NCBI GenBank assembly: GCA_015654675.1
Contig: JAATGM010000023.1
Coordinates: 16,387 to 80,386, forward strand
Origin: Planctomycetota bacterium
GTDB lineage: Bacteria; Planctomycetota; Phycisphaerae; UBA1845; UTPLA1
DNA length: 64,000 nucleotides
Direction of reading: 5' to 3'
Below, in pieces: positions 1-64,000 of this stretch (positions within the stretch are counted from its first letter, which is position 1; the number at the start of each line of letters is the position of its first letter). Below the pieces are notes generated by a model that did no database searches, was not told the DNA's origin, and was given only the letters and a program-made list of their open reading frames with translations. The position numbers were made by a program, and so were the translations under genes.

Positions 1-1
1 G

Positions 2-877
2 TTCAGTCTGACGCTGCGGCGACGCGAGCTTGGACTGAGCAAGGCGGACATCGACCGCAAGGTGCGCGACGCTGCGAAGGTGCTCGGGATCGAGCAGCTT
101 CTGGAGCGGAAGCCCAAGGCCCTGTCGGGCGGGCAGCGACAGCGCGTGGCGGTCGGTCGAGCGATCGTGCGAGACCCGAAGGCGTTTCTGTTCGACGAGC
201 CGTTGTCGAACGTGGACGCGAAGATGCGGGTCGAGATGCGATCGGAGATCAAGAAGCTGCACCGGCGGCTGCGAACCACGACGATCTACGTCACGCATGA
301 CCAGGAAGAGGCCATGACGCTGGGCGACGTGATCGTGGTGATGAAGGACGGCCGGGTTCAGCAGGTTGGTCCGCCGCTGGAGATATTCGAGCGTCCGGTG
401 AATCGCTTCGTGGGCGACTTCATCGGGACGCCGCCGATGAACTTTTTGAGCGGGCGCGTGGTGGCGGACAACGGCCATCCAGCGTTCGACGAGGGAAGTT
501 CGAAGGTGACGCTGGCAGGACGCCTGGCTGACGCGGCGAAGTCGCACAGCGGGCGCGAGATGGTGCTTGGGATTCGACCTGAGGCACTGTCGATGGAACC
601 GGATCGGGCGGTGTCGGGCGGCGGAAGGCCGGACGCGCTGCCGCAGATGACCGTGCGTGTGACGCTGGTCGAGTTGCTTGGAAAAGAAAAGGACGTCCAT
701 ATGGCCACGCCGACGCACGATCGTCTGGTGGGGCGGATGGACTCGCATGTTCAGGTGCGCGAAGGGCAGGAATTGAAGGTGTATGTGGACCTTCGCTCGG
801 CGCACCTGTTTGAGCCCGGAGTGATGGGAAGAAACGTGAGTCTGACAGCGAGCGGAGAGACGGCCCGTGCGAACTAA
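2..877 (+). CDS. ABC transporter ATP-binding protein, MalK/UgpC/MsmK type (5' partial)
   Basis: This is the C-terminal part of an ATPase that powers sugar or glycerol-phosphate import through a MalFG-type permease at the cytoplasmic membrane. The frame is open from base 2, so the gene starts outside the window; the GTG at 62 is internal. The ABC signature [14 protein letters not shown] is followed by Walker B with D-loop ([12 protein letters not shown]) and the H-loop [12 protein letters not shown]. The remaining ~150 residues form the TOBE/OB-fold regulatory domain usual for MalK-like ATPases. A terminator follows it. It might serve the maltodextrin permeases at 47779-52240, which have no adjacent ATPase, but that link is inference: one ATPase shared by several permeases is known for MsmK. 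Family call is secure; substrate is not. Confidence 0.93.
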
Positions 878-1007
878 GTCGACGGGTTTCGTTTCGTTCG
901 TATTTTTTCAGACTCGCTGGTACCGGATGCGGAGCGCGCGGATGAGCTGATCACCGCACGCACCGACTTTGGATCCGGGCCAGAATTGCGCGGCCCGTGA
1001 GTTTTCA

Positions 1008-1042
1008 GGCGGGCACCGAACGGAGAGGCCCGCCTTTTGTTT
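1008..1042 (+). terminator. Rho-independent terminator after the ABC ATPase gene
   Basis: A perfect 7-bp stem (GGCGGGC at 1008-1014, GCCCGCC at 1028-1034) with a 13-nt loop is followed by TTTTGTTT. It separates the ABC ATPase gene from the nusA operon, so the two are probably separate transcription units. Confidence 0.75.
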
Positions 1043-1144
1043 GGCGGAGCGGAGACAGGATCGAACGCAGTGGGTCCGGCGGCCATCGGCGCTGCTGGGC
1101 GACAAGTGAATAACAACTGAATAAGGATTGGCAGGTAAGAACAC

Positions 1145-2533
1145 GTGAACGCAGAATTGATGAGAATTGTCGACTCGATCTCGCGCGACAAGAACATCGA
1201 CAAAGAGTCGGTGCTGGTCGACCTCGAGCTGGCGATGGTTTCGGCCATTCGGAAGGCGTACGGACAGGAGCGCGACGCGCAGGTTCAGATCGATCGATTG
1301 AGCGGGATGATCAGTGCGACGGTGGACGGCCAGGCGGTTTCGATGGCGGACCTGGGCCGGATCGCGGCGCAGACGGCGAAGCAGGTCATGATCCAGAAGA
1401 TCCGCGAGGCAGAGCGCGGCAGCATTCTGGAAGAATATAACGAGCGGAAGGGAACGATCATCACGGGGGCGGTGTCGCGGACGGAAGGCGGGACGCTGGT
1501 GGTGAACCTCGGGCGGACCGAGGGATTCCTGCCGCGGAGCCAACAGATTCCGGGCGAGGCGCACCAGCCGGGCGAACGAGTGCGGGCGCTGATTCTGGAT
1601 GTGAAGGAAGCGCCGCACGCGGTGAAGATCATTCTGTCGCGGGCGCATCCGGATTTCATTCGACGGCTGTTTGAGCTGGAAGTGCCGGAGGTCGCGGAGC
1701 GCGTGATTGAGATTCGCGCGCTGGCGCGCGAGGCCGGATATCGCACGAAGGTCGCGGTGACGTCGATCGACACGAAGGTGGACGCGGTGGGCGCTTGCGT
1801 CGGCGTGCGCGGAAGCCGCATCAAGAACATTGTCGAAGAGCTGGGCGGCGAGAAGATCGATATCGTGCGATGGAATGAATCGTCGCAGATTTTGATCACG
1901 AACGCGTTGAAGCCGGCGGAGATTCAGGACACGTCGCTGTGCTTCGAGCTGGGCCGGGCGACGGTGGTTGTGCCGGAAGATCAGCTTTCACTGGCGATCG
2001 GCAAGCGCGGGCAGAACGTGCGGCTTGCGGCGCGGCTGACAGGCTGGGACATCGATATCCTGACGCCGAAGGAATACAACAAGGGCCTGGACCGGCTGGC
2101 GACGACGCTGCGGACGGTGGAAGGCGTCGAAGAGATGATCGCGGAGAAGATCACGCTGCTCGGCCTCATCACGGTTATGGACGTCGAGGAAGTGGGCGCG
2201 GCTCCGCTCATGAAGGAATTGAGTCTCACGCAAGAGATGGCGGATCGCATCGTCGCTCGCTGCGCCGAAGAGGCAAAGCGGGTTCAGGGCGAGATCGAAG
2301 TCGAGAAGGTCGAGAAAGCCGCGGCGGAGACGGCCAAGGCGAAGGCAGCGGCCGAAGGTGCGACGGAGCAGGCGGCAAGTCCGGGCGGCGAAGATATTCC
2401 GGCGGACGCGGCGAGCGGATTGGGCGAAGGGATTGAAGGCGGGACCGCGACGGCGGCCGTCGAAGTGGGAGCGGACGCGCCGGCAGAAATGCCGGGCGCG
2501 GTCGATCCGGAGCGGGTGGTTGAGGCCACGTAG
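1145..2533 (+). CDS. nusA: Transcription termination/antitermination factor NusA
   Basis: NusA binds RNA polymerase and nascent RNA and modulates pausing, termination and antitermination. The 462-residue product has the RNAP-binding N-terminal domain (1-100), an S1 domain (about 102-167), and two KH domains whose loops are GVRGSRIKNIV (near 220-230) and AIGKRGQNVRLA (near 284-295). Helix-hairpin-like repeats follow (about 315-375), then an alanine/glutamate-rich acidic tail (380-462). The start is GTG at 1145, with an AGGTAAG-like ribosome site just upstream. It heads the nusA-infB-ylxP-rbfA operon. The usual upstream neighbour rimP is absent here. Confidence 0.96.
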   Translation: MNAELMRIVDSISRDKNIDKESVLVDLELAMVSAIRKAYGQERDAQVQIDRLSGMISATVDGQAVSMADLGRIAAQTAKQVMIQKIREAERGSILEEYNERKGTIITGAVSRTEGGTLVVNLGRTEGFLPRSQQIPGEAHQPGERVRALILDVKEAPHAVKIILSRAHPDFIRRLFELEVPEVAERVIEIRALAREAGYRTKVAVTSIDTKVDAVGACVGVRGSRIKNIVEELGGEKIDIVRWNESSQILITNALKPAEIQDTSLCFELGRATVVVPEDQLSLAIGKRGQNVRLAARLTGWDIDILTPKEYNKGLDRLATTLRTVEGVEEMIAEKITLLGLITVMDVEEVGAAPLMKELSLTQEMADRIVARCAEEAKRVQGEIEVEKVEKAAAETAKAKAAAEGATEQAASPGGEDIPADAASGLGEGIEGGTATAAVEVGADAPAEMPGAVDPERVVEAT

Positions 2534-2584
2534 GGATGGGACGGCGGCGATTGAACGCCGGGATGTCTAACCGAGAGGTGCGTT

Positions 2585-5395
2585 TTGACTGAGACGAAGA
2601 CGCGAGTGCATACGCTGGCCAAGGAGATCGGGGTCTCCAGCAAAGCGATCATCGACAAATGCGCCGCCGAAGGCATCGCGATCAAGAACCACATGCACGT
2701 GTTGTCGGCCGGGCTTGAGGCGACGATCCGCGAATGGTTCACAACCGGGGACCACTCCACGTCGGTGGAGGAGTCGGGTCCGGTCGATATCGACAAGGCC
2801 CGCGCGACGCGCCCGTCCAAGAAGAAGAAGATCGAGTCCGGGGCAGAGGCCGGGGTCGCTGGTGAAGCGCCAGCCCAGGCCGACGAGTCGGAATTCGCGA
2901 CACAGGACGAGACGCCCGAGGCGCCGCCTCCGCCGCCGGTCGTGCGGGTGGCTGAGCCGCCGTTGAGAATTGCAGAGCCACCGGCCGATGGGCCGGACAT
3001 TTCTTCCGCGCCAGCTGTCGCGCCGCCGCCGGTCGCGCCGAGCGCGCCGGCCAAGAGCACGCCTTCGGTTCCCAAGGTCGCCGCATCGGCGGGTCCGGTC
3101 GCACCGGCGGCTGCTGCGCCTGCGGCGGAAAAGCCGGCTTCCCGTGGACCGCAGAACGTTCCGGCACCAGCCGTGTTGCAGGGGCCCAAGCTGATCCGCA
3201 TGGATCGACCGGAATATACGCCTGCGCCGCGGCCTTCCTATCGGCCGAGCACGGGCGGGCCGCCATCCGGTTCGCCACCACCACCCATGACACCGGGTCG
3301 TCGAGGCCGGGCGGGCGGCGTGGAGACGCCAGAAGACGAAAGCGGGCGCGGGGCGCGACGCCGGGGACCGCAGACTGGTCCGCCGGGCGCGGGCGGTCCG
3401 AACTCGCGGCACCGGGCCAATCCGCGGCGCACGACGGGCGACTCGCCGACGGTCGTGGGCGAAATGCTGCGAGAATGGCGCGATCGCGACCTGATCGAAC
3501 GGCGCGAACGACTGGATCATGCGAGCGGGCGCGGCATCTCGGGCCTGCGAGCTGACGAAACGGCGACAGCGCAGCGCGGGGCGGCGCCGCGGCCAGCGCC
3601 GACGAAGCGGCAAAAAATTGAAGTGACCGCTCCGGTGATCATCAAGGAGTTTTGCTCGGCGACCGGGATTCCGTTTTCGTCGGTGTTCCGCAAGTTGCAG
3701 GAGCTGGGGATGATCGCGGCGATGAACCAGGCGATCGACGCCGATACGGCGACACTGGTGGCCGCGGAGCAGGGGATTGAGATCGAGATCGTGCAGCCGA
3801 AGTCGGCGATCGACCGGTTGCGGGACGAGTTCGCGAACCGGGAGCGGAAGAACCTGAAGCCGCGGTCGCCGGTGGTGACCGTGCTCGGGCACGTCGATCA
3901 CGGCAAGACGAGCTTGCTGGACAAGATTCGCAATGCGAATGTTGCGGCGGGCGAGTCGGGCGGAATCACGCAGCACATCGGCGCCTATCGGGTGAAGATC
4001 AAGGACCGGTACGTCACGTTTCTGGATACGCCGGGGCACGAGGCCTTCACGGCCATGCGGGCGCGCGGCGCGCAGATGACGGACGTGGTGGTGCTGGTCG
4101 TCGCGGCGGACGACGGTGTGATGCCGCAGACGATCGAGGCGATCAACCACGCGCGGGCGGCGAAGGTGCCGATTGTGGTGGCGCTGAACAAGATCGACCT
4201 GCCGCAGGCCGACGTGCAGAAGATTTACGGGCAGCTCTCGGAGCATCAGCTTGTGCCGGCCGAATGGGGCGGCGAGACGGACGTCATCAAGACGAGCGCG
4301 ACGAAGGGCGAGGGCGTCGAGGAATTATTGACGCACCTGGCGGCGCTGACCGACCTGCTGGAGTTAAAGGCCGATCCGAAGGTGCCGGCGAGTGGCACGG
4401 TGATCGAAGGCCTTCGCGAGGACAAGCTCGGGACCGTGGCGCGCGTGCTGGTGCAGGAGGGCACGCTGGAGGCCGGTTCGATCATCGTTTGCGGAAACGC
4501 TTACGGGCGCATCCGGGCGATGAACGACGATCGCGGGCGAAAGATCAAGGAAGCGGGGCCCTCGATGCCGGTCGAGCTATTGGGAATGGACAACGTTCCC
4601 GTGGCGGGCGATCGGTTCTACGAGGTGGGTTCGCTGTCGGAGGCGAAGACGGTCGCCGAAGAAGTGGATCGCGAGCGACGCACCGCATCGCGGGTGACGA
4701 CGGCCAAGCCGACGACACTGGAGAGTCTGTTGGCGGCGGGCGGTACGGGCGACACGGCGCCGACGCTGCAATTGATCGTCAAGGCGGACGTGCAGGGGTC
4801 GGTGGACGTACTCAAGAAGACCCTGAACGACATCCCGTCGACCGAGGTAAAGCTGAACATTCTGCACGCAGCGGTCGGAAACGTGAGCGAATCGGATATC
4901 GCGCTGGCTGAAGCCAGCCAGGCGATCATCGTCGGCTTCCACGTGGCTCCGGATCCGGCGATTCAGCGGATGGCGGACGAGCGCGGAGTCGAGATTCGCA
5001 TCTACAAGGTGATTTACAACCTGACCGACGAGATTCGGCAGGCGCTGGAAGGCATGCTCACGCCGACCGAGAAGATCGAGTCGCGCGGCCGGGCGGAAGT
5101 GCGACAGGTGTTCAACATTACCAAGGTCGGAAAGGTGGCGGGATGCGCGGTACGCGAGGGCGTGATCGCGCGGAGCAACCTGGTCCGGGTGTTGCGCGAC
5201 GGCGTTCCGATCAAGGAAGGGGCGTCGCTGGCATCGTTGAAGCGGGTCAAGGACGACGCGCGCGAAGTGCGATCGGGACTCGAATGCGGAATTCGAATCG
5301 AGGGATTCGACGACGTGAAGCCGGGCGACATCATCGAGGCGTACGAGGTCGTGAAGGTGGGACGGAAGCTTGGACCGTCGCGCGGGAGCGAGTGA
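2585..5395 (+). CDS. infB: Translation initiation factor IF-2
   Basis: IF-2 is the GTPase that places initiator fMet-tRNA on the 30S subunit and promotes subunit joining. The 936-residue protein has an IF2N module at 1-52, a long low-complexity linker rich in Pro, Ala, Arg and Gly (about 60-340), and a second IF2N-like module (about 345-400). The GTPase motifs are G1 GHVDHGKT (435-442), G3 DTPGHE (481-486) and G4 NKID (535-538). Domains II, III and the fMet-tRNA-binding C-terminal domain follow to the end. The start is TTG at 2585, preceded by GAGAGGTG, and the IF2N pattern begins right after it, which supports this unusual start codon. It lies 51 bp after nusA. Confidence 0.97.
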
Positions 5396-5404
5396 TCACG
5401 GTCG

Positions 5405-5686
5405 ATGGTGGTAGGTGTATTGCGTCTGGATCTGACCATCGGCGACGCCATGTCGCTGAAGGACAAGCGCCGGGTGATCAAAAGCTTGAAGGATCGGCTG
5501 GCCCATCGGCACAACATTTCGATCGCGGAAACAGACTGGCAGGACGAGCATCGCCGGGCGGAACTGGGCCTGGCAATGGTCGCGAACGATTCGCGGTTCG
5601 TCGAGAGCTGCCTCAGCAAGATCGTCGACGAGGTTCGGGTTCACCGTGGGGTGGGCCTGATCGAGTACGACATTGAGATGGTGTAG
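5405..5686 (+). CDS. ylxP: YlxP-like DUF503 protein
   Basis: This 93-residue protein belongs to the DUF503/YlxP family, small ferredoxin-fold proteins that are commonly encoded between infB and rbfA. Typical features are the SLKDKRRVIKSLKDRL segment near residues 17-32 and the AETDWQDEHRRAELGLA segment in the middle. Its exact function is not established; family members are suspected of RNA or ribosome-maturation roles because of this conserved neighbourhood. It begins 9 bp after infB stops, so it is translated from the same message. Confidence 0.9.
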   Translation: MVVGVLRLDLTIGDAMSLKDKRRVIKSLKDRLAHRHNISIAETDWQDEHRRAELGLAMVANDSRFVESCLSKIVDEVRVHRGVGLIEYDIEMV

Positions 5687-5710
5687 GTCGCGAGAGGGCC
5701 CGAGGTCGGC

Positions 5711-6124
5711 ATGTCGCATCGTCCGGAACGAATCAGCAGCGTGATCCGCGAAGTGGTGAGCGATGCAATCGCCAACCGCCTGAGCGATCCGCGCATTTCG
5801 CGGTTTACGAGCGTGACACGGGTGACCGTGGCGCCGGACCTTGAGTACGCGGAAGTATCGGTGAGCGTGATGGGCACGGATCGCGAGGCGCGGCGGACGA
5901 TGGAGGGGTTGAACAGCGCGCGGGGCGCGGTTCAGTCGATGCTGGCGAAGCGACTGGATATCCGGCGCTGCCCGACGGTTCGGTTTGAGCTTGATGTGGG
6001 GTTGAAAAAGGGATTCGAGATCATCCGGGAGCTTGATCGGTTGAATGCCGAGCGAGAGGCCCGGGAGGCACAGCAGCGCGGCGATCCAAGCGAATCGGGC
6101 GCGGCCACGGACTCCGAGGGATGA
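5711..6124 (+). CDS. rbfA: 30S ribosome-binding factor RbfA
   Basis: RbfA is a KH-type factor for late 16S rRNA 5'-end maturation and 30S assembly. The 137-residue product opens with HRPERISSVIREVVSDAI, and it has the DPRI..FTSVTRV strand and the ARGAVQSMLAKRLDIRRCPTVRF segment of the family. The last ~20 residues are an extra acidic, probably disordered tail. Its stop codon overlaps the start of the next gene (ATGA at 6121-6124), so the two are translationally coupled. Confidence 0.94.
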   Translation: MSHRPERISSVIREVVSDAIANRLSDPRISRFTSVTRVTVAPDLEYAEVSVSVMGTDREARRTMEGLNSARGAVQSMLAKRLDIRRCPTVRFELDVGLKKGFEIIRELDRLNAEREAREAQQRGDPSESGAATDSEG

Positions 6125-7101
6125 AACGGTCGAACGAATACGCACGCGCTATCCGGAAGTTTCACCAGACGCTGCTGCGTCGTTACGGCAAGCCGCGCAT
6201 TCCGCCGGTGCGGGAGCCGATCGACGAGTTGATGTATGCGGTGTTAACGCGGTGGGCGCCCGAGGGCCGGGCGATGGCGGCGGTGGAGCGGCTGCGCAAG
6301 GCGAGCATCGACCTGAATGACCTGCGCGTTACGCCGGTGGTGGAACTGACGGCGGCGCTGGGGGACGATTTTCCGCGGGCGCGGGAGACGGCGGAGGCGC
6401 TCTACCGAGTTTTGAACGGGGTGTTCAATCGGCGTTACACGCTGGACCTTTCGTTCCTGAAGTCGATGGGGAAGCGCGACCGCGAGCGGCTGATTTCGAG
6501 CGTAAGCGGGATTGATCCGCACGACTCGGGAATGTTTCTGTTGCGATGCTATCACGGGCGGCACGTACCAGTCTCGCCGGACGCGTACTGGGCGCTGCGG
6601 CACGAGAAGCTGGTTGATCCGGATGCGTCGACGGCTGAGATTCGGGGCCTGCTGGTGAAGGTGATTCCGGCGTCGCAGGCGGAGATGTTCGCCTGCCTGT
6701 TGAAGCGACACATCGCGACGAATCCACCGCCGGCGGAACCGCCGCCGCCGCCACCACCACCCGCGCCGGTGATCGCGCCGATCGTGCCGCCGGTCACGAA
6801 GAAGGGCGGGCAGACCGCGGTGAGTCCGGGGAAGCCGGGCAACAATTCTCAAAAGGCACGCGCGGCCGAGGCGCGGACTTCGCCCAAAGCGCCGGCCGGC
6901 AAGTCGAACAACGCGAAACCGCACGCAATTCCCGCGGCTGCGCCGGTCAGCAAGCCAAAGGTGGTACAAGCCAAGCCGCCGAAATCGGTCGCGCCTGCCC
7001 GGCACCGGAAGTCGCAGCGGCCGGCACAGGCCACCGGCCGGAGCAAGAGCGGGGCGCGGGGCGACAAGGGCCGGCGGACGCGGTCCGGATCGCGGCGCTA
7101 G
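6121..7101 (+). CDS. Divergent HhH-GPD (endonuclease III-like) protein with disordered basic tail
   Basis: Residues 1-200 follow the endonuclease III/HhH-GPD pattern: an N-terminal helix bundle with EPIDELMYAVLTR, a helix-hairpin-helix (about 112-142), and an aspartate at 154 in VSPDAYWALR where base-excision glycosylases carry their catalytic Asp. The lysine of the GVG.KTA loop in bifunctional enzymes is replaced (SGIDPHDS, 129-136), and no C-terminal 4Fe-4S cysteine cluster is present. Residues 201-326 are a Pro-run followed by a Lys/Ala/Arg-rich tail that looks disordered and nucleic-acid-binding. It overlaps rbfA by 4 bp. It may be a monofunctional glycosylase or a non-catalytic DNA/RNA-binding derivative; I cannot decide. 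Confidence 0.75.
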   Translation: MKRSNEYARAIRKFHQTLLRRYGKPRIPPVREPIDELMYAVLTRWAPEGRAMAAVERLRKASIDLNDLRVTPVVELTAALGDDFPRARETAEALYRVLNGVFNRRYTLDLSFLKSMGKRDRERLISSVSGIDPHDSGMFLLRCYHGRHVPVSPDAYWALRHEKLVDPDASTAEIRGLLVKVIPASQAEMFACLLKRHIATNPPPAEPPPPPPPPAPVIAPIVPPVTKKGGQTAVSPGKPGNNSQKARAAEARTSPKAPAGKSNNAKPHAIPAAAPVSKPKVVQAKPPKSVAPARHRKSQRPAQATGRSKSGARGDKGRRTRSGSRR

Positions 7102-7142
7102 GATTCCCGGATCGAGCCGATTTCCTTGTCCGGCAGGGCTGG

Positions 7143-10100
7143 GTGAGCAATATGCGAGCGATTCGAAGCATTTTCATGGGGATTAGTCGAGCATCCGTTT
7201 TTGCAGGGGCCATGCTGGTGCTTTTCACCGGGACGGCCGGGAGTCTGGCGGCACCGACGTCTCCAACGATTGATCCACAGAAGGCGCGGCTGTCGCTGAG
7301 CCAGATTGAGCCGAAGGTGGAAGCGCCGGCAAAGGCGGCGAGTGCTGCGTCGCAGCCGAACATTCCGGCGGCGGCACGAAACTACTTTCGTTCGGGTCAG
7401 GATCGATTCGAAGAGCAACTTTGGGGCGAGGCGATAAACGAGCTGGCGCGGGCGCTTCAGATTGCGCCGGAGTTCGATGAGGCGCGCATTCTGCTGGCGC
7501 GAGCGGCCATCTTGCAGGGCAATTCTGCGTTGGCGCAGACGCACCTGGAAGAGGCGGCGCGGGCCCACCCGGACCGGGTGGTAGTGCACGAGTTGCTGGG
7601 CGATATTGCGTTTCAGGCGCACGATCTTGCGGCGGCCTCGGCAGATTTTCGGCGAGCTTTGCTCTGTCGGGACGCGGAACCGAATCGGCCCGAGACCACT
7701 CTGTCGCATCTTTTCCTGGGGCTGGCGCTGCGTGAACAGGGGTATCTGTCGGCGGCGGCCGATCAACTGACGCAGTTTCTGGCGGCGGTCGAAGGCAAGG
7801 AGGCGTCGGCGATCAGTCATCCGGAACTGCGGCAGATGGCGATGCTGTATCGCGGCAAGGCGACCGTGATGGTGGGCGACATTCACGAGTCGCTCGGAAA
7901 TCCGGCGGATGCGGTCGCAGCCTATCGGCGCGGCCTGGCGATGAACGCCGACGATCATGATCTCAAGATGCGGCTGGCGAAGGCGCTGGCGAAGAGCGGA
8001 AAGACGGACGAGGCGATCAAGCTGGCGCGCGAGCTCTGCCGGGCGGATGACGCTTCGCCGGCAACGATCGACGCGCTGGACGAGGTCTGCGCCGCGTCGC
8101 CGACGCTCAAGGCGGACGACGAACTGGCGGCGCTGGCGAAAGAGATCAACAGCGCGGCGATGCTGGAGCGGATCGCATCGCGGATGGTGGATCGGAACAG
8201 ACCGGCGGACGCGGCGGCCGTGATGGAACGCGCGGTGGCTGCGCAGCCGGACCGGGTGGATGGTCACCTGAGCCTGGCGAGCGTGCGACTGCGCCTTGGC
8301 GAGCGGCGGGCCTTTCTGAACGAGCTGGGCGAGGCGGTGCGACGGTCGAAGGACTCGTCTGAGCGGGTCAATGGATTGATCGATCGGGCCGCGGCGGACG
8401 CCGGTGAGCGGAAAAAATTGATCGAGGTGGGGCGCGAGGCGACCGGCGGCGACGCGAAGCCGGATGGCGTGCTGCTGGTCCTGCTTGGGCGGCTGCTGTG
8501 GATCGACGGCCAGACGGACGAGGCAGCGCTGGTGCTGGGGAAGGCATCGGACGTGTATCCGACGCTGGGAATGGCGTACACGACGCTTGCGGAACTGAAG
8601 ATTTCGAAGTCGATGTGGCAGGCGGCGCTGGATTCGTGCGACGCGGCCGAGAAGGCGGAGGTGCGCGAGGGAATCGTCTATGCGCTCAAGGGGCAGGCGC
8701 TGGAAGGACTTGAGCGGACAGCCGAGGCGAAGGCAGCATACGAGGAGGCGATCCGGCTGAGCCCGAAGGACGCGAAGTCGCTGCTGGTGCTGGCGCGGCT
8801 TCACGAACAACTGGATGAGACGGCCGATGCGATCAAGATTCTGCGGCAGATTGTCAGCAAGGTTGATCCGAAGAATCATGAGGCGCGCGAGTCGCTGATC
8901 CGGACGCTGCTGGCGGCGGCCGGCGAAGGCAATCAGCGGGATAAGTTTCTTAAGTCGGCGCGGGAGCAGCTCTCGGCGTTGAAGCGGAACGGCGCCCCGG
9001 CGAATGTCGCCGGCCGGGCGGAGGCGTTCTACCAGCTTGCGGCGGATGGGCGGGGCGATCCGAAGGGGAGTCTGGATACATATCGCACGGCGCTGCGCAA
9101 GTTGATCGATCAGTTTCCGAAGGACGCGGACACGCCGCTGGACCTGGCGATGAGCTACGTTTCGACGCGTGATTACGCGGAAGCGATGAACGTGATCGAC
9201 GCGTTGCTGGGCCAATCACCGAAGACGATTCGAGCGCGCGAATTGAAGGCAACGCTGCTCGCGCGGCTGCTGCGGTTTGATGAAGCAATCTCCGTGCAGG
9301 AGTCGCTGCTCGCGGAGCGACCGAAGAACGCGGCATGGCTTTCGCAACTGGCCGAGCTTCTGGCAGACGAGGGGAATTATGGCCGGGCGGCTGAGTTGTA
9401 CCGGACGCTTGCGAAACGGAAGGAATCCGAGGCGCGTCAGACGTTCTACAAATCGCTGATGATCGACGCGTTGCGATTGAGCGGCGATCCGGACGGGGCG
9501 GTCGCGGCGGCGAAGGAATGGGTGGATGCGAGCCCGCGCGACGACCTGCCGAAGCGACATTACATCCAGACATTGAACGAGGTCGGCAAGAAGGATGAGG
9601 CCTTGAACTATGTCCAGCACTGGCTGGAATCGCAGCCGGACAACCAGACTGCACGCCGCATTCTGGCATATCAGTTGGTTGAGTTGGACCGCCCTGATGA
9701 GGCGGAGCGCCGAGCGCTGGCGTGGATGCTGGAGCGACCGGCGGATCGCGATGTCGCCACGATGGTGATTGAGAGTCTGTTGCGGGCAAAGCATTTTGAC
9801 GCAGCGGTTGAGTTGGCGCGGACCGGCGCGGACGAACCGGCGGGACCGGAAATGGCGTATTTGCTGGCGAATACGCTCGAGCGAGCGCGGCGGTATGACG
9901 AGGCAGCGTCGGTTCTGCAGGATGTGATCAAGTCCGCTCAGGCGCCGGATGGGCTTCAGTTCGAGCTTGCTCAGGTTTACATGGCGGCGCGGCGATGGAA
10001 TGACGCGGAGGAAGTCATCGGGAAGCTGATGGCGCCGGAGCAGGCGCGGATGAACGCGAATGTGGCGTTCGATTTGGGGACGGTGCTGCGCGGGTATCGG

Positions 10101-10637
10101 CTCTTGGCCACGATTTACCAGAACAGCGGGCGGCTGCCGAAGTGTCACGAGGCGCTGGAGAAGGTGTTGGAACTTACACCGGTGACTTCGGCGGAATATA
10201 CCGGGGCGTGCAACGACCTCGGGTATTTGTGGGCCGACTCGGGATTGAACGTGGACAAGGCGGAGAAGCTGGTGCGGATCGCGGTGGGTGAGGCGCCGCG
10301 TCGATCGGCTTATCTCGATAGTTTGGGGTGGGTGCTCTACAAGAAGGGTGATTTTTCGGGGGCGAGCAAGTATTTGAAGCGGGCGAATGAGCTGCTCGAT
10401 ACGCCGGACGCGGTGATTACGGAGCATTACGGCGATGCGCTGTATCGAGCCGGGGACAAAGCCGCGGCAGTCGAGCAATGGAAGAAGGCGCTGAAGGCGA
10501 TCAGCGATGACGCCGAGCCGCTGACGCCAGAGCAGGAAGATGTCTTGCTGCGTTGTCGCGTGAAGGCGGGGGCGGCGCTGGAGGGCGGGCCGATTGACAC
10601 GGCGCCGACGGCCAGCGAACAGGCAAAGAAGAACTGA
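7143..10637 (+). CDS. Large exported TPR-repeat protein
   Basis: The 1164-residue product has a basic N-terminus and hydrophobic stretch ending in a signal-peptidase-like site (about residues 20-40, ..AGSLAAP), followed by tetratricopeptide repeats along almost its whole length. It is therefore expected on the outer side of the cytoplasmic membrane as a protein-interaction scaffold. Examples of repeat cores are EALRLSPKDAKSLLVLARL-type helices near 540 and a final group near 1040-1110. No catalytic domain was recognised. The start may be GTG 7143 or ATG 7152; the latter has GGGTGAG immediately upstream. It sits between the HhH-GPD gene and yebC in the same orientation. Function is unknown. 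Confidence 0.85.
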   Translation: MSNMRAIRSIFMGISRASVFAGAMLVLFTGTAGSLAAPTSPTIDPQKARLSLSQIEPKVEAPAKAASAASQPNIPAAARNYFRSGQDRFEEQLWGEAINELARALQIAPEFDEARILLARAAILQGNSALAQTHLEEAARAHPDRVVVHELLGDIAFQAHDLAAASADFRRALLCRDAEPNRPETTLSHLFLGLALREQGYLSAAADQLTQFLAAVEGKEASAISHPELRQMAMLYRGKATVMVGDIHESLGNPADAVAAYRRGLAMNADDHDLKMRLAKALAKSGKTDEAIKLARELCRADDASPATIDALDEVCAASPTLKADDELAALAKEINSAAMLERIASRMVDRNRPADAAAVMERAVAAQPDRVDGHLSLASVRLRLGERRAFLNELGEAVRRSKDSSERVNGLIDRAAADAGERKKLIEVGREATGGDAKPDGVLLVLLGRLLWIDGQTDEAALVLGKASDVYPTLGMAYTTLAELKISKSMWQAALDSCDAAEKAEVREGIVYALKGQALEGLERTAEAKAAYEEAIRLSPKDAKSLLVLARLHEQLDETADAIKILRQIVSKVDPKNHEARESLIRTLLAAAGEGNQRDKFLKSAREQLSALKRNGAPANVAGRAEAFYQLAADGRGDPKGSLDTYRTALRKLIDQFPKDADTPLDLAMSYVSTRDYAEAMNVIDALLGQSPKTIRARELKATLLARLLRFDEAISVQESLLAERPKNAAWLSQLAELLADEGNYGRAAELYRTLAKRKESEARQTFYKSLMIDALRLSGDPDGAVAAAKEWVDASPRDDLPKRHYIQTLNEVGKKDEALNYVQHWLESQPDNQTARRILAYQLVELDRPDEAERRALAWMLERPADRDVATMVIESLLRAKHFDAAVELARTGADEPAGPEMAYLLANTLERARRYDEAASVLQDVIKSAQAPDGLQFELAQVYMAARRWNDAEEVIGKLMAPEQARMNANVAFDLGTVLRGYRLLATIYQNSGRLPKCHEALEKVLELTPVTSAEYTGACNDLGYLWADSGLNVDKAEKLVRIAVGEAPRRSAYLDSLGWVLYKKGDFSGASKYLKRANELLDTPDAVITEHYGDALYRAGDKAAAVEQWKKALKAISDDAEPLTPEQEDVLLRCRVKAGAALEGGPIDTAPTASEQAKKN

Positions 10638-10655
10638 CGAGGCGGAGCGAGGCGC

Positions 10656-11402
10656 ATGGCCGGACATTCCCATTGGTCCAAGATCAAGCGACAGAAGGCA
10701 GTGACCGACAGCCGGCGCGGGCGGCTTTGGAGCAAGCTGTCGCGAAATATCATCGTGGCGGCGAAGAAGGGGGCTGACCCGAACGATAATTTGACGCTGC
10801 GGTACTCGATCGACGCGGCCAAGGCGGAGAACATGCCGGCCGACACGATCGACCGGGCGATCAAGAAGGGCTCGGGCGAGTTGGGCGGCGCGGACTTTGT
10901 GCCGGTCGTGTATGAGGGCTATGCGCCGGGGGGCGTGGCGATTCTGGTGGAGGCGCTGACGGACAATCCGACGCGGACGGCACCGGAAATTCGCAAGGCG
11001 TTTGAGCGGCATGCGGGGAACCTTGGGGCGATGAACTGCGTGGCTTGGATGTTCAAGTCCAAGGGCGTGTTTTCGATTCTGGCGGTGGGAGTTGATGAAG
11101 AAAAGCTGATGGAGGTGGCGCTGGAAGCGGGGGCGGATGACGTCGAGAACGAGGGTGACGCGTTTGCGGTGACCTGCGACCCAGCGGTGTTCGAGGCGGT
11201 TCGGAAAGCTCTGGCGGACGCCGGATTCAAGTCCGAGTCGGCGGAGATTACTCGGCTGGCGGACGCAACTGTGACGGTGCCGGCTGAGACAGCGCAACAA
11301 ATCGTCGCAATGATTGAACTGCTTGAGGAAAATGAGGACGTTCAGAAGGTGCATGCGAATTTCGCCGTTTCGGAGGAGACGGCGGCGCAACTCGGGGGCT
11401 GA
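10656..11402 (+). CDS. yebC: YebC/PmpR family regulator (TACO1 family)
   Basis: This 248-residue protein begins MAGHSHWSKIKRQKAVTDSRRG, the family hallmark, and continues with KGADPNDNLTLRYSIDAAKAENMP and the YEGYAPGGVAILVEALTDNPTRTAPEIR segment. YebC proteins were annotated as transcriptional regulators; members of the family, including mitochondrial TACO1, act in translation, with evidence for ribosome association and help at proline-rich sequences. The length is normal and all three domains are present. It lies 18 bp after the TPR gene and before xerD in the same operon-like run. Confidence 0.95.
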   Translation: MAGHSHWSKIKRQKAVTDSRRGRLWSKLSRNIIVAAKKGADPNDNLTLRYSIDAAKAENMPADTIDRAIKKGSGELGGADFVPVVYEGYAPGGVAILVEALTDNPTRTAPEIRKAFERHAGNLGAMNCVAWMFKSKGVFSILAVGVDEEKLMEVALEAGADDVENEGDAFAVTCDPAVFEAVRKALADAGFKSESAEITRLADATVTVPAETAQQIVAMIELLEENEDVQKVHANFAVSEETAAQLGG

Positions 11403-11571
11403 GGGGGCATGGGGACGGTTTCGAACGGCAAGCTCTGCGCCGCGGCTTGATCGACCGCGGTGCGGTGACGATAGAGGGATAGCCCGGCGGGGACGACCGC
11501 CGGGAAAGGGTGATTGCTTGCGTTTGCGGACTTCGCGACAAGACGGCATTTCGGGCGGAACAGGCGACTCG

Positions 11572-12474
11572 GTGGCGCTTGTCTGGAAGGAATGGCTGGC
11601 GCGGTTTCTGGGTTATCTGGACTCGGAGTGCGGGCTTTCGCCGAACACGCTGGAGGCGTATCGACGCGACCTGCGCGAATTTGCGACGACGCTGACGCGG
11701 CGAAACGTGCTGGTGCCGGATGGCATCACGCCGACGGTGATTCAGGCGCATCTGATGGCGCTCACCGATCGGGGGCTGGCGCTGGCGTCGATTGCGCGGC
11801 ATGTCGTGTCGATCAAGGTGTTCGCGCGGTTTCTGCATCTGTCGGATGCGATGAAAGAGGACGTGGCGGGATTACTGGAGACGCCGCGGAAGTGGCAGAC
11901 TTTGCCGGGGACGCTGCATGCGCATCAGGTGGAGAAGCTGCTGGAGATGCCGACGGCGAGCGACCCGTTTTGTTTGCGCGACCGGGCGATCCTAGAGTTT
12001 CTGTACGCCACCGGGCTGCGGGTATCGGAGCTGGCGGGGCTGTCGTTGACGGACGTGAACCTGGACGTCGGCTATGTGCGTTGCCTCGGGAAAGGGCGGC
12101 GCGAGCGGATTGTGCCGGTCGGGCGGGAGGCGATCGCGGCGACGCGGGCTTATCTGGCCGGTTCACGGGCGGCGCTGGTGGCGCATCGCCCGGTCGAGAC
12201 GGCGCTGTTTGTGAGCCGATCGGGGAAGCGGATGGACCGGACGGCGATCTGGCGGCTGGTGCTGCGGTATGCACGGCTGGCGGGGTTCCGGGGGAAGGTC
12301 AGCCCACATACGCTGCGACATTGTTTTGCGACGCACCTGCTGCAAGGCGGGGCAGACCTGCGAGTGGTGCAGGAGATGCTGGGGCATGCGGACGTCGCGA
12401 CGACGCAAATCTATACGCATGTGGACGCGACGCGGCTGACGTCGGTGCATCGACGCTGCCATCCGCGGCAATAA
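11572..12474 (+). CDS. xerD: Site-specific tyrosine recombinase, XerD type
   Basis: XerC/XerD recombinases resolve chromosome dimers at dif. The N-terminal SAM-like DNA-binding domain (about 1-95, with GLSPNTLEAYRRDL) is followed by the catalytic domain with R150 (TGLRVSEL), K174 (GKGRRERIVPV), H246 and R249 (SPHTLRH), H272 (GHADVATTQIY) and the nucleophile Y281. The C-terminus ..THVDATRLTSVHRRCHPR is typical of XerD. I chose GTG 11572 because it gives 300 residues, the family length; the open frame reaches further upstream but there encodes Arg-rich sequence antisense-like to yebC. No dif site was identified here. Confidence 0.9.
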   Translation: MALVWKEWLARFLGYLDSECGLSPNTLEAYRRDLREFATTLTRRNVLVPDGITPTVIQAHLMALTDRGLALASIARHVVSIKVFARFLHLSDAMKEDVAGLLETPRKWQTLPGTLHAHQVEKLLEMPTASDPFCLRDRAILEFLYATGLRVSELAGLSLTDVNLDVGYVRCLGKGRRERIVPVGREAIAATRAYLAGSRAALVAHRPVETALFVSRSGKRMDRTAIWRLVLRYARLAGFRGKVSPHTLRHCFATHLLQGGADLRVVQEMLGHADVATTQIYTHVDATRLTSVHRRCHPRQ

Positions 12475-12475
12475 G

Positions 12476-13213
12476 CTACCAGGCAACTGAGCGACCGCCG
12501 TCGACGGCGAGGATTACGCCAGTGACGTAAACCGCTTCGAGGGCGAGAAAGCGGACGGCCGCGGCGACTTCTTCGGGAGAGCCGGCGCGCTGAGCGGGGA
12601 CTCGGGCGAGCAGGGACTTCTTTTGCACATCGGTAAAGTGTTCGGGCCAGGCGGCGATGCCGGGGGCGACTCCGTTCACGCGGACGTTTGGGGCGAGCGA
12701 TTTCGCGAGCGCGAGGGTAAATGAAACGAGGCCGGCCTTGGCGGCGCAGTAGGCGATGTAGTTGCTGGCGGGGCGCTCGGCGAGAATATCGCAGATATTG
12801 ATGACGGCGGCTGGCGCACGCATGAGCGGGGCCGCGTGGTGGGCGATGATGGCGGGGGCGGTGAGATTGACCGCGAGGGTTCGGTTCCAGCGTTCGACGT
12901 TGAAGTTTTCGAGGGACATCTCGTCGAAGCTGGCGGCGTTGTTGACGAGGATATCGAGCTTTCCGAGCTCGGCGGCGCAGCGCTCGGGGAGCTTTGCGGC
13001 GTCAGCCGGGACCGCCAGATCGGCCTTGAGGAGGGCCGCGCGGCGACCGAGGGCGCGGATTTCGTCGGCGGTACGGCGGGCATCTTCCTCGCTGTTGTGA
13101 TGGTGGATGGCGACGTCGCAGCCGGCGCGAGCGAGTTCGAGGGCGATGGCACGACCGACCCGGCGGGCTGCGCCGGTGACCAATGCGACTGGGGTGGAAT
13201 TTTGTGATTTCAT
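12476..13213 (-). CDS. Pteridine-reductase-like short-chain dehydrogenase (PTR1/FolM type)
   Basis: This is a 245-residue NADPH-type SDR. The cofactor loop is TGAARRVG (13-20), with the Arg that marks pteridine reductases in place of the Gly of ordinary SDRs, followed by LVNNAAS (89-95). The catalytic residues are Tyr155 and Lys159 (YCAAK), and an Asp at 142 (NICDILAERP) stands where most SDRs have Ser. Leishmania PTR1 and bacterial FolM share this Asp/Tyr/Lys set with the same 13-residue spacing. I infer reduction of dihydro- to tetrahydro-pterins or folate; a general 3-oxoacyl-reductase role is the alternative. It is last in a minus-strand run behind the J-protein gene and convergent with xerD. 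Confidence 0.82.
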   Translation of the reverse strand: MKSQNSTPVALVTGAARRVGRAIALELARAGCDVAIHHHNSEEDARRTADEIRALGRRAALLKADLAVPADAAKLPERCAAELGKLDILVNNAASFDEMSLENFNVERWNRTLAVNLTAPAIIAHHAAPLMRAPAAVINICDILAERPASNYIAYCAAKAGLVSFTLALAKSLAPNVRVNGVAPGIAAWPEHFTDVQKKSLLARVPAQRAGSPEEVAAAVRFLALEAVYVTGVILAVDGGRSVAW

Positions 13214-13233
13214 GGTCGGCTCATCGTCGTGAG

Positions 13234-13497
13234 TCAGGTGGCGGCCTCGTCGTCGTCATCGGCGGGTAGGCGGTGCATTTTCCAGACATCTTCGGAGGCG
13301 GTGGGCCGGGCGGGAGAGCGGAGGAGATTGGCTTTGTAGGCGCGAGAAAAGCGACGGATGGCGAGCGATGCGAATACAAAAATGATAAGGACGACGATCG
13401 TCCAGAAGAGCATCTGCCGCAGTTGCTGTGGACCAATCGGAACGCCGGCGGGGCGGGAGGCAGCGGCCGCGAGCAGGAGTTGAGCTGCAGCGAGCAT
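13234..13497 (-). CDS. Small one-TM membrane protein
   Basis: The 87-residue protein has a hydrophobic N-terminal segment (1-13), a strong transmembrane helix around residues 28-47 (MLFWTIVVLIIFVFASLAI), a basic juxtamembrane region (IRRFSRAYKANLLR) and an acidic cytoplasmic tail ending DDDDEAAT. No family was recognised. It starts 1 bp after the J-protein gene stops and ends 20 bp before the SDR gene, so all three are probably cotranscribed. It could be a membrane adaptor, but nothing in the sequence shows what it binds. Confidence 0.7.
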   Translation of the reverse strand: MLAAAQLLLAAAASRPAGVPIGPQQLRQMLFWTIVVLIIFVFASLAIRRFSRAYKANLLRSPARPTASEDVWKMHRLPADDDDEAAT

Positions 13498-13498
13498 A

Positions 13499-14473
13499 CT
13501 AGAGCACCCAGAGTCCGTTGCGTGGATCGTCGGCGGCGGAGTCGGCGAATTCCTGCATTAGTTTGGCCTGCTTGTCGGTGAGTTTACGCGGGGGGACGAT
13601 TTTGATGACGGCGTACTGGTCGCCGTGCTCGTGTGTTTTCGGGTTTTCCACGCCGCGGCCGGTGAGACGGAGCTTCGTCCCGCTGGGGGTGCCGGCGGGG
13701 AGCTTGACGGTGGTCGGGCCGCTGATGGTGGGAATGTCGAGTTTGGCACCGAGGGTGGCTTCGGCGACGGTGATGGGGACTTCGAGGTAGATGTCGGCAC
13801 CGACGCGGCGGTAGTAGGCGTGGGGCTGGACGCGGCAGCGGATGTAGAGGTCGCCGGGGGTTTGACCGCGGCGGCCCTGTCCGCCTTTGCCGCGAACGCG
13901 GATGCGCTGGCCGTCGTCCACTCCGGGGGGGATTTTAACGGTAACGACCTGGCCGGCGGCCGGGCCGTCGCCGATGCGGAGTTCGAGGGAGACGCCGCGA
14001 ATGGCCTGCTCGAAGGTGAGGGAGACTTCCTGTTCGATGTCGAGCGAGCCGGTGGCCTCTTCTTCCTCGACGCGCTGCCCGCGACGGCCAGCGCGCTCGA
14101 AAATCTGGTCGAAGATGGAGCCGCCGCCCCGGCCGCGACGGTGATTGCCGGCGCCTTCGAAGATGTCGCTGAGATCGGCAAAGTCGAATTCGACGCCGGG
14201 ACCGGAGGAGGAATAGCTATAGCCGCCGCCGGGCGCGGTGGTTGGCTGCGGGCCGCCGACTCGGCCGTAGGTGTCGTATTGCGACCGTTTCTCGGCGTCT
14301 GAGAGGACGTCGTAGGCCTCCTGAACTTCCTTGAATTTGGTCTCGGAGGACTTTTCGCCCTTGTTGCTGTCGGGGTGATACTTTTTCGCGAGCTTGCGGT
14401 AGGCCTTTTTGATTTCGTCGTCGGTGGCGGTGCGGGAGATGCCGAGGGTGTCGTAGTAGTTCTTGGCGGCCAT
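13499..14473 (-). CDS. CbpA-like DnaJ-family co-chaperone without zinc finger
   Basis: The N-terminal J domain (about 5-70) has the HPD tripeptide needed to stimulate DnaK ATPase (KKYHPDSN). A Gly/Ser-rich linker (about 75-110) follows, then two beta-barrel client-binding domains with [11 protein letters not shown] and [18 protein letters not shown]. The four CxxCxGxG repeats of true DnaJ are absent, so this is a class B/CbpA-type protein (324 residues). It opens a three-gene minus-strand operon and is divergent from the carbon-nitrogen hydrolase gene with 96 bp between. Confidence 0.93.
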
Positions 14474-14569
14474 TGATGGTTCGTGCTTTCGCCCTGGGTT
14501 CGTTCCAACGATACGAGTTCGATTCTATGAGGTTGGCGCGGCGGTCGCAATTCTGGGGCGGCGAGTATC

Positions 14570-15745
14570 ATGGGGGCCATGGGCGTGAAGAAACTCAAGG
14601 TCGCGGCGGTGCAACTCGCGGCGCAGACGATCGACGCGGCCGAGGGCGTTTGGCCGCGAATTGAGCGGTGGGTGCGCGAGGCGGCCGGCGCTGGTTGCGG
14701 ACTGGTGGTGGTGCCGGAGTGTTCTTATCCGGCGTATGTGTTGGGGTCGGCGGAGCGAGCGCGGGGCGGCGACATTCTGGGCCGCACCGCAATTGTGGAG
14801 CGATTTGCGACGATCGCGCGTGAAAATCGAATCACGCTGGTGGCCGGATTTGCGGAAGACTTTGACGGGAAGCTTTGGAACTCGGCGGGGGTTTGGGATT
14901 CGACGGGGCGGTTGCTGGGGGTGCAACGCAAGACGTTTCTGTTCGACTGCGATAACAAGTGGTTTTCGCATGGGACTTCGATTGAGCCGATTGCGACTGA
15001 ACATGGGCGTATCGGAATTGTTATTTGTGCGGATGCCCGTGCGCCGGAAGTCTCCGCGACGCTTGTGAATCGCGGGGCGGAATTGATTGTCGTGCCGACG
15101 GCGTGGGTGAATATGGCGAAGGGGGCGGGGGAGTATTGGAATGTTCAACCGGATTGTTTGATTCGGGCGCGGGCGATGGAGTTTGGGGTGGCGTATGTTT
15201 GCGCGGACAAATGCGGAGCGGAACCGCCGCTGACATACGTCGGATTCTCGCAGGTGGTCGACGCGGGCGGTGGCGTCCTTGCAAAGGCCGGACCGGTTGA
15301 GGAGGGGGCTGCCATTGCAGACGTCGAGATTCATCGGGGGCGAACCGCGGCAGTTCCAGCGAAATCGCTTGAGGCGTTGCGCGGGGGCTACGCCAGGAAC
15401 GCCGGCGCCACAGCTCGCGATGCGATCGCATATCTGACGCACGATGAAGCTCGCACCTTTCATGCGGCACGCGTTGCGGGGCTACGCGGGACGCGCGTGG
15501 TCGAGTTTCCGGAGGTTGGCGACGTCGATGCGGCGGTGTTGCGGACGCGCGCGGCCGAGAATCGAGTATTTGTTCGAGCCATTCGGGACGGCAAGCCGTG
15601 GATGACCGGTCCGGACGGACGGGTCATCGAAGGCGGTAGCGAGCGCGCGATCGATCCGACAATGGCTGACGACAAACATGTGACGCCGCTGACGGACATA
15701 TTCGAGCAGCGGCGGCCGGAGTTGTATCAGTTCGAGCTGTCCTGA
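14570..15745 (+). CDS. Carbon-nitrogen hydrolase (nitrilase superfamily) with C-terminal repeat
   Basis: Nitrilase-superfamily enzymes hydrolyse nitriles, amides or carbamoyl compounds through a Glu-Lys-Cys triad. Here these are E50 (VVVPECSYPAY), K121 (VQRKTFLFDCD) and C153 (GIVICADARAPE). The catalytic fold ends near residue 265, at about the normal length. A further ~125 residues follow. They end with ENRVFVRAI (330-338) and EQRRPELYQF, resembling the last part of the same fold (compare IRARAMEFGVAYV at 198-210). The substrate is unknown; aliphatic amidase or N-carbamoyl hydrolase are possible. The start could also be ATG 14579. Confidence 0.88.
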   Translation: MGAMGVKKLKVAAVQLAAQTIDAAEGVWPRIERWVREAAGAGCGLVVVPECSYPAYVLGSAERARGGDILGRTAIVERFATIARENRITLVAGFAEDFDGKLWNSAGVWDSTGRLLGVQRKTFLFDCDNKWFSHGTSIEPIATEHGRIGIVICADARAPEVSATLVNRGAELIVVPTAWVNMAKGAGEYWNVQPDCLIRARAMEFGVAYVCADKCGAEPPLTYVGFSQVVDAGGGVLAKAGPVEEGAAIADVEIHRGRTAAVPAKSLEALRGGYARNAGATARDAIAYLTHDEARTFHAARVAGLRGTRVVEFPEVGDVDAAVLRTRAAENRVFVRAIRDGKPWMTGPDGRVIEGGSERAIDPTMADDKHVTPLTDIFEQRRPELYQFELS

Positions 15746-15800
15746 CGCGGGATTTCTGAGTTTGGGGTCGGGTCTGTATTCGTGGTGCGATGGCACTACA

Positions 15801-16643
15801 ATGTCTCCCCCGGTCGATGGCCGGCGGCGGCCGCGTGTTTTGGCGCGGCGCGAACAGAGGCCTTTGCAGGGTCGAATCTTGGAAGCGGAATCATTCGACA
15901 AGCGACATCATTTTCTTCTTCGGAAGCTGCACTCGTTGAGCGGGATCGTCCCGGTCGGGGCATTCCTGATTGAGCACCTGCTGACGAACTCGATGGCTTA
16001 CAAGGGGCCTGAGCGGTTCAACGAGGATGTGCGGTGGATTCACCACCTGCCTTATCTGGGACTACTCGAAATCTTCGGGATCTTTCTGCCGCTGGCGTTT
16101 CATGCGCTTTACGGCATTCGGATTGCGATGACCGCGGAACCCAACATGGGGCAGTACCCCTATCTCGGGAACGTGCGCTATACGTTGCAGCGAGTGACGG
16201 GGTATATCGCGTTCCTTTTCATTATCGTGCATCTCGCCAAATTCCGTTTCGGGCATGTGATGGGGTGGGGTCCGGAGTTCATCCACGAAGGGAATAATTA
16301 TTTTGAGATCACGCGGCGCGGGTTGACGGCGTGGCATCCGTTCGGACTGAATGTGCCGGCGGCGGCGACGTTGACGATGTACGTGATCGGGCTCTCGGCG
16401 GCCGTGTTTCACTTTTGCAACGGGATCTGGTCGTTTTGCATCAGCTGGGGGATCGCGGTAGGCGTGACGGCGCAGAAGCGGGTGGGTTATGCCGCGACGG
16501 GGCTGGCCGCGGTGTTGATGATCTGGGGTTGTTTGAGCTTGTATGCGTTTGCGAAGGCGCCGGCGGGGCCGCTGATGCTCTCGGGGCCAGGCGCCGTGGC
16601 CGCGCCCGCGGCCGATCCGAAGATGGCGGCAATCGAGAAGTAA
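15801..16643 (+). CDS. sdhC: Succinate dehydrogenase cytochrome b558 subunit (Bacillus-type SdhC)
   Basis: This membrane anchor of succinate:menaquinone oxidoreductase carries two haems b. It has five hydrophobic helices and the family segment RKLHSLSGIVPVGAFLIEHL, plus further His residues in FHALYGI and IIVHLAKF that fit haem ligands. The start is uncertain. ATG 15801 gives 280 residues but an Arg-rich first 26 residues; TTG 15879 gives a family-length N-terminus, and a TACAAT sequence at 15797-15802 could be a promoter -10 that would rule out the ATG. The C-terminal Ala/Pro-rich tail extends past helix five. sdhA follows 10 bp downstream. Confidence 0.9.
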   Translation: MSPPVDGRRRPRVLARREQRPLQGRILEAESFDKRHHFLLRKLHSLSGIVPVGAFLIEHLLTNSMAYKGPERFNEDVRWIHHLPYLGLLEIFGIFLPLAFHALYGIRIAMTAEPNMGQYPYLGNVRYTLQRVTGYIAFLFIIVHLAKFRFGHVMGWGPEFIHEGNNYFEITRRGLTAWHPFGLNVPAAATLTMYVIGLSAAVFHFCNGIWSFCISWGIAVGVTAQKRVGYAATGLAAVLMIWGCLSLYAFAKAPAGPLMLSGPGAVAAPAADPKMAAIEK

Positions 16644-16653
16644 CGGGATCGAC

Positions 16654-18657
16654 ATGGCGAAGAATAAAGTTGTTGTGGTCGGCGGCGGATTGGCGGGTCT
16701 GGCTTGCGCGATGAAGCTGGGCGAGTCGGGCATCGCGGTTGATCTGATCTCGATGGTGCCGGTGAAGCGATCGCACTCGGTGTGCGCGCAGGGCGGGATC
16801 AACAGCGTCAACGACGTCACACGCGGGCAGGGCGATACGGAGCGGCTGCACTTCGACGACACGGTTTATGGCGGCGATTTTTTGCAGCACCAGCCGCCGG
16901 TGAAGGAGATGTGCGACTGGGGTCCGAAGGTGATCGACCTGTTGGACCGGCTCGGTGTGCCGTTCAACCGGACCGATGAGGGGACGATCGACCGGCGGCG
17001 GTTCGGCGGGACGCTCTACAAGCGGACGGCGTTTGCGGGGGCGACGACGGGGCAGCAGCTTCTTTATGCGCTGGACGAGCAGGTGCGGCGCTGGGAAGCG
17101 GCCGGGCTGATCAATAAGTATGAGTATTGGGAGTATCTCGGGCCGATTCTGGACGACACGGGGGTGTGCCGAGGTTGCGTTGCGCAGGACATGTACAGTC
17201 TGGAGATCCGGGCGTTTCCGGCAGACGTCGTGGTGCTTGCGACGGGCGGATGCGGGCTGATCTTCGGCAAGTCGACGATGTCGATGGCGTGCACCGGCGC
17301 GGCGGCGGCGCGGACTTACAAGGCGGGCGTGAAATACGCCAATGGCGAGTTCATCCAAGTGCATCCGACCGCGATCCCGGGCGCGGATAAGCTGCGGCTG
17401 ATGAGCGAGTCGGCACGCGGCGAGGGTGGCCGGGTGTGGGTGCCGAAGACGCCGGGGGATACGCGCGATCCGCGATCGATTCCCGAGGCGGAGCGTTATT
17501 ACTTCCTTGAGGAGCGCTATCCGGTTTATGGCAACCTGGTGCCGCGCGACATTGCTACGCGCGAGATTTTCGCGGTTTGTCGCGAGGGGTTGTCTGTTGA
17601 TCCAAATACGTATTGCGTTTATCTCGATCTGACCGAGAAGACGACGGGGATCAAGCGCGAAATCCTGCATAAGAAGCTGGGCGGGATTCTGGAGATCTAC
17701 ACGAAGTTCTGCGGGGTTGATCCGCTTTCGGTTCCGATGAAGATTTTCCCGGCGGTCCATTATTCGATGGGCGGGTTGTGGGTGGATTACGCGAAGGACA
17801 CGCGGACGGGCGGGTTGATTCTTGGGCATCCGCGGAACCAGATGACGAATATTCCCGGGTTGTATGCTTTGGGCGAGCTGGACTACCAGTATCACGGGGC
17901 CAACCGACTCGGGGCGAATTCGCTGCTGAGCTGCATTTTTGCGGGACTGATTACTGCGCCGGGTCTCGAAGCGTATTTCAAATCGAACAAGGGCGCGGCG
18001 AGCGACAAGCCGGGCGACTTCTACGCGCGCGAGGTCCGGAAGTGGCAGGACCAGGCCGACGCGATGATGGCGCAGAGCGGGACGGAGAATCCGTACCACA
18101 TTCACGCCGAGCTTGGCCAGACGATGACGCGGAACTGCACGGTTATCCGCTACAACAAGGACCTGAAGGAAACGCTCGCGAAGATTGATGAGCTGTCGGA
18201 GCGGTACAAGAAGATCGGGTTGTCGGACACGGGAAAGTGGACGAACCAGAACTTCCTTTTCGCGCGGGCCGTGGGCGACATGCTGCTGCTGGCGAAGGTG
18301 ATTGCGCTGGGGGCCTTCCAGCGCGACGAGTGCCGCGGGGCGCATGAGAAGCCGGAGTTTCAGATCGAGGGATTGAATCCGGAGAAGGGCAATTTGCGGC
18401 AGCAGGCGGTCGAGTGGTGCCAGCGATTCAAGCAGCGGAACGACAAGTGGCTGAAGACGACGATCGCGGAGTACACGCCGGACGGGCCGAAGATGTCGTA
18501 CGAGGAAGTTGATACGACGTTGATTGCGCCGCGGCCGCGGACGTATGGGCTCAAGGGTGCGGACGAGATCATGAAGGTTTGGAAAGAGCAATTCAGCGAT
18601 GCGGTGGTGAAGCCGGCGGCAGCGGGAGAACGGGCGCCGGCGATGGCGGCGTCGTAG
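16654..18657 (+). CDS. sdhA: Succinate dehydrogenase flavoprotein subunit
   Basis: SdhA oxidises succinate to fumarate with covalently bound FAD. The 667-residue protein begins with the dinucleotide-binding VVVGGGLAGLACAM (6-19) and has the FAD-attachment histidine in RSHSVCAQGGIN. The active-site loop SARGEGGRVWVP and the LGANSLLSCIFAG segment near the FAD C-terminal site are also present. It matches the Bacillus/epsilon-proteobacterial type that pairs with a five-helix SdhC. The expected iron-sulfur subunit SdhB is not encoded next; a VTT membrane protein gene starts 3 bp after the stop. Confidence 0.95.
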   Translation: MAKNKVVVVGGGLAGLACAMKLGESGIAVDLISMVPVKRSHSVCAQGGINSVNDVTRGQGDTERLHFDDTVYGGDFLQHQPPVKEMCDWGPKVIDLLDRLGVPFNRTDEGTIDRRRFGGTLYKRTAFAGATTGQQLLYALDEQVRRWEAAGLINKYEYWEYLGPILDDTGVCRGCVAQDMYSLEIRAFPADVVVLATGGCGLIFGKSTMSMACTGAAAARTYKAGVKYANGEFIQVHPTAIPGADKLRLMSESARGEGGRVWVPKTPGDTRDPRSIPEAERYYFLEERYPVYGNLVPRDIATREIFAVCREGLSVDPNTYCVYLDLTEKTTGIKREILHKKLGGILEIYTKFCGVDPLSVPMKIFPAVHYSMGGLWVDYAKDTRTGGLILGHPRNQMTNIPGLYALGELDYQYHGANRLGANSLLSCIFAGLITAPGLEAYFKSNKGAASDKPGDFYAREVRKWQDQADAMMAQSGTENPYHIHAELGQTMTRNCTVIRYNKDLKETLAKIDELSERYKKIGLSDTGKWTNQNFLFARAVGDMLLLAKVIALGAFQRDECRGAHEKPEFQIEGLNPEKGNLRQQAVEWCQRFKQRNDKWLKTTIAEYTPDGPKMSYEEVDTTLIAPRPRTYGLKGADEIMKVWKEQFSDAVVKPAAAGERAPAMAAS

Positions 18658-18660
18658 GCG

Positions 18661-19434
18661 ATGGGCGAGCCGCCGCGCGAGCCGGAATCGGGGAAGCCAG
18701 CGGGGGCGTACTGGGACACGGTGGTCAGTTATTTTCGTCGGCTCGGGCCGGCGGGTTATCTGGCTATTATCGCGTCGAGCATGCCGGTCATCGGTGGGTT
18801 CGTACTCATTGGGTTTTCGGGGGGATATGTCGCGCCGTGGCTGCGGCAGCATGAGACCTATGGCCCCGTCATTTATGCGATCGGGTTTACTTTGCTTGCC
18901 GGGTTCGCGTTGTTGCCGACTTATGCGCAGTCGCTGCTGGGTGGATGGGCTTTCGGGCTGAAGATTGGCGTGCTCGGCGCGCTGGCCGGCTTCGCGGGGG
19001 CGGCGTGCATTGCGTATTTTGTCGCGCGGCGGGCGGCGGGCGATCGGGTGATCGCGATGATCAATGAGCATCCTCGCTCGCGAGCGGTGTATGACGCGCT
19101 GCTTGGGCGCGGGTTTTGGCGAACTCTCGGCATTGTGACGCTCATCCGAGTTCCGCCGAACTCGCCGTTTGCGCTGACGAATCTTGTGTTAGCCGCGACA
19201 CGCGTGCCGTTGCCGATTTATCTGATCGGGACGGTGGTCGGTATGGCGCCGCGAACCGCGGCGGTGGTATATCTCGGGACGCAACTGAAGGATTGGAATG
19301 CCGACGGGCCTTCCAGCAAATGGGGGTTTGCGGCGAGTGTCGTATTGACGATCGTCGTGGTGGCGGTCATCGGACACATTGCGAACAAGGCGCTGGCCAG
19401 GTTTACCGGGCCGGGGAAACCGCCGATGGGTTAG
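18661..19434 (+). CDS. VTT-domain (TVP38/TMEM64, DedA-like) membrane protein
   Basis: The 257-residue protein is a polytopic membrane protein of the VTT family, which includes DedA/TVP38 proteins implicated in lipid transport or scrambling and membrane homeostasis. Family features are QSLLGGWAFGLKIG, the GAACIAYFVARRAAGDRV helix, IRVPPNSPFALTNLVLAATRV with the re-entrant Pro motif, and YLIGTVVGMAPRTAAVVYLG. It starts 3 bp after sdhA, so it is likely cotranscribed. It overlaps the convergent methyltransferase gene by 4 bp at 19431-19434. Confidence 0.88.
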   Translation: MGEPPREPESGKPAGAYWDTVVSYFRRLGPAGYLAIIASSMPVIGGFVLIGFSGGYVAPWLRQHETYGPVIYAIGFTLLAGFALLPTYAQSLLGGWAFGLKIGVLGALAGFAGAACIAYFVARRAAGDRVIAMINEHPRSRAVYDALLGRGFWRTLGIVTLIRVPPNSPFALTNLVLAATRVPLPIYLIGTVVGMAPRTAAVVYLGTQLKDWNADGPSSKWGFAASVVLTIVVVAVIGHIANKALARFTGPGKPPMG

Positions 19435-20216
19435 CTAACCGGGCGGGCGCCGAAGAGGTCGTAGGAGAGCCAGCCGCGGCGGAAGAGGATTTCGAGCAGA
19501 CGCAGGAAACCGCAGCGGCCGTGGGTGCCCCATTTCTCGCGGAAACTGAATTTCTTCATCTGTTCTAGGCCGGCGTCGAGGGAGCGCGAGACGGGGAGCG
19601 AGGCGTCTTCGTGGCGGGTGAGTTTGAAGCCGGCGTCGCGGAAGGCGGCTTCGTACTGAGCGAGCGAGAAGAGGAAGATTTCGCTGCGGAGGACAGCCGA
19701 GGCGACGTTGAAGGACTTGGCGCTGCGCGAGGTGATATCGCCGAGGCAGAGCCAGCCGTCGGGCTTGAGGACGCGGCGGCATTCGGCCAGGAAGGCCGGC
19801 TTGTTTCGGTAGTGCAGGGCGGATTCGAGATTGAGGATTACGTCAACCGAGGCGGATTGCAGGGGCAGCTTGTGGGCATCGCCCTGAATGAAGTCGGGGC
19901 TGGCCGGGCTGGAGGACCAGACCTTGTGGGCGTTGCGGATGTTGAAGTCGCAGTATTCGAGGCCAATGACGCGGCGCGGGTGATTGCGTTCGGCGATCCA
20001 GCCGGCCGGGCCGCCGATTCCGCAGCCGACGTCGAGGACGACGGAGCTTTCGGTGATGGGGGTGTCGCCGAGGAGCTGCCAGACGAGACTCTGCTGGTGG
20101 CGGTCGAAGGTGTCGGCGGCGTTGCGTTCATAGCCGCAGTTGAAGGCGCGGAAATTGTTAAGTTCGGCGAGGCCCCAGTTGGGGCGGTAGTGGGCTTCGA
20201 GAAGTTGTCGGGACAT
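19431..20216 (-). CDS. SAM-dependent class I methyltransferase
   Basis: This 261-residue protein has methyltransferase motif I VVLDVGCGIGGPAGW, an acidic residue after strand 2 (VIGLEYCDFNI), and GDAHKLPLQSASVDVILNLESALHY as motifs II-III. This arrangement is typical of small-molecule or sterol/quinone C-methyltransferases. I chose ATG 20216 because the longer open frame adds 33 residues overlapping the pyrD promoter region. The substrate is unknown. It is divergent from pyrD and convergent with the VTT gene. Confidence 0.85.
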   Translation of the reverse strand: MSRQLLEAHYRPNWGLAELNNFRAFNCGYERNAADTFDRHQQSLVWQLLGDTPITESSVVLDVGCGIGGPAGWIAERNHPRRVIGLEYCDFNIRNAHKVWSSSPASPDFIQGDAHKLPLQSASVDVILNLESALHYRNKPAFLAECRRVLKPDGWLCLGDITSRSAKSFNVASAVLRSEIFLFSLAQYEAAFRDAGFKLTRHEDASLPVSRSLDAGLEQMKKFSFREKWGTHGRCGFLRLLEILFRRGWLSYDLFGARPVS

Positions 20217-20309
20217 TTCGATGGTTCTCAGTTCTGCGATGCGAGCCGGATAGTTTAGCCGATTTTTGGCGGCTTGACAGCCGGGCGGGCGGGTCGGAAG
20301 GTTGCTCAG

Positions 20310-21287
20310 ATGCAAGCGACGGCGGTTGATTTATCGGTGCAATTAGGACGGTTGCGGCTGGCGAATCCGGTTGTGACGGTGTCGGGGACGTGCGGATATG
20401 GGATGGAGTATGCGCCGTATTTTGACCTTGCGCGGCTGGGGGCGTTTACGACGAAGGCGGTGACGCCGGAGCCGCGGATTGGGAATGAGCCCGACCGGAT
20501 TTGCGAGGTTCGGGCGGGGATGTTGAACGCGATCGGGCTGGCGAATGTCGGGCTGGAGGCTTTTGTTCGCGACAAGCTGCCGGAGCTGCCAAAGCTTGGG
20601 TGTCCGGCGCTGGTTAACGTGGCGGGGCACTCGATTGACGACTATGTGAAGGTTTGCCGGGCGCTTGATCCGCTGCCGGGGATTGCCGGATTGGAGTTGA
20701 ATGTTTCGTGTCCGAATGTGGCGGATGGGTTGGTGTTTGGGACCGATCCGGGATTGCTGCGCGAGTTGGTGACGGCGGTTCGCGGGGTGGTTCGTCGGGC
20801 ATTGTTGATCGTAAAGCTGTCGCCGAATGTGAGCGATGTAGCGGCGATGGCGCGGGCGGCGATTGAGGGCGGGGCTGAGGCGCTGTCGGTGATCAATACG
20901 CTGCTGGGGATGGCGATTGACATTGATGAGTGGCGGCCGATGTTGGCGAATGGGACGGGCGGTTTGTCGGGGCCGGCGATCAAGCCGATTGCGGTTCAGA
21001 TGGTGAGCCGGGTTTATCGCGCGGTGGCGCGGGATGTGGGCGTGCCGATCATTGGGATGGGGGGCGTGCAGACGTGGGAAGACGCGGTCGAGTTCTTGCT
21101 GGCGGGGGCGACGGCGGTGGGCGTGGGGACGGCGCTGTTTATCGACCCGACGACGCCCGGGAAGATCTGCGACGGCCTTGCGGCTTATCTCCAGCGGCGC
21201 GGGCTGGCCAGCGTCCGCGAGCTGGTCGGGCAGTTGAAGCTGGGCGAGGGCGGAAGCTCCGCGCGGCCGGGGCCGGCGGCGGGGTAA
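20310..21287 (+). CDS. pyrD: Dihydroorotate dehydrogenase, class 1B catalytic subunit
   Basis: PyrD oxidises dihydroorotate to orotate in pyrimidine synthesis. The 325-residue TIM barrel carries the cytosolic class 1 active-site cysteine in LELNVSCPNVADG, plus VKLSPNVSD, SVINTLLGMAID, GGLSGPAIKPIA and the FMN phosphate loop MGGVQTWEDAVEFLLAGATAVGVGT. Class 1B enzymes use a PyrK subunit to pass electrons to NAD; pyrK is not in this window. ATG 20310 is chosen because GGAAGG lies 8 bp upstream. The 3' end overlaps rluB on the other strand by 149 bp. Confidence 0.94.
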   Translation: MQATAVDLSVQLGRLRLANPVVTVSGTCGYGMEYAPYFDLARLGAFTTKAVTPEPRIGNEPDRICEVRAGMLNAIGLANVGLEAFVRDKLPELPKLGCPALVNVAGHSIDDYVKVCRALDPLPGIAGLELNVSCPNVADGLVFGTDPGLLRELVTAVRGVVRRALLIVKLSPNVSDVAAMARAAIEGGAEALSVINTLLGMAIDIDEWRPMLANGTGGLSGPAIKPIAVQMVSRVYRAVARDVGVPIIGMGGVQTWEDAVEFLLAGATAVGVGTALFIDPTTPGKICDGLAAYLQRRGLASVRELVGQLKLGEGGSSARPGPAAG

Positions 21288-22008
21288 CGCCGGAGGCGAT
21301 CCGCAGCAGGGCTTTCAATTCTTCGGGGCGAAGGGGGCGGAAGGCGCCGATCGGGAGCGTCTTGAGAGAGAGGTTTCCGAATTTGATACGAGTGAGCCGG
21401 TAGACCTTGTGGCCGAGCTTGGCGAGGACGCGGCGGATCTCTCGGTTGCGCGATTCGCGGATGATGATTTCGATGATGGTTGACTGGGATCGGCGATAGA
21501 TGATGGTGGCTTCGGCGGGGTTGGATTTTCCTTCGGCGAGCCAGACGCCCTGTTGCATGCGTTGGAGGGCATTGTCGTCCATTCGGCCGGCGACTTCGGC
21601 GCGGTAGGTCTGGGGCACGCCAAAGCGCGGGTGCGTGAGTCGCTGCGTCAGGTCGCCGTCGTTTGTAAGGAGGAGGAGTCCGGTCGAGTCGGCGTCGAGG
21701 CGGCCGACGGGGAAGATCCGTTCGGGGACGCCGCGAAGGAAGTCGATGGCGCGTTTGCGGCCGTCTGGGTCGGCGGCTGTGCAGAACACGTCTTTGGGTT
21801 TGTGCAGGATGAAATAGACTTTTTTCTCGGGGCGGACGGGCTTGCCGTCGACCAGGATGCGGTCGGTTGCGGGGTCGACGAGTACGGGGAGGTTGCGGGC
21901 GATTTCGCCGTTGACCGAGACGCGGCCTTCCACGACGAGCTGCTCGCAGGCGCGGCGTGAGCCGAAACCTGCGGCAGCTAGGACTTTCTGGACGCGTTCG
22001 ATTGGCAT
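21139..22008 (-). CDS. rluB: Ribosomal large-subunit pseudouridine synthase, RluB/RsuA family
   Basis: This enzyme isomerises specific rRNA uridines to pseudouridine. The 289-residue protein has an S4 RNA-binding domain (about 1-50, RVQKVLAAAGFGSRRACEQLV) and the catalytic aspartate in VGRLDADSTGLLLLTNDG. Family segments LTHPRFGVPQTYRAEV and RESRNREIRRVLAKLGHKVYRLTRIKFGNL follow. The last ~55 residues are a Pro/Ala/Arg/Ser-rich tail encoded antisense to the 3' end of pyrD. A TATTAT sequence 12 bp upstream of the ATG could be its own -10 box. Confidence 0.93.
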   Translation of the reverse strand: MPIERVQKVLAAAGFGSRRACEQLVVEGRVSVNGEIARNLPVLVDPATDRILVDGKPVRPEKKVYFILHKPKDVFCTAADPDGRKRAIDFLRGVPERIFPVGRLDADSTGLLLLTNDGDLTQRLTHPRFGVPQTYRAEVAGRMDDNALQRMQQGVWLAEGKSNPAEATIIYRRSQSTIIEIIIRESRNREIRRVLAKLGHKVYRLTRIKFGNLSLKTLPIGAFRPLRPEELKALLRIASGVTPPPAPAARSFRPRPASTARPARGRWPARAAGDKPQGRRRSSRASSGR

Positions 22009-22059
22009 TCGTTCATAATACGCGCCAGTCGCGTTGCGGGCGAGCGCGCGGTTGGCCGG

Positions 22060-23031
22060 CTACTTGCGGACTTGCATGACGAGGATGCCGGTTTGGCCGA
22101 TATCTTCGCCCGTCGGGGCGACACCGACTGCGGTGTAATTCCCTCGGCGGACGATTGTCGTCGTGGAGAGCGAGTAGCCGGCTCTGGTTTCGGTGCGTTC
22201 GGGCTGGTCTTTGGGGGTCGTGATGCGGCGGAGTAGGTCGACGTTGGCGTTCAGGCCGATGCGGTCGGAGCCGTCGGCGGAGGAGGATTCGAGCACGCCT
22301 TCGACGCGGGCGCGATAGTCGGAGGCAATTCCGCCTTCGATCTTGAACTTCTGGCCTTCGCTGACGGTGGTGGAGAAGCGGCCGAGGAGGCGAATGTTTC
22401 CGAATCGTTCGAGTTCCTTGGCGACGTCGGCCAGGTCGGCGGGAATCGGCGAATCCGACTTGGCCTTCTCGGCGCTGGTCAGGAAGAACGCAAAGTCGAC
22501 GATGGCGATGGGAGTGGGGGTATCGAGTTTGGAGACGAGAACCTGAACCTCTTTCACGAAGCTTCCGGGGCCGCGGACGATGATCACGTTTCGGTCGCGG
22601 TCGGCCGCGAAGCGCGAGCCGCGGCGGTCGAAGACCTGTACGAGCTCGCCGATCAGTTCATTTACCCGACGATTAAGCACCGGGATCATGTAGGTTTCGG
22701 ACGGATCGCCCGTGGCGTTGTCGTCGGCGATATCGAGTTGGGCGATGAGCTGTTTTGCGCGCTCGTAAGACTCGTCGGAACCCTGAAAAATGAGTCCATT
22801 TGGGCGCTCGATCGCGCGGAGGCCGACGCCCTCGAACAGTCCACTCACCGCCGCAGCTACGTATTGGCTGTCCGCGTATTTGAGCGCGATGATGCGCGGC
22901 GGGTATTGAATCCAGTTCTTTCGCGGTGCATCGACCGGATTGGACTGCGGCTTCGGGTCCGCCGCGCCGGCGGCGTGCGCGAGCATTAGCAGGTTCGTGA
23001 GGGCGACAATGAAACAGATTCGAACTTTCAT
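22060..23031 (-). CDS. Exported protein with secretin-type N domains
   Basis: The 323-residue product has a clear signal peptide (1-23, ending AHAAGAA). A module like the short N domains of type II/III secretins (GspD/NolW) follows: IIALKYADSQYVAAAVSGLF and later YMIPVLNRRVNELIGELVQVFDRRGSRFAADRDRNVIIVRG. The C-terminal third is beta-rich but too short to make a full secretin barrel. It may be a periplasmic pilotin-like or N-ring-like component. It is encoded 12 bp after the anti-sigma gene, so it is likely a product of the sigma-factor operon. Confidence 0.7.
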   Translation of the reverse strand: MKVRICFIVALTNLLMLAHAAGAADPKPQSNPVDAPRKNWIQYPPRIIALKYADSQYVAAAVSGLFEGVGLRAIERPNGLIFQGSDESYERAKQLIAQLDIADDNATGDPSETYMIPVLNRRVNELIGELVQVFDRRGSRFAADRDRNVIIVRGPGSFVKEVQVLVSKLDTPTPIAIVDFAFFLTSAEKAKSDSPIPADLADVAKELERFGNIRLLGRFSTTVSEGQKFKIEGGIASDYRARVEGVLESSSADGSDRIGLNANVDLLRRITTPKDQPERTETRAGYSLSTTTIVRRGNYTAVGVAPTGEDIGQTGILVMQVRK

Positions 23032-23043
23032 GACGGGTCCTTT

Positions 23044-23541
23044 CTAAAGACTGGGCTTGGATTCGGCCGGCGAGGCGCTGGGCAGCCGCACGGGTTCATA
23101 AAGCATGACGATCGAGATGTGGGGATTCCGAGTGGGAAGACTGACAGCCAATGTTGGCGTTGAGGCGACGATCGTTGGAGCTGCACTGTTTTCGGCAACG
23201 ACGACCGGGGGCGGAACGATTTGGGACGGCGAGTCGGGCCGATGCAGCGCGCTTCGTACCCCGAGCCCGGCGGTGGCGAGCAGCGCGATGGCGGCGGCGA
23301 TTCGGAGCGGAGTTGCAAACGGGCGAATGATGCGGGGCGGTCGCGGGGCGGTAGCGATTCGGTCGGCGGCGGAGGAAAGGCCGACTAGATTGCGATTGAG
23401 CAGATCAAATGAGGTGAACACGTCGCGGCATTCCGCGCACTCTGTCAGGTGAGTGGTGACCTCGGCGCGGCTGACTGGATTCAGCTCATTGTCGAGCCAC
23501 TCGTCGAGGCGCGATTGAATTTCTTCGCAGCGGGGGTTCAT
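23044..23541 (-). CDS. Zinc-finger anti-sigma factor, membrane-anchored
   Basis: The 165-residue protein starts with an anti-sigma zinc-binding domain: RLDEWLDNELNPVSRAEVTTHLTECAECRDVF, written here in two overlapping parts, contains the HxxxCxxC signature. One transmembrane helix follows (about residues 77-95, ..LRIAAAIALLATAGLG), then a Pro/Ser-rich extracytoplasmic tail. It should sequester the sigma factor encoded just upstream until an envelope signal releases it. Its ATG overlaps the sigma stop codon (ATGA, 23538-23541), which shows translational coupling and fixes the start; the longer open frame upstream is antisense-like Arg/Pro sequence. Confidence 0.88.
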   Translation of the reverse strand: MNPRCEEIQSRLDEWLDNELNPVSRAEVTTHLTECAECRDVFTSFDLLNRNLVGLSSAADRIATAPRPPRIIRPFATPLRIAAAIALLATAGLGVRSALHRPDSPSQIVPPPVVVAENSAAPTIVASTPTLAVSLPTRNPHISIVMLYEPVRLPSASPAESKPSL

Positions 23542-24068
23542 TGTGATCCTCCGAGCTTGTTTGCGAGGGCGCGGCGGGCGAGGTGGACGTGGGTGCGGAC
23601 GGCGGCGACTGAGAGCTGCATGACCTGGGCGATTTCGTTGTAGTCCATCTGCTGCATGTTGCGGAGGATCAGCGCGATGCGCTGTTGATCGGGGAGATTT
23701 CCGATTGCGGCACGCAGCGACTCGATTGACTCGGCACGTTCGACGGCGTCGCTGGGGGACGTGGCATCCTGCGGGTCGAGCCAGTCGGCGAGTGGTTGCG
23801 GGGGGCGGCGGCGACGCTGGTTGAGGCAGAGGTTGGTCACGGTTCGATACAGCCACGGGGCGAGGGCCGGATCGGTTACGGCCGGGCCTTTGGTCAGCGA
23901 AAGTTGGAAGGCGTCCTGCACGATTTCCTCGGCGTCGTCGCGGTTCCAGACCAGCTTGATGGCAAATCCGAGCATGCGGCGACGGAGTTCGTCGAGCGAT
24001 GTCGGGGCGGCGGTCTGGTCTGCGGCTGCATTTGCGGCCGGGGGGCCTTCGAGCATGGTCTGGTCCAC
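23538..24068 (-). CDS. ECF-type RNA polymerase sigma factor
   Basis: This 176-residue alternative sigma factor has region 2 (LGFAIKLVWNRDDAEEIVQDAFQL, split around the DAEEIVQDAF core, with LAPWLYRTVTNLCLNQRRR after it). Region 4 is LPDQQRIALILRNMQQM followed by the helix-turn-helix DYNEIAQVMQLSVAAVRTHV. It directs core polymerase to stress or envelope promoters and is controlled by the zinc-finger anti-sigma factor that overlaps it. The operon also carries the secretin-N-domain gene. It starts 83 bp downstream of the ESCRT-like cluster on the same strand. Confidence 0.92.
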   Translation of the reverse strand: MDQTMLEGPPAANAAADQTAAPTSLDELRRRMLGFAIKLVWNRDDAEEIVQDAFQLSLTKGPAVTDPALAPWLYRTVTNLCLNQRRRRPPQPLADWLDPQDATSPSDAVERAESIESLRAAIGNLPDQQRIALILRNMQQMDYNEIAQVMQLSVAAVRTHVHLARRALANKLGGSQ

Positions 24069-24151
24069 CGGGCCTCTCTTTCAGCCGTGAATGACATGTC
24101 GGCGGAAGGCGCGGCGTTTAATCGTACCCAGAAGAATTAATTGGGTTGCTA

Positions 24152-25918
24152 TCAGGCGATGGTTGTTGAGGTTGCGGCGAGCACGGCGGCGTCCTGCAGG
24201 GTGTGGCCGGTGAGGCGACCCACGGGGAACGAGGCGGCGGGCTCGTCGGGGGCGGCGATTGGCCAGAGGAACAGGCGGTCGCGGCGCTCGTTGGCGGCGA
24301 CGATGACGTCCTCGGCGACCCAGGCCCAGCGGACGGCTTCGGGGGCGCGGAACTCTATACGGTGGGCATCGTCGATGACGACGAGATCGACCATCGGGCG
24401 GCCGTCGGCGATGAGGATGCGCGGCACACCGGAGGCGGCGAGGACGCCGAGAGAATGGACGGCGTCGCCGGTCGGCGGGCGGAGGGTGCGTGCTTCGCCG
24501 CGATCCGGGGCGATGCGCGACCAGTGCAGGACGCGGCCGTCGTCGAGGCCGGCGACGACGAAGGATTCGGTGAGGGTGAGGCATTCAACGGTGCCGGGGA
24601 GGCGGCGGCGGATCGGCGGAGATCCGTCCGTTGGATTCCACGCGAGGACTGAATCGGCTACGGCGAACCAGAGGCGGCCATCGGGATCGGCCTGGATATC
24701 GCGAATGGTGCGGGCGTTGGCGGTTTCGCCGGGCAGGGTGAATTCGAATTTGTCATCCGCGGCGAGCGACCAAGCGATTAGGCCGACTTCCGAGTGTGTG
24801 GCGAACAGGCGATCAGCGATGATCGTCGCAGCATTCACGCCGCCGCGCACGGGGCGCGGGGGATCGAATGTAAAGGTGCTTAAGACTTCGCCGGATGGAC
24901 TGACGCGATGGACACCTCGGGCTGCGCCGACCAGGAGTGTTTTGGCGCCATTCGTGCACGCCATGCGGACGGAACGGAGCGGGCCGGCCTCGGGTGGCAG
25001 TGCGACACGGCGGATGGGCTCGTTTGGTCGGTCGGGCGCGAACCAGAGCAGGTCCTGGCCGGCGACGGCGAGGATGGAGGCCGTGCGCGTCGCGGGTTGT
25101 GTGGCGAGCAGGCCGCGGTAGAGGTCGCCGCGCTGGTCGGCGTCGAACATTTTGACCAGATCGGGCATGGGCATGCCGGGGTTTTCGCGCGAAAGGGCGG
25201 CGAGGCGCTGCAGTAACTCTTCAACGCCGGCGATCTGCTTGCGGCGGACGGCGGTGAGGGATTCGCGAATCTGGGCATCGGTTTCGGCGTGGCGCTTGAG
25301 CTGAGTATCGCGCTGGCGATCGCGCTGGTCGGCCTGAAAAGCGGGTGAGCGGAACTCGATGCGAGCAACGCGGATGAGCGAGATGCCGATGGCGAAGAGC
25401 TCGGGCTGGAGGACGCTGAGGACGGTTTCGGCGGCGGCGCTTCCGGCGTCGGCGCGGACGAGGTCGGCGGCGGCGGATTTTCTGGCGAAGTTGCCGACCG
25501 CGGAGAGCAGCAGTTGCCGGACGCAGGTGACGATCTGGTCGGAGGTGAGGTAGCCGGGGGCGGAGAAGGCGGCGCGGCGGAGGGCGAGCAGCTCGGGCTT
25601 CTCGGCGATGATGGCGGCTTCCAATTCGATGTCGGCCTGGCATTCCCAGCCGTCGCTCGCGGCGAGCGATTCGATGCGGGCCGTGAGTCGCATGGGGCCG
25701 GTGGCGAAGAGCAGCAGTTCGCGGACGCCCTCGCGCGGGATTTCCTCGCCGGCGCGGATGAGCCGGGCGGCGGAGTCGCCGGTGACGAGGGCGGCGCAGT
25801 GGATCGGGACGGTAATGCGTTTGCGCGCGAAGGCCTGCTCGGCGGGGATGAGGGCGGCGACGCGGTTGGCGGTTCCGATGAGACTGGGGTCGAGCGGCGG
25901 ATTGGTGGTCGGGTTCAT
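24152..25918 (-). CDS. SPFH/band-7-like protein fused to a beta-propeller
   Basis: Residues about 25-235 have the pattern of an SPFH (stomatin/prohibitin/flotillin) domain. It ends in LQPELFAIGISLIRVARIEF then a charged helix (AFQADQRDRQRDTQLKRH), which is how SPFH domains pass into their coiled coil. Residues about 240-275 are a short helical linker. Residues 285-588 contain repeated four-stranded blade-like units (RTIRDIQADPDGRLWFAVADS, ESFVVAGLDDGRVLHWS) resembling WD40/PQQ-type propellers. No transmembrane helix is evident, so membrane binding would need partners or lipidation. It is last in the ESCRT-like cluster, 9 bp after the AAA ATPase gene. SPFH is a family-pattern call and moderately sure; the propeller call is weaker. 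Confidence 0.62.
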   Translation of the reverse strand: MNPTTNPPLDPSLIGTANRVAALIPAEQAFARKRITVPIHCAALVTGDSAARLIRAGEEIPREGVRELLLFATGPMRLTARIESLAASDGWECQADIELEAAIIAEKPELLALRRAAFSAPGYLTSDQIVTCVRQLLLSAVGNFARKSAAADLVRADAGSAAAETVLSVLQPELFAIGISLIRVARIEFRSPAFQADQRDRQRDTQLKRHAETDAQIRESLTAVRRKQIAGVEELLQRLAALSRENPGMPMPDLVKMFDADQRGDLYRGLLATQPATRTASILAVAGQDLLWFAPDRPNEPIRRVALPPEAGPLRSVRMACTNGAKTLLVGAARGVHRVSPSGEVLSTFTFDPPRPVRGGVNAATIIADRLFATHSEVGLIAWSLAADDKFEFTLPGETANARTIRDIQADPDGRLWFAVADSVLAWNPTDGSPPIRRRLPGTVECLTLTESFVVAGLDDGRVLHWSRIAPDRGEARTLRPPTGDAVHSLGVLAASGVPRILIADGRPMVDLVVIDDAHRIEFRAPEAVRWAWVAEDVIVAANERRDRLFLWPIAAPDEPAASFPVGRLTGHTLQDAAVLAATSTTIA

Positions 25919-25927
25919 CGGCTGATT

Positions 25928-27034
25928 CTAGTTCGCGGTGGCAAAGGCGTCGTACTTCGCGAGGTCGGCTTTCTGGACGCTGCGGCCGACCTGCTCGATG
26001 GCGGCGTTTACGTCGGACAGGGTAATGGCGCGTTGCTCGCCGCCGCCGACGGCGGAGAGGAATGGGATGGTGGCGGCGCGCTCGGCGACGGCCTTGATGT
26101 CGGCGCCGCTGAAGCCGTCGAGCAAGGCGACGAGGGCCGCGAGATTTACTTCGTCGGCCAGTGGGCGCTTGGCGAGGTAGATTTCGAGCAGGCGATAGCG
26201 GGCGGGCTCGTCGGGCAGGGGGACGTGAATCTTGGCGTCAAAGCGGCCGGGACGCATGACGGCGGGGTCGAGGGCCCAGGGTTCGTTGGTCGCGCCCATG
26301 AAGAGGAGCGAGCGCTGGGCTTTGCGGTCGAAGCCCTCCAGCTCCTGGAGAATCTGGGGGACGACGCGGGTCATGACGGTGCTGTGCGAGTCGCGGCGGC
26401 GGGGGACGAGGGCTTCGATTTCGTCGATGAAGATGATGGCGCGGGGCTCGGCCTTGGCGGCGTCAAATAGCTTTTTGATGTTTTGCTCGGCTTCGCCCAC
26501 CCACTTGCTGAGAATCTGCGCGGGGGAGACGACGAACATGGTGGCTTCGATTTCGCCGGCGACCGCGCGGGCGATCATGGTCTTGCCGGTGCCGGGCGGG
26601 CCGTAGAGCAGGACGCCGCCGCCGACGTTGACGCCGTAGTGGGTGGCAAGGTCCGGGTGCGAGAAGGGGTAGATCATCTTTAGGCGGATTTCCTGCTTCA
26701 CGTCGTCGAGGCCGGCGATGTCGTTGAAGGTGATTCCCGGTTTCTCGCGGATGACCCAGTCGTTGGCGTCAGACGAGCGATCGTCGTCTTCCTTGGCGCG
26801 GGCGGGGCGGGCAGCGGATTTGCGCTGATCGCACGACTTCGCCATTTCGAGCAGCTCGCGGGCGAGGGATTCGTGTTGCTTGCGGAGTTTTTCAGTCGGA
26901 GCCGATTCGGCCAACTCGATCATGGCTTCGGCGGCCTGAGCGAGATAGCTCTTTGCGGCGGCGTAGTCGCCGGTCTTGTAGGCGGCGACGCCCTTGTCCT
27001 TGAGGCGCTCGAATGTGGAGAAGCTGACGGGCAT
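25928..27034 (-). CDS. Vps4-type AAA ATPase with N-terminal MIT-like domain
   Basis: Residues 1-70 predict three helices with the MIT pattern (LKDKGVAAYKTGDYAAAKSY, then ESLARELLEMAKSCDQRK), as in Vps4 where MIT binds ESCRT-III tails. After a charged linker, one AAA module follows: Walker A GPPGTGKT (145-152), pore loop 1 KWVGEAE (177-183), Walker B IIFIDE (200-205), sensor 1 GATNEPW (247-253) and arginine fingers in RPGRFD (261-266). The KWVG pore loop and GATN.PW are typical of the Vps4/katanin/spastin group. In eukaryotes and archaea Vps4 disassembles ESCRT-III filaments. Its gene follows three ESCRT-III-like genes, and I infer the same role here. A generic FtsH/Cdc48-like AAA with a TPR-like N-domain is the alternative. 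Confidence 0.85.
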   Translation of the reverse strand: MPVSFSTFERLKDKGVAAYKTGDYAAAKSYLAQAAEAMIELAESAPTEKLRKQHESLARELLEMAKSCDQRKSAARPARAKEDDDRSSDANDWVIREKPGITFNDIAGLDDVKQEIRLKMIYPFSHPDLATHYGVNVGGGVLLYGPPGTGKTMIARAVAGEIEATMFVVSPAQILSKWVGEAEQNIKKLFDAAKAEPRAIIFIDEIEALVPRRRDSHSTVMTRVVPQILQELEGFDRKAQRSLLFMGATNEPWALDPAVMRPGRFDAKIHVPLPDEPARYRLLEIYLAKRPLADEVNLAALVALLDGFSGADIKAVAERAATIPFLSAVGGGEQRAITLSDVNAAIEQVGRSVQKADLAKYDAFATAN

Positions 27035-27052
27035 GCTGGGCTTCCGCGGTGG

Positions 27053-27661
27053 TTACTTCGACTCTTTCTGCACGGAGCCCTTGAGGGCGTCCAGTTCGGC
27101 GCGGAGGCCTTCGAGCTTTTCGACTTCGCGGGCGTGCTCGGCTTCGCCTTCGGCGTCGATCATGGCGTCGATTTCCTGGTCGCTGATGGCTTCGGGGGCG
27201 GAGGTGGCTGAGTCGCCGCTGGCCATTTGCTCGACGCTGTCGAGGAATAGCGACATGCGCTCTTCCATGGTCTGGCTCTGCAGCAGGGCGCGTTCCCAGT
27301 CAAGTTGGGTCTTGTTCAGATCGGTTTCGCCGAACATGCGACCGATTTCGGTGGCCATGGTTCCCATGGCAGTGGCGAAATCGGTAGAGGCCTCGGCCTG
27401 GCGCTTGATGATGAGGGCGTTTTTCACGGCGAGGAGCTGGCGCTCCAACATTTTCTTGATGGCGGCGGTCTTCTTGAGGGTGTTGCGTATGAAGGTGTAT
27501 TGATTGTTGTCGCCGATCTGCCGGGCGCGGCGGGCGTTGCGGATGAACTCCTCGGTGAACTTGTTCTGCTCGACGATGGCCTTCTCAATTCGGCGGATGC
27601 CCTGGCGGACGCGGATTTCGCGTTCGATGCGGCGTTCTTCGGATGACTTGAACAGCGACAT
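27053..27661 (-). CDS. ESCRT-III (Snf7/Vps2-like) filament protein with MIM1-like tail
   Basis: The 202-residue, almost wholly helical protein begins MSLFKSSEERR, like the membrane-inserting N-termini of ESCRT-III proteins. A basic helix 1, a GDNNQ turn (50-54) and a long helix 2 (YTFIRNTLKKTAAIKKMLER) follow. The segment STDFATAMGTMATEIGRM (92-109) and the following LLQSQTMEERMSLFLDSVEQM match the corresponding part of Vps2/CHMP2. After a short linker the acidic C-terminus ends in LEGLRAELDALK (183-194), close to the MIM1 motif that recruits the MIT domain of Vps4. It is encoded immediately upstream of the MIT-AAA gene. PspA/Vipp1, the known bacterial ESCRT-III relatives, look different at both ends. 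Confidence 0.78.
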   Translation of the reverse strand: MSLFKSSEERRIEREIRVRQGIRRIEKAIVEQNKFTEEFIRNARRARQIGDNNQYTFIRNTLKKTAAIKKMLERQLLAVKNALIIKRQAEASTDFATAMGTMATEIGRMFGETDLNKTQLDWERALLQSQTMEERMSLFLDSVEQMASGDSATSAPEAISDQEIDAMIDAEGEAEHAREVEKLEGLRAELDALKGSVQKESK

Positions 27662-27676
27662 AGCGGACTCCCCGAA

Positions 27677-28285
27677 TCAGACGCCTTCGGCGGCGGCTTT
27701 GTGGTGTTCGCGGACGCGGCGGTCGGCTTCGTCGAAGCCCTCGGTCTGGTCCTTGATCATGCCGGTGTCGATCTTGTCCCAGATGTCGAGGACGGCCTGG
27801 CCGGCGGTTGAGACTTCGGCGGTGGCCGGCTCGCCGGCGATCTTGAGCATTTCGTCGAGGCGGGACTGATACATTTCGCCGGTGACGGCGTCGTTTTCGA
27901 TGAGTTTTTCGAGAGCGATCAGATCTTTCTCGCCGACGAGGCCGAGCTTGCTTCCGGTGGCTTTCGCACGTTCGGCGCTTTCCTTAAGCATGCGGAGGCG
28001 GCTGACCGTTAGGGCTTCCTTGCTGCGGATGTTGAGCTGGCGCGAGAGCATTAGCTGCTCGGTCGTGTGAAGCTCGAACTGGCCGGCGAGGGCGCGGCGC
28101 ATTTCAGGGGACTTTTCTTTCGAGCCGCGATCGAAGATGTCCTGCTTTTTCTTGGCGAGGTCGCCGACGCGGTTCATGAGGCGGTCGCGCTCCTTTTCAA
28201 GGAGCAACTCCTGACGGCGGAGTTCGCTGCGCGTCATTTGCGAGAGCGGCTTTTCCTTGCTGGTGAGCCAGTCGAAGAGTCCCAT
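27677..28285 (-). CDS. ESCRT-III-like coiled-coil protein (second paralogue)
   Basis: This 202-residue protein begins MGLFDWLTSK, an amphipathic start much like that of the upstream paralogue (MSAFDWVRSLF). It has a long basic helical hairpin (LLLEKERDRLMNRVGDLAKK, then DIFDRGSKEKSPEMRRALAG, then QLMLSRQLNIRSKEALTVSR) and an acidic C-terminal region with two further helices (about 118-150 and 163-200). The helix lengths, the Gly at the hairpin turn and the acidic tail fit the ESCRT-III/PspA fold, though similarity is weaker than for the 27053-27661 product. Its ATG lies 2 bp after the upstream stop, with GGAG in between-overlap, so translation is coupled. A generic coiled-coil scaffold is the alternative. 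Confidence 0.62.
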   Translation of the reverse strand: MGLFDWLTSKEKPLSQMTRSELRRQELLLEKERDRLMNRVGDLAKKKQDIFDRGSKEKSPEMRRALAGQFELHTTEQLMLSRQLNIRSKEALTVSRLRMLKESAERAKATGSKLGLVGEKDLIALEKLIENDAVTGEMYQSRLDEMLKIAGEPATAEVSTAGQAVLDIWDKIDTGMIKDQTEGFDEADRRVREHHKAAAEGV

Positions 28286-28287
28286 GG

Positions 28288-29724
28288 TTACTCCGCCTGC
28301 GGCTTTTCTGGCTTGGCGACGCGCGGGTTGGTCAGCGGCGGCTCGGACTTGCGTGCGGCGCCGGGCGATTCGGCCGAGGAGGCCACGCGTTCATCGTCGC
28401 CCTGGAGCTCCTTCAGGATGGCGGCTTCGTCGTCGCTCATGGCCTGTTCGGCGATACCGGCTTCGAGGCCTTCGACCATGCGGGCATCGGCGCCGAGGGT
28501 TTCGAGCATTTCTTCGGCGGCGACAGCGTGTTCGGTGAGCTCCTCTGAGGTCGGGAGCTTGGCCATCTGGCCTTGCTGGAGAAGCGTGAGATTGTGGATG
28601 TCAGTGCTCAGCACATTGATCTGCTGATTGAGCATCGAGGCCGTGGTGTTCCAGCGGGCGATCTCCTTGCGGAGTTGAGCGACCTGTGAGGCGACACGGC
28701 GCTTGACGACGATTGACGTGCTTTGCTTGCCTTCGTCGAGCACCGACTGTTCGCGTTTTTCGAGGCGGGCGATGTCTTCGTAGAGGCGCTCGCGACGGGC
28801 GGCGAGTTTGTTGCGATTCTCGATCAGGTGATTGATCTTGCCGGCTTCGTCGCCCTTGGACGAGAAGAGCGAACGAACCCAATCGAACGCGCTCATCGAC
28901 GATTCCTCCCGGCTGCTTTCACCCGGCAGCCCACGATATAAGACGACATCGCCATCGGCGTGCGAAACCTTCAATTCTTCGTCGAACTGGGACATGGATT
29001 CGAGCACGCTTTCGACGAGGCGCGGCCGGACGTTTAGCTTTTGCGAGATCCTGCGTGCGGAGATTCCGCCCAGCAGCAAGTCGGCGCGGGCGGCATCGAT
29101 CTCCTGGCGGACACGGAGGCGCTTTTCGTTTTCGCTCTCGGGGTCGAAGGAGCGGACGAACTGGATGTCCAGCTCGCCGGCGAGCGGCATGGTTTTCCAT
29201 CCGCCACCGGGCAGCGGCTCGCTGAGGATGACATTCAATCCGGGCCAGTCGCGGCCGGCGGTCCATACTTCCGGCGCGAAGCCGGTGGGGCTGCAGACGA
29301 TGATCAGCTTACTGACGCCGCGGACCTGGCCGCTGATGAGGTTGCGAATGTGGGACGAGAGCTCGGAGAGCGTGACGGGGCGCGGGTCGTTGTCGAGCAG
29401 AGGGCCGGGCGGGGCGAGGACTGTTGCGACGGTGACAGACTTCAGGCGACGGCCGAAGAGGAAGCGGCGGGCCCAACCGGTGCGGACGACGGTTGCGCCC
29501 TGGGGGAGGCCTTTGCGGCGCTCAGTGCCGAAGAGGCGTCGGTCGACCATGGCTTTGTGGACGTCTTCGGCGGAGTCGCGGCGGGCGGTTTCGAACCACT
29601 GGCCGGGGATGACTTTCACGGGCGCGGAGGACATGGCGGCCTCGGCGGCGGCGATGAAGTCCTGCTCGGCCTGTTGGGCGCGGCGGCCGGAATCGGACAT
29701 GGATGCTTTAGAGTCGGTTGTCAT
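28288..29724 (-). CDS. Winged-helix protein fused to an ESCRT-III-like coiled-coil domain
   Basis: The 478-residue protein has two parts. Residues 35-200 form an alpha/beta domain I do not recognise (core VSKLIIVCSPTGFAPEVW and LNVILSEPLPGGGW). Residues about 204-265 look like a winged helix (ISARRISQKLNV, RPRLVESVLESMSQ, then the wing LKVSHADGDVVLYRG). From Met277 on, MSAFDWVRSLFSSK opens an ESCRT-III-like helical domain with the same hairpin pattern as the next gene (QSVLDEGKQSTSIVVKRRVA, LRKEIARWNTTASMLNQQIN). It ends in a Pro/Ala-rich tail. ATG 29724 is supported by a 4-bp overlap with the upstream stop. The layout recalls eukaryotic CHMP7 (ESCRT-II-like winged helices plus ESCRT-III), which may be analogy only. 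Confidence 0.65.
   Translation of the reverse strand: MTTDSKASMSDSGRRAQQAEQDFIAAAEAAMSSAPVKVIPGQWFETARRDSAEDVHKAMVDRRLFGTERRKGLPQGATVVRTGWARRFLFGRRLKSVTVATVLAPPGPLLDNDPRPVTLSELSSHIRNLISGQVRGVSKLIIVCSPTGFAPEVWTAGRDWPGLNVILSEPLPGGGWKTMPLAGELDIQFVRSFDPESENEKRLRVRQEIDAARADLLLGGISARRISQKLNVRPRLVESVLESMSQFDEELKVSHADGDVVLYRGLPGESSREESSMSAFDWVRSLFSSKGDEAGKINHLIENRNKLAARRERLYEDIARLEKREQSVLDEGKQSTSIVVKRRVASQVAQLRKEIARWNTTASMLNQQINVLSTDIHNLTLLQQGQMAKLPTSEELTEHAVAAEEMLETLGADARMVEGLEAGIAEQAMSDDEAAILKELQGDDERVASSAESPGAARKSEPPLTNPRVAKPEKPQAE
28894..28910 (-). promoter_or_regulatory. Internal ribosome-binding site and in-frame ATG
   Basis: Inside the 478-residue gene, a strong Shine-Dalgarno GGGAGGA (forward 28904-28910) stands 7 nt before an in-frame ATG (28896-28894). 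Initiation here would give a free 202-residue ESCRT-III-like protein starting MSAFDWVRSLF. The local sequence looks like a former intergenic spacer, so it suggests an in-frame gene fusion that kept the downstream start. Confidence 0.6.
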
Positions 29725-29984
29725 GCGGCGAAGAGTCTCCGGCCGCAGCGCGAGCAGAAGCGGGCGTTTGGACGGTTGCGATAACCGCATTGTGGATTTG
29801 CGCAGTTTAGCTGCTGTGCGCCGGCTGCGCCGCGCAGGCGCGGGCCGAAGTCATCGGTGTCACAGCTGGTCCAGCGGCGGGATGAGCGCACGAACGCGCG
29901 GAACATCATGGCGGGGACGACGAGGAACATCGCCACGACGATGATGTCAAAGAGGACTGCGCCGCCAGAGGAGAAAATGAACAT
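29721..29984 (-). CDS. Single-TM zinc-ribbon protein
   Basis: The 87-residue protein has one N-terminal hydrophobic helix (about 8-30, AVLFDIIVVAMFLVVPAMMF) followed by a basic RSSRRW stretch. A C-terminal treble-clef-like zinc ribbon follows (CANPQCGYRNRPNARFCSRC, residues 61-80, then GRRL). The ribbon resembles those on the kinase encoded just upstream. It starts within the kinase stop codon (TGATG, 1-bp overlap at 29984) and overlaps the following gene by 4 bp, so all three are coupled. It could tether cluster components to the membrane; that is inference. Confidence 0.75.
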   Translation of the reverse strand: MFIFSSGGAVLFDIIVVAMFLVVPAMMFRAFVRSSRRWTSCDTDDFGPRLRGAAGAQQLNCANPQCGYRNRPNARFCSRCGRRLFAA

Positions 29985-31024
29985 CAGGTAACCGCCGCCT
30001 TCGCGAGCGTTCCGCAGAAGATGCAGTATTGGTCATCGTTTTCGAGCCATGCATCGCACTGGCCGCAGCGGCGCGGCTGGGCGGCGAGCTGGCGGCCGCA
30101 GTGCATGCAGAAGTTGTCATCGTCTTCGATCGGGGCTTTGCACGCGGGGCAGGCGGCGGTGCTGGCGCGACGATTCGGCATGTGACCCGCAACCGGCGGT
30201 GTCGCGGCCTTTTCGATGGCGTCGAGCACCTCGCGCGCGGCGGTGAAACGGCGGTCGCGGCGGGCGTAAAGCCGGGTGAAGACTTCGTCGATCCAGGCGG
30301 GAAGATCGTTGCGGATCATGCCGGGAGTTTCGGTTCCGCTGGGGCGCTCGCCGGTGGTGATCTCGAAGAGGACGACGCCGGCCGAGAAGAGGTCGGAACG
30401 CGGGTCGTCTTCGTTGCCATCGCGCTGCTCGGGCGACATGTAGGCGAGGGTGCCACTGATGCTCTTGCCGGGTTCGGCGAGAATCGAGCCGGATTGCATG
30501 ATGCTGTGGGTGGTGACTTGCAGGGCGCGGCCGAGGCCGAAGTCGCTGATTTTGACATCGCGCGGCTCGATGGTGTCGACGGAGGCGTCCTGGCCGCCGG
30601 CGATGAGGATGTTTTCCGGTTTGATGTCGCGATGGATCATGCCGCAGTTGTGGGCGTGCTCCAGTCCGGTGAGGAGGCCGACCATGACGCCGCGGATGGC
30701 CGCGATCGGGAGGCCGGTGGGGTGGCGCTTGACGACTTCGCGGAGCGAGCAGCCGTCCACGTACTCCATGATGAGGTAGGGCGGATCGGCGAAGGGATCG
30801 AGGCCGAGGGCGCGGACGATGTTGGCGTGTTCGAGGCCGTGGACTGCGACGCCCTCGTGGCGGAGGTTGGCAACGTATTGGGGGTTCGTCGGAATTTTGA
30901 CGGCGACGGCGCGGTCTTTCCAAATGTGATGGACGGCCTTGAAGACCTGTCCGAAGCTGCCGGCGCCGAGCGGCGCAACCAGCACGTATTCGCTGACTCG
31001 GTCGCCAATCTTTGGACCGGTCAT
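29984..31024 (-). CDS. Hanks-type Ser/Thr protein kinase with paired C-terminal zinc ribbons
   Basis: Residues 1-275 are a complete eukaryotic-like kinase: glycine loop LGAGSFGQVFKA (19-30), catalytic lysine K43 (AVAVKIP), HRDIKPEN (131-138), DFG (161-163), and GTLAYMSPEQRDG (191-203). The tail (about 292-338) has two zinc-ribbon units, CPACKAP..FCMHCG and CGQCDAW..YCIFCG. No transmembrane helix is present, so the kinase is cytoplasmic. ATG 31024 is chosen because GGGAGGA lies 7 nt upstream. It is the second gene of the ESCRT-like cluster and may phosphorylate its ESCRT-III or AAA products; this is inferred from operon position only. Confidence 0.92.
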   Translation of the reverse strand: MTGPKIGDRVSEYVLVAPLGAGSFGQVFKAVHHIWKDRAVAVKIPTNPQYVANLRHEGVAVHGLEHANIVRALGLDPFADPPYLIMEYVDGCSLREVVKRHPTGLPIAAIRGVMVGLLTGLEHAHNCGMIHRDIKPENILIAGGQDASVDTIEPRDVKISDFGLGRALQVTTHSIMQSGSILAEPGKSISGTLAYMSPEQRDGNEDDPRSDLFSAGVVLFEITTGERPSGTETPGMIRNDLPAWIDEVFTRLYARRDRRFTAAREVLDAIEKAATPPVAGHMPNRRASTAACPACKAPIEDDDNFCMHCGRQLAAQPRRCGQCDAWLENDDQYCIFCGTLAKAAVT

Positions 31025-31046
31025 GGACAATCCTCCCGCGCGGCGT

Positions 31047-31445
31047 CTATCGGTCGACGTGTCGCGCCAGCGACTCGCAGATGACGTAATTATAAGCCCC
31101 TGCGGCAAGCCAACCAACCAGGACGACGGTCCATGTTAGCGCACCATTGATGTGCCAGCCGGCGAGCCACATGGCCATGAGCATGTCGAGGCCGCACAGG
31201 GCGGCAATGAGGGCCAGGCCGGCGGAGTTTGATTCGAACTTGAGAATGCGCGGAATGAGCGGGTAGGTGACCCACGGCAGCGCGATGGCGAAGGCAATCC
31301 ACGCGAAGGAAAGGCGGATGGTGGTCCAGAGAGAGCGGAGGTCTTCGGGGTGCCGCCAGAACCAAATTCCGGCGAGACCGGCGCCGAGGACGCACAGGAT
31401 GGTGACGACCTTTCCGCCGACGTATTTTCCGATGGCGCTGATCAT
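31047..31445 (-). CDS. Small polytopic membrane protein
   Basis: The 132-residue protein has about four hydrophobic helices (near 12-28, 44-64, 75-95 and 100-120), short loops and no recognised family. Its stop lies 22 bp before the kinase ATG, and it is the first gene of the minus-strand ESCRT-like cluster. It may be the membrane platform of the system, but no sequence motif shows this. Confidence 0.7.
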   Translation of the reverse strand: MISAIGKYVGGKVVTILCVLGAGLAGIWFWRHPEDLRSLWTTIRLSFAWIAFAIALPWVTYPLIPRILKFESNSAGLALIAALCGLDMLMAMWLAGWHINGALTWTVVLVGWLAAGAYNYVICESLARHVDR

Positions 31446-31509
31446 TTGTTCGTGAGTCCGTTGATCGCCTTCGCTGGACGGATTCTACAATGCCCACGGT
31501 GCGCGGCGA

Positions 31510-31516
31510 CTATAAT
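31510..31516. promoter_or_regulatory. Possible divergent -10 region
   Basis: The sequence ACTATAAT gives TATAAT on the plus strand (31511-31516) and TATAGT on the minus strand (31515-31510). It could serve as the -10 of the minus-strand ESCRT-like operon, with a leader of about 58 nt, and of a plus-strand transcript. I found no good -35 on either side. The 257-bp gap 31446-31702 otherwise holds only the tRNA promoter. Confidence 0.3.
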
Positions 31517-31615
31517 GGCCGTCGCGGTTTTGAAGCGACGGACTTCCGGTCTGGTATTGGGTGATTTTCGGCGGATATTGCGTCGTTATCGGGACGGCAC
31601 CGGAATGCGATCGGC

Positions 31616-31644
31616 TTGACAGGGTTCGCCGGCTGCAATACCTT
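31616..31644 (+). promoter_or_regulatory. Sigma-70-type promoter for tRNA-Asp
   Basis: A perfect -35 TTGACA (31616-31621) is followed, after 17 bp, by TACCTT (31639-31644) as a weak -10. Transcription would begin about 50 bp before the tRNA. Confidence 0.5.
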
Positions 31645-31702
31645 GCTGGGTTCCCGGTTGGGACGGTTCAGGGTGATTCCTGAGCCGGTCCTGAATCGAA
31701 CC

Positions 31703-31776
<74 letters not shown>

Positions 31777-31842
31777 TTTTTCATGATCGCCTCGGATGCG
31801 GCCTTCGGGTCGTGTTGGGGCGATTTTCATTTTCCGGGGGCG

Positions 31843-33516
31843 CTAGAAGTTCACCCAGGCGAGGCGGATGAAGGCGTCGATGTCGGTGCCGTCGATTGAA
31901 CCGTTGTCGTCGATGTCGGCCCGCGGCGTAAATTCAGGGGGGAGCGGAGCGCCTAGTAAGGCCGCAGTGAACAGATCGATGTCGACGGCGTCGACGTCGC
32001 CGTCATTGTTGATGTCTCCGATGGGGCGGCTTGGCTCGGTGAAGAGTGCATTGGGGTCTTCGTCGGGCGGGAACAGGAATTTGTATGCGCCGGGCAGGCG
32101 GGCAGACCAGGCGGCTTCGTTGTGCTGCTGTCCAAAGCCGATGGAGTGCTTCAGATCGGCTTCGAGGACGTAGTTGAGACGGAGGATGCCGTCGCGGAGG
32201 TCGAGGCAGGGCCAGGCGTTGTCCTGCGAGGCGCCGCTGTCGCCGCTGTCCATGTAGAGCCGGATGTCGCGCTTCGGGCCGGTGCGGACACGATTGGGGA
32301 AGTTTGCGAATTGCCATGAGCCGGACATCGCGCCGATGCGGCTGAAAGTCGCGGTGTAATCCCAACCGAGATAGAGCGAGACGAGACCGCCGAGACTTGA
32401 GCCGATGGTGGAGGTGTTCTGGCGGTCGGTGAGCGTGCGGTAGTTGGCGTCGATGATGGGTTTCTGTTCGTTGATGAGGAACTGGGCGTAGAGGTTGGCT
32501 TTGCCGGGCTGGCCCTGGTAGGAGTCGTCGGGCGGGAGATAGTTGGGGATGCGGTTGGCGGTGTTGTCGACGCCGACGATGATCATTTCGCGCATCTGGC
32601 CGTTGCGGATGAGCTGGGCGGCAGTTTCGTCGGCGTTCCATGTGCCGAAGGGGCCCATGTCGAAGACGTTTTGTCCGTCGTGCATGTAGAGGACTGGGTA
32701 GCGGCGGGTTGGGTTCTGGGCGTAGCCGCGCGGGCGAAGGACGCGGTAGCCGCGCGTTTCGGCGAGGGTGGTTGAGAACATGCTGAGGTTGGTCTGCGTT
32801 GGCGCGCCGACTGTCGGCGGGGGGACGTAGTTGAAGAGCTGGCCGTCCTGGATGAAGGCGGCGTCGAGCGGGGTTAGATAGCTGCCGCTGACGGGGTCGC
32901 GGCCGGCGCCGGTTGAATCAGTGAAATAGAACTCGATGTCGCGCTGGGCCTGACCGAAAGATTTGGCGTTCCATCGCCATTCGCCATTTCCGCGGCCGGG
33001 GGCGATGCGCTTCATCGGGGCTGAGTTGAATGAACCGCCGCCCTGACGCCAATTGAGCACGGGGTGGCCGAAGCCGGAGTGGTAGAAGATGGACTTTGTG
33101 GCCGGGGATGGCGCGGCGGGCGAGGTTGCGGCGGAGGCGGGGGATGTGAGGAAGGAGCCGTTTGACGGGTTGGATAGCTGGGAGGCGGAGTCGTTGCGCA
33201 GGACGTAGCGGTAGGAATAGGTCGTGCCGGTGGGGATGGCGATTGCGACTTTCCAGATGGGATAGGCGCCGGGTTCGAGCTTGACGGCGCGGGTCATGTC
33301 ATTTGCGCCGAGTTCGGGGATGTCTCCCAGGAGGAAGACGCTGTTGCCGAGGGTGGTGGTTTGGTTGATCTGGAAAGGGACGCTCTCGCGGTCGACCGCG
33401 CGTGCAAGCGGCGGCTGCAACTGAACAAGCGTCGCGAGGATGATCAGTCGAGAAATTGACACTCGGGCGAATGGGCGTCGAACTGAATCGAATGAAAATT
33501 GGGTCGCATTTGTCAT
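31843..33516 (-). CDS. Secreted esterase with CBM20-like domain and type I dockerin
   Basis: After a signal peptide (1-40, ..LQPPLARA), residues about 45-125 resemble a starch-binding CBM20 domain (FQINQTTTLGNSVFLLGDIPELG, with YPIWKVAIAIPTGTTYSYRY later; shown here in part). Residues about 250-480 are an Esterase-D/Fes-like alpha/beta hydrolase with the nucleophile elbow GSSLGG (Ser374), preceded by YPVLYMHDGQNVFD. The C-terminus (about 500-557) is a dockerin type I pair (GDINNDGDVDAVDIDLF and DIDDNGSIDGTDIDAFI). It probably deacylates or binds polysaccharide outside the cell. ATG 33516 lies 2 bp after the SGNH gene stop, so the pair is coupled; the longer open frame upstream is out-of-frame SGNH-gene sequence. 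Confidence 0.85.
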   Translation of the reverse strand: MTNATQFSFDSVRRPFARVSISRLIILATLVQLQPPLARAVDRESVPFQINQTTTLGNSVFLLGDIPELGANDMTRAVKLEPGAYPIWKVAIAIPTGTTYSYRYVLRNDSASQLSNPSNGSFLTSPASAATSPAAPSPATKSIFYHSGFGHPVLNWRQGGGSFNSAPMKRIAPGRGNGEWRWNAKSFGQAQRDIEFYFTDSTGAGRDPVSGSYLTPLDAAFIQDGQLFNYVPPPTVGAPTQTNLSMFSTTLAETRGYRVLRPRGYAQNPTRRYPVLYMHDGQNVFDMGPFGTWNADETAAQLIRNGQMREMIIVGVDNTANRIPNYLPPDDSYQGQPGKANLYAQFLINEQKPIIDANYRTLTDRQNTSTIGSSLGGLVSLYLGWDYTATFSRIGAMSGSWQFANFPNRVRTGPKRDIRLYMDSGDSGASQDNAWPCLDLRDGILRLNYVLEADLKHSIGFGQQHNEAAWSARLPGAYKFLFPPDEDPNALFTEPSRPIGDINNDGDVDAVDIDLFTAALLGAPLPPEFTPRADIDDNGSIDGTDIDAFIRLAWVNF

Positions 33517-33518
33517 TG

Positions 33519-35633
33519 TCAACTCGCTGGTTTGGATGCCGGCGCGGTCGCCATGCGCTGCAGCATCTGAGAGTATATCCCGCTGAATTCTCCGCTGTGT
33601 GCGACGCCGTCGTCGATCAGCGCTTTTGCGCCGGCGGTGTCGCCGGTCCGTGAATACGCATCGATCAGGGCCATGTCCACCGCGACGCGATCCATGCCTC
33701 TCAATTGAGTCCGGGCGTGTTTCAGACAGGGAATCGATTCGGCGAACTCGCCGCAAAGCTGATGCAGCCGGCCGACGTGGCGTTCGACCAGGGCCGACTG
33801 GCCGCGGCCGTGCGTCAACAGGAATTGTCCGCGTTGGATGGCTTCGCCGGCGAGACGTTTGTCGTCGGTCGACAATTTGCCGTGCAATTTTTCGCGACAG
33901 GCGAGCAGGAAATAGGTGTACTCAACGTTCCAATCAGAGTAGAGCGGCACGGAGCGAATGGCGGCCTCGAAGAGGGGCTCGGCCTGGGCGAACTTGCCGT
34001 CCTTCACAAGTGCGCGGGCGACCATCCCGCTGACGGGACGCTGCTGACCGCCGGGGTGGCTTTCGGGCTTTTTCCATTCTTCGAAGGCCGCGAGGGGGCC
34101 GGGATCCATCGTATCGCGGAGCTGTTTCACGACGTCGTCAAAACGCTGCATCGCGCCTGGATTGGTCTGGGCAAAGAATGGGATCGTATAGAGCATGCGG
34201 AGAGTCTGAGCGACGCCGCAGCGATCGTACGGGTTGTCTCCCAGTCGGCGAATGTAGGTGTCGTCGTCGGGGAGGCGCTTCAGGGCGTCGGGGTCCACGT
34301 GAAGGGGGCCGGTGAGATTGGTCATCGATTTCGCGATTGAACGAGCGACGAGGGCCTGACCCTTCAGCGATGGGTGGACGTGATCGTCCATGAGTTCCCA
34401 GCCGATGCAGCCGCCGGGGCTGGCCGCGCGAAACTCGCCGCGCAGGTCGCAGAGTGTCGCGCCCCGCTCTGTTGCGGCCTGAAGCACGGCGTCATTTACC
34501 GGGCCGGGAGCGCGCCAGGGCATCGTGTCGAAGTCGATGGCGGCCTGGAAATCGGCTGCCGCGCCTGAATTGTCGCGCTGCGCGAGGCGCGTTTTTCCGC
34601 GTAAGTAATGGGCCTGCGCGTGAGCCGGGCAAATCTTAAGGGCGGCATCGAGTGATAGCATGGCGGCCGCCGGATCGGAGTCGAGTTTGGCGACAGCTTC
34701 GCTGAGCAGTGCGTCCAAGCGTGTGCGGTCATCGTCAGGTAAATCCTTCGAGTCGGGCAGGCCGAGCGGGGCGAGATCGCGTTCATTCGAGGGAAGCGAA
34801 CAGGCGATGACCGGTACTCCGCGGGCGCGGCAGCGACGAATCATTTCGGACATGTCTGCGTGGAGATTCGATGCAGCGGCTGATCGGAGCGAGTCGTTCC
34901 GCGAGATGAAGGACTGGCCGATCATGACTTCCATGAGCGACTTTCCTTCGCGCGACTTGGGGCGGTCGAGCAGCGAGGTAATCCACTGTACGAGGCCTAG
35001 CGACCGGGCGGCGCGCTGAAATCGCATCGCGGCGGGAGAGGTTCCGGCTCGATTCAGAGACGCGACGCCGTAGGCGCCGAAGAATTCATTGTTACCGCCA
35101 TAGAGGACGACGAGGTCGGGTTGGTAATTCAGGCCATCGGTCAATATTTCGAGCATGGGGAAACTGGCGATGGCGGTGATGCCGAGGTTGATGATCTCGA
35201 CGTGCTTGTCCGGCCAGAGGTCCTGGAGCATCTGCTGCAGCATGACGCCGCTGGAGAAGCCGCGCGGCTGGGGGAAGCCCTTCATGGCTGATTCGCCGCT
35301 CAGGAAGATTCGAACCGTGTCGGGCGGCTTGGGAGATATGAACGCGTTTTCGTCGATCGAGCCGGGCCGGTCGCGATTGACATAGAAGAAGGTGGCCGGG
35401 CCGGACTTGTCGGTGACGATGACCTCGCCTTTGGGGGATTCGCCAGCCCTCTTGAAGGTGGGGGCATAACCGCCGTAGCCGGCCAACCGCGCCACGCCCT
35501 CGAGGCACGTGAGGCCGAGGATCGGAAGCAGCACAGCCATCAGGGCGAAGACTATCCGCTTTCGGCGGGAGGGGCCGAGCTTTGCGGATTGGGGTGACTT
35601 TGCGGCTGGCGCTGGCATGACGACCCGAATCAT
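33519..35633 (-). CDS. Membrane-anchored SGNH hydrolase with TPR segments
   Basis: The 704-residue protein has one N-terminal transmembrane helix (about 27-47) and an extracytoplasmic SGNH/GDSL hydrolase. Block I is FLSGESAMKG (Ser115), block II INLGITA, block III GGNNEFFG (180-187), and block V is DDHVHPSLKG (Asp417, His420). TPR-like helices are inserted at about 305-370, and more follow at 600-700. Such proteins can deacetylate glycans or act in polysaccharide modification. The start could also be ATG 35618. It is translationally coupled to the CBM20 esterase, which suggests a joint polysaccharide task. Confidence 0.82.
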   Translation of the reverse strand: MIRVVMPAPAAKSPQSAKLGPSRRKRIVFALMAVLLPILGLTCLEGVARLAGYGGYAPTFKRAGESPKGEVIVTDKSGPATFFYVNRDRPGSIDENAFISPKPPDTVRIFLSGESAMKGFPQPRGFSSGVMLQQMLQDLWPDKHVEIINLGITAIASFPMLEILTDGLNYQPDLVVLYGGNNEFFGAYGVASLNRAGTSPAAMRFQRAARSLGLVQWITSLLDRPKSREGKSLMEVMIGQSFISRNDSLRSAAASNLHADMSEMIRRCRARGVPVIACSLPSNERDLAPLGLPDSKDLPDDDRTRLDALLSEAVAKLDSDPAAAMLSLDAALKICPAHAQAHYLRGKTRLAQRDNSGAAADFQAAIDFDTMPWRAPGPVNDAVLQAATERGATLCDLRGEFRAASPGGCIGWELMDDHVHPSLKGQALVARSIAKSMTNLTGPLHVDPDALKRLPDDDTYIRRLGDNPYDRCGVAQTLRMLYTIPFFAQTNPGAMQRFDDVVKQLRDTMDPGPLAAFEEWKKPESHPGGQQRPVSGMVARALVKDGKFAQAEPLFEAAIRSVPLYSDWNVEYTYFLLACREKLHGKLSTDDKRLAGEAIQRGQFLLTHGRGQSALVERHVGRLHQLCGEFAESIPCLKHARTQLRGMDRVAVDMALIDAYSRTGDTAGAKALIDDGVAHSGEFSGIYSQMLQRMATAPASKPAS

Positions 35634-35658
35634 CCCGAATGATTCACGCGAAAGAGAA

Positions 35659-35691
35659 AGCGGCTTCCGTCATGTTATGACGGAAGCCGCT
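35659..35691 (-). terminator. Strong hairpin terminator after the PEP-CTERM gene
   Basis: A perfect 15-bp stem (35659-35673 with 35677-35691) and 3-nt loop is followed, in the minus-strand direction, by TTCTCTTTC. It lies 42 bp after the stop of the PEP-CTERM gene and just before the SGNH gene start, so it should end the PEP-CTERM transcript. Confidence 0.8.
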
Positions 35692-35732
35692 GTGGGAATA
35701 CTCAATCTTTGTTGAACCTACGCAGCCGAGAC

Positions 35733-36452
35733 TTAGCGGCGGCGTCGGATCAGGGCCAGTGCACCCAAGCCGATGAGCGACAGGGTGGCCGGCTCGGGAA
35801 CGACCAAGTAGGTCAGTTCGGGATGGTCTGAGCCGGGGCCGTAGGAATAGGGCACGCCCCAGTCATTGACGCTCTGGTTCGGGTTCGCGAGCGAATCGAT
35901 GGCGCTATCGCCGCCGCCGCCGCCGCTCGTGAAGGCGTCGAAGAAGATGATGTTGCCCGGGACAAGACCGAGCGAAGCGAGACTGGCGACGATCGTGACC
36001 GTGTTGCCCGAGGTCGAGATGGAGACGTCCGGGCTGCTGGCCGGAGTTCCGCCGGGACCGGCAAACGGGCCGTTGGCAGCGATCATGTTCCATGAGCCGG
36101 AATAGCTGAACGACTGGACGCCGTTGCCGGAATCGACCCAGGAGCCGAGCCAGTTGTTCATACCGGAGGGCTGGGAGATTGGCCGGGCCCAGCCGTTGCC
36201 GGTCGGGTCGCCGCTGCCGGCGGGCGTGTCGATGCCGATCAGGTACTTGCCCCAGTCGGTGGCGACGACGTCGTTGTTCAGCGTCAGCTTGAAGGTGATG
36301 TTGCTGGCGTTGTTCGTCACTTCGGCCGAGACGATATCGAGGATGCCGCCGCCGGCACCGGTGAACGTGTCACCGATCGTATCGTTGTAGACCGTCGCGT
36401 TGGCTGTCGCGGCGAGCGCGCCGACGACCAGAACTGCACAAAGCTTTCTCAT
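35733..36452 (-). CDS. PEP-CTERM exported protein
   Basis: The 239-residue product has a signal peptide (1-20, MRKLCAVLVVGALAATANA). The ~190-residue body is Gly/Ser/Asn-rich and beta-type, with no recognised fold (NITFKLTLNNDVVATDWGKY, a long GGGGG linker). The ending is VVPEPATLSLIGLGALALIRRRR: the VPEP motif, a hydrophobic helix and an Arg cluster. This is the PEP-CTERM signal processed by exosortase and used for surface or matrix proteins. ATG 36452 is supported by AGGAG 9 nt upstream. A promoter with a LacI-type operator candidate lies 150 bp upstream. Confidence 0.9.
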   Translation of the reverse strand: MRKLCAVLVVGALAATANATVYNDTIGDTFTGAGGGILDIVSAEVTNNASNITFKLTLNNDVVATDWGKYLIGIDTPAGSGDPTGNGWARPISQPSGMNNWLGSWVDSGNGVQSFSYSGSWNMIAANGPFAGPGGTPASSPDVSISTSGNTVTIVASLASLGLVPGNIIFFDAFTSGGGGGDSAIDSLANPNQSVNDWGVPYSYGPGSDHPELTYLVVPEPATLSLIGLGALALIRRRR

Positions 36453-36600
36453 TTTCCCTACTCCTTCGAACTTGACGCGTGTTTCAGTTTTCTCTTCCCG
36501 CCTGGTCACATCGATCGCGTCTGGACGATGTGCGGTGATTCACAAAATCGTTGCACGGAGGATGTCGGTGCGAACTGCTGAAATGCCTCCTTCACCCTCT

Positions 36601-36638
36601 GATAAAACAGTTTACCAAAGTCAATCCATGCAGGTCAA
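36601..36638 (-). promoter_or_regulatory. Promoter with LacI-type operator candidate for the PEP-CTERM gene
   Basis: On the minus strand, TTGACC (36638-36633) and TAAACT (36614-36609) are spaced by 18 bp. The -10 overlaps GGTAAACTGTTTTAT (36616-36602), which matches the operator candidate at 43210-43224 in 11 of 15 positions. The leader to the ATG would be about 150 nt. The rest of the 293-bp gap 36453-36745 shows nothing further. Confidence 0.45.
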
Positions 36639-36745
36639 GACATTCGTGACTTTCGGGGTCTGGATTGGTTTCCCTCGTCCGCGAAAGTCATGACAGCGAT
36701 CCTCCATTCGAGGCCCGACCCGCTAAATGCGGGCCGATAACACAG

Positions 36746-39574
36746 TTACGGGCCGGTGACCAGTCGGGCGACGAATGGGGCAAAATCGTTCAGGTCGTTC
36801 AGGCCATCGGCATTGAAGTCGAGGGCCGGATTGAAACTGAGCGTCACGCCGGTCATGAGCCCGACGGCCGGCTGCACGTCGTCTCCGTCAATGGTGTAGC
36901 TGGTGTTGACGTCGCCGAGGCCGGCGCCGATGCCGGTGTTCGCGTTGATTCCGACGTATGACAGGATTGTGTAGCTGCCGATGTCGTTGAAGGCGACGAC
37001 ATCGATGCGGTGATTTCCTTTGGCTGCGCCGAAAATGGTGCGGCGATATGTGAGGCCGTCGGCGGTGGCGAGGCCCTGATTTGCGTTAGCGAGGGCGACG
37101 AGATCAGTCCCGACGCGCTGGTTGGCGAAAATGTGGACACGCGTCACTGACGGGTCGCCGGCCTGGACGATCGCGGTGTAGTTAGTGGTGGTGATGTCGT
37201 CGGTTCCAGTCTGGGCCGGGGCAGTGAGAGTGATGGGGAGCGGCGAATGATCGACATAAATGACTTTGCGGAACTCTTTGAAGATGGGCCAGCCGATAGC
37301 GCGGCGCTTGTAGGCCCAGACGTTGATGTAGTGATAGCCGGGGCTGAGCAGGGTGGCGTCGATGGTCTGGCGATAAGTTCCCGTTCCGCCACCGTAGAGT
37401 GGCGAGTTTTCGGTGAGAAAGTTTTCGGCGCCGGCTTCGAACGCGGTTGTGTCGTAGTCGATCACCGAGTTGCCGTTGTAGTCGACGAAGCCGCTATCGA
37501 TCTTGAAGACGGCCTTGTTGTCGGTGTCGGGGTCGAGCGGGTCGGTTTGCGTTGTGTGCAATTGGATTTCGAACGAGTTCGAGCGGATGACGTCGACGGG
37601 GGCCATTCGGCGGCGCGCCGGCGGGACGGAGATGTCGTCAGGCGGAAGCGTTTCGGCGACGTTGGTGAGCGTCAGCGTTCCGCTGGGGGGCGTCGGGCCG
37701 TAGATCACATAGCTTCGGCCGTGGAGGACGCCGTTGATGTTTCGCGCGTTGGGGATCTTGAGGTAGAGACTGCTGGGATTATTCGCGTCCTTGAGGCGGC
37801 CGGGGCCGCCGGCGATGGAGTCGTCTACCTGGAGCACGTCGGGGATCTGGTTGGTCGGATCGACGACGGGATCGGTCGCATTGCCAGTGAGTTCCCAGAG
37901 GCGCGTTCCATTGGGGAAAGTCGTGGCGACGTTTCGGGTTTCGAAACCGTTGGTCTGCTTGTCGTTGACGGCAATGAGAAGGTTGTCGACCGAGCTGGGT
38001 GTGCGCCGCGTGAAGACGAGTACGTCGGCGGTCGACGGATTGACGGTGTCGGTGTTGTTGATGCCGAAGTACCAGCCGCGGGCGTAGCCGTTGCGGATGA
38101 GGACGAGCTTGGACATGAAGTCGTCGTAGGTGCCGATAGCGTCATCGCGACCGAAGCGGCGCGGGAAGTTATTGGGCTCGACGCCGAGGTCGGCGGCGTT
38201 GTAGTAGACGACGGGGCGGCCGGGTCGCATGAGGACATAGGCCCACTCGGGGAGATCGTTGACGGGCGTGGTGCCGTTGGTGGTGGGCTGGGTTGAGGTG
38301 GGTTGGCCGGTCGGGGTCTGCCAGCCGTTATCGTGACTGGTGACATGGTGGACGCCGACACTGCCGTTCTGGAAGCCGTCGTCGCTGAGGTCGACGGAGG
38401 CATTCAATGCATCCTGCCAATTTCCGCCGCCGTTTCCAGAGGCGATGTTTCGCAGAGAACCGGCTTCGTCGAGGTCGAGGGCGTCGCGATTACCGAACTC
38501 CCATCCCTGGGCGGGATAGCCGCCCGTTCCGCCGGGTTCACCGGGCTTGCGGACATAGGCCAGTTTGAACGTGTTGTTGTCGACGACCTCGACGAATGAG
38601 TAGGGGGTAACCATCGAGCCGTCGAAGGCCTTGCGGCGCTGGTAGATGTGCGTGTCCCAAAGATTATCCCAGAACCAATTCGGGATGTGCTTGGCGGCAT
38701 CGAGCCGGAAGCCGTCGACGCCGAACTCCTCGAGCATCCAGCGAGTGGAGCGGTTCAGCAGAGCGGTGGCGTTTTCGGGAGTCGAGTCACCCTGCATTGG
38801 ATCGGTGGTGTTGTACGGAAAGATGGTCGTGTTGGTTGAACCGGGGTTACGATTTGTCCCAGGATTTGTGACGAGGGCGGGAGTCAGCGACATGTCCGGA
38901 TAGAAGCGGGCGTTGGTCGCGAGCACTTTGTTATAGATCGACCCGGCCGGGATGTTGACGCCGATGGGCGGCGTGCTGGTTGTCGGGTGGCGGATGTAGC
39001 TTAGATTTTTTTCCTGCGCGATGTCGATGAGGCCGACGAGGCGGCCCTGGAAAAGGTCGTAGCAGGTGCCTTGAGATGTTGACTGCGGGCAATTGGTGCC
39101 ATTGTTGTAGGTGTGGAAGTCGCCGTCGACATCGCCACCGGATTCGGTGACCAGGAAGCCTGGATAGCTGCCCTGTGCGACGAAGCCGGGGGTGCTCGCG
39201 TCTTTGGTGCCATTGTGATTCATGATGAGGTCGAGGTAGACCTCGCAGTTGGCGCGATGATAGTCCTTTACCAGGAAGCGAAAGTCATTTTCAGTTCCGT
39301 AGTGGGTCGGAGCGGCAGCGGTTCCGAGGTCAAAACGATCGAAGAGGTCGTACCCGATGCTCGATGCGCCGCTCTGGCCTTTCCAAACCGGAGGAAGCCA
39401 GGTTGCGCCGTAGCCGGACATGAAGACGTCGGGCATTCGATGGCGGATGGTGTTCCAGGTCGCGCCAAAGTACTGGACGATCGGGCGATCGGGCGCGGTG
39501 AGGGATTGGGCTGACGCGGCGGCCGCGAGCAGTCCAACGAGGACGACGGAAATCGACTTCGGCACGAATTTCAT
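36746..39574 (-). CDS. Secreted GH13 alpha-amylase with dockerin-like C-terminus
   Basis: The 942-residue protein starts with a signal peptide (1-22, ..AAAASAQ). The GH13 regions are I DLIMNHNG (115-122), II GFRLDAAKH with nucleophile D292, III FVEVVD with probable acid/base E329, and IV HHVTSHDNG with H414 and D415. A C-terminal amylase beta-domain and Ig-like beta domains follow. The last ~60 residues are a divergent dockerin type I pair (LGDVNTSYTIDGDDVQ, LDFNADGLNDLNDFAPF). It should cleave alpha-1,4-glucans outside the cell, feeding the transporter encoded at 47779-52240. Region III is less standard than the others. Confidence 0.88.
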   Translation of the reverse strand: MKFVPKSISVVLVGLLAAAASAQSLTAPDRPIVQYFGATWNTIRHRMPDVFMSGYGATWLPPVWKGQSGASSIGYDLFDRFDLGTAAAPTHYGTENDFRFLVKDYHRANCEVYLDLIMNHNGTKDASTPGFVAQGSYPGFLVTESGGDVDGDFHTYNNGTNCPQSTSQGTCYDLFQGRLVGLIDIAQEKNLSYIRHPTTSTPPIGVNIPAGSIYNKVLATNARFYPDMSLTPALVTNPGTNRNPGSTNTTIFPYNTTDPMQGDSTPENATALLNRSTRWMLEEFGVDGFRLDAAKHIPNWFWDNLWDTHIYQRRKAFDGSMVTPYSFVEVVDNNTFKLAYVRKPGEPGGTGGYPAQGWEFGNRDALDLDEAGSLRNIASGNGGGNWQDALNASVDLSDDGFQNGSVGVHHVTSHDNGWQTPTGQPTSTQPTTNGTTPVNDLPEWAYVLMRPGRPVVYYNAADLGVEPNNFPRRFGRDDAIGTYDDFMSKLVLIRNGYARGWYFGINNTDTVNPSTADVLVFTRRTPSSVDNLLIAVNDKQTNGFETRNVATTFPNGTRLWELTGNATDPVVDPTNQIPDVLQVDDSIAGGPGRLKDANNPSSLYLKIPNARNINGVLHGRSYVIYGPTPPSGTLTLTNVAETLPPDDISVPPARRRMAPVDVIRSNSFEIQLHTTQTDPLDPDTDNKAVFKIDSGFVDYNGNSVIDYDTTAFEAGAENFLTENSPLYGGGTGTYRQTIDATLLSPGYHYINVWAYKRRAIGWPIFKEFRKVIYVDHSPLPITLTAPAQTGTDDITTTNYTAIVQAGDPSVTRVHIFANQRVGTDLVALANANQGLATADGLTYRRTIFGAAKGNHRIDVVAFNDIGSYTILSYVGINANTGIGAGLGDVNTSYTIDGDDVQPAVGLMTGVTLSFNPALDFNADGLNDLNDFAPFVARLVTGP

Positions 39575-39603
39575 TCGGGGCCCCTAGTCTGGCGTTTTGA
39601 AAG

Positions 39604-39637
39604 AGCGGCCCGATCGGATTGCTCCGACCGGGCCGCT
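39604..39637 (-). terminator. Hairpin terminator between the dockerin protein and amylase genes
   Basis: A 15-bp stem with one mismatch (39604-39618 with 39623-39637), a 4-nt loop, and CTTTC after it in the minus-strand direction lie 32 bp after the stop of the 718-residue protein gene. The amylase ATG is only 30 bp further on, so this could be a partial terminator or attenuator rather than a full stop. Confidence 0.65.
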
Positions 39638-39668
39638 GCAAAATCATTGGAATCGCCCGGCCTTAAAG

Positions 39669-41825
39669 TCAAGGACAGGGCGATTGGCTGAACAACAGAT
39701 TCACGAACGGCTGGATGTCCTTGCCGTTTACGATTCCGTCGGCGTTCAGATCGGCGGCCTGGACGTCGCGCGGATTGGTATTCAAACCGAGCAGGACACG
39801 CACCATCTCGGGCACGTCGGCCGAGTTGACGCAGCAATTGCCGTCGTCCTTCACGTCACCCGGACGGATCGCCGTGACGGATGCGTACTGCGCACCGACA
39901 AAGGCGGGCCGACCGTCATACGGATCGGTGTTAGGACCATCGACGTCGTTGCCGAAGTCGAACGGCTGTGTGGCCGGGCTCGGACCTCCGACGGTCTCGG
40001 CGCCGACGTTTGCGCTCATGGGCGCGTAACTCGGCAGCGACTGGTTCGAGAGGAACGAGCGACCACCGCCGTCAGTGCCGCTGAGCATCGCAGCAACGCG
40101 GATGGTGCAGGTGCTGCTGAGCGCTCCAATCTCGGAGAGTTTGATCTTGGCCTCGAGTCCGGTTGTCGCGGAGGCCGGGTTGCCGGGTGCTCCGGGGTTT
40201 CCGCCATCGACGCCGAGGGTGTTGGAGTTGTCGAAGGCGAACTCGTCGTTGTTTGTGTTGGTTCCGCCGCTCAACACGCCCGTCCCCGCGCCGATCGGGA
40301 CGCTGCCGAGGAAGCGGTTGGGATCGGAGACACCATCGACGAACGGGATCGACAGGTCGTAGGCGTTAACAAAGAGCGTTCCGCTCGTGTTGTTAATCAT
40401 ATAGACGTAGCGCGGATTGAAGCCGGCGTCGAACTTGCGGCCCTGCCAGGTTCGCAACGAGTTGAGGCCGGCGCCCATGTTGCCGACGTTGCTCAGGACG
40501 TTGAACGAGACGGGGTTGCCGGTGTCGATGAACAGGTAGAGTTTGTTGCTGTTGCGCTCGAGGTTGCCGGAGACGCCGATGCTGAGGAAGCCGTTAGTCG
40601 CGTCGGCATCGCGCTTGACGAAGAGCTGATCCAATTCGGAGCCGGGGACGGTGTAGGTGAGCGGCGGCACAGGATTGGGCGTCGCATCGCCGAAGCAGGT
40701 GTGGAGCCGCTGGGTCGCAACGAGCGAGCCGGACGGGAAACCGGTGGTTGTGTTGGGGATGTCGGTGCCGTCCTTGCCGGTCGTGCCGGGCTGCCCGAGG
40801 TTGCTCAGCGTGACGGTCGAGAAGAGCTTGTAAGTCGGATCCTGGGTCTTGAAGTATTCGGGGTCGAACGTTCCAGCGCCGTGGGAAACGGGCTGGGTCG
40901 TCGGGAAGCAATTGGGGAAGACCGGGGCGTTTGGCACGGTGATCGGCGGCAGCGTCTGGTTGCTGACAGTGCCATCGGGAGTCATGAGGATGACGGCCAT
41001 CTTCAGCGTCTGGAACGCGCCGATTCCGAACGCGCCGGTGAGGGCATCATTCATCGAGACGCGGAGTCGAAGACCTTTCACGGCGCTGGGGGCCAGGGCT
41101 TCCTGCGTGCCCGGGCCGGTGCCATCGGGTGTCGGCTGCGTGGTGGCGGTGACGCCGACGGCGTTGGTGGTGTTCATGAAGACGGACATGTACAGCGGCT
41201 GGCCGGCATTGGGGCCGCCGACTGCGTAGGTGTTGGCCGGATCGGCGGAAGTGATATTTGCGTCGTAGGGCATTTCAAGGTTGGTCGGGATGAACCACGC
41301 GTTGCCGTAGGTGACGGAGTCGGGAGGGGTCGAGAGGGCGCGGTTCACGACGATGGCCCAATCGGGATAGAAGCCGGTGGAAACTCCGCCGCCGGGCAGG
41401 GTGAGTTGATCGAGGGCACGGAGGGCGTTGTAACCGCCGCCAAAGCCGGGAAGGCCGTTGGTGATCAAGATGTTGGGATCGGAGGGGATGGGGTCCGGGT
41501 CGTTGACCTGCATGAGAATGACGATGGATTGGCCGTCGGCGAGCTTGTTGGGCAGGTTGCCGGTGATGCCGATCCAGAGATTGGAGAGGTCGGACGTTAC
41601 GTAGAGGCGATCGAGCTCGCTGCCGATTGTGTATTCATTCGGGCCGCTGAGCGTGCCGGTGAAGCCGTTGCCGAAGCCGGTTGCGTTGGCCTGGGTGGCC
41701 ACGAGATGGCCGGCATACTTGGTCGGGAGATCCACGCCGTCGATCGCGTGTGCGAGCGGTGCGGCGACTGTCATGGCGATGGCGATGGCCAGCGCGGGGG
41801 TCATATTTGTTCGAAACCGATTCAT
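39669..41825 (-). CDS. Secreted dockerin protein with a duplicated beta-domain
   Basis: The 718-residue product has a signal peptide (1-27, ..APLAHA) and a C-terminal dockerin type I pair (from about 655: GDVKDDGNCCVNSADVPEMV, then DLNADGIVNGKDIQPFV). The body holds two related units about 327 residues apart. GSELDRLYV near 68, with IGITGNLPNK and GYNALRALDQL, matches GSELDQLFV near 394, with IGVSGNLERNSNK and GLNSLRTWQGR. I recognise no catalytic family. It has a perfect AGGAGG ribosome site before the ATG. Its place beside the amylase suggests a role in glucan binding or surface assembly (inference). Confidence 0.8.
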   Translation of the reverse strand: MNRFRTNMTPALAIAIAMTVAAPLAHAIDGVDLPTKYAGHLVATQANATGFGNGFTGTLSGPNEYTIGSELDRLYVTSDLSNLWIGITGNLPNKLADGQSIVILMQVNDPDPIPSDPNILITNGLPGFGGGYNALRALDQLTLPGGGVSTGFYPDWAIVVNRALSTPPDSVTYGNAWFIPTNLEMPYDANITSADPANTYAVGGPNAGQPLYMSVFMNTTNAVGVTATTQPTPDGTGPGTQEALAPSAVKGLRLRVSMNDALTGAFGIGAFQTLKMAVILMTPDGTVSNQTLPPITVPNAPVFPNCFPTTQPVSHGAGTFDPEYFKTQDPTYKLFSTVTLSNLGQPGTTGKDGTDIPNTTTGFPSGSLVATQRLHTCFGDATPNPVPPLTYTVPGSELDQLFVKRDADATNGFLSIGVSGNLERNSNKLYLFIDTGNPVSFNVLSNVGNMGAGLNSLRTWQGRKFDAGFNPRYVYMINNTSGTLFVNAYDLSIPFVDGVSDPNRFLGSVPIGAGTGVLSGGTNTNNDEFAFDNSNTLGVDGGNPGAPGNPASATTGLEAKIKLSEIGALSSTCTIRVAAMLSGTDGGGRSFLSNQSLPSYAPMSANVGAETVGGPSPATQPFDFGNDVDGPNTDPYDGRPAFVGAQYASVTAIRPGDVKDDGNCCVNSADVPEMVRVLLGLNTNPRDVQAADLNADGIVNGKDIQPFVNLLFSQSPCP

Positions 41826-41902
41826 TTCACGCCTCCTGAAGGTCTATCGATCCACTCTTATCAGCGGGCCGATCGGGCTCGAGCCCGGACGGCCTGCAAG
41901 AC

Positions 41903-41921
41903 GACCGCAAACTAAGCGGTC
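41903..41921. repeat. Inverted repeat upstream of the dockerin protein gene
   Basis: GACCGC (41903-41908) and GCGGTC (41916-41921) flank AAACTAA, about 80 bp upstream of the ATG at 41825. It may be an operator or a weak hairpin. The rest of the 297-bp gap 41826-42122 holds the AGGAGG ribosome site and no gene I can support. Confidence 0.3.
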
Positions 41922-42122
41922 ATCGCCTTAGATTTTGTTACTGCGAGCAGAGCGACGAGAGAGTCTGACGCGGAGAACCGCGGCAGATGTCGGATGGAAG
42001 CGTCGTGAATTGACACTTCGAGCCGTCGAACCCCAGTTAATCGGAAGCCGCTCTACCCACTACCCTCCAAAGTGTCGGACGAACTTCGTTCCGTCGTTTG
42101 CGGAACGCGGGATCGCCCGGCG

Positions 42123-43178
42123 TCAGTCGATCGTCTGCAACTCGCTGCTCCGGTTCGATCCGGGCGGCGTTCCCGGCCAGCGGGCCGGTTGTGACACCAT
42201 CGGGCCCCAGAGCTTTGAGGCCAATTCCTGCAGCGACTCGAAGTCTCCGCCACGCGACGGAATCCACTCTACGTGGAGATCGCAGAAGGCGGCATTGACC
42301 CCAAAGTAGCCGTGATTGTCGTCGGGCGTCAGCCCGGTAAGCGACGCCGTGGTGTTATCCACTTTATTGCTTTCGTCGGCGAGAAAAAAGAAGTCAGGGC
42401 GATCGTCGGTGCGAAATCCCGCGACATACATGTAACTATAGTTTTTTTCGGTCGCGCCATTCTTGGCGACAATGGCACGCATGTTTCCGGCCGGCTTGAC
42501 TGGAAGCGGTGCGTCGCTGGAATAGTTGTTTCCGACCTGGTCGCTGTGGCAGATGAGGATTTTGGGGTCTTTGAGATATTTTGCGTCTGGAAGGCCGGGA
42601 TTGGATGAACCGTCGGGCATTCGCCGCGAGTGTGTGTGTTCCTGTTCGACGATATCGCGGAGTGTCCCAGCGAATTGAAGTCCCCACTGGCCTGTGTAGA
42701 GCGGCCCTGGATCTTCGTCGGGATTGCCAGGCGGCTGATAAACCAATTCGCCCGTCGGATTGATGCTTCCGACTTGCTGCTTCGTGGCGAGTTCGGCGAC
42801 GGTTGCGCGCGGGTTTCCGAACGCGGGTTTTAGAGGAAACCAGCCGCCAAAATCTTCGGCATATTGCCAGAACGCCTGCCCGACTGAACGGAGGTTCGTG
42901 AGGCACTTTCCTCGGCGGGCGGATTCGCGGGCTCGGCTTAGGGCCGGGAGGAGGATTGAGATCAGCAGGGCTGTGATTGAGATGACGACGAGCAGTTCGA
43001 TGAGTGTGAAGGCGGGTTTTGTTTTGCTTGTTCGAGTGCGGGATGGGTTTGGGATTTGACGTTGGTAACGATTTTTACACTGCTGGTCGAACTGCTGTTT
43101 TTGTGTGGAAAGGTAAAGGTTTGGATGGTTGGATCGGGCGAGGAGGCCCGGCCGCACTTCAGGGCTGTTCGGTGCCAT
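42123..43178 (-). CDS. Prepilin-type N-methylation domain protein (planctomycete pseudopilin)
   Basis: The N-terminal prepilin motif [20 protein letters not shown] with [14 protein letters not shown] after it is the cleavage/methylation and assembly helix of type IV pilin-like proteins. The rest resembles the large planctomycete pseudopilin family, ending with the [14 protein letters not shown] segment where family members carry an H..G-type motif. The start is uncertain: the frame opens at 43247, but the predicted promoter and operator cover 43210-43258. I therefore chose ATG 43178, which still gives a 57-residue leader. The product is 351 residues. It is divergent from the LacI regulator gene. 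Confidence 0.78.
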
Positions 43179-43209
43179 GGGCGACGCCAAAGTGGCCGAA
43201 AGGCCATAA

Positions 43210-43258
43210 GGAAAACGTTTTACCACGATAAGTATACCCGCGCTCATTCAATTTGCAA
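43210..43258 (-). promoter_or_regulatory. Promoter with LacI-family operator candidate
   Basis: On the minus strand, TTGCAA (43258-43253) and TATACT (43236-43231, 5 of 6 to consensus) are spaced by 16 bp. The predicted transcription start falls at the edge of GGTAAAACGTTTTCC (43224-43210), whose AAAACGTTTT core is a perfect palindrome with the central CG of LacI/MalR-type operators. It lies 155 bp upstream of the divergent LacI-family gene. Confidence 0.55.
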
Positions 43259-43378
43259 GCATTCTTCTCAGCATTTTATCCCAAACCCAGGCAGCAATCT
43301 CGGGGAGATTCCGAAAACTCTTGCGGGTCTGGTCGGGAAATCGTAAGTTGAAGAGAGACAAGATGTAGCGGGAGCAGC

Positions 43379-44413
43379 GTGGCAAAACGACGACACATCA
43401 CCATTCGAGACATCGCACGCGAGAGCGGCGCTTCGCTCACGACTGTGTCGCTTGTTTTGAATAATCGGGCCGGCCGGATCAGCGAGGCAACTCGCCGTCG
43501 GGTGCGCGAAACAGTTTCGCGACTCGGGTATCGACCGAATCGTTTGGCGCAAGGGCTGCAGTCACGCCGGGCCGGGATTCTGGCGATTCTGGTGCCCGAG
43601 CTTCAGCACGCATTCGCGGATGCGTACATCGGGGAATTGATCAGCGCGGTGCATGACTGCGCGTCGAAGCGGGGGAGCAAGATTCTGCTCGAGGTGGCGC
43701 ATCCGGAGTTCATTCAGCGCGGCGAGCATCGGGAATTATTTGACCGGCGGTTTGTGGATGGCATCCTTTGCATCGGGGTGACGAACAACGACGGCTACCT
43801 TGCGGATTTTGAAGACGGCGTTGGCCCGATGGTTGTATTGAACAACTACATCCCAGGTCTGTCGCTTAACTCGGTTCGGTGCGATTACCAACTGGCCGGA
43901 CGGTTGGCGGGTGAACACCTCATCAAACTCGGGCATCGGCGAATCGGGCTGATCCATGGAGCGCCGGAGGTGCAGACATCGGCCGATCTGCGAAAGGGGT
44001 TTGAAGCAGCCGTTTCGGCCGCCGGGCTGGATATGCCGGCATACCGCGTGGCGGATGGCAAGTTTCTCGAAGAGGGCGGTGCGGACGCGGCGTTCGCGAT
44101 ATTGAAGCGTGACTCGAGCGTGACGGCCTTTTTGTGCGGCAACGACAAGATGGCGATCGGCGTGATGAATGCATTGCACCATGCCGGGCGGCGCGTGCCG
44201 CAGGACTTCAGTGTGGTCGGTTGTGACGACCTGAAGCAGGCGACATTCTGCATTCCACCATTGACGACGATACGTACTCCGCTGTACGACTTGGGCACCC
44301 GGGCTTGCGAAGCGCTCCTCGAATTGGTCGAGGGGAAGGTGGACCGGGTGAACGAGATTCGGCCGGTCGAGTTGGTCGTGCGCGAGTCGACCGACAAGCC
44401 GCGCGCCGAATAG
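43379..44413 (+). CDS. LacI-family transcriptional regulator (MalR-like)
   Basis: The 344-residue protein has an N-terminal LacI helix-turn-helix (ITIRDIARESGASLTTVSLV) and hinge helix (YRPNRLAQGL), then a periplasmic-binding-protein-like sensor domain (GLIHGAPEVQTSADLRKGF, VVGCDDLKQATFCIPPLTTI). The start is GTG 43379 with GGGAG just upstream. It directly precedes the neopullulanase and ABC permease genes, so it probably represses or activates alpha-glucan uptake genes in response to a maltodextrin. Candidate operators are at 43210-43224 and 36602-36616. A weak promoter (TTGCGG, 17 bp, TAAGTT) lies just upstream of the gene. Confidence 0.92.
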   Translation: MAKRRHITIRDIARESGASLTTVSLVLNNRAGRISEATRRRVRETVSRLGYRPNRLAQGLQSRRAGILAILVPELQHAFADAYIGELISAVHDCASKRGSKILLEVAHPEFIQRGEHRELFDRRFVDGILCIGVTNNDGYLADFEDGVGPMVVLNNYIPGLSLNSVRCDYQLAGRLAGEHLIKLGHRRIGLIHGAPEVQTSADLRKGFEAAVSAAGLDMPAYRVADGKFLEEGGADAAFAILKRDSSVTAFLCGNDKMAIGVMNALHHAGRRVPQDFSVVGCDDLKQATFCIPPLTTIRTPLYDLGTRACEALLELVEGKVDRVNEIRPVELVVRESTDKPRAE

Positions 44414-44426
44414 GCGTCGTCAATCC

Positions 44427-47400
44427 ATGAATCAGTTCAGGCGGTCAAAACTTCGACTTACTGTCGCGGTTCTTGTATTTGCGTCAGCGGGGCCGATCTC
44501 CGCGGCGCTTGCGGCGGAGCGCGTCAATCTGGCTGGTAACTTCAACGGCTGGAACACAGCGGACCCGGCGTTTGAGATGAAGCCGGCCGGGGAGCGGATG
44601 GAATTGTGCCGCGTGTGGGAGTGCGGCCGGTATGAGTTCAAGTTCGCGTTCAACGGAACGTGGGATCGGCATCTGGGGTCGGCGGGTGGGGACGGGCTTA
44701 CGCAGCCCGGGGCGGACGTCACGCTGACGATTCCGCAGACGGGATACTACGCCATCTGGCTGGACGTCGGCGCGAAGCGCTGGGGGCTTGAGCCGCGCAA
44801 ACCGGACAAGCCGATTGCGATCATTCGCGTGATCGGGGCGGAGAGCGGTTCGGCGACGGTGGTGCTGGATGCGAGCTTGAGCGCGCATCGGCTGGGGAAG
44901 ATTCTGCGGAAGTGCAGTTGGGACGTGACGTACACGGATGATCGGCCGAAGCCGGAATTGAAACCGAAGGGGGATCTACTAGAGACACTGCGGGTGTTCG
45001 CGCCCGGGCGGTACAGGATCAAGCTGACGGTCGGCGATGGGGAGATGTCGGACAGCACGACGACGGAGCGCGACCTGGGGTTTGGGTGGCAGCTCGGAAT
45101 GGAGCTGGGGGACGGGCGGGGCGAGCAGAAGCTGCAGATGCTGCCGCTTGCGGATGGATCGTTTGGGTGGGCTTTTGTCGCGACGAAGGCGTTTGGATCG
45201 ACGGCGCGGGTCGCGAGTATTACCGATGATGCGTTTGCGAAGGTGATGGACCACCAGCAATTTTCGTTCGAGGCGAATCGGCCTTATCTCGTGCGGTATG
45301 GGATCGTCTCGACCGCCCTCGCGCTGCGGAGCGGCGGGTTCCACGAATTCCATTTCGTGGGGGGCGACTTCAAGGAGTCGCCAAGGTTTGTGCTGGAGCG
45401 CGTGGATATCGTCGGAGATTTCAATAACTGGACGCCCGGTCGCGAGCGGATGGTGACGACGGACGGCGGACAGACGTATCGGTTGATCGTTGAGCTGCCT
45501 GATGGCGTCTATCACTACAAGTATCTTGTTAACGGGAGCACATTCCTGGCTGATTCGCACGGCGATGCGCGGTTCGCGGATGCGACGGGCAACAGCGGAT
45601 TCCTGGTTGGCGACGATGCCGCCGACTGCGGTGCTGCCAAAGCGGACGACGTCAACGCGCGGGGGTTGAAGCATGATCCAAACGATTTGACTTATGCGTC
45701 ACGAATCGGGGCGAACCTGCTGTCGCTGCGGATGCGGACCCTTGCGAACGACGTTCAATCAGTGACTGTGCGAGTAAACGGTGGGGGCAAGAGCGTCGAG
45801 GTCCCGATGCGGCGCGAGGCGTCGAGGTTTGGATTCGATTACTGGATTGCACAAGTACAGAGTGCGGCGCCGGGGGTTTCGTACGACTTTGTCATCAGGG
45901 ACGGGAAAGCGAGCATGGGTTATGGAGCGGGAGGCGCGTCAAGAGACATGAGCCAGAAACAACCGTTCACGGCGCGAACGAAGGGCGCGTTCGTGACGCC
46001 GGACTGGGCCAAGACCTGCGTGTGGTACCAGATCTTTCCGGAGCGCTTTCGCAACGGAGATAAGCTTAACGACCCGGCTTCGACGGTTCCGTGGCAGCAT
46101 GACTGGTTCATGCCGTACAAGGCGCCGACCAGCCAGCCGGACGGATCGGCGGCGGAGAAGTCGGGCTACGCTGAAACGGGGCGGCTATACGATTTCATCT
46201 ATCGGCGGCGGTACGGCGGGGATTTGCAGGGGATTCGCGAGAAGTTGCCGTATTTGAAAGATCTGGGAATCACGGCGATCTATCTGAATCCGATTTTTCA
46301 GGCCGAGTCGCTGCACAAGTATGACGCGTCTGATTACCGGCATATCGACGACGCATTTTGCGTGAAGGACAGCCGGCTGAAGCTGACGGGTGAGACCGAG
46401 GACCCGAAGACGTGGCAGTGGTCGGAGTCGGACAAGAAGTTTCTGGCGTTTTTGAAGGAAGCGCATGCGCTGGGGTTCAAGGTCATTCTGGACGGCGTCT
46501 TCAATCACGTCGGGCGGGAGTTTTGGGCGTTTCAGGACGTGATGAAGAACAAAGAGAAGTCGAAGTATGTCGACTGGTTCGACATCGTGAGCTTCGAGCC
46601 GTTTCACTATAAGGCGTGGGACCGCGACGACGGCGAGTTGCCGCGATTGAAACATAATGACGCGCTGGGGCTTTCGAAGCCGGTGCGCGAGCACATCTTC
46701 GCGATCACGAAGCGCTGGATGGACCCGAACGGCGACGGCGATCCGTCGGACGGGATCGACGGGTGGCGGTTGGATGTCGCGAGCGATGTGAACGAGCACT
46801 TCTGGCGCGACTGGCGCAAGCTGGTGAAGTCGATCAATCCGGAGGCGTACATCGTCGCCGAGTTGTGGGAGGAGTCGAAGAAGTGGCTCAAGGGTGACTG
46901 CTTTGACGCCGTGATGAATTATGAGTTTGCGAAGCGCGTCCAGCGATTCGTCATGAATCAGAAGAAGGCGACCAGGCCGTCGGAGTTCGGCAAGGAACTG
47001 GACGGAATGCTGGCGTGGTACGAGCCGCAGGTAAACTATGTCCTGCAGAATCTGTACGACAGCCACGACACCGACCGCATCGCGTCGATGTGCATGAATC
47101 CGGACCTGGAGTACGATAAGTACAACCGCTTGCAGGACAACAATCCGAATTACAACTCGGGCAAACCGAACCAGGACTGTTACGATCGAATGAAGCTGGC
47201 GGTGACGTTTCAGATGACTTTTCTGGGCGCGCCGATGGTGTGGTACGGCGACGAGGTGGGGATGTTCGGGGCGGATGACCCGACCTGCCGCAAGCCGATG
47301 TTGTGGGAGGACCTGCTGCCGTATCAGGACCCGGCCGAGCAGATTCATGAAGACATTCGCGACCACTATCGCCGTATGATCGCGATTCGGAACAGCCGTC

Positions 47401-47750
47401 CGACGTTGCAATTGGGATCGTTCGAAGAGCTGCAGGCGGACGATGCGACCGGAGTTTTTGCGTTTGCGCGAACGCTCGACGGCAACTCGCTCGTGGTTGT
47501 GCTGAACAATTCGGACAAGCCGCAAATGATCGGTGTGCCGGTTTCGTGGCCGGACGAGTCGGCGGTGATTCGCCTGGATGATCCGAAGTCGGTCGAGCTG
47601 GTCGCTCCCCCGGCCGGTTCGCCCACAGGGCGGACGACGATTCGGCCGGTGGCGGGTTTCAAGCCGGAGATCGTCGTCAAGAACGGCCGGCTGCAGGGCG
47701 TGACGCTTGCGCCGCGAACCGGGGGCATCTTCGAACTTGCGGCGCGCTGA
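44427..47750 (+). CDS. GH13 neopullulanase/cyclomaltodextrinase-type enzyme with starch-binding N-domains
   Basis: The 1107-residue protein has a signal-like N-terminus (1-29). A CBM48/E-set-like domain (VNLAGNFNGWN, 33-43) and a second glycogen-binding-like module (VDIVGDFNNWTPGRERM near 330) follow, then a GH13 catalytic barrel. The catalytic residues are D783 (DGWRLDVASDV), E812 (VAELWEE) and H880-D881 (YDSHDTDR), as in the neopullulanase subfamily. The region before the barrel (VWYQIFPERFRNGD) is typical of that group. It should cleave alpha-1,4 and possibly alpha-1,6 bonds in maltodextrins in the periplasm. It lies 13 bp after the LacI gene and 28 bp before the transporter gene. Confidence 0.9.
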   Translation: MNQFRRSKLRLTVAVLVFASAGPISAALAAERVNLAGNFNGWNTADPAFEMKPAGERMELCRVWECGRYEFKFAFNGTWDRHLGSAGGDGLTQPGADVTLTIPQTGYYAIWLDVGAKRWGLEPRKPDKPIAIIRVIGAESGSATVVLDASLSAHRLGKILRKCSWDVTYTDDRPKPELKPKGDLLETLRVFAPGRYRIKLTVGDGEMSDSTTTERDLGFGWQLGMELGDGRGEQKLQMLPLADGSFGWAFVATKAFGSTARVASITDDAFAKVMDHQQFSFEANRPYLVRYGIVSTALALRSGGFHEFHFVGGDFKESPRFVLERVDIVGDFNNWTPGRERMVTTDGGQTYRLIVELPDGVYHYKYLVNGSTFLADSHGDARFADATGNSGFLVGDDAADCGAAKADDVNARGLKHDPNDLTYASRIGANLLSLRMRTLANDVQSVTVRVNGGGKSVEVPMRREASRFGFDYWIAQVQSAAPGVSYDFVIRDGKASMGYGAGGASRDMSQKQPFTARTKGAFVTPDWAKTCVWYQIFPERFRNGDKLNDPASTVPWQHDWFMPYKAPTSQPDGSAAEKSGYAETGRLYDFIYRRRYGGDLQGIREKLPYLKDLGITAIYLNPIFQAESLHKYDASDYRHIDDAFCVKDSRLKLTGETEDPKTWQWSESDKKFLAFLKEAHALGFKVILDGVFNHVGREFWAFQDVMKNKEKSKYVDWFDIVSFEPFHYKAWDRDDGELPRLKHNDALGLSKPVREHIFAITKRWMDPNGDGDPSDGIDGWRLDVASDVNEHFWRDWRKLVKSINPEAYIVAELWEESKKWLKGDCFDAVMNYEFAKRVQRFVMNQKKATRPSEFGKELDGMLAWYEPQVNYVLQNLYDSHDTDRIASMCMNPDLEYDKYNRLQDNNPNYNSGKPNQDCYDRMKLAVTFQMTFLGAPMVWYGDEVGMFGADDPTCRKPMLWEDLLPYQDPAEQIHEDIRDHYRRMIAIRNSRPTLQLGSFEELQADDATGVFAFARTLDGNSLVVVLNNSDKPQMIGVPVSWPDESAVIRLDDPKSVELVAPPAGSPTGRTTIRPVAGFKPEIVVKNGRLQGVTLAPRTGGIFELAAR

Positions 47751-47778
47751 TGGCGTGCGCGTGGTATAAGTAGCCAAG

Positions 47779-50553
47779 ATGGAAAAGGTGCGCGTCGTCG
47801 TCGGCGTTGGGCTGCTCGCGGCCTTGCTCTATTGGCTCTACCCGAAGTCCGATCAAAACGCGGGGAAATCGGCGACGGAAGTCACGATCTGGTTTAACGG
47901 ACCGATCGAAGGGCGGCAGCTTGATGCCGTGGATGCGTTTCAGCGGAGGTATCCGCAGTACCGCGTTGTGCTGGGGTCGTCGGCGGCGCGGACTGGGCTG
48001 GATGGGGAGGGTAACCCGCAACGGCTGATGTGCGGCATTGCGGGTGGCGTGCCGCCGGATGTTGTCGAGTACGATCGGTTTGCGATCTGTCAGTGGGCGG
48101 GGCGTGGGGCATTTCTTGATCTGAATACGCTGATTGAGCGTGACTTGAAGCGCGGTGCGACGGCGTCGGGACCGGATGATGCCTACACCGTTCGGCCCGA
48201 CGACTACGTCAAGCAGACGTGGGAGGAGTGCCAGTTTCAGGGCGGGCAGTACGGCGTTCCGAATTACATGGACGATCGGGCGCTTTACTTCAACGAAGAC
48301 CTGCTGATACAGGGCGGGTTCAAGGATGCGTCGGGCAAGGGCGTTGCGCCGAAGACGTGGGAGCAGGTGATTCGCAAGCGCGTCGACGCAAAGGACGCGG
48401 CGATAAATGGGCTGAAGATACATAGCGATTCAGCGGATTTTGTGAAAGCTGGCGTGCGAGCGGGGGACACACTGTCGCACGTTTCTGACAAGGGGCTGGT
48501 GACGCGCTGTCTGGTCGATCGCGTCGATGGGCCGCATGACGTGGTGGTGAAGTCGCCATACGGCGGGCGGTCGATCGCGTTGCCGGACAAGACGGGCCAG
48601 CGCATCAAAGTGTTCGACCAGGATGGCTATGCGCTCAAGCTGTCGCGTTGGGACGACGACGGGCGGCTGAAGGTGATTGGGTTCGAGCCGCAGCAGGGTA
48701 ATGCGTGGCTTTATTTTTATGGGTGGGCGAACGGCGGACGGTTCCTGAGCAGCGACGGGCTCAAGAGTGAGATGAACGATCCGCGGATCGTCGAGGCGCT
48801 CGAGTGGACGACAGATTTGTATGACGCGATGGGCGGGGCGGACGAGGTCAACGCGTTCAAGAAGGGCTTTCAGAACTTCGGGGCGCAGGATCCGTTCATC
48901 ATCAATCAGATCGCCATGTTCATTAACGGCGACTGGTTCATGCGCGATCTGGTGCGGTTCCGGCGCGATATGCACTTTGGGACTGCGCCGCCGCCGGTAC
49001 CGGAGCGCGAGGCGCAGGCCGGCCATGATAAATGCACGTGGGTCGCGGGCTTTGCGTATTGCATTCCGAAGACGTGCCCGCCGGAGAAGCTGGAAGCCGC
49101 ATGGACGCTGGTGAAGTTTCTGGCGTCGCCCGAGGGCGGCATGATCATGAATGAGCACGACGCCCAGCGGCAGCGCGGCCAGGGCCGGCTCTACATGCCG
49201 CGGCTGATGGCCAACAAGCAACTCAACGCCGAGCAGATGAAGCGGTATATCGACGTGCCTGAGATGCCGCCGCGGGCACGCGCTGCGATGCAGACGCATA
49301 TCGATCTTCTGCCGTATGCGTTTTGCCGGCCGGTGTCGCCGCTGGGGCAGCTGTTGTGGAATGCGCAGGCCGACGCGCAGGACATCGCGTGGAGCCACGC
49401 GATGACGCCGCAGGCGGCACTGGATTTTCAGAATCAGCGGATTCAGCGGGGGCTGGATGCGTTTTTCCACAAGCCGGCCGGGCGGGCGCGGGTGAACTGG
49501 ACGCTGCTGGTCTGGTGCTATGTCGGATTGCTCGCGGCGGTGGCGGTGGCGCTGTGGTTCCGACATGTGCAGCGGAACCAGGCGCGCGGGTTCTATCGGC
49601 GCGAGTGGCGCGCGGGCGTGTTGTTCGCGCTGCCGTGGTTGATCGGATTCATTGTGTTTTCCGGCGGGCCGATGATCTTTTCGGCTGTGATGAGTCTGAC
49701 CGAGTATGACGTGATCCGGCCGGCGGAGTACGTCGGGCTGGGGAACTTCCGCGAGATGTTCACCGTCGATTGGGGCGGGGCGGACGCCGAAGGCAAGGAG
49801 CGCGTGCCGACTGGTGTGCGGCGGACGCTGTTGAACACGACCTATATGGCGCTGGGGTTGCCGCTCGGCATGGTGGTGGGGCTCGGGCTGGCGATGCTGC
49901 TGGATGCGCGGGTGATAGGACTGAAGTATTACAGAACGATGTTTTTCCTGCCGGCGATCATGCCAGTCGTGGCGGCGAGCATCTTGTGGGTGTGGGTGTT
50001 CAATGCACAGTACGGATTGCTGAACTGGCTGCTGCGCGCGGTGGGCATCGAGGCGATGATTGATTGGCTGCATGGGCATGATTTGTTTCCGCTCCGCGCG
50101 CCGATCAGCTGGCTGACGAACCGGTTCACGAGCAAGCCGGCCCTGATCATCATGGGGCTGTGGGCGGCGGGGTCGAGCATGATCATCTGGCTGGCGGGCC
50201 TGAAGGAGATTCCGACGCAGCTCTACGAGGCGGCGGCGCTGGATGGGGCGGGGCCGGTGCGGCGGTTTTTCCGCGTGACGCTGCCGATGCTGTCGCCGTA
50301 CATTCTGTTCAACCTCATCATTGGGTTGATTCAGACGTTTCAGATCTTCACGCAGGCGTACATCATGACGCCCAACGGGTATCCGGAGCGTTCGACGTAT
50401 TTTTATGTCTACAAGTTGTTCGACGAGTGTTTTTCGTTTTTCCGGCTTGGGTACGGCGCGGCGATGGCGTGGGTGCTGTTCGTCATCGTGATCGTGCTGA
50501 CATTGATCAATATGCGTATTTCCAAGCGTTGGGTTCATTACGCCGGCGATTGA
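47779..50553 (+). CDS. ABC transporter fusion: sugar solute-binding protein plus MalF-type permease
   Basis: Residues 1-22 form a signal-anchor. Residues about 33-565 are an extracellular family 1 solute-binding protein (EVTIWFNGPIEGRQLDAVDAF, then VPPDVVEYDRF, GVPNYMDDRALYFNEDLLIQ, and MFINGDWFMRDLVRF). A transmembrane helix at 574-597 leads into a complete MalF-like permease (618-924) with its coupling EAA loop EIPTQLYEAAALDGAG (about 810-825). The binding domain contains an extra segment (about 204-286) that reads like a small PDZ-like or beta insert. Binding protein and permease are normally separate genes. Import of maltodextrins is inferred from the neighbours. Confidence 0.9.
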   Translation: MEKVRVVVGVGLLAALLYWLYPKSDQNAGKSATEVTIWFNGPIEGRQLDAVDAFQRRYPQYRVVLGSSAARTGLDGEGNPQRLMCGIAGGVPPDVVEYDRFAICQWAGRGAFLDLNTLIERDLKRGATASGPDDAYTVRPDDYVKQTWEECQFQGGQYGVPNYMDDRALYFNEDLLIQGGFKDASGKGVAPKTWEQVIRKRVDAKDAAINGLKIHSDSADFVKAGVRAGDTLSHVSDKGLVTRCLVDRVDGPHDVVVKSPYGGRSIALPDKTGQRIKVFDQDGYALKLSRWDDDGRLKVIGFEPQQGNAWLYFYGWANGGRFLSSDGLKSEMNDPRIVEALEWTTDLYDAMGGADEVNAFKKGFQNFGAQDPFIINQIAMFINGDWFMRDLVRFRRDMHFGTAPPPVPEREAQAGHDKCTWVAGFAYCIPKTCPPEKLEAAWTLVKFLASPEGGMIMNEHDAQRQRGQGRLYMPRLMANKQLNAEQMKRYIDVPEMPPRARAAMQTHIDLLPYAFCRPVSPLGQLLWNAQADAQDIAWSHAMTPQAALDFQNQRIQRGLDAFFHKPAGRARVNWTLLVWCYVGLLAAVAVALWFRHVQRNQARGFYRREWRAGVLFALPWLIGFIVFSGGPMIFSAVMSLTEYDVIRPAEYVGLGNFREMFTVDWGGADAEGKERVPTGVRRTLLNTTYMALGLPLGMVVGLGLAMLLDARVIGLKYYRTMFFLPAIMPVVAASILWVWVFNAQYGLLNWLLRAVGIEAMIDWLHGHDLFPLRAPISWLTNRFTSKPALIIMGLWAAGSSMIIWLAGLKEIPTQLYEAAALDGAGPVRRFFRVTLPMLSPYILFNLIIGLIQTFQIFTQAYIMTPNGYPERSTYFYVYKLFDECFSFFRLGYGAAMAWVLFVIVIVLTLINMRISKRWVHYAGD

Positions 50554-50554
50554 G

Positions 50555-52240
50555 ATGGATGGAAAGCGACCATTCTGGCAGAGCACGCTGCTGCACGCAG
50601 TGCTGATCGTAGGATCGCTTGTGTTTGCGCTGCCGTTTGTCTGGCTGATCGGGACGAGCTGGAAGCTCGACAAAGAGATTCAGACTGATCGCATTACGCT
50701 CATGCCGCGACGGCCGGAGCCACGGCCTAGCAGCCCTTATGTAGACGATGGCGTCTATGAGCTCTCGCGGCCGGAGGACATTCCGGCGGATCGCTGGGAC
50801 GGAGTAGTGCGGCGCGCGGTTGACGAGGAGATCGGCAAGGCGGTCGATGCGTGGAGTGATCCGCGCAAGGGTGGGCTTGATCGGGAAGCGCTGCGGCGGC
50901 AGCTTGTGGCCGGGGTTTTCAAGCGGTTGCGTTCGCTGTTGCCGACTGAGGTATGGCGGGGGGACGAGGCGTCACTGCGGAAGAGTCTTGCGGCGGCGAT
51001 CCGGCCGGACCAGATTTCGGACTCGTTCGCGCAAGTTTATCGATGCTTCTCGCTTGGTAAGGTCGTTTTGAAGGACTCGGATCGTCAGTTGCACGATTTG
51101 ACGGCGAACAAGAAGCCGGAGCAGGTGTGGACGGTGGCGGCCGGCGAGGCGCGGATCGAACCGCAGTCGCTGTCGGAGGGGGACGTGGCGGTTGTGCGCT
51201 ACGACTTGTCGAAGAACGAACGGGTCGAATTGGCGGCCGATCTGCCGCTGCCGATTGCGTTTGACTCGAAGTTCAAGCGACTCGACGTGGCGCTGCGGCC
51301 GGATGAGACGTGGCATTCGATGAACCTGTTTATCGAGGTGGGCGGCAAGCTGCTGCGCGGCAAGACGCCCAAGTATCTCGGCGAGGACAAGGGGCTGGAG
51401 TATCGCTATCAGCTTCCGTCGGACGATGACACGGCGCTGGTGCCGCATCGGTACGTGTTGCTGGAGGAGGCCGATCGTGGACCGCAATATGACCACGGCT
51501 CCGACAAGATGCGCGTCCGGGTTGAGCTGGTGCGGAGCGGCGTGCCGCGGGCCTACTGGGCCAAGGCGACTGAGAACTACAAGCGGGTGTTCGATGAGGT
51601 TCCGTTCTGGCGGTATCTGAAGACGAGCGCGTTTCTGGCGATTATGAACATCGTCGGCGGGGCATTTGCGTGTTCGCTCGCGGCCTACGCGTTCGCGCGG
51701 TTGCAGTGGCCGGGGCGGGAATTGTGCTTCTACCTCGTGCTGGCGACGATGATGATCCCGCCGCAGATCACGATGATTCCTTCGTTCGTGATCTACAAAT
51801 ATCTGGGGTGGTACAACACGCTGGCGCCGCTGTGGGTGCCGAGCTTCTTTGCGATCAATGCGTTCGGCATCTTTCTGCTTCGGCAGGCGATGAAGGGGAT
51901 ACCGCGCGATCTGGAGGACGCGGCGCGGATCGACGGCTGCGGCTTCCTGCGGACGTGGTGGCATGTGGCCATGCCGCTGATGAAGCCGACGCTGGCCGTG
52001 ATGAGCGTGTTCACTTTTCTCTATGTTTGGAATGATTTCCTCGGGCCGCTCATTTATGTGAACGATCAGCGGCTTTATCCACTGGCGCTTGGGTTGTTTG
52101 CGTTCATGGCGAATCGCGAGACCGAGTTTGCGTGGATCATGGCGGGGGCGATGATCATGACGCTGCCGGTCATTCTGCTGTTCTTCTTTGCGCAGCGGTA
52201 CTTCATTCAGGGGGTGACGATGACGGGTGTGAAGGGGTAA
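50555..52240 (+). CDS. MalG-type ABC permease with large periplasmic insertion
   Basis: The 561-residue protein is about twice the usual MalG length. TM1 (about 12-35) is followed by a ~310-residue hydrophilic insertion (about 38-350) with helices and beta strands, then the standard permease core (352-561) with the EAA loop GIPRDLEDAARIDGCG (about 448-463). In maltose systems the long periplasmic loop belongs to MalF, not MalG. The gene starts 1 bp after the fused binding-protein/MalF gene (TGAgATG), so the pair forms one importer. No ATPase gene follows. The 3' end overlaps the DNA methyltransferase gene on the other strand by 38 bp. Confidence 0.9.
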   Translation: MDGKRPFWQSTLLHAVLIVGSLVFALPFVWLIGTSWKLDKEIQTDRITLMPRRPEPRPSSPYVDDGVYELSRPEDIPADRWDGVVRRAVDEEIGKAVDAWSDPRKGGLDREALRRQLVAGVFKRLRSLLPTEVWRGDEASLRKSLAAAIRPDQISDSFAQVYRCFSLGKVVLKDSDRQLHDLTANKKPEQVWTVAAGEARIEPQSLSEGDVAVVRYDLSKNERVELAADLPLPIAFDSKFKRLDVALRPDETWHSMNLFIEVGGKLLRGKTPKYLGEDKGLEYRYQLPSDDDTALVPHRYVLLEEADRGPQYDHGSDKMRVRVELVRSGVPRAYWAKATENYKRVFDEVPFWRYLKTSAFLAIMNIVGGAFACSLAAYAFARLQWPGRELCFYLVLATMMIPPQITMIPSFVIYKYLGWYNTLAPLWVPSFFAINAFGIFLLRQAMKGIPRDLEDAARIDGCGFLRTWWHVAMPLMKPTLAVMSVFTFLYVWNDFLGPLIYVNDQRLYPLALGLFAFMANRETEFAWIMAGAMIMTLPVILLFFFAQRYFIQGVTMTGVKG

Positions 52241-53516
52241 ACCGAGAGGCGCCCGCGTGGGCGACGAGCGCGGACTTTTCGGCATTCTCGATTTGCCGAC
52301 GAAGTTCGCCTGGGGATCGCGTATTTGCGCGCTGGGTGTCCACGAGCAGGATGAACTCGATATTGAGCGGTTTTTCGGAGTAGCGCTGCGAGCTTACCCG
52401 GTATCGCTTGTAGCTTCGCGCGAAGACGGTCGTCAGACCGCGATCGGCGTTCGCGTCGAGCATGGCGTCGAGCGGGATTGTTCCGTCGGTGCTGTAGCTG
52501 GTGAGAATGTAGCGGGCTCTTAGCGCGCTCAGGAGGTCGGCATAGGCCTTAGCGGCCTGGTCGCGGTGGTTGTAGGGGCTGCGGCGCGACTGTCGCCAGT
52601 CCTCGCGAATCGCCGATTTGCCGCCGCGCTTGAGCGTGGGTGGCACGGGCGGCTTGTCCCACAGAGCGATCGAAGTCAGAACGTGATAGTTGCTGGAGTA
52701 GGGGTGCTGGTTGTAGGGCGGGTCGATATAGGCGATGTCGGCTTCTTGGGAGAGCTTCCTTGCAAGCGACTCGGCCTCTTCGGAGTGAACCTGATTCGAC
52801 TGGCAATTATCGTGAAAGACGGCGGGCATCAACTTCAAGTCGGTCGCGATTCGGTAGAGGGCGGTTTTCGTTTGGCCACCCCAGCCGCGGTGAAAACCCT
52901 TGAATACGCCGCTCGTGTTGCTGCGATAGCAGGCCTGATAGAGCAGCGGGGCAACGAGGCACGCTTCCTCCTGATCGTCGATTTTTCCCTCGGACTTCCA
53001 ATTGGCGATCTGATGGCGGATCGCGTCGAGGCGCATGCCGTTTTTTCGCATAAAGAACATGCGGTCGGTCGTGACGTCGTAGTGCTCGTCGTCGCGCGGG
53101 TAGAGGTGCGTCGTTACCCAGTCGACGCGCGGCGGCAGGTCGTTGAGTTGATCGATGGCCGACTGGTATCCGCCCAGCGCGGTGAAGGGTGGCGCTTGGT
53201 TGCAGGCCACGTGACAGGTGTTGATCGGCCGCGTGTGGGGCTCCCAGTCGTTTGAGATCACGCGAAATCCGCGGCGTTTTGCGAATCGGCTCACGACGCC
53301 GCTGCCGGCGAAGAGATCGAGAAATGTCATGCCAGCGGTCGCGCCGGTAGAGTCGATCGCGCGGCCGATCAGGTCCAGCAGGCGGCGCTTGTTGCCAATG
53401 TAGGGAATGAGCTGGTTGAAGACATAGTCAGTGGTGCGCGCGGCGGCGTGGCGGGCCGGATGATAGTGTTTCGAGGAGTGGAGTTCGGGAGCGTCAGCGC
53501 GAAGGACGTCGGCCAT
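52203..53516 (-). CDS. DNA adenine-N6 methyltransferase, D12 class (orphan)
   Basis: The 437-residue enzyme carries D12-class motifs: the N-terminal PYIGNKRRLLDLI (target-recognition and SAM site), motif I TFLDLFAGSGVVSRFA, and catalytic motif IV AYIDPPYNQHPYSSNYH. It should methylate adenine at a specific DNA site. No restriction endonuclease gene lies beside it, so it is an orphan modification enzyme or a regulator. ATG 53516 is chosen because the open frame further upstream runs through the oxalate-decarboxylase promoter. The Ser/Pro-rich last ~35 residues overlap the MalG gene end. Confidence 0.85.
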   Translation of the reverse strand: MADVLRADAPELHSSKHYHPARHAAARTTDYVFNQLIPYIGNKRRLLDLIGRAIDSTGATAGMTFLDLFAGSGVVSRFAKRRGFRVISNDWEPHTRPINTCHVACNQAPPFTALGGYQSAIDQLNDLPPRVDWVTTHLYPRDDEHYDVTTDRMFFMRKNGMRLDAIRHQIANWKSEGKIDDQEEACLVAPLLYQACYRSNTSGVFKGFHRGWGGQTKTALYRIATDLKLMPAVFHDNCQSNQVHSEEAESLARKLSQEADIAYIDPPYNQHPYSSNYHVLTSIALWDKPPVPPTLKRGGKSAIREDWRQSRRSPYNHRDQAAKAYADLLSALRARYILTSYSTDGTIPLDAMLDANADRGLTTVFARSYKRYRVSSQRYSEKPLNIEFILLVDTQRANTRSPGELRRQIENAEKSALVAHAGASRFTPSHPSSSPPE

Positions 53517-53628
53517 TGGCGCGGATTCTGCGCGCGGTTCGTCCGCGCAGCAAGTGACGCCGGCGCCATCGGCGTTGACTCTCGTTGCGCCGGCGGCGAA
53601 GCTGCGACTGTGAATTGGAGGCAGTGCG

Positions 53629-54657
53629 ATGGACACCGAAATCCCTGAGATTCGCTTCGCAATGGAGGCCCAGACGGGCCGGATTGATCCGGGCGGATCG
53701 GCCAAGGAAGCGACCGCGAAGCAGTTTCCGATTTCGAAGTCGCTGGCCGGCGTCTCCATGAAGTTAAAAGCGGGGGCGCTGCGTGAGTTGCACTGGCACG
53801 CTAACGCGGCCGAATGGGGATACGTGTTCAACGGGCGCTGCCGGACGACGATTGTCGATCCGGACGGGCATCGGGAGACGAACGATTTCGGTCCCGGCGA
53901 CGTCTGGTATTTTCCGCGCGGGCACGGGCACTCGATTCAGGGGCTTGGTCCGGACGAGTGTCATTTTTTGCTTGTTTTCGACAACGGGTACTTCTCGGAG
54001 TTTGCGACTTTCAGCATTTCGGATTGGCTGGCGCAGACGCCGGCCGAAGTGTTGGCCAAGAACCTGGGCATGCCCGCATCGGCGTTCGCGAACTTTCCGA
54101 AGAAGGAAGTCTATATTTCTGTTGGGCCGGTGCCTCCGGCGACTCCGGGCGAGCCGGCGCCGGGCAGTGAGAATCTTCCGCCGTTGACGCACAAGTATTG
54201 TCTGGCCGGGCAAGCGCCGCGCGAGTTTCACGGCGGGTCGTTGCGACTGGTGTCGAGCAAGGAGTTCCCGATCTCGACCACGATGACCGGGGCGCTCATG
54301 ACGCTAAAGCCGGGCGGGTTGCGCGAGTTGCACTGGCATCCCAACGCGGATGAGTGGCAGTATTTTATTTCAGGGCGGACGCGGATGACCGTGTTCGGCT
54401 CGCAGGGGCGGGCGCGGACGGCGGAGTATGGGCCGGGCGACGTCGGACTTGCGCCGCAGGGGTATGGGCACTATCTCGAGAACATCGGCAGCGAGGAGTG
54501 TCGCATGCTGTTGATGTTCAATAGCGGCGAGTATCAGGACATCTCGCTGACGCAATGGCTTTCGGCGAATCCGAAGCAGCTTGTGGCGACGAACTTCGGC
54601 TTGCCGGAAAGCGTGGTTGCGAAGTTTCCGACGACGAACGTGTTCATCGCGGGTTGA
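53629..54657 (+). CDS. oxdC: Oxalate-decarboxylase-like bicupin
   Basis: The 342-residue protein has two cupin domains, each with a full manganese site. The ligands are H55, H57, E62 (HWHANAAEWGY) and H101 in the first domain, and H235, H237, E242 (HWHPNADEWQY) and H281 in the second. The lid glutamate of oxalate decarboxylase is present at E124 in FSEFATFSISDWLAQ, where the well-studied enzymes have SENS. It should convert oxalate to formate and CO2. No signal peptide is seen, so it is cytoplasmic. GGAGG lies 6 nt before the ATG. It overlaps the convergent GH31 gene by 14 bp. Confidence 0.88.
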   Translation: MDTEIPEIRFAMEAQTGRIDPGGSAKEATAKQFPISKSLAGVSMKLKAGALRELHWHANAAEWGYVFNGRCRTTIVDPDGHRETNDFGPGDVWYFPRGHGHSIQGLGPDECHFLLVFDNGYFSEFATFSISDWLAQTPAEVLAKNLGMPASAFANFPKKEVYISVGPVPPATPGEPAPGSENLPPLTHKYCLAGQAPREFHGGSLRLVSSKEFPISTTMTGALMTLKPGGLRELHWHPNADEWQYFISGRTRMTVFGSQGRARTAEYGPGDVGLAPQGYGHYLENIGSEECRMLLMFNSGEYQDISLTQWLSANPKQLVATNFGLPESVVAKFPTTNVFIAG

Positions 54658-57553
54658 AAGAAATATTCTTGAGAGTGATCAATTCGCCGGGCTTTGTTCC
54701 TTCGCGGAAGTCGAGGCGGATGAAGTAGGCCGCGCCGGTCCAGCGCGCCACCTTCGCTTTCGACAGATCGATTTCGTAGTCGTGGGGTTTGCCATCGGCG
54801 GTGATGGGGAGCGTGGCGGCAATCGCGTCGGCGGCGGTCGGGTCTTGCTCGGTGGCGAAGCGGATTGCAATTTCCTTTGTATGCTCGGTGGAGAGGTTGA
54901 ACTTCAGGATGGGGTGGGTATCGGCGGGGATTCGCAGTCGCGGGAGGACGAGGTAGGCCTGCCAGTTGTTCTGGAATTGGACGTGCGTTCCGCCGTCCTC
55001 ATAACGCGGCGGAAGTGCGTCGCTTGCAAACCAGAGCGGGAACTTTTTCTCATTCAGTTCGATACGGATCGGTTTTGGTGCGTCGGGTGAGGGCTTGAGC
55101 AGGACACGCAGAGTCTGCGGGCGGCCGTCGTCGGGGAGCATGTGAATATGCCAGACGCCGTCGATCTTTTTCGAGTCGACTGAGTTGACCGACATGTCGG
55201 CGAGCGGGAACGGATCGGCGCGGGCGCAGCGGGCGTTGTCGATTTCGGCGGTCAGGCCGTGGATGCGAACGAGCGGGGATCGCTTGGCCGGGGTATGGGT
55301 GCCTTCCGGGGCGAGCATTGTAAACTCGAAGACATTGCCGTTGAGCGAGGATCGGAATTTTGTTCTTCGATATTCGCCCTTTTGATAAGCGAAGGTCGCC
55401 CCGTCGTCTTCGTACACCTCGGCGGTTGATTCACCGAATGGCCAGACATCGAGGACCAACGGATCGGCGGGTTGCTCGCCGGTGTGCTGGACGACGCTTT
55501 GTTTTGGGATGGTTGCGCCGGCTCGGGCGAAGAGCGGTAGATGGCTCAGCGCGCCTGAGACGGGGACGGGCTGGCCGGCGGCGTAGACGAGATCGGTTTC
55601 AGCGTCGAACCAGACTCCCGGCGGAAGCCACGCCGTTGAATCGCGCGCCTGAGGTTGGGTGATCGGGGCGACGAGCAGGTTCGGGCCGAGCAGGAAACTG
55701 CTGCCGCCGCCATCACCGTGCCCAGCCGGGGTCTCCATCCAAATGGGCCGCATGATTGGGATTCCGGTTCGGGTGGCTTCTTCGAACAGGGTGTACAAGT
55801 AGGGGAGTAATTCGTAGCGGCGATTGATCGACTGTTGAGCGATTTTTTCGACCTCGGCTCCGAACGACCACGGCTCCTGATCGGGACTGGTCCAGGAAGT
55901 GTGGGTTCGCGAGTAGGGCATGAGACTGCCGACCTGGATCCAGCGGGCAAAAAGCTCTGGGGATGCGCCGCCGTTGAAGCCGCCGATGTCGGCACCGACG
56001 AATGGCAGGCCGGAGACGCCCATGCCGAGCGACATCGCGATGCTGAGTCGGAGGTGTTCCCACGTGCTGTAGTTGTCTCCGGTCCATGCCGCGCCGAAGC
56101 GCTGGCCGCCGGCGTAGGTTGCGCGCGTCAGCGTGAAGGGGCGCTGATTGGGGCGGGCTTTCAATAGGCCTTCGCGTGTGGCGCGGTGCATCTGCATGCC
56201 GTAGACGTTGTGGTCGGCGCGGTGTGAGGCGGCCTGGCCTTCGTTGTTGAAGCGGATGTCGAGCGGGACGGTGTGCGTGCCCGTGGCGAAGTCGGCCGGT
56301 TCGTTCATGTCGTTCCAGATGCCGTCGACACCGCTTCCGTTGATGAAGGCGGGGAAGAGGCCGGCCCACCAGTCGCGGACGCGTGGATTGGTGAAGTCGG
56401 GGAAGACCGATTCGCCCGGCCAGACGCGGCCGACATAGGGTTGGCCGTCGGGCTTGGTCAGCCAGGCGGGAATCTTTGATCCCTCGTCATAAGCGAAGTA
56501 GCCGGGGTCGTGCTTGATTCCCGGATCGACGATCGTGACGGTGTGGAAGCCATCGGCGTGGAGGTCGTCGATCATTTTCTTCGGGTTGGGGAACCACTTC
56601 TTGTTCCAGGTGAAGCAGCGATAGCCGTCCATGTAGTCGATGTCGAAGTAGATGACGTCGCAGGGGATTTTCTTTTCGCGAAAGGTCTTCGCGATATGGC
56701 GGACGCGGGCCTCGGGGTAATAGCTGTAGCGGCACTGCTGGTAGCCAATCGCCCACTTGGGCGGCAGAGGGGTGCGGCCGGTCAGGTCGGTGTAGCGCCG
56801 GAGGACATCCTTGGGGCCGGGGCCGGCAATGATGTAATAGTTGAGTTCGCCACCTTCGGCGCCGAAGCTGAGCGTGTCGCGTGATTCCTTATCGAAGTCG
56901 AATTCTGTTCGCCACGGGTTATCGAGAAATACTCCCCAATACACGCCGTCGCGGGCAGCAATGAAAAAGGGGATGGACTGATAGAGCGGATCGCTCGACG
57001 GACCATACGGGGCGTCGGTGTTCCACATGGTCCAGGCGCCGGGGCGCTTGTTGAGGCCGCCGGTTTTTTCGCCGAGGCCGTAGATCGCAGTTCCCTCGGG
57101 AAGGTCCTGCCAGACACGCACCGGGGCGACGTCGGGTTGCGTCGTGGTCAGCCAGCCCATGCCTCGGGCGCGTTCGTCGCGGGCGAGCAGGTGTTGATCG
57201 CGATCATAGATTGTGAGACGGCAGGGGTCGCGATCGATGACGACCCGGTTTCCGCCGGCCCGGAACTCAATATGCGCGACATCATCGGTAAATTCCTGGA
57301 TGGTGGCGGCGGGGGAGGGATTCTCTACGGCCCAGGAAAAATCGCGACCGAACTCGCCCGACTGGGCGAGGCGGACGCGCACGACGCCGTCGGCGACGGC
57401 TGTAATCTGGACTTTCGCCGGTCCACACTGGACGAGCACGGTGTGGTCGTCGTGCGAAACTTTGTCGATGCGGCCGAGCGATTGCCATTGGGCGCTCGCG
57501 GGCGCGGCGGTTAGAGCGAGCGCGAAACAAACGACGCGAGTGATGGATCGCAT
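54644..57553 (-). CDS. Secreted GH31 alpha-glucosidase/alpha-xylosidase
   Basis: The 969-residue protein has a signal peptide (1-21, ..AAPASA), an N-terminal beta-sandwich and the GH31 barrel. The nucleophile is Asp415 in GIWNDMNEP and the acid/base Asp493 in AAWTGDNYSTW; IYGLGEKTGGLNK and PPKWAIGYQQCRYSYYP are further family segments. About 130 extra C-terminal residues look like an added beta-sandwich (HVQFQNNWQAYLVLPRLRI). In this alpha-glucan context alpha-glucosidase is more likely than xylosidase. The alternative GTG 57568 would overlap the transsulfuration gene by 7 bp; ATG 57553 avoids that. Confidence 0.9.
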   Translation of the reverse strand: MRSITRVVCFALALTAAPASAQWQSLGRIDKVSHDDHTVLVQCGPAKVQITAVADGVVRVRLAQSGEFGRDFSWAVENPSPAATIQEFTDDVAHIEFRAGGNRVVIDRDPCRLTIYDRDQHLLARDERARGMGWLTTTQPDVAPVRVWQDLPEGTAIYGLGEKTGGLNKRPGAWTMWNTDAPYGPSSDPLYQSIPFFIAARDGVYWGVFLDNPWRTEFDFDKESRDTLSFGAEGGELNYYIIAGPGPKDVLRRYTDLTGRTPLPPKWAIGYQQCRYSYYPEARVRHIAKTFREKKIPCDVIYFDIDYMDGYRCFTWNKKWFPNPKKMIDDLHADGFHTVTIVDPGIKHDPGYFAYDEGSKIPAWLTKPDGQPYVGRVWPGESVFPDFTNPRVRDWWAGLFPAFINGSGVDGIWNDMNEPADFATGTHTVPLDIRFNNEGQAASHRADHNVYGMQMHRATREGLLKARPNQRPFTLTRATYAGGQRFGAAWTGDNYSTWEHLRLSIAMSLGMGVSGLPFVGADIGGFNGGASPELFARWIQVGSLMPYSRTHTSWTSPDQEPWSFGAEVEKIAQQSINRRYELLPYLYTLFEEATRTGIPIMRPIWMETPAGHGDGGGSSFLLGPNLLVAPITQPQARDSTAWLPPGVWFDAETDLVYAAGQPVPVSGALSHLPLFARAGATIPKQSVVQHTGEQPADPLVLDVWPFGESTAEVYEDDGATFAYQKGEYRRTKFRSSLNGNVFEFTMLAPEGTHTPAKRSPLVRIHGLTAEIDNARCARADPFPLADMSVNSVDSKKIDGVWHIHMLPDDGRPQTLRVLLKPSPDAPKPIRIELNEKKFPLWFASDALPPRYEDGGTHVQFQNNWQAYLVLPRLRIPADTHPILKFNLSTEHTKEIAIRFATEQDPTAADAIAATLPITADGKPHDYEIDLSKAKVARWTGAAYFIRLDFREGTKPGELITLKNISFNPR

Positions 57554-57561
57554 CGAGTGGG

Positions 57562-58746
57562 CTAGCACTGGGCGGGTACGCGCGTCGTAGTGGTCTGCGC
57601 CACGGTTGCGCCGGCGAGGGCCTGCGAAAGGTCGGCGATCAGGTCGTCGACGTCTTCGATGCCGACGGACAGCCGGACGAGGCCGTCAGTGATGCCGCGG
57701 GCGTCGCGCTGCTCCTTGGGGATGCTGCCGTGGGTCATGCTGGCCGGGTGGCCGATGAGACTCTCGACGCCGCCGAGACTTTCGGCGAGGGAGAAGAGCT
57801 TCGTCCGCCCAAGCAGTCGCTGCACGGCGGGGAGGCCGCCTTTCACATTGAAAGTGACCATGCCGCCGAAGCCGCGCATCTGGCGCTTGGCGAGATCATG
57901 CTGTGGATGCTCGGGGAGGCCGGGATAGCGGACGTTTTCGACGGTTGGTTGCGTTTTGAGGAACTGGGCGACCTTCATCGCGTTTTCGCAATGCTGTCGC
58001 ATGCGGATGCCGAGCGTTTTCAGGCCGCGCAGGACGAGCCAGCAGTCGAATGGACCGGGGACCGCGCCGACTGCGTTCTGATGATACTTCAATGTCTCGT
58101 GGTACTTGTCGTTGTTGGTGAGGATCGCGCCGCCGACGACGTCGCTGTGGCCGCCGATGTATTTGGTGGTGCTATGGACGACGAGGTCTGCGCCGAGGTC
58201 GAGTGGATTCTGTAGGTAAGGGCTGGCGAAGGTATTGTCGACCGCGGTGATGATGCCCTTCGATTTGGCGATTTGCATGATGGCCGGCAGGTCGTAAATG
58301 GTGAGTAGGGGATTGGTTGGCGTTTCGAGCCAGATCAGCTTGGTGTTGGGGCGGATTGCGTCGGCGACGCGCTTCGGGTCGGTCATGTCGACGAATGAGA
58401 ATGTGAGGCCGAAGCGGGTCATCACGAGTTGGAAGATGCGATAGGTACCGCCGTAGACGTCGTCGCCGCAGATTACATGGTCGCCGGACGACAGGAGCGT
58501 CGTCACCGCGTGCGTGGCGGCGAGGCCTGAGGCGAAACAGAGGCCGTGCTTCGCGTTCTCCAGCGATGCGAGGCATTCCTGCAGGGCGGTGCGGGTTGGG
58601 TTGCCAGTTCGCGCGTACTCATACCCCTTGTGATCGCCGAGGCCGTCCTGGGTGTAGGTGCTGGTCTGGACGATCGGGATGATCGTCGCGCCGTGTGTTG
58701 GATCGGCGCCCTGGCCGACATGAATTGCTTTTGTCGAGAATTTCAT
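57562..58746 (-). CDS. mccB: Cystathionine gamma-lyase/gamma-synthase (Cys/Met metabolism PLP enzyme)
   Basis: The 394-residue protein is a fold-type I PLP enzyme. The PLP lysine is K195 in HSTTKYIGGHSDVVGG, with YEYARTGNPTR near the phosphate-binding tyrosine, GDDVYGGTYRIF, and VKGGLPAVQRLLGRTKLFSLAESLGGVESL split across two segments near the C-terminus. Sequence alone cannot separate gamma-lyase from gamma-synthase. The next gene encodes cystathionine beta-synthase, so I favour gamma-lyase making cysteine by reverse transsulfuration. It lies 54 bp after that gene. Confidence 0.88.
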   Translation of the reverse strand: MKFSTKAIHVGQGADPTHGATIIPIVQTSTYTQDGLGDHKGYEYARTGNPTRTALQECLASLENAKHGLCFASGLAATHAVTTLLSSGDHVICGDDVYGGTYRIFQLVMTRFGLTFSFVDMTDPKRVADAIRPNTKLIWLETPTNPLLTIYDLPAIMQIAKSKGIITAVDNTFASPYLQNPLDLGADLVVHSTTKYIGGHSDVVGGAILTNNDKYHETLKYHQNAVGAVPGPFDCWLVLRGLKTLGIRMRQHCENAMKVAQFLKTQPTVENVRYPGLPEHPQHDLAKRQMRGFGGMVTFNVKGGLPAVQRLLGRTKLFSLAESLGGVESLIGHPASMTHGSIPKEQRDARGITDGLVRLSVGIEDVDDLIADLSQALAGATVAQTTTTRVPAQC

Positions 58747-58800
58747 CGTTTGGCTCCTGACGAGAATATCGTAGCCAAACGTGCGGGGCTGTGCGAGCAG

Positions 58801-60177
58801 TCAGGTGGTTGCTGCGGGCCGATCGACGTTGCCACCGAGATAGGCGATCACGTCGGCCTTGGTGATGACGCCGATGGGCTGTTCGTTTTCCATCACGAGA
58901 ACGGCCGACGCGCCGAGCGACAAGGCCTTGAACGCCTTATCAATTGCCACATGCCGATCGAGTCGGGGGAACGCCCGGTTCATTACATCCGCCACGCGCT
59001 TCTTCGCGATGTCGACGTGGTCGAACATAAGCTGCATCACCGTCGTATCGACGAGTCCACCGATGATCTCATTCTTAAAGTTTACGACGGGGAGCTGAGA
59101 GATTTCATATTTGCGGAACTTTTCGACCGCGTTCACTACCGGCTCGCTGGCACCGATGGTGATCATGGCGGGTGCGGCGCCCTTCTTGGTCAGGACGTCG
59201 CCGACGGTCATTTGCATTTGCGAGGTGGCCAGGTAGCCCTGGGCCTGCATCCATTCGTCGTTGTAGATTTTGCTCAGGTAGGCGCGGCCGGTGTCGGGCA
59301 GGAGAACGACGACCAGCTTGCCGGCGGGAAGGTCTGCGGCGTATTCGAGGGCGGCGCACATGGCCGATCCGCAGGAGCCGCCGACTAGTAGTCCTTCCTC
59401 GCGCGCGAGACGGCGCGTCATCACGAACGCATCGCGATCCGAGACGTTGATCACGCGATCGATCAGCTTGAGGTCGACGGTCCGGGGCAGGAAGTCTTCG
59501 CCGATGCCTTCGACCTGGTACGACTTTGGCATTGATCCGGGCGTGTAGATCGAACCTTCGGGATCGGCGCCAATCACATGGATCGCTGGGTTTTTTTCCT
59601 TCAGGAATCGAGAGGTTCCGCTGATGGTCCCACCAGTGCCGATGCCGGCGACGAAGACATCCACCTTGCCGTCGGTTTGCTTCCAGATCTCGGGGCCGGT
59701 CGTCTCGTAGTGCGACTGCGGATTCATGGGATTGCTGAACTGGTTTGGCTGGAAGGCCCCGGGAATTTCCTCGGTCAGTCGATTGGCGACGCTGTAGTAG
59801 CTTTCGGGTGAGTTTGCGCCCACCGTCGGGACGGTGACAACCTCCGCGCCGTAGCCGCGAAGGAGCTGGAATTTTTCGGGCGCCATCTTGTCGGGCATGA
59901 CGAGGATGCAGCGGTAGCCTTTGATGGCGGCGGCCATTGCAAGCGCCGCGCCGGTATTGCCGCTGGTCGGCTCGATGATCGTTCCGCCGGGCTTGAGGTG
60001 CCCATCGCGCTCGGCCTCGGCGAGCATCTTGATGGCTGGGCGGTCTTTTACGGAGCCGCCCGGGTTCATGTATTCGACCTTTGCAACAATGGTGCATTTG
60101 AGGCCGGCCGTGACGCGACGCAGGCGAATCAGCGGTGTATTTCCGATGCAGTCGAGGAGGGATTCGCGGATGTCCAT
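58801..60177 (-). CDS. cbs: Cystathionine beta-synthase with CBS-domain pair
   Basis: The 458-residue enzyme condenses homocysteine with serine (or O-acetylserine) to cystathionine. The fold-type II PLP domain has the lysine at K44 (MNPGGSVKDRPAIKM), the asparagine loop TSGNTGAALAMAAAIKGY and the phosphate loop GTGGTISGTSRFL. The last ~130 residues are two CBS modules (MITIGASEPVVNAVEKFRKY, then RHVAIDKAFKALSLGASAVL), the usual SAM/adenosyl-ligand sensor. No N-terminal haem-binding extension is present. With the neighbouring PLP enzyme it forms a reverse transsulfuration pair. Confidence 0.92.
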   Translation of the reverse strand: MDIRESLLDCIGNTPLIRLRRVTAGLKCTIVAKVEYMNPGGSVKDRPAIKMLAEAERDGHLKPGGTIIEPTSGNTGAALAMAAAIKGYRCILVMPDKMAPEKFQLLRGYGAEVVTVPTVGANSPESYYSVANRLTEEIPGAFQPNQFSNPMNPQSHYETTGPEIWKQTDGKVDVFVAGIGTGGTISGTSRFLKEKNPAIHVIGADPEGSIYTPGSMPKSYQVEGIGEDFLPRTVDLKLIDRVINVSDRDAFVMTRRLAREEGLLVGGSCGSAMCAALEYAADLPAGKLVVVLLPDTGRAYLSKIYNDEWMQAQGYLATSQMQMTVGDVLTKKGAAPAMITIGASEPVVNAVEKFRKYEISQLPVVNFKNEIIGGLVDTTVMQLMFDHVDIAKKRVADVMNRAFPRLDRHVAIDKAFKALSLGASAVLVMENEQPIGVITKADVIAYLGGNVDRPAATT

Positions 60178-60250
60178 GAAACGATCCTGTTCTGTGATGA
60201 AAGCTTGTTGAACCGGGCTGAGCGCATGCTATGGAAGGGGCCGGAGTGCG

Positions 60251-61129
60251 TCAACGCGACGAAGGCGGGCGAATCGCGTTCCAGAGCTTTATCCAGAAAT
60301 CAGGTGACACGGCTTCGGGGCGGAGCGAGGAATTGAGACCAATCTCTGACATGGCAGCCGTCCATGTGTCGTGGTCGGCAGCGGTGCGTCCAAGTGTCTT
60401 GCGGCGCTGCTGGAAAAACGTTCGAAGCAGCATGGCGAAACCGGCGCGGTCGGCGATGGTTTGCTCGGCTGGGAGCGGTGCGAGGCGGATCATGGCGGAT
60501 TCTACTTTGGGGGCGGGCCAGAAGGCCTGGGCCGGGACTCGGGTGATGCGCTCGGCGTAGGAGAGGGCCGCGACAAGGACGCTGGCGATCCCGTACTCGG
60601 CGGTATTCTCTTGCGCGAGGAAGCGATCGCCGACTTCGCTCTGCACGGTGAAGCACATGCGCTCAAAGTAGAGATCGCCGAGCAACAGATTAAGGATTAG
60701 CGGCGTGGCGATATCGTATGGCAGGTTGGACACGAGCTTTACGCGGCGCGGATTGCCCGATAGCCCGGATCGCTGTGCGCTCTTGATCGCGTCCGTCAGC
60801 CGTGGCGAAATTCGCGATTTGGTTTCCAACGCATCGATAACCAGCAATTGAAGGTTGCCGCAAACGGTCAGACGAGTGCGGGCGATCTCGGCGATGCGGT
60901 CGTCAATTTCCACGGCGATGACGCTGCCCGCCCGCTCGCAGAGCTGGGCGGTCAGCGAACCCGTTCCGACGCCGATTTCTACGACCACATCGTCCGGGCC
61001 GAGCTCAGCCGAGTCGATCAACTTCTGCATCAGATTTCGGTCGATCAGGAAGTGCTGGCCGTGGCGCTTCTGCGGCCTCAGTCCGGCCGAGGCGAGCAAG
61101 GCCTGCAATTCTTTCCGAGTCTGAAACAT
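60251..61129 (-). CDS. rsmA: 16S rRNA adenine dimethyltransferase RsmA (KsgA)
   Basis: RsmA dimethylates two adjacent adenines near the 3' end of 16S rRNA during 30S maturation. The 292-residue protein has GQHFLIDRNLMQKL at the N-terminus, SAM motif I VVEIGVGTGSLTAQL, VIAVEIDDRIAEI, and the catalytic motif IV KLVSNLPYDIATPLI. The C-terminal helical domain (PAPKVESAMIRL, then LLRTFFQQRRKTLG) is complete. It is divergent from the HTH gene, with a shared palindromic -10 sequence between them. Confidence 0.94.
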   Translation of the reverse strand: MFQTRKELQALLASAGLRPQKRHGQHFLIDRNLMQKLIDSAELGPDDVVVEIGVGTGSLTAQLCERAGSVIAVEIDDRIAEIARTRLTVCGNLQLLVIDALETKSRISPRLTDAIKSAQRSGLSGNPRRVKLVSNLPYDIATPLILNLLLGDLYFERMCFTVQSEVGDRFLAQENTAEYGIASVLVAALSYAERITRVPAQAFWPAPKVESAMIRLAPLPAEQTIADRAGFAMLLRTFFQQRRKTLGRTAADHDTWTAAMSEIGLNSSLRPEAVSPDFWIKLWNAIRPPSSR

Positions 61130-61160
61130 GTCGGTCCGTTCGTGTCGATCTGGCGGCGTC

Positions 61161-61170
61161 GATTATAATC
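61161..61170. promoter_or_regulatory. Palindromic -10 element between divergent genes
   Basis: GATTATAATC is a perfect 10-bp palindrome that places TATAAT on both strands. It lies between rsmA (minus, start at 61129) and the HTH gene (plus, start at 61226). Neither side has a good -35. It could act as a bidirectional promoter core. Confidence 0.4.
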
Positions 61171-61225
61171 GGGGATGCGCGCAGCGTTTCGCGCCCCGGG
61201 CCGCATTTCATTGAGGAGTCGGGCC

Positions 61226-61696
61226 ATGGAATCACACGAAGTTCTTCGAGAGGCGATCGACCCGATCGGCGCCAAGGCGGTCGCGGCGGAGCTGCGCGTT
61301 TCGCCCGCGCTGATCTACAAATGGTGCGAGGAGGCGCGCAGCGACGACCCGGACGCGAGCGGCACGCGCAACCCGCTGGACCGGCTGCGCGACATCGTTC
61401 GGTTGACCGGAAATGTGGCGCTGGTGAATTGGCTTTGCCACGAAGCCGGGGGATTCTTTGTTCACAATCCGCCGGCCAAGTCGCGAAACTTCGATACCGA
61501 TCTGCTTGAATCGACGCAGAAACTGGTGCGGCAGTTCAGCGACCTGTTGGGCGAGGTGAGCCGGTCGGCGTCGAATGATGGCCAAATTCTGCCCAATGAG
61601 GCGCGGCGTATTCGGGACGACTGGGAACGGCTCAAGACGCTGGTCGAAACCTTCGTTGTCGCCTGTGAAAAGGGAATTTATCGCAAGTCCGGATAA
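61226..61696 (+). CDS. Small HTH DNA-binding protein (CII/CP76-like)
   Basis: The 156-residue protein has an N-terminal helix-turn-helix (IGAKAVAAELRVSPALIYKW), a central segment (NPLDRLRDIVRLTGNVALVN, then WLCHEAGGFFVHNP) and a long C-terminal helix (LLESTQKLVRQFSDLLGEVS). The pattern resembles phage regulatory CII/CP76-type proteins, but no phage genes are near, so it is probably a resident regulator. ATG 61226 is chosen because GAGGAG lies 7 nt upstream. Targets are unknown. Confidence 0.7.
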   Translation: MESHEVLREAIDPIGAKAVAAELRVSPALIYKWCEEARSDDPDASGTRNPLDRLRDIVRLTGNVALVNWLCHEAGGFFVHNPPAKSRNFDTDLLESTQKLVRQFSDLLGEVSRSASNDGQILPNEARRIRDDWERLKTLVETFVVACEKGIYRKSG

Positions 61697-61795
61697 ACCC
61701 GGGCCGGCGATGGAATATTCACGCACGGGCGGCCAATACCCTCGAAACGGCACGGCCGGAGCATCGTCGGTCGGCTCCAGGAATGGGACCTGTCA

Positions 61796-63379
61796 ATGTT
61801 CGGACGCTCCAAATCATCTCAGATCAAACTTGCGTCGGAGGCGCTTCGCGGGGGACGACTCGACGAGGCGTTCCGACTGGCGACCGCGTCGGCGACGATT
61901 GATTCGGCCGAGGCGCGACGCGTGCTGGCCGATCTGTGCGAGCCGCTATTGCGGCGGGCGCAGGAACACCTGATTGCTGAACGGTTCACCGAAGCCCTGT
62001 GCGATATTGATCGCGCGGCGCGATGTGGGGTGAACCAGCACAAGGTCGAGGACTGGCGGCAACGGGCATTGTCCGCGATGCAAGACCGGCAGCGCGAAAA
62101 GCGCGAGCAGCAGCAGGTCATCGAGGCGGCCCGCGAGCGGCTTGAGGCCGGTGACCTGACGCTGGCACGCGACCATCTGGCGGATGCCCCCTCCAATCAT
62201 GCGGCCGACGAGCTTGCGCAGCGCGCCGAACGGCAGCGCGAGCGGGCCGCTCACGAAATCTCCGAAGCAAAGGCCGCGATTGGGCGCGACGACTTCGGCA
62301 CCGCTATCCGGTGCGTGATTTCGGCGCGGCGGCTGCATGTTGGGAATGACGATCTGGCGGCCGTGGAAGACGCCGTCTGCGACGCTGTGTTTGCCAACGC
62401 GCGAGCTTGCCTTGCCACGGGGAGATTGGATCGCGTTTCAGAGTCGGTGCGTGAAATGGCCGAGCTGGGACGTAATCGACCGGAACGCTCTGATCTGGAG
62501 CAGGTGCTGTCCCTGGCCGGACAGGCGCTGGAGTCGTTCCGCCGCGCGGCTTATCGCGAGGCCGACATTCTGCTCAGTCGAATGGCGCAGATCATTCCGG
62601 ATGCCGCGTGGATTTCTGCGAATCGTGAATTCCTGCGGAACATGGCCGAGCATCACGCCGCGATTTCCTCGGGACCGCTTGGATTTCTACCGGCCGGCCG
62701 ACCCGGACATTCGCCCGGCGTGCTCGATCAGACGATGACGCACCGGCCGACGAGCGCTCCACCGCCGGTGATCTCACCGGTGGCGACCAGCCAGCGGCTC
62801 TTGCTTCGGATCGATGGGATCGGAAGTTACCTGCTCTATCGCGGCGATCGAGTTTCGATTGGACGCGCGGGGCCGGGCGCGACGGCTGATCTGCCGATCG
62901 TTTCGGATTTGCCTGAGAATGCGGCGCAGATACTACGGAGCGGGGACGACTATTTTCTGTTGGCGTCGGACGCGACCGTCGATGGTCAGGCGACGCGGCA
63001 GGCGTTGTTGTCACACAATGATCGCATCGGGCTCGGGCGGCGCGTACGGATGACCTTCCTGCGGCCAAGTCGAAAGAGTGCCTCGGCCGTGTTGGAGTTG
63101 GGCAGCGGGCTGCGTGCGGTGGCCGACGTTCGCTCGGCGATTCTGTTCAACGGTCCGGTCATTCTGGGCGGATCGGATGCGCATGTTGCAATTCCAGGTG
63201 TGAGTCTGGTTCTTTCTGATCGCGGCGGGCAACTTGCGGTTCGGCAACTTGCGCCGGGCGGAGGCGGCGTCGGCCCGAGTGTTGCACTGGCGTTGGGATC
63301 GCCGGTTGAGTTGGCCGGCGTGCGCTTGTCGGTGCAGGTCTGGAACCCGACGCCGGCAATTGGTCAGGTCGTCGGCTGA
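61796..63379 (+). CDS. TPR/coiled-coil protein with FHA-like domain
   Basis: Residues 1-290 are helical, Arg/Glu/Ala-rich and TPR-like, with a coiled-coil segment near 95-165. After a Pro-rich hinge (about 300-330), residues about 335-415 have the FHA pattern (YLLYRGDRVSIGRAG then DLPIVSDLPENAAQILRSGD, and a GQATRQALLSHNDRIGLG turn). A further beta-rich segment follows to residue 527. FHA domains bind phosphothreonine. Several conserved FHA residues (Ser-X-X-His) are not evident, so ligand binding is unsure. It lies 54 bp before a Ser/Thr kinase gene in the same direction. Confidence 0.7.
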   Translation: MFGRSKSSQIKLASEALRGGRLDEAFRLATASATIDSAEARRVLADLCEPLLRRAQEHLIAERFTEALCDIDRAARCGVNQHKVEDWRQRALSAMQDRQREKREQQQVIEAARERLEAGDLTLARDHLADAPSNHAADELAQRAERQRERAAHEISEAKAAIGRDDFGTAIRCVISARRLHVGNDDLAAVEDAVCDAVFANARACLATGRLDRVSESVREMAELGRNRPERSDLEQVLSLAGQALESFRRAAYREADILLSRMAQIIPDAAWISANREFLRNMAEHHAAISSGPLGFLPAGRPGHSPGVLDQTMTHRPTSAPPPVISPVATSQRLLLRIDGIGSYLLYRGDRVSIGRAGPGATADLPIVSDLPENAAQILRSGDDYFLLASDATVDGQATRQALLSHNDRIGLGRRVRMTFLRPSRKSASAVLELGSGLRAVADVRSAILFNGPVILGGSDAHVAIPGVSLVLSDRGGQLAVRQLAPGGGGVGPSVALALGSPVELAGVRLSVQVWNPTPAIGQVVG

Positions 63380-63433
63380 CAATATTCGATAGTTTGGCGG
63401 CGATAGCCGTCGGTCAAGGTTCAGCGTGGTGCA

Positions 63434-64000
63434 ATGTTCACTTTCAAGCAGGGTGACAGACCGATTGATGGCTTCACCATCCAGCGTGGCGTGGGCCGCG
63501 GCGGATTCGGCGAGGTGTACTACGCGGTGTCGGACGGCGGCAAGGAAGTCGCGCTGAAGTATCTGCGCGACAACCCGGGCGTCGAATTGCGCGGCGTGTC
63601 GGCCTGCCTGAATCTCAAGAGCCCCTATCTCGTCTCAATCCTGGATGTGAAGCAGAGCGCCGATGGGGCGTGGTTCGTGGTGATGGAATACATCGCCGGT
63701 GCGTCGCTTCGCGAGTTGATGAACGCGTCTCCTGGCGGGCTGGGTCCCCAGAAGGCGGCCTATCTGATTCGGGAGATCGCGAAGGGTCTGACGTATCTGC
63801 ACGATCGTGGGATTGTTCACCGGGATTTGAAGCCGGGGAACGTGTTCTACGACGAGGGATACGTCAAGATCGGGGACTACGGTCTTTCGAAGTACATGAC
63901 GGCCTCGCAGCACAGCGGGCAGACGGTGTCGGTGGGGACGGTGCATTACATGGCGCCGGAGATCGGCAGCGGGAATTATGACCGCACGATCGACGTGTAC
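63434..64000 (+). CDS. Hanks-type Ser/Thr protein kinase (3' partial)
   Basis: The frame is open from ATG 63434 to the end of the window (189 codons). It encodes a kinase N-lobe with glycine loop VGRGGFGEVYYA and lysine in EVALKYL, then the catalytic loop HRDLKPGNVFY. The magnesium-binding motif is DYG (IGDYGLSKYM) instead of DFG, and the activation-segment end is GTVHYMAPEIGSG. The rest lies outside the window. It directly follows the FHA-like gene, suggesting a kinase/phosphopeptide-reader pair. Confidence 0.93.
   Translation, partial: MFTFKQGDRPIDGFTIQRGVGRGGFGEVYYAVSDGGKEVALKYLRDNPGVELRGVSACLNLKSPYLVSILDVKQSADGAWFVVMEYIAGASLRELMNASPGGLGPQKAAYLIREIAKGLTYLHDRGIVHRDLKPGNVFYDEGYVKIGDYGLSKYMTASQHSGQTVSVGTVHYMAPEIGSGNYDRTIDVY

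What the first reader, a model, noticed from the sequence alone, without database searches (positions are those of the whole stretch)
24152..31445. A bacterial ESCRT-III/Vps4-like membrane-remodelling gene cluster
Eight same-strand genes, most overlapping or within 20 bp of each other, combine an MIT-domain Vps4-type AAA ATPase, three ESCRT-III-like helical proteins, an SPFH-propeller protein, a zinc-ribbon kinase and two small membrane proteins. Known bacterial ESCRT-III relatives (PspA, Vipp1) are usually found without a dedicated Vps4/MIT partner. This set looks closer to the eukaryotic/Asgard module and may remodel the invaginated membranes of planctomycetes. Whether exactly this cluster has been described I cannot check.
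Basis: partly seen in the sequence, partly recalled or inferred. Interest (0 to 1): 0.95.

Follow-up and report, generated by a model that had tools for sequence, protein, structure and literature searches.

The report
A bacterial ESCRT gene cluster
A planctomycete bacterium and many of its relatives carry a gene cluster whose core proteins match those of an archaeal ESCRT cluster, including a true ESCRT-III relative beside a Vps4-like ATPase; reviews say bacteria lack such a pair, and here it would likely bend and cut the cell's membranes.

Summary
In detail: eight minus-strand genes (24152-31445), overlapping or 2-22 bp apart. The 27053-27661 product is an ESCRT-III relative: an archaeal ESCRT-III profile run on 4,355 ORFs hit the family's 41 members and nothing else (best 1.9e-24; window 7.7e-10), and the family profile finds only CHMP3, CHMP2A and Snf7 in the PDB. 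Five profiles from the cluster match, specifically, five proteins of a Thermococcus ESCRT cluster, among them ESCRT-III and Vps4; the SPFH-propeller matches none. The ATPase has an MIT-like three-helix N-domain (TPR not excluded) but in the tree lies between Vps4 and Cdc48/FtsH, so it is Vps4-like, not shown to be Vps4; other planctomycetes carry a second ATPase that does group with archaeal Vps4. ESCRT-III and the window's ATPase type co-occur (76 both, 9 single, 213 neither, of 298 class genomes). The nearest module tested is euryarchaeal; an Asgard one was not available. Reviews say bacteria lack a clear Vps4; my searches found no paper on this cluster. Membrane bending and scission are inferred. 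A division role is open but not general: FtsZ passes its cut-off in 0 of 298 genomes, the ESCRT-III gene is in 82.

The parts
31047..31445 (-). Small membrane protein (132 aa), first gene of the cluster
   Evidence: ORF; hydrophobic segments around 2-30 and 77-95; family in 53 of 56 named loci with enough flank
29984..31024 (-). Ser/Thr protein kinase with C-terminal double zinc ribbon (346 aa)
   Evidence: Pfam Pkinase 1.2e-38, DZR 7.2e-8; HRDIKPEN and DFG motifs; 58 of 60 loci
29721..29984 (-). One-TM protein with a zinc ribbon (87 aa); shares 1 base with the kinase gene and overlaps the next by 4
   Evidence: Reading frame, hydrophobic segment 10-28; 45 of 62 loci
28897..29724 (-). N-terminal half of the 478-aa fusion A: globular part plus a winged-helix-like region
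   Evidence: Profile A7 matches the 607-aa protein of the Thermococcus cluster, 96.6%, E 4.9e-10, 225 columns; the winged-helix-like region alone (A8) does not match that protein (0.2%) and its best PDB hits are FeoC-type winged helices, E 0.003; a separate gene in other lineages
28288..28896 (-). C-terminal half of the fusion A: coiled-coil part, paralogue of 27677-28285
   Evidence: hhalign to the B family 95.9%, E 6e-9; to Thermococcus hyp201 82.4%
27677..28285 (-). Coiled-coil protein B (202 aa), possible second ESCRT-III-type subunit
   Evidence: hhalign to Thermococcus hyp198 97.7% and hyp201 92.1%; not significantly related to protein C (0.5%)
27053..27661 (-). ESCRT-III protein C (202 aa)
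   Evidence: Archaeal ESCRT-III HMM 7.7e-10 for the window protein; 41 of 41 hits are this family; PDB profile search returns only ESCRT-III; Pfam Snf7 in 17 of 36 members, not in the window's own; AlphaFold2 helices 7-49, 52-112, 115-147, 161-200
25928..27034 (-). Vps4-like AAA ATPase, type PL1 (368 aa)
   Evidence: NCBIfam best hit CdvC 235.6 bits, below its cut-off of 650; hhalign to Thermococcus Vps4 100%, E 2.6e-48; tree
26819..27034 (-). MIT-like N-terminal three-helix domain of the ATPase
24152..25918 (-). SPFH (band 7) domain followed by a WD40-type beta-propeller (588 aa)
   Evidence: Band_7 in 4 of 13 family members, best 5.5e-5, not in the window protein itself; propellers in PDB profile search, best a designed one 1.2e-17, natural WD40 1.3e-5

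Best explanation
This is an ESCRT gene cluster in a planctomycete bacterium: its 27053-27661 product is an ESCRT-III homologue encoded beside a Vps4-like AAA ATPase, and together they are predicted to build and take apart filaments that bend and cut the cytoplasmic membrane. Shown: five profiles from the cluster match five proteins of a Thermococcus ESCRT cluster, and ESCRT-III and the ATPase go together across genomes. [quoted passage not shown] the winged-helix half of A would nucleate or anchor the polymer, as winged-helix proteins are thought to do in other ESCRT systems; the SPFH-propeller and the small membrane proteins would mark the membrane patch; the kinase would control assembly; the ATPase would grip the acidic C-terminal tail of C through its MIT-like domain and thread subunits through its pore. 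The cell process served (vesicle or invagination budding, repair, or division) is open; membrane remodelling or repair at SPFH-marked patches is my first choice.
For: Archaeal ESCRT-III HMM against 4,355 ORFs: 41 hits at E<=10, all 41 the C family; 0 in the reversed set, 0 of 820 shuffles. C profile against PDB: all 8 hits at E<=10 are CHMP3, CHMP2A or Snf7, best 2.6e-4. Foldseek ranks 1-9 are ESCRT-III, ranks 10-11 Vipp1. Specificity matrix of 6 profiles against 28 archaeal proteins. MIT-like N-domain. Co-occurrence of C and PL1: 76 both, 6 C only, 3 PL1 only, 213 neither of 298, Fisher p 1.6e-59; 26 of the 27 genomes with a PL1 match of 300 bits or more in the phylum sample also have C. Conserved neighbourhood. 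Present in single-contig genomes (G200, G228, G236, G410, G479; CP030884.1 and CP070718.1), so not a misbinned archaeal contig.
Against: No biochemistry. Foldseek E-values are weak (best 6.1e-3) and long helices match unrelated proteins at similar Z. The window protein C alone hits no Pfam family. The ATPase lies outside the Vps4 clade; its Vps4_C signal is just below and its MIT signal far below the Pfam cut-offs, a whole-genome search with the MIT model did not pick it, and TPR structures tie with MIT. A and B are not shown to be ESCRT-III. The winged-helix-like region alone does not match the Thermococcus protein that the whole N-half matches. In 14 of 65 named loci no same-strand ATPase was found in the fetched stretch, and in 9 of 17 class genomes, a set chosen partly because linkage was missing, the ATPase lies on another contig or far away. 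The window protein's own tail has no MIM1-like motif by my pattern; 16 of 41 family members do. In a haloarchaeal locus only the ATPase matched.
Confidence: 0.8

Rival explanations
1. A Cdv-like cytokinesis machine: in these FtsZ-less bacteria the ESCRT polymer would constrict and cut the division neck.
For: FtsZ is over the family cut-off in 0 of 298 genomes of the class; Phycisphaerae divide by a binary-fission-like process without FtsZ and the main protein is unknown (PMC6952346, passages); archaeal Cdv uses ESCRT-III and Vps4 (PMC7615534, passages).
Against: C is in only 82 of the same 298 genomes, so most relatives without FtsZ divide without it. Pfam named no division gene among the cluster proteins scanned.
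Confidence: 0.2
2. A soluble AAA chaperone with coiled-coil and TPR-like partners, or a signalling complex, that never touches membrane.
For: The ATPase N-domain also resembles a TPR; kinase and propeller are common in signalling; coiled coils give weak matches to many things.
Against: C matches only ESCRT-III in the profile tests; SPFH and two membrane proteins sit in the same cluster; the core set matches an archaeal ESCRT cluster.
Confidence: 0.1
3. An ordinary PspA/Vipp1 stress system with an unrelated ATPase.
Against: No PspA_IM30 match in this genome or in 36 C members at E<=0.1; the PDB profile search returns no PspA; PspA occurs in 33 of 298 class genomes, 4 of the 82 with C and 29 of the 216 without.
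Confidence: 0.03
4. Archaeal contamination or a very recent transfer from archaea.
For: Close module-level match to Thermococcus.
Against: Found in 15 of 15 sampled genomes of the family (own included) and 44 of 50 others of the order, in single-contig chromosomes, and with an ATPase that forms its own clade.
Confidence: 0.02

Closest known systems
Euryarchaeal ESCRT cluster, as on the Thermococcus peptonophilus plasmid NZ_CP014751.1 ('Main' clade of Makarova et al. 2024; this clade assignment is my inference)
   Same: ESCRT-III, two coiled-coil proteins, a 607-aa protein matching the N-half of A, a Ser/Thr kinase and a Vps4 in one cluster
   Different: No PP2C among the cluster proteins scanned; an SPFH-propeller and small membrane proteins are added; the N-half is fused to a coiled-coil protein; the ATPase is a separate lineage
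Archaeal Cdv system (CdvA/CdvB/CdvC)
   Same: ESCRT-III plus MIT-AAA ATPase; CdvC is the best NCBIfam match of the ATPase
   Different: Accessory genes differ; ATPase outside the CdvC branch. I did not search for CdvA
Eukaryotic and Asgard ESCRT-III/Vps4
   Different: No ESCRT-I or ubiquitin domain named by Pfam among the cluster proteins scanned (genome not searched); two extra coiled-coil proteins of unshown fold
PspA/Vipp1 (bacterial ESCRT-III superfamily)
   Same: General helical hairpin fold
   Different: Not recognised by the PspA model; here an AAA ATPase and a winged-helix-like partner sit in the cluster
Bacterial Vps4-like and Snf7-like genes noted by Ravi et al. 2024 (PMC11237479, passages)
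   Same: Notes transfers of Vps4-like ATPases to bacteria, scattered bacterial Snf7 genes, and PspA or TM-bearing Snf7 homologues with an AAA+ ATPase in some longer bacterial operons; suggests ATP-dependent remodelling
   Different: Beside the transferred Vps4-like ATPase snf7 is displaced by a TPR/6TM gene; the AAA+ protein paired with PspA has two AAA domains; 'planctomycet' does not occur in the main text; no winged-helix, SPFH-propeller or kinase set is described in the passages I saw

Membership tests
ESCRT-III (Snf7 family), protein C | Sequence homology to ESCRT-III | tested here: met
   Archaeal ESCRT-III HMM 41 of 41 hits; hhalign 99.2%, E 2e-19; PDB profile hits only ESCRT-III; Snf7 in 17 of 36 members, best 2.7e-6
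ESCRT-III (Snf7 family), protein C | Core of long alpha1/alpha2-3 hairpin plus alpha4 and C-terminal helix | tested here: met
   Predicted only: AlphaFold2 model pLDDT 75, pTM 0.44; Foldseek ranks 1-9 ESCRT-III but no E below 0.001
ESCRT-III (Snf7 family), protein C | Basic core, acidic C-terminal tail | tested here: met
   Net +9 in first 130 residues, -12 in last 70
ESCRT-III (Snf7 family), protein C | MIT-interacting motif in the tail | tested here: inconclusive
   MIM1-like pattern (recalled) in 16 of 41 members, shuffled mean 1.9; strict form in 2 of 41; not in the window protein
ESCRT-III (Snf7 family), protein C | Membrane-bound filaments | not testable with these tools
   Needs biochemistry
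ESCRT-III, proteins A (C-half) and B | Sequence homology to ESCRT-III | tested here: inconclusive
   No significant match to C or to archaeal ESCRT-III or to PDB ESCRT-III; one weak Snf7 hit among 15 A-halves, none among 24 B
Vps4 ATPase (PL1, window) | Classical AAA module with pore loop | tested here: met
   AAA 8e-40; motifs
Vps4 ATPase (PL1, window) | N-terminal MIT domain | tested here: inconclusive
Vps4 ATPase (PL1, window) | Vps4_C oligomerisation domain | tested here: inconclusive
   19.5 bits, cut-off 21.3; 24 of 28 ATPases match at E<=0.05, the archaeal one included
Vps4 ATPase (PL1, window) | Falls in the Vps4 clade | tested here: inconclusive
   Own clade 100/99; best tree puts it on the Cdc48/FtsH side of the split from Vps4 (91/81); grouping with archaeal Vps4 + PL2 not rejected, p-AU 0.169
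Vps4 ATPase (PL2, other planctomycetes) | Falls in the Vps4 clade | tested here: met
   PL2 + archaeal Vps4 one side of a branch, 100/99
Archaeal ESCRT system ('Main' type) | ESCRT-III and Vps4-type ATPase in one locus | tested here: met
   with the ATPase caveat above
Archaeal ESCRT system ('Main' type) | Winged-helix protein (arCOG09748 type) | tested here: inconclusive
   N-half of A matches the 607-aa Thermococcus protein, 96.6%, but the winged-helix-like region alone does not, and the arCOG label of that protein is inferred from the paper's description
Archaeal ESCRT system ('Main' type) | arCOG08177 protein (Cas2-like + TBP) | not tested
   No reference sequence identified with certainty
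PspA/Vipp1 | Recognised by the PspA_IM30 model | tested here: not met
   0 matches in this genome; none among 36 C members at E<=0.1

The most novel reading that the evidence does not exclude
Planctomycetota own a complete, vertically kept ESCRT machine of archaeal type, with two kinds of MIT-AAA motor (a true Vps4 and a new sister lineage), which cuts membranes in FtsZ-less bacteria, and so breaks the rule that ESCRT with Vps4 is confined to archaea and eukaryotes.
Probability: 0.5. Interest if true: 0.97.

Novelty: new variant of a known kind. Interest (0 to 1): 0.88.

Why it matters
[quoted passage not shown] Here ESCRT-III, coiled-coil, winged-helix-like and Vps4-type genes sit together in many Planctomycetota, a phylum reported to lack FtsZ (PMC6952346, passages) and known for unusual internal membranes (general knowledge). 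That makes two open questions testable: how these bacteria shape and cut membranes, and how an archaeal-type ESCRT module came to be in bacteria (old transfer or older common origin).

Tried and rejected
One search used an out-of-frame translation of protein A (start 29723); its one hit was discarded and the part redone from 29724; the N-domain profile hits designed TPR repeats through a 24-residue helix-turn-helix repeated many times, and one nearly whole-domain hit, Chitin synthase 1 (2mpk; that this is an MIT domain is recalled), at 0.0012; not decisive, so a structure was predicted. PDB searches with B and A profiles gave mostly coiled coils (CdvB at E 0.68 and CHMP4b at 1.1 are not significant). 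Contamination was considered and rejected. PspA membership was tested and rejected. Division as the sole role was weighed and ranked below. No solved structure was found for the SPFH part (best 60 of 68 rows seen); Band_7 came from Pfam. In one search PL1 was joined by a long-branched Streptomyces row, which was left out of the tree; that tree's own warning is that the eukaryotic and crenarchaeal Vps4 branches are long and meet.

Rows dropped: A1 used 36 of 41 C proteins (four with mis-trimmed starts, one near-duplicate); A2 used 24 and A3 15 of 46 B/A hits; A4 used 15 of 39 ATPase hits; the archaeal ESCRT-III profile used 42 of the 120 listed proteins, after a length filter and thinning; the tree dropped one row and added five.

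Literature searches. None listed a paper whose title or abstract start concerns a planctomycete ESCRT-III/Vps4 cluster; bioRxiv and most subscription papers are not held, so a description elsewhere is possible.
Full report
What is there. The window carries eight consecutive minus-strand genes between 31445 and 24152: a small membrane protein, a Ser/Thr kinase with a double zinc ribbon, a one-TM zinc-ribbon protein, a fusion of a winged-helix-like part and a coiled-coil part (A), a coiled-coil protein (B), a 202-aa helical protein (C), an AAA ATPase (called PL1 here) and an SPFH + beta-propeller protein. Neighbours overlap by 1-4 bases or are 2-22 bases apart, so they most likely form one operon (inferred). 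The host is taken to be a planctomycete of the Phycisphaerae because its nearest named relatives are.

The cluster matches an archaeal ESCRT cluster part by part. A Thermococcus peptonophilus plasmid carries a kinase, a Vps4, a PP2C phosphatase, a Snf7-like gene and uncharacterised genes in a row (Snf7 E 4.2e-4, below its cut-off, Vps4_C 7.7e-9). Six planctomycete profiles were compared with 21 proteins of that locus and 7 of a haloarchaeal one. C matches the Snf7-like protein (98.1%); B matches two coiled-coil proteins (97.7% and 92.1%); the C-half of A matches one of these (82.4%) and the other weakly (47%); the N-half of A matches the C-terminal part of a 607-aa protein (96.6%, 225 columns); PL1 matches Vps4 (100%) and the haloarchaeal AAA (100%); SPFH-propeller matches nothing. 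The other pairs are under 5%, except PL1 with an ABC ATPase (79% over 31 columns, the P-loop). In the haloarchaeal locus only the AAA protein matched. The winged-helix-like region of A alone did not match the 607-aa protein (0.2%), so that this protein is the arCOG09748 winged-helix protein of Makarova et al. is inferred. They describe winged-helix proteins, kinases and, in one clade, SPFH proteins in archaeal ESCRT loci (PMC10936438, section 5).

Distribution. In the class sample C is in 82 of 298 genomes and PL1, at E<=1e-80, in 79 of 298: 76 both, 6 C only, 3 PL1 only, 213 neither. Counting the window's own genome, C is in 15 of 15 sampled genomes of its family and in 44 of 50 others of its order. 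In the phylum sample C is in 40 of 199; a PL1 match of 300 bits or more in 27 of 199, 26 of them with C; the other 14 C genomes include one family whose fetched loci carry PL2-type ATPases beside C. In one search each of 20 chosen C genomes had a PL1 gene; in 9 of the 17 from the class it is not linked to C. Around C in 80 named loci the neighbours recur on the same strand. PspA occurs in 33 of 298 class genomes: 4 of the 82 with C, 29 of the 216 without, and not in this genome, so in 78 of 82 C is the only ESCRT-III-superfamily protein detected by these two searches. Of the 80 named records one is labelled Alphaproteobacteria and one only 'bacterium'; I take the first label to be wrong (inference).

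How it likely works. C, with or without A and B, would polymerise on the cytoplasmic membrane through its basic core; the ATPase would bind the acidic tail and pull subunits out, as Vps4 does. An MIM1-like pattern (recalled) is in 16 of 41 tails (shuffled mean 1.9), not in the window's. The winged-helix half would nucleate, SPFH and the small membrane proteins would mark the site and the kinase would regulate. All of this is inference from homology. A division role is attractive because FtsZ is over its cut-off in 0 of 298 genomes of the class (13 of the 298 have a distant FtsZ-like protein, none of them with C) and the main protein of Phycisphaerae division is unknown (PMC6952346, passages), but 216 of the 298 lack C.

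Known or new. [quoted passage not shown] Ravi et al. note Vps4-like transfers to bacteria without snf7, scattered bacterial Snf7 genes, and PspA or TM-bearing Snf7 homologues with AAA+ ATPases in some bacterial operons (PMC11237479, passages), which is a partial precedent. I found no description of this cluster in the searches listed. It is a new variant of a known kind: an archaeal-type ESCRT system in bacteria, with an added SPFH-propeller and an ATPase of a separate lineage.

Noticed in passing
window 22060-24068, minus strand: Directly downstream lie an ECF-type sigma factor (23538-24068), a protein with a zf-HC2-like anti-sigma start in the ORF at 23044-23856, and a secretin-N-like protein (22060-23031); labels are by eye. 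The first and last were not found by phmmer in the 40 other loci, so they are probably not part of the cluster.
   Followed up: partly
window 31702-31777, plus strand: tRNA-Asp(GTC) just upstream of the cluster, on the opposite strand.
   Followed up: no
L050, L057, L063, L066, L087, L088: Other planctomycete lineages carry two different AAA ATPases near the ESCRT-III gene: PL1 and PL2, the latter grouping with archaeal Vps4.
   Followed up: partly
G384, G408, G430, G481, G302 and others: 13 of 298 genomes of the class have distant FtsZ-family proteins well below the ftsZ cut-off; none of these genomes has the ESCRT-III gene.
   Followed up: no
L096 (Halarchaeum plasmid pCBA1220-02): A haloarchaeal plasmid locus with kinase, PP2C and a Vps4-like AAA whose neighbours match none of the planctomycete profiles.
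   Followed up: partly
G000:C48:39119-39211 and G000:C18:55430-55570: Two other proteins of this genome give weak MIT-model matches (E 4e-4 and 1e-3, below cut-off).
   Followed up: no
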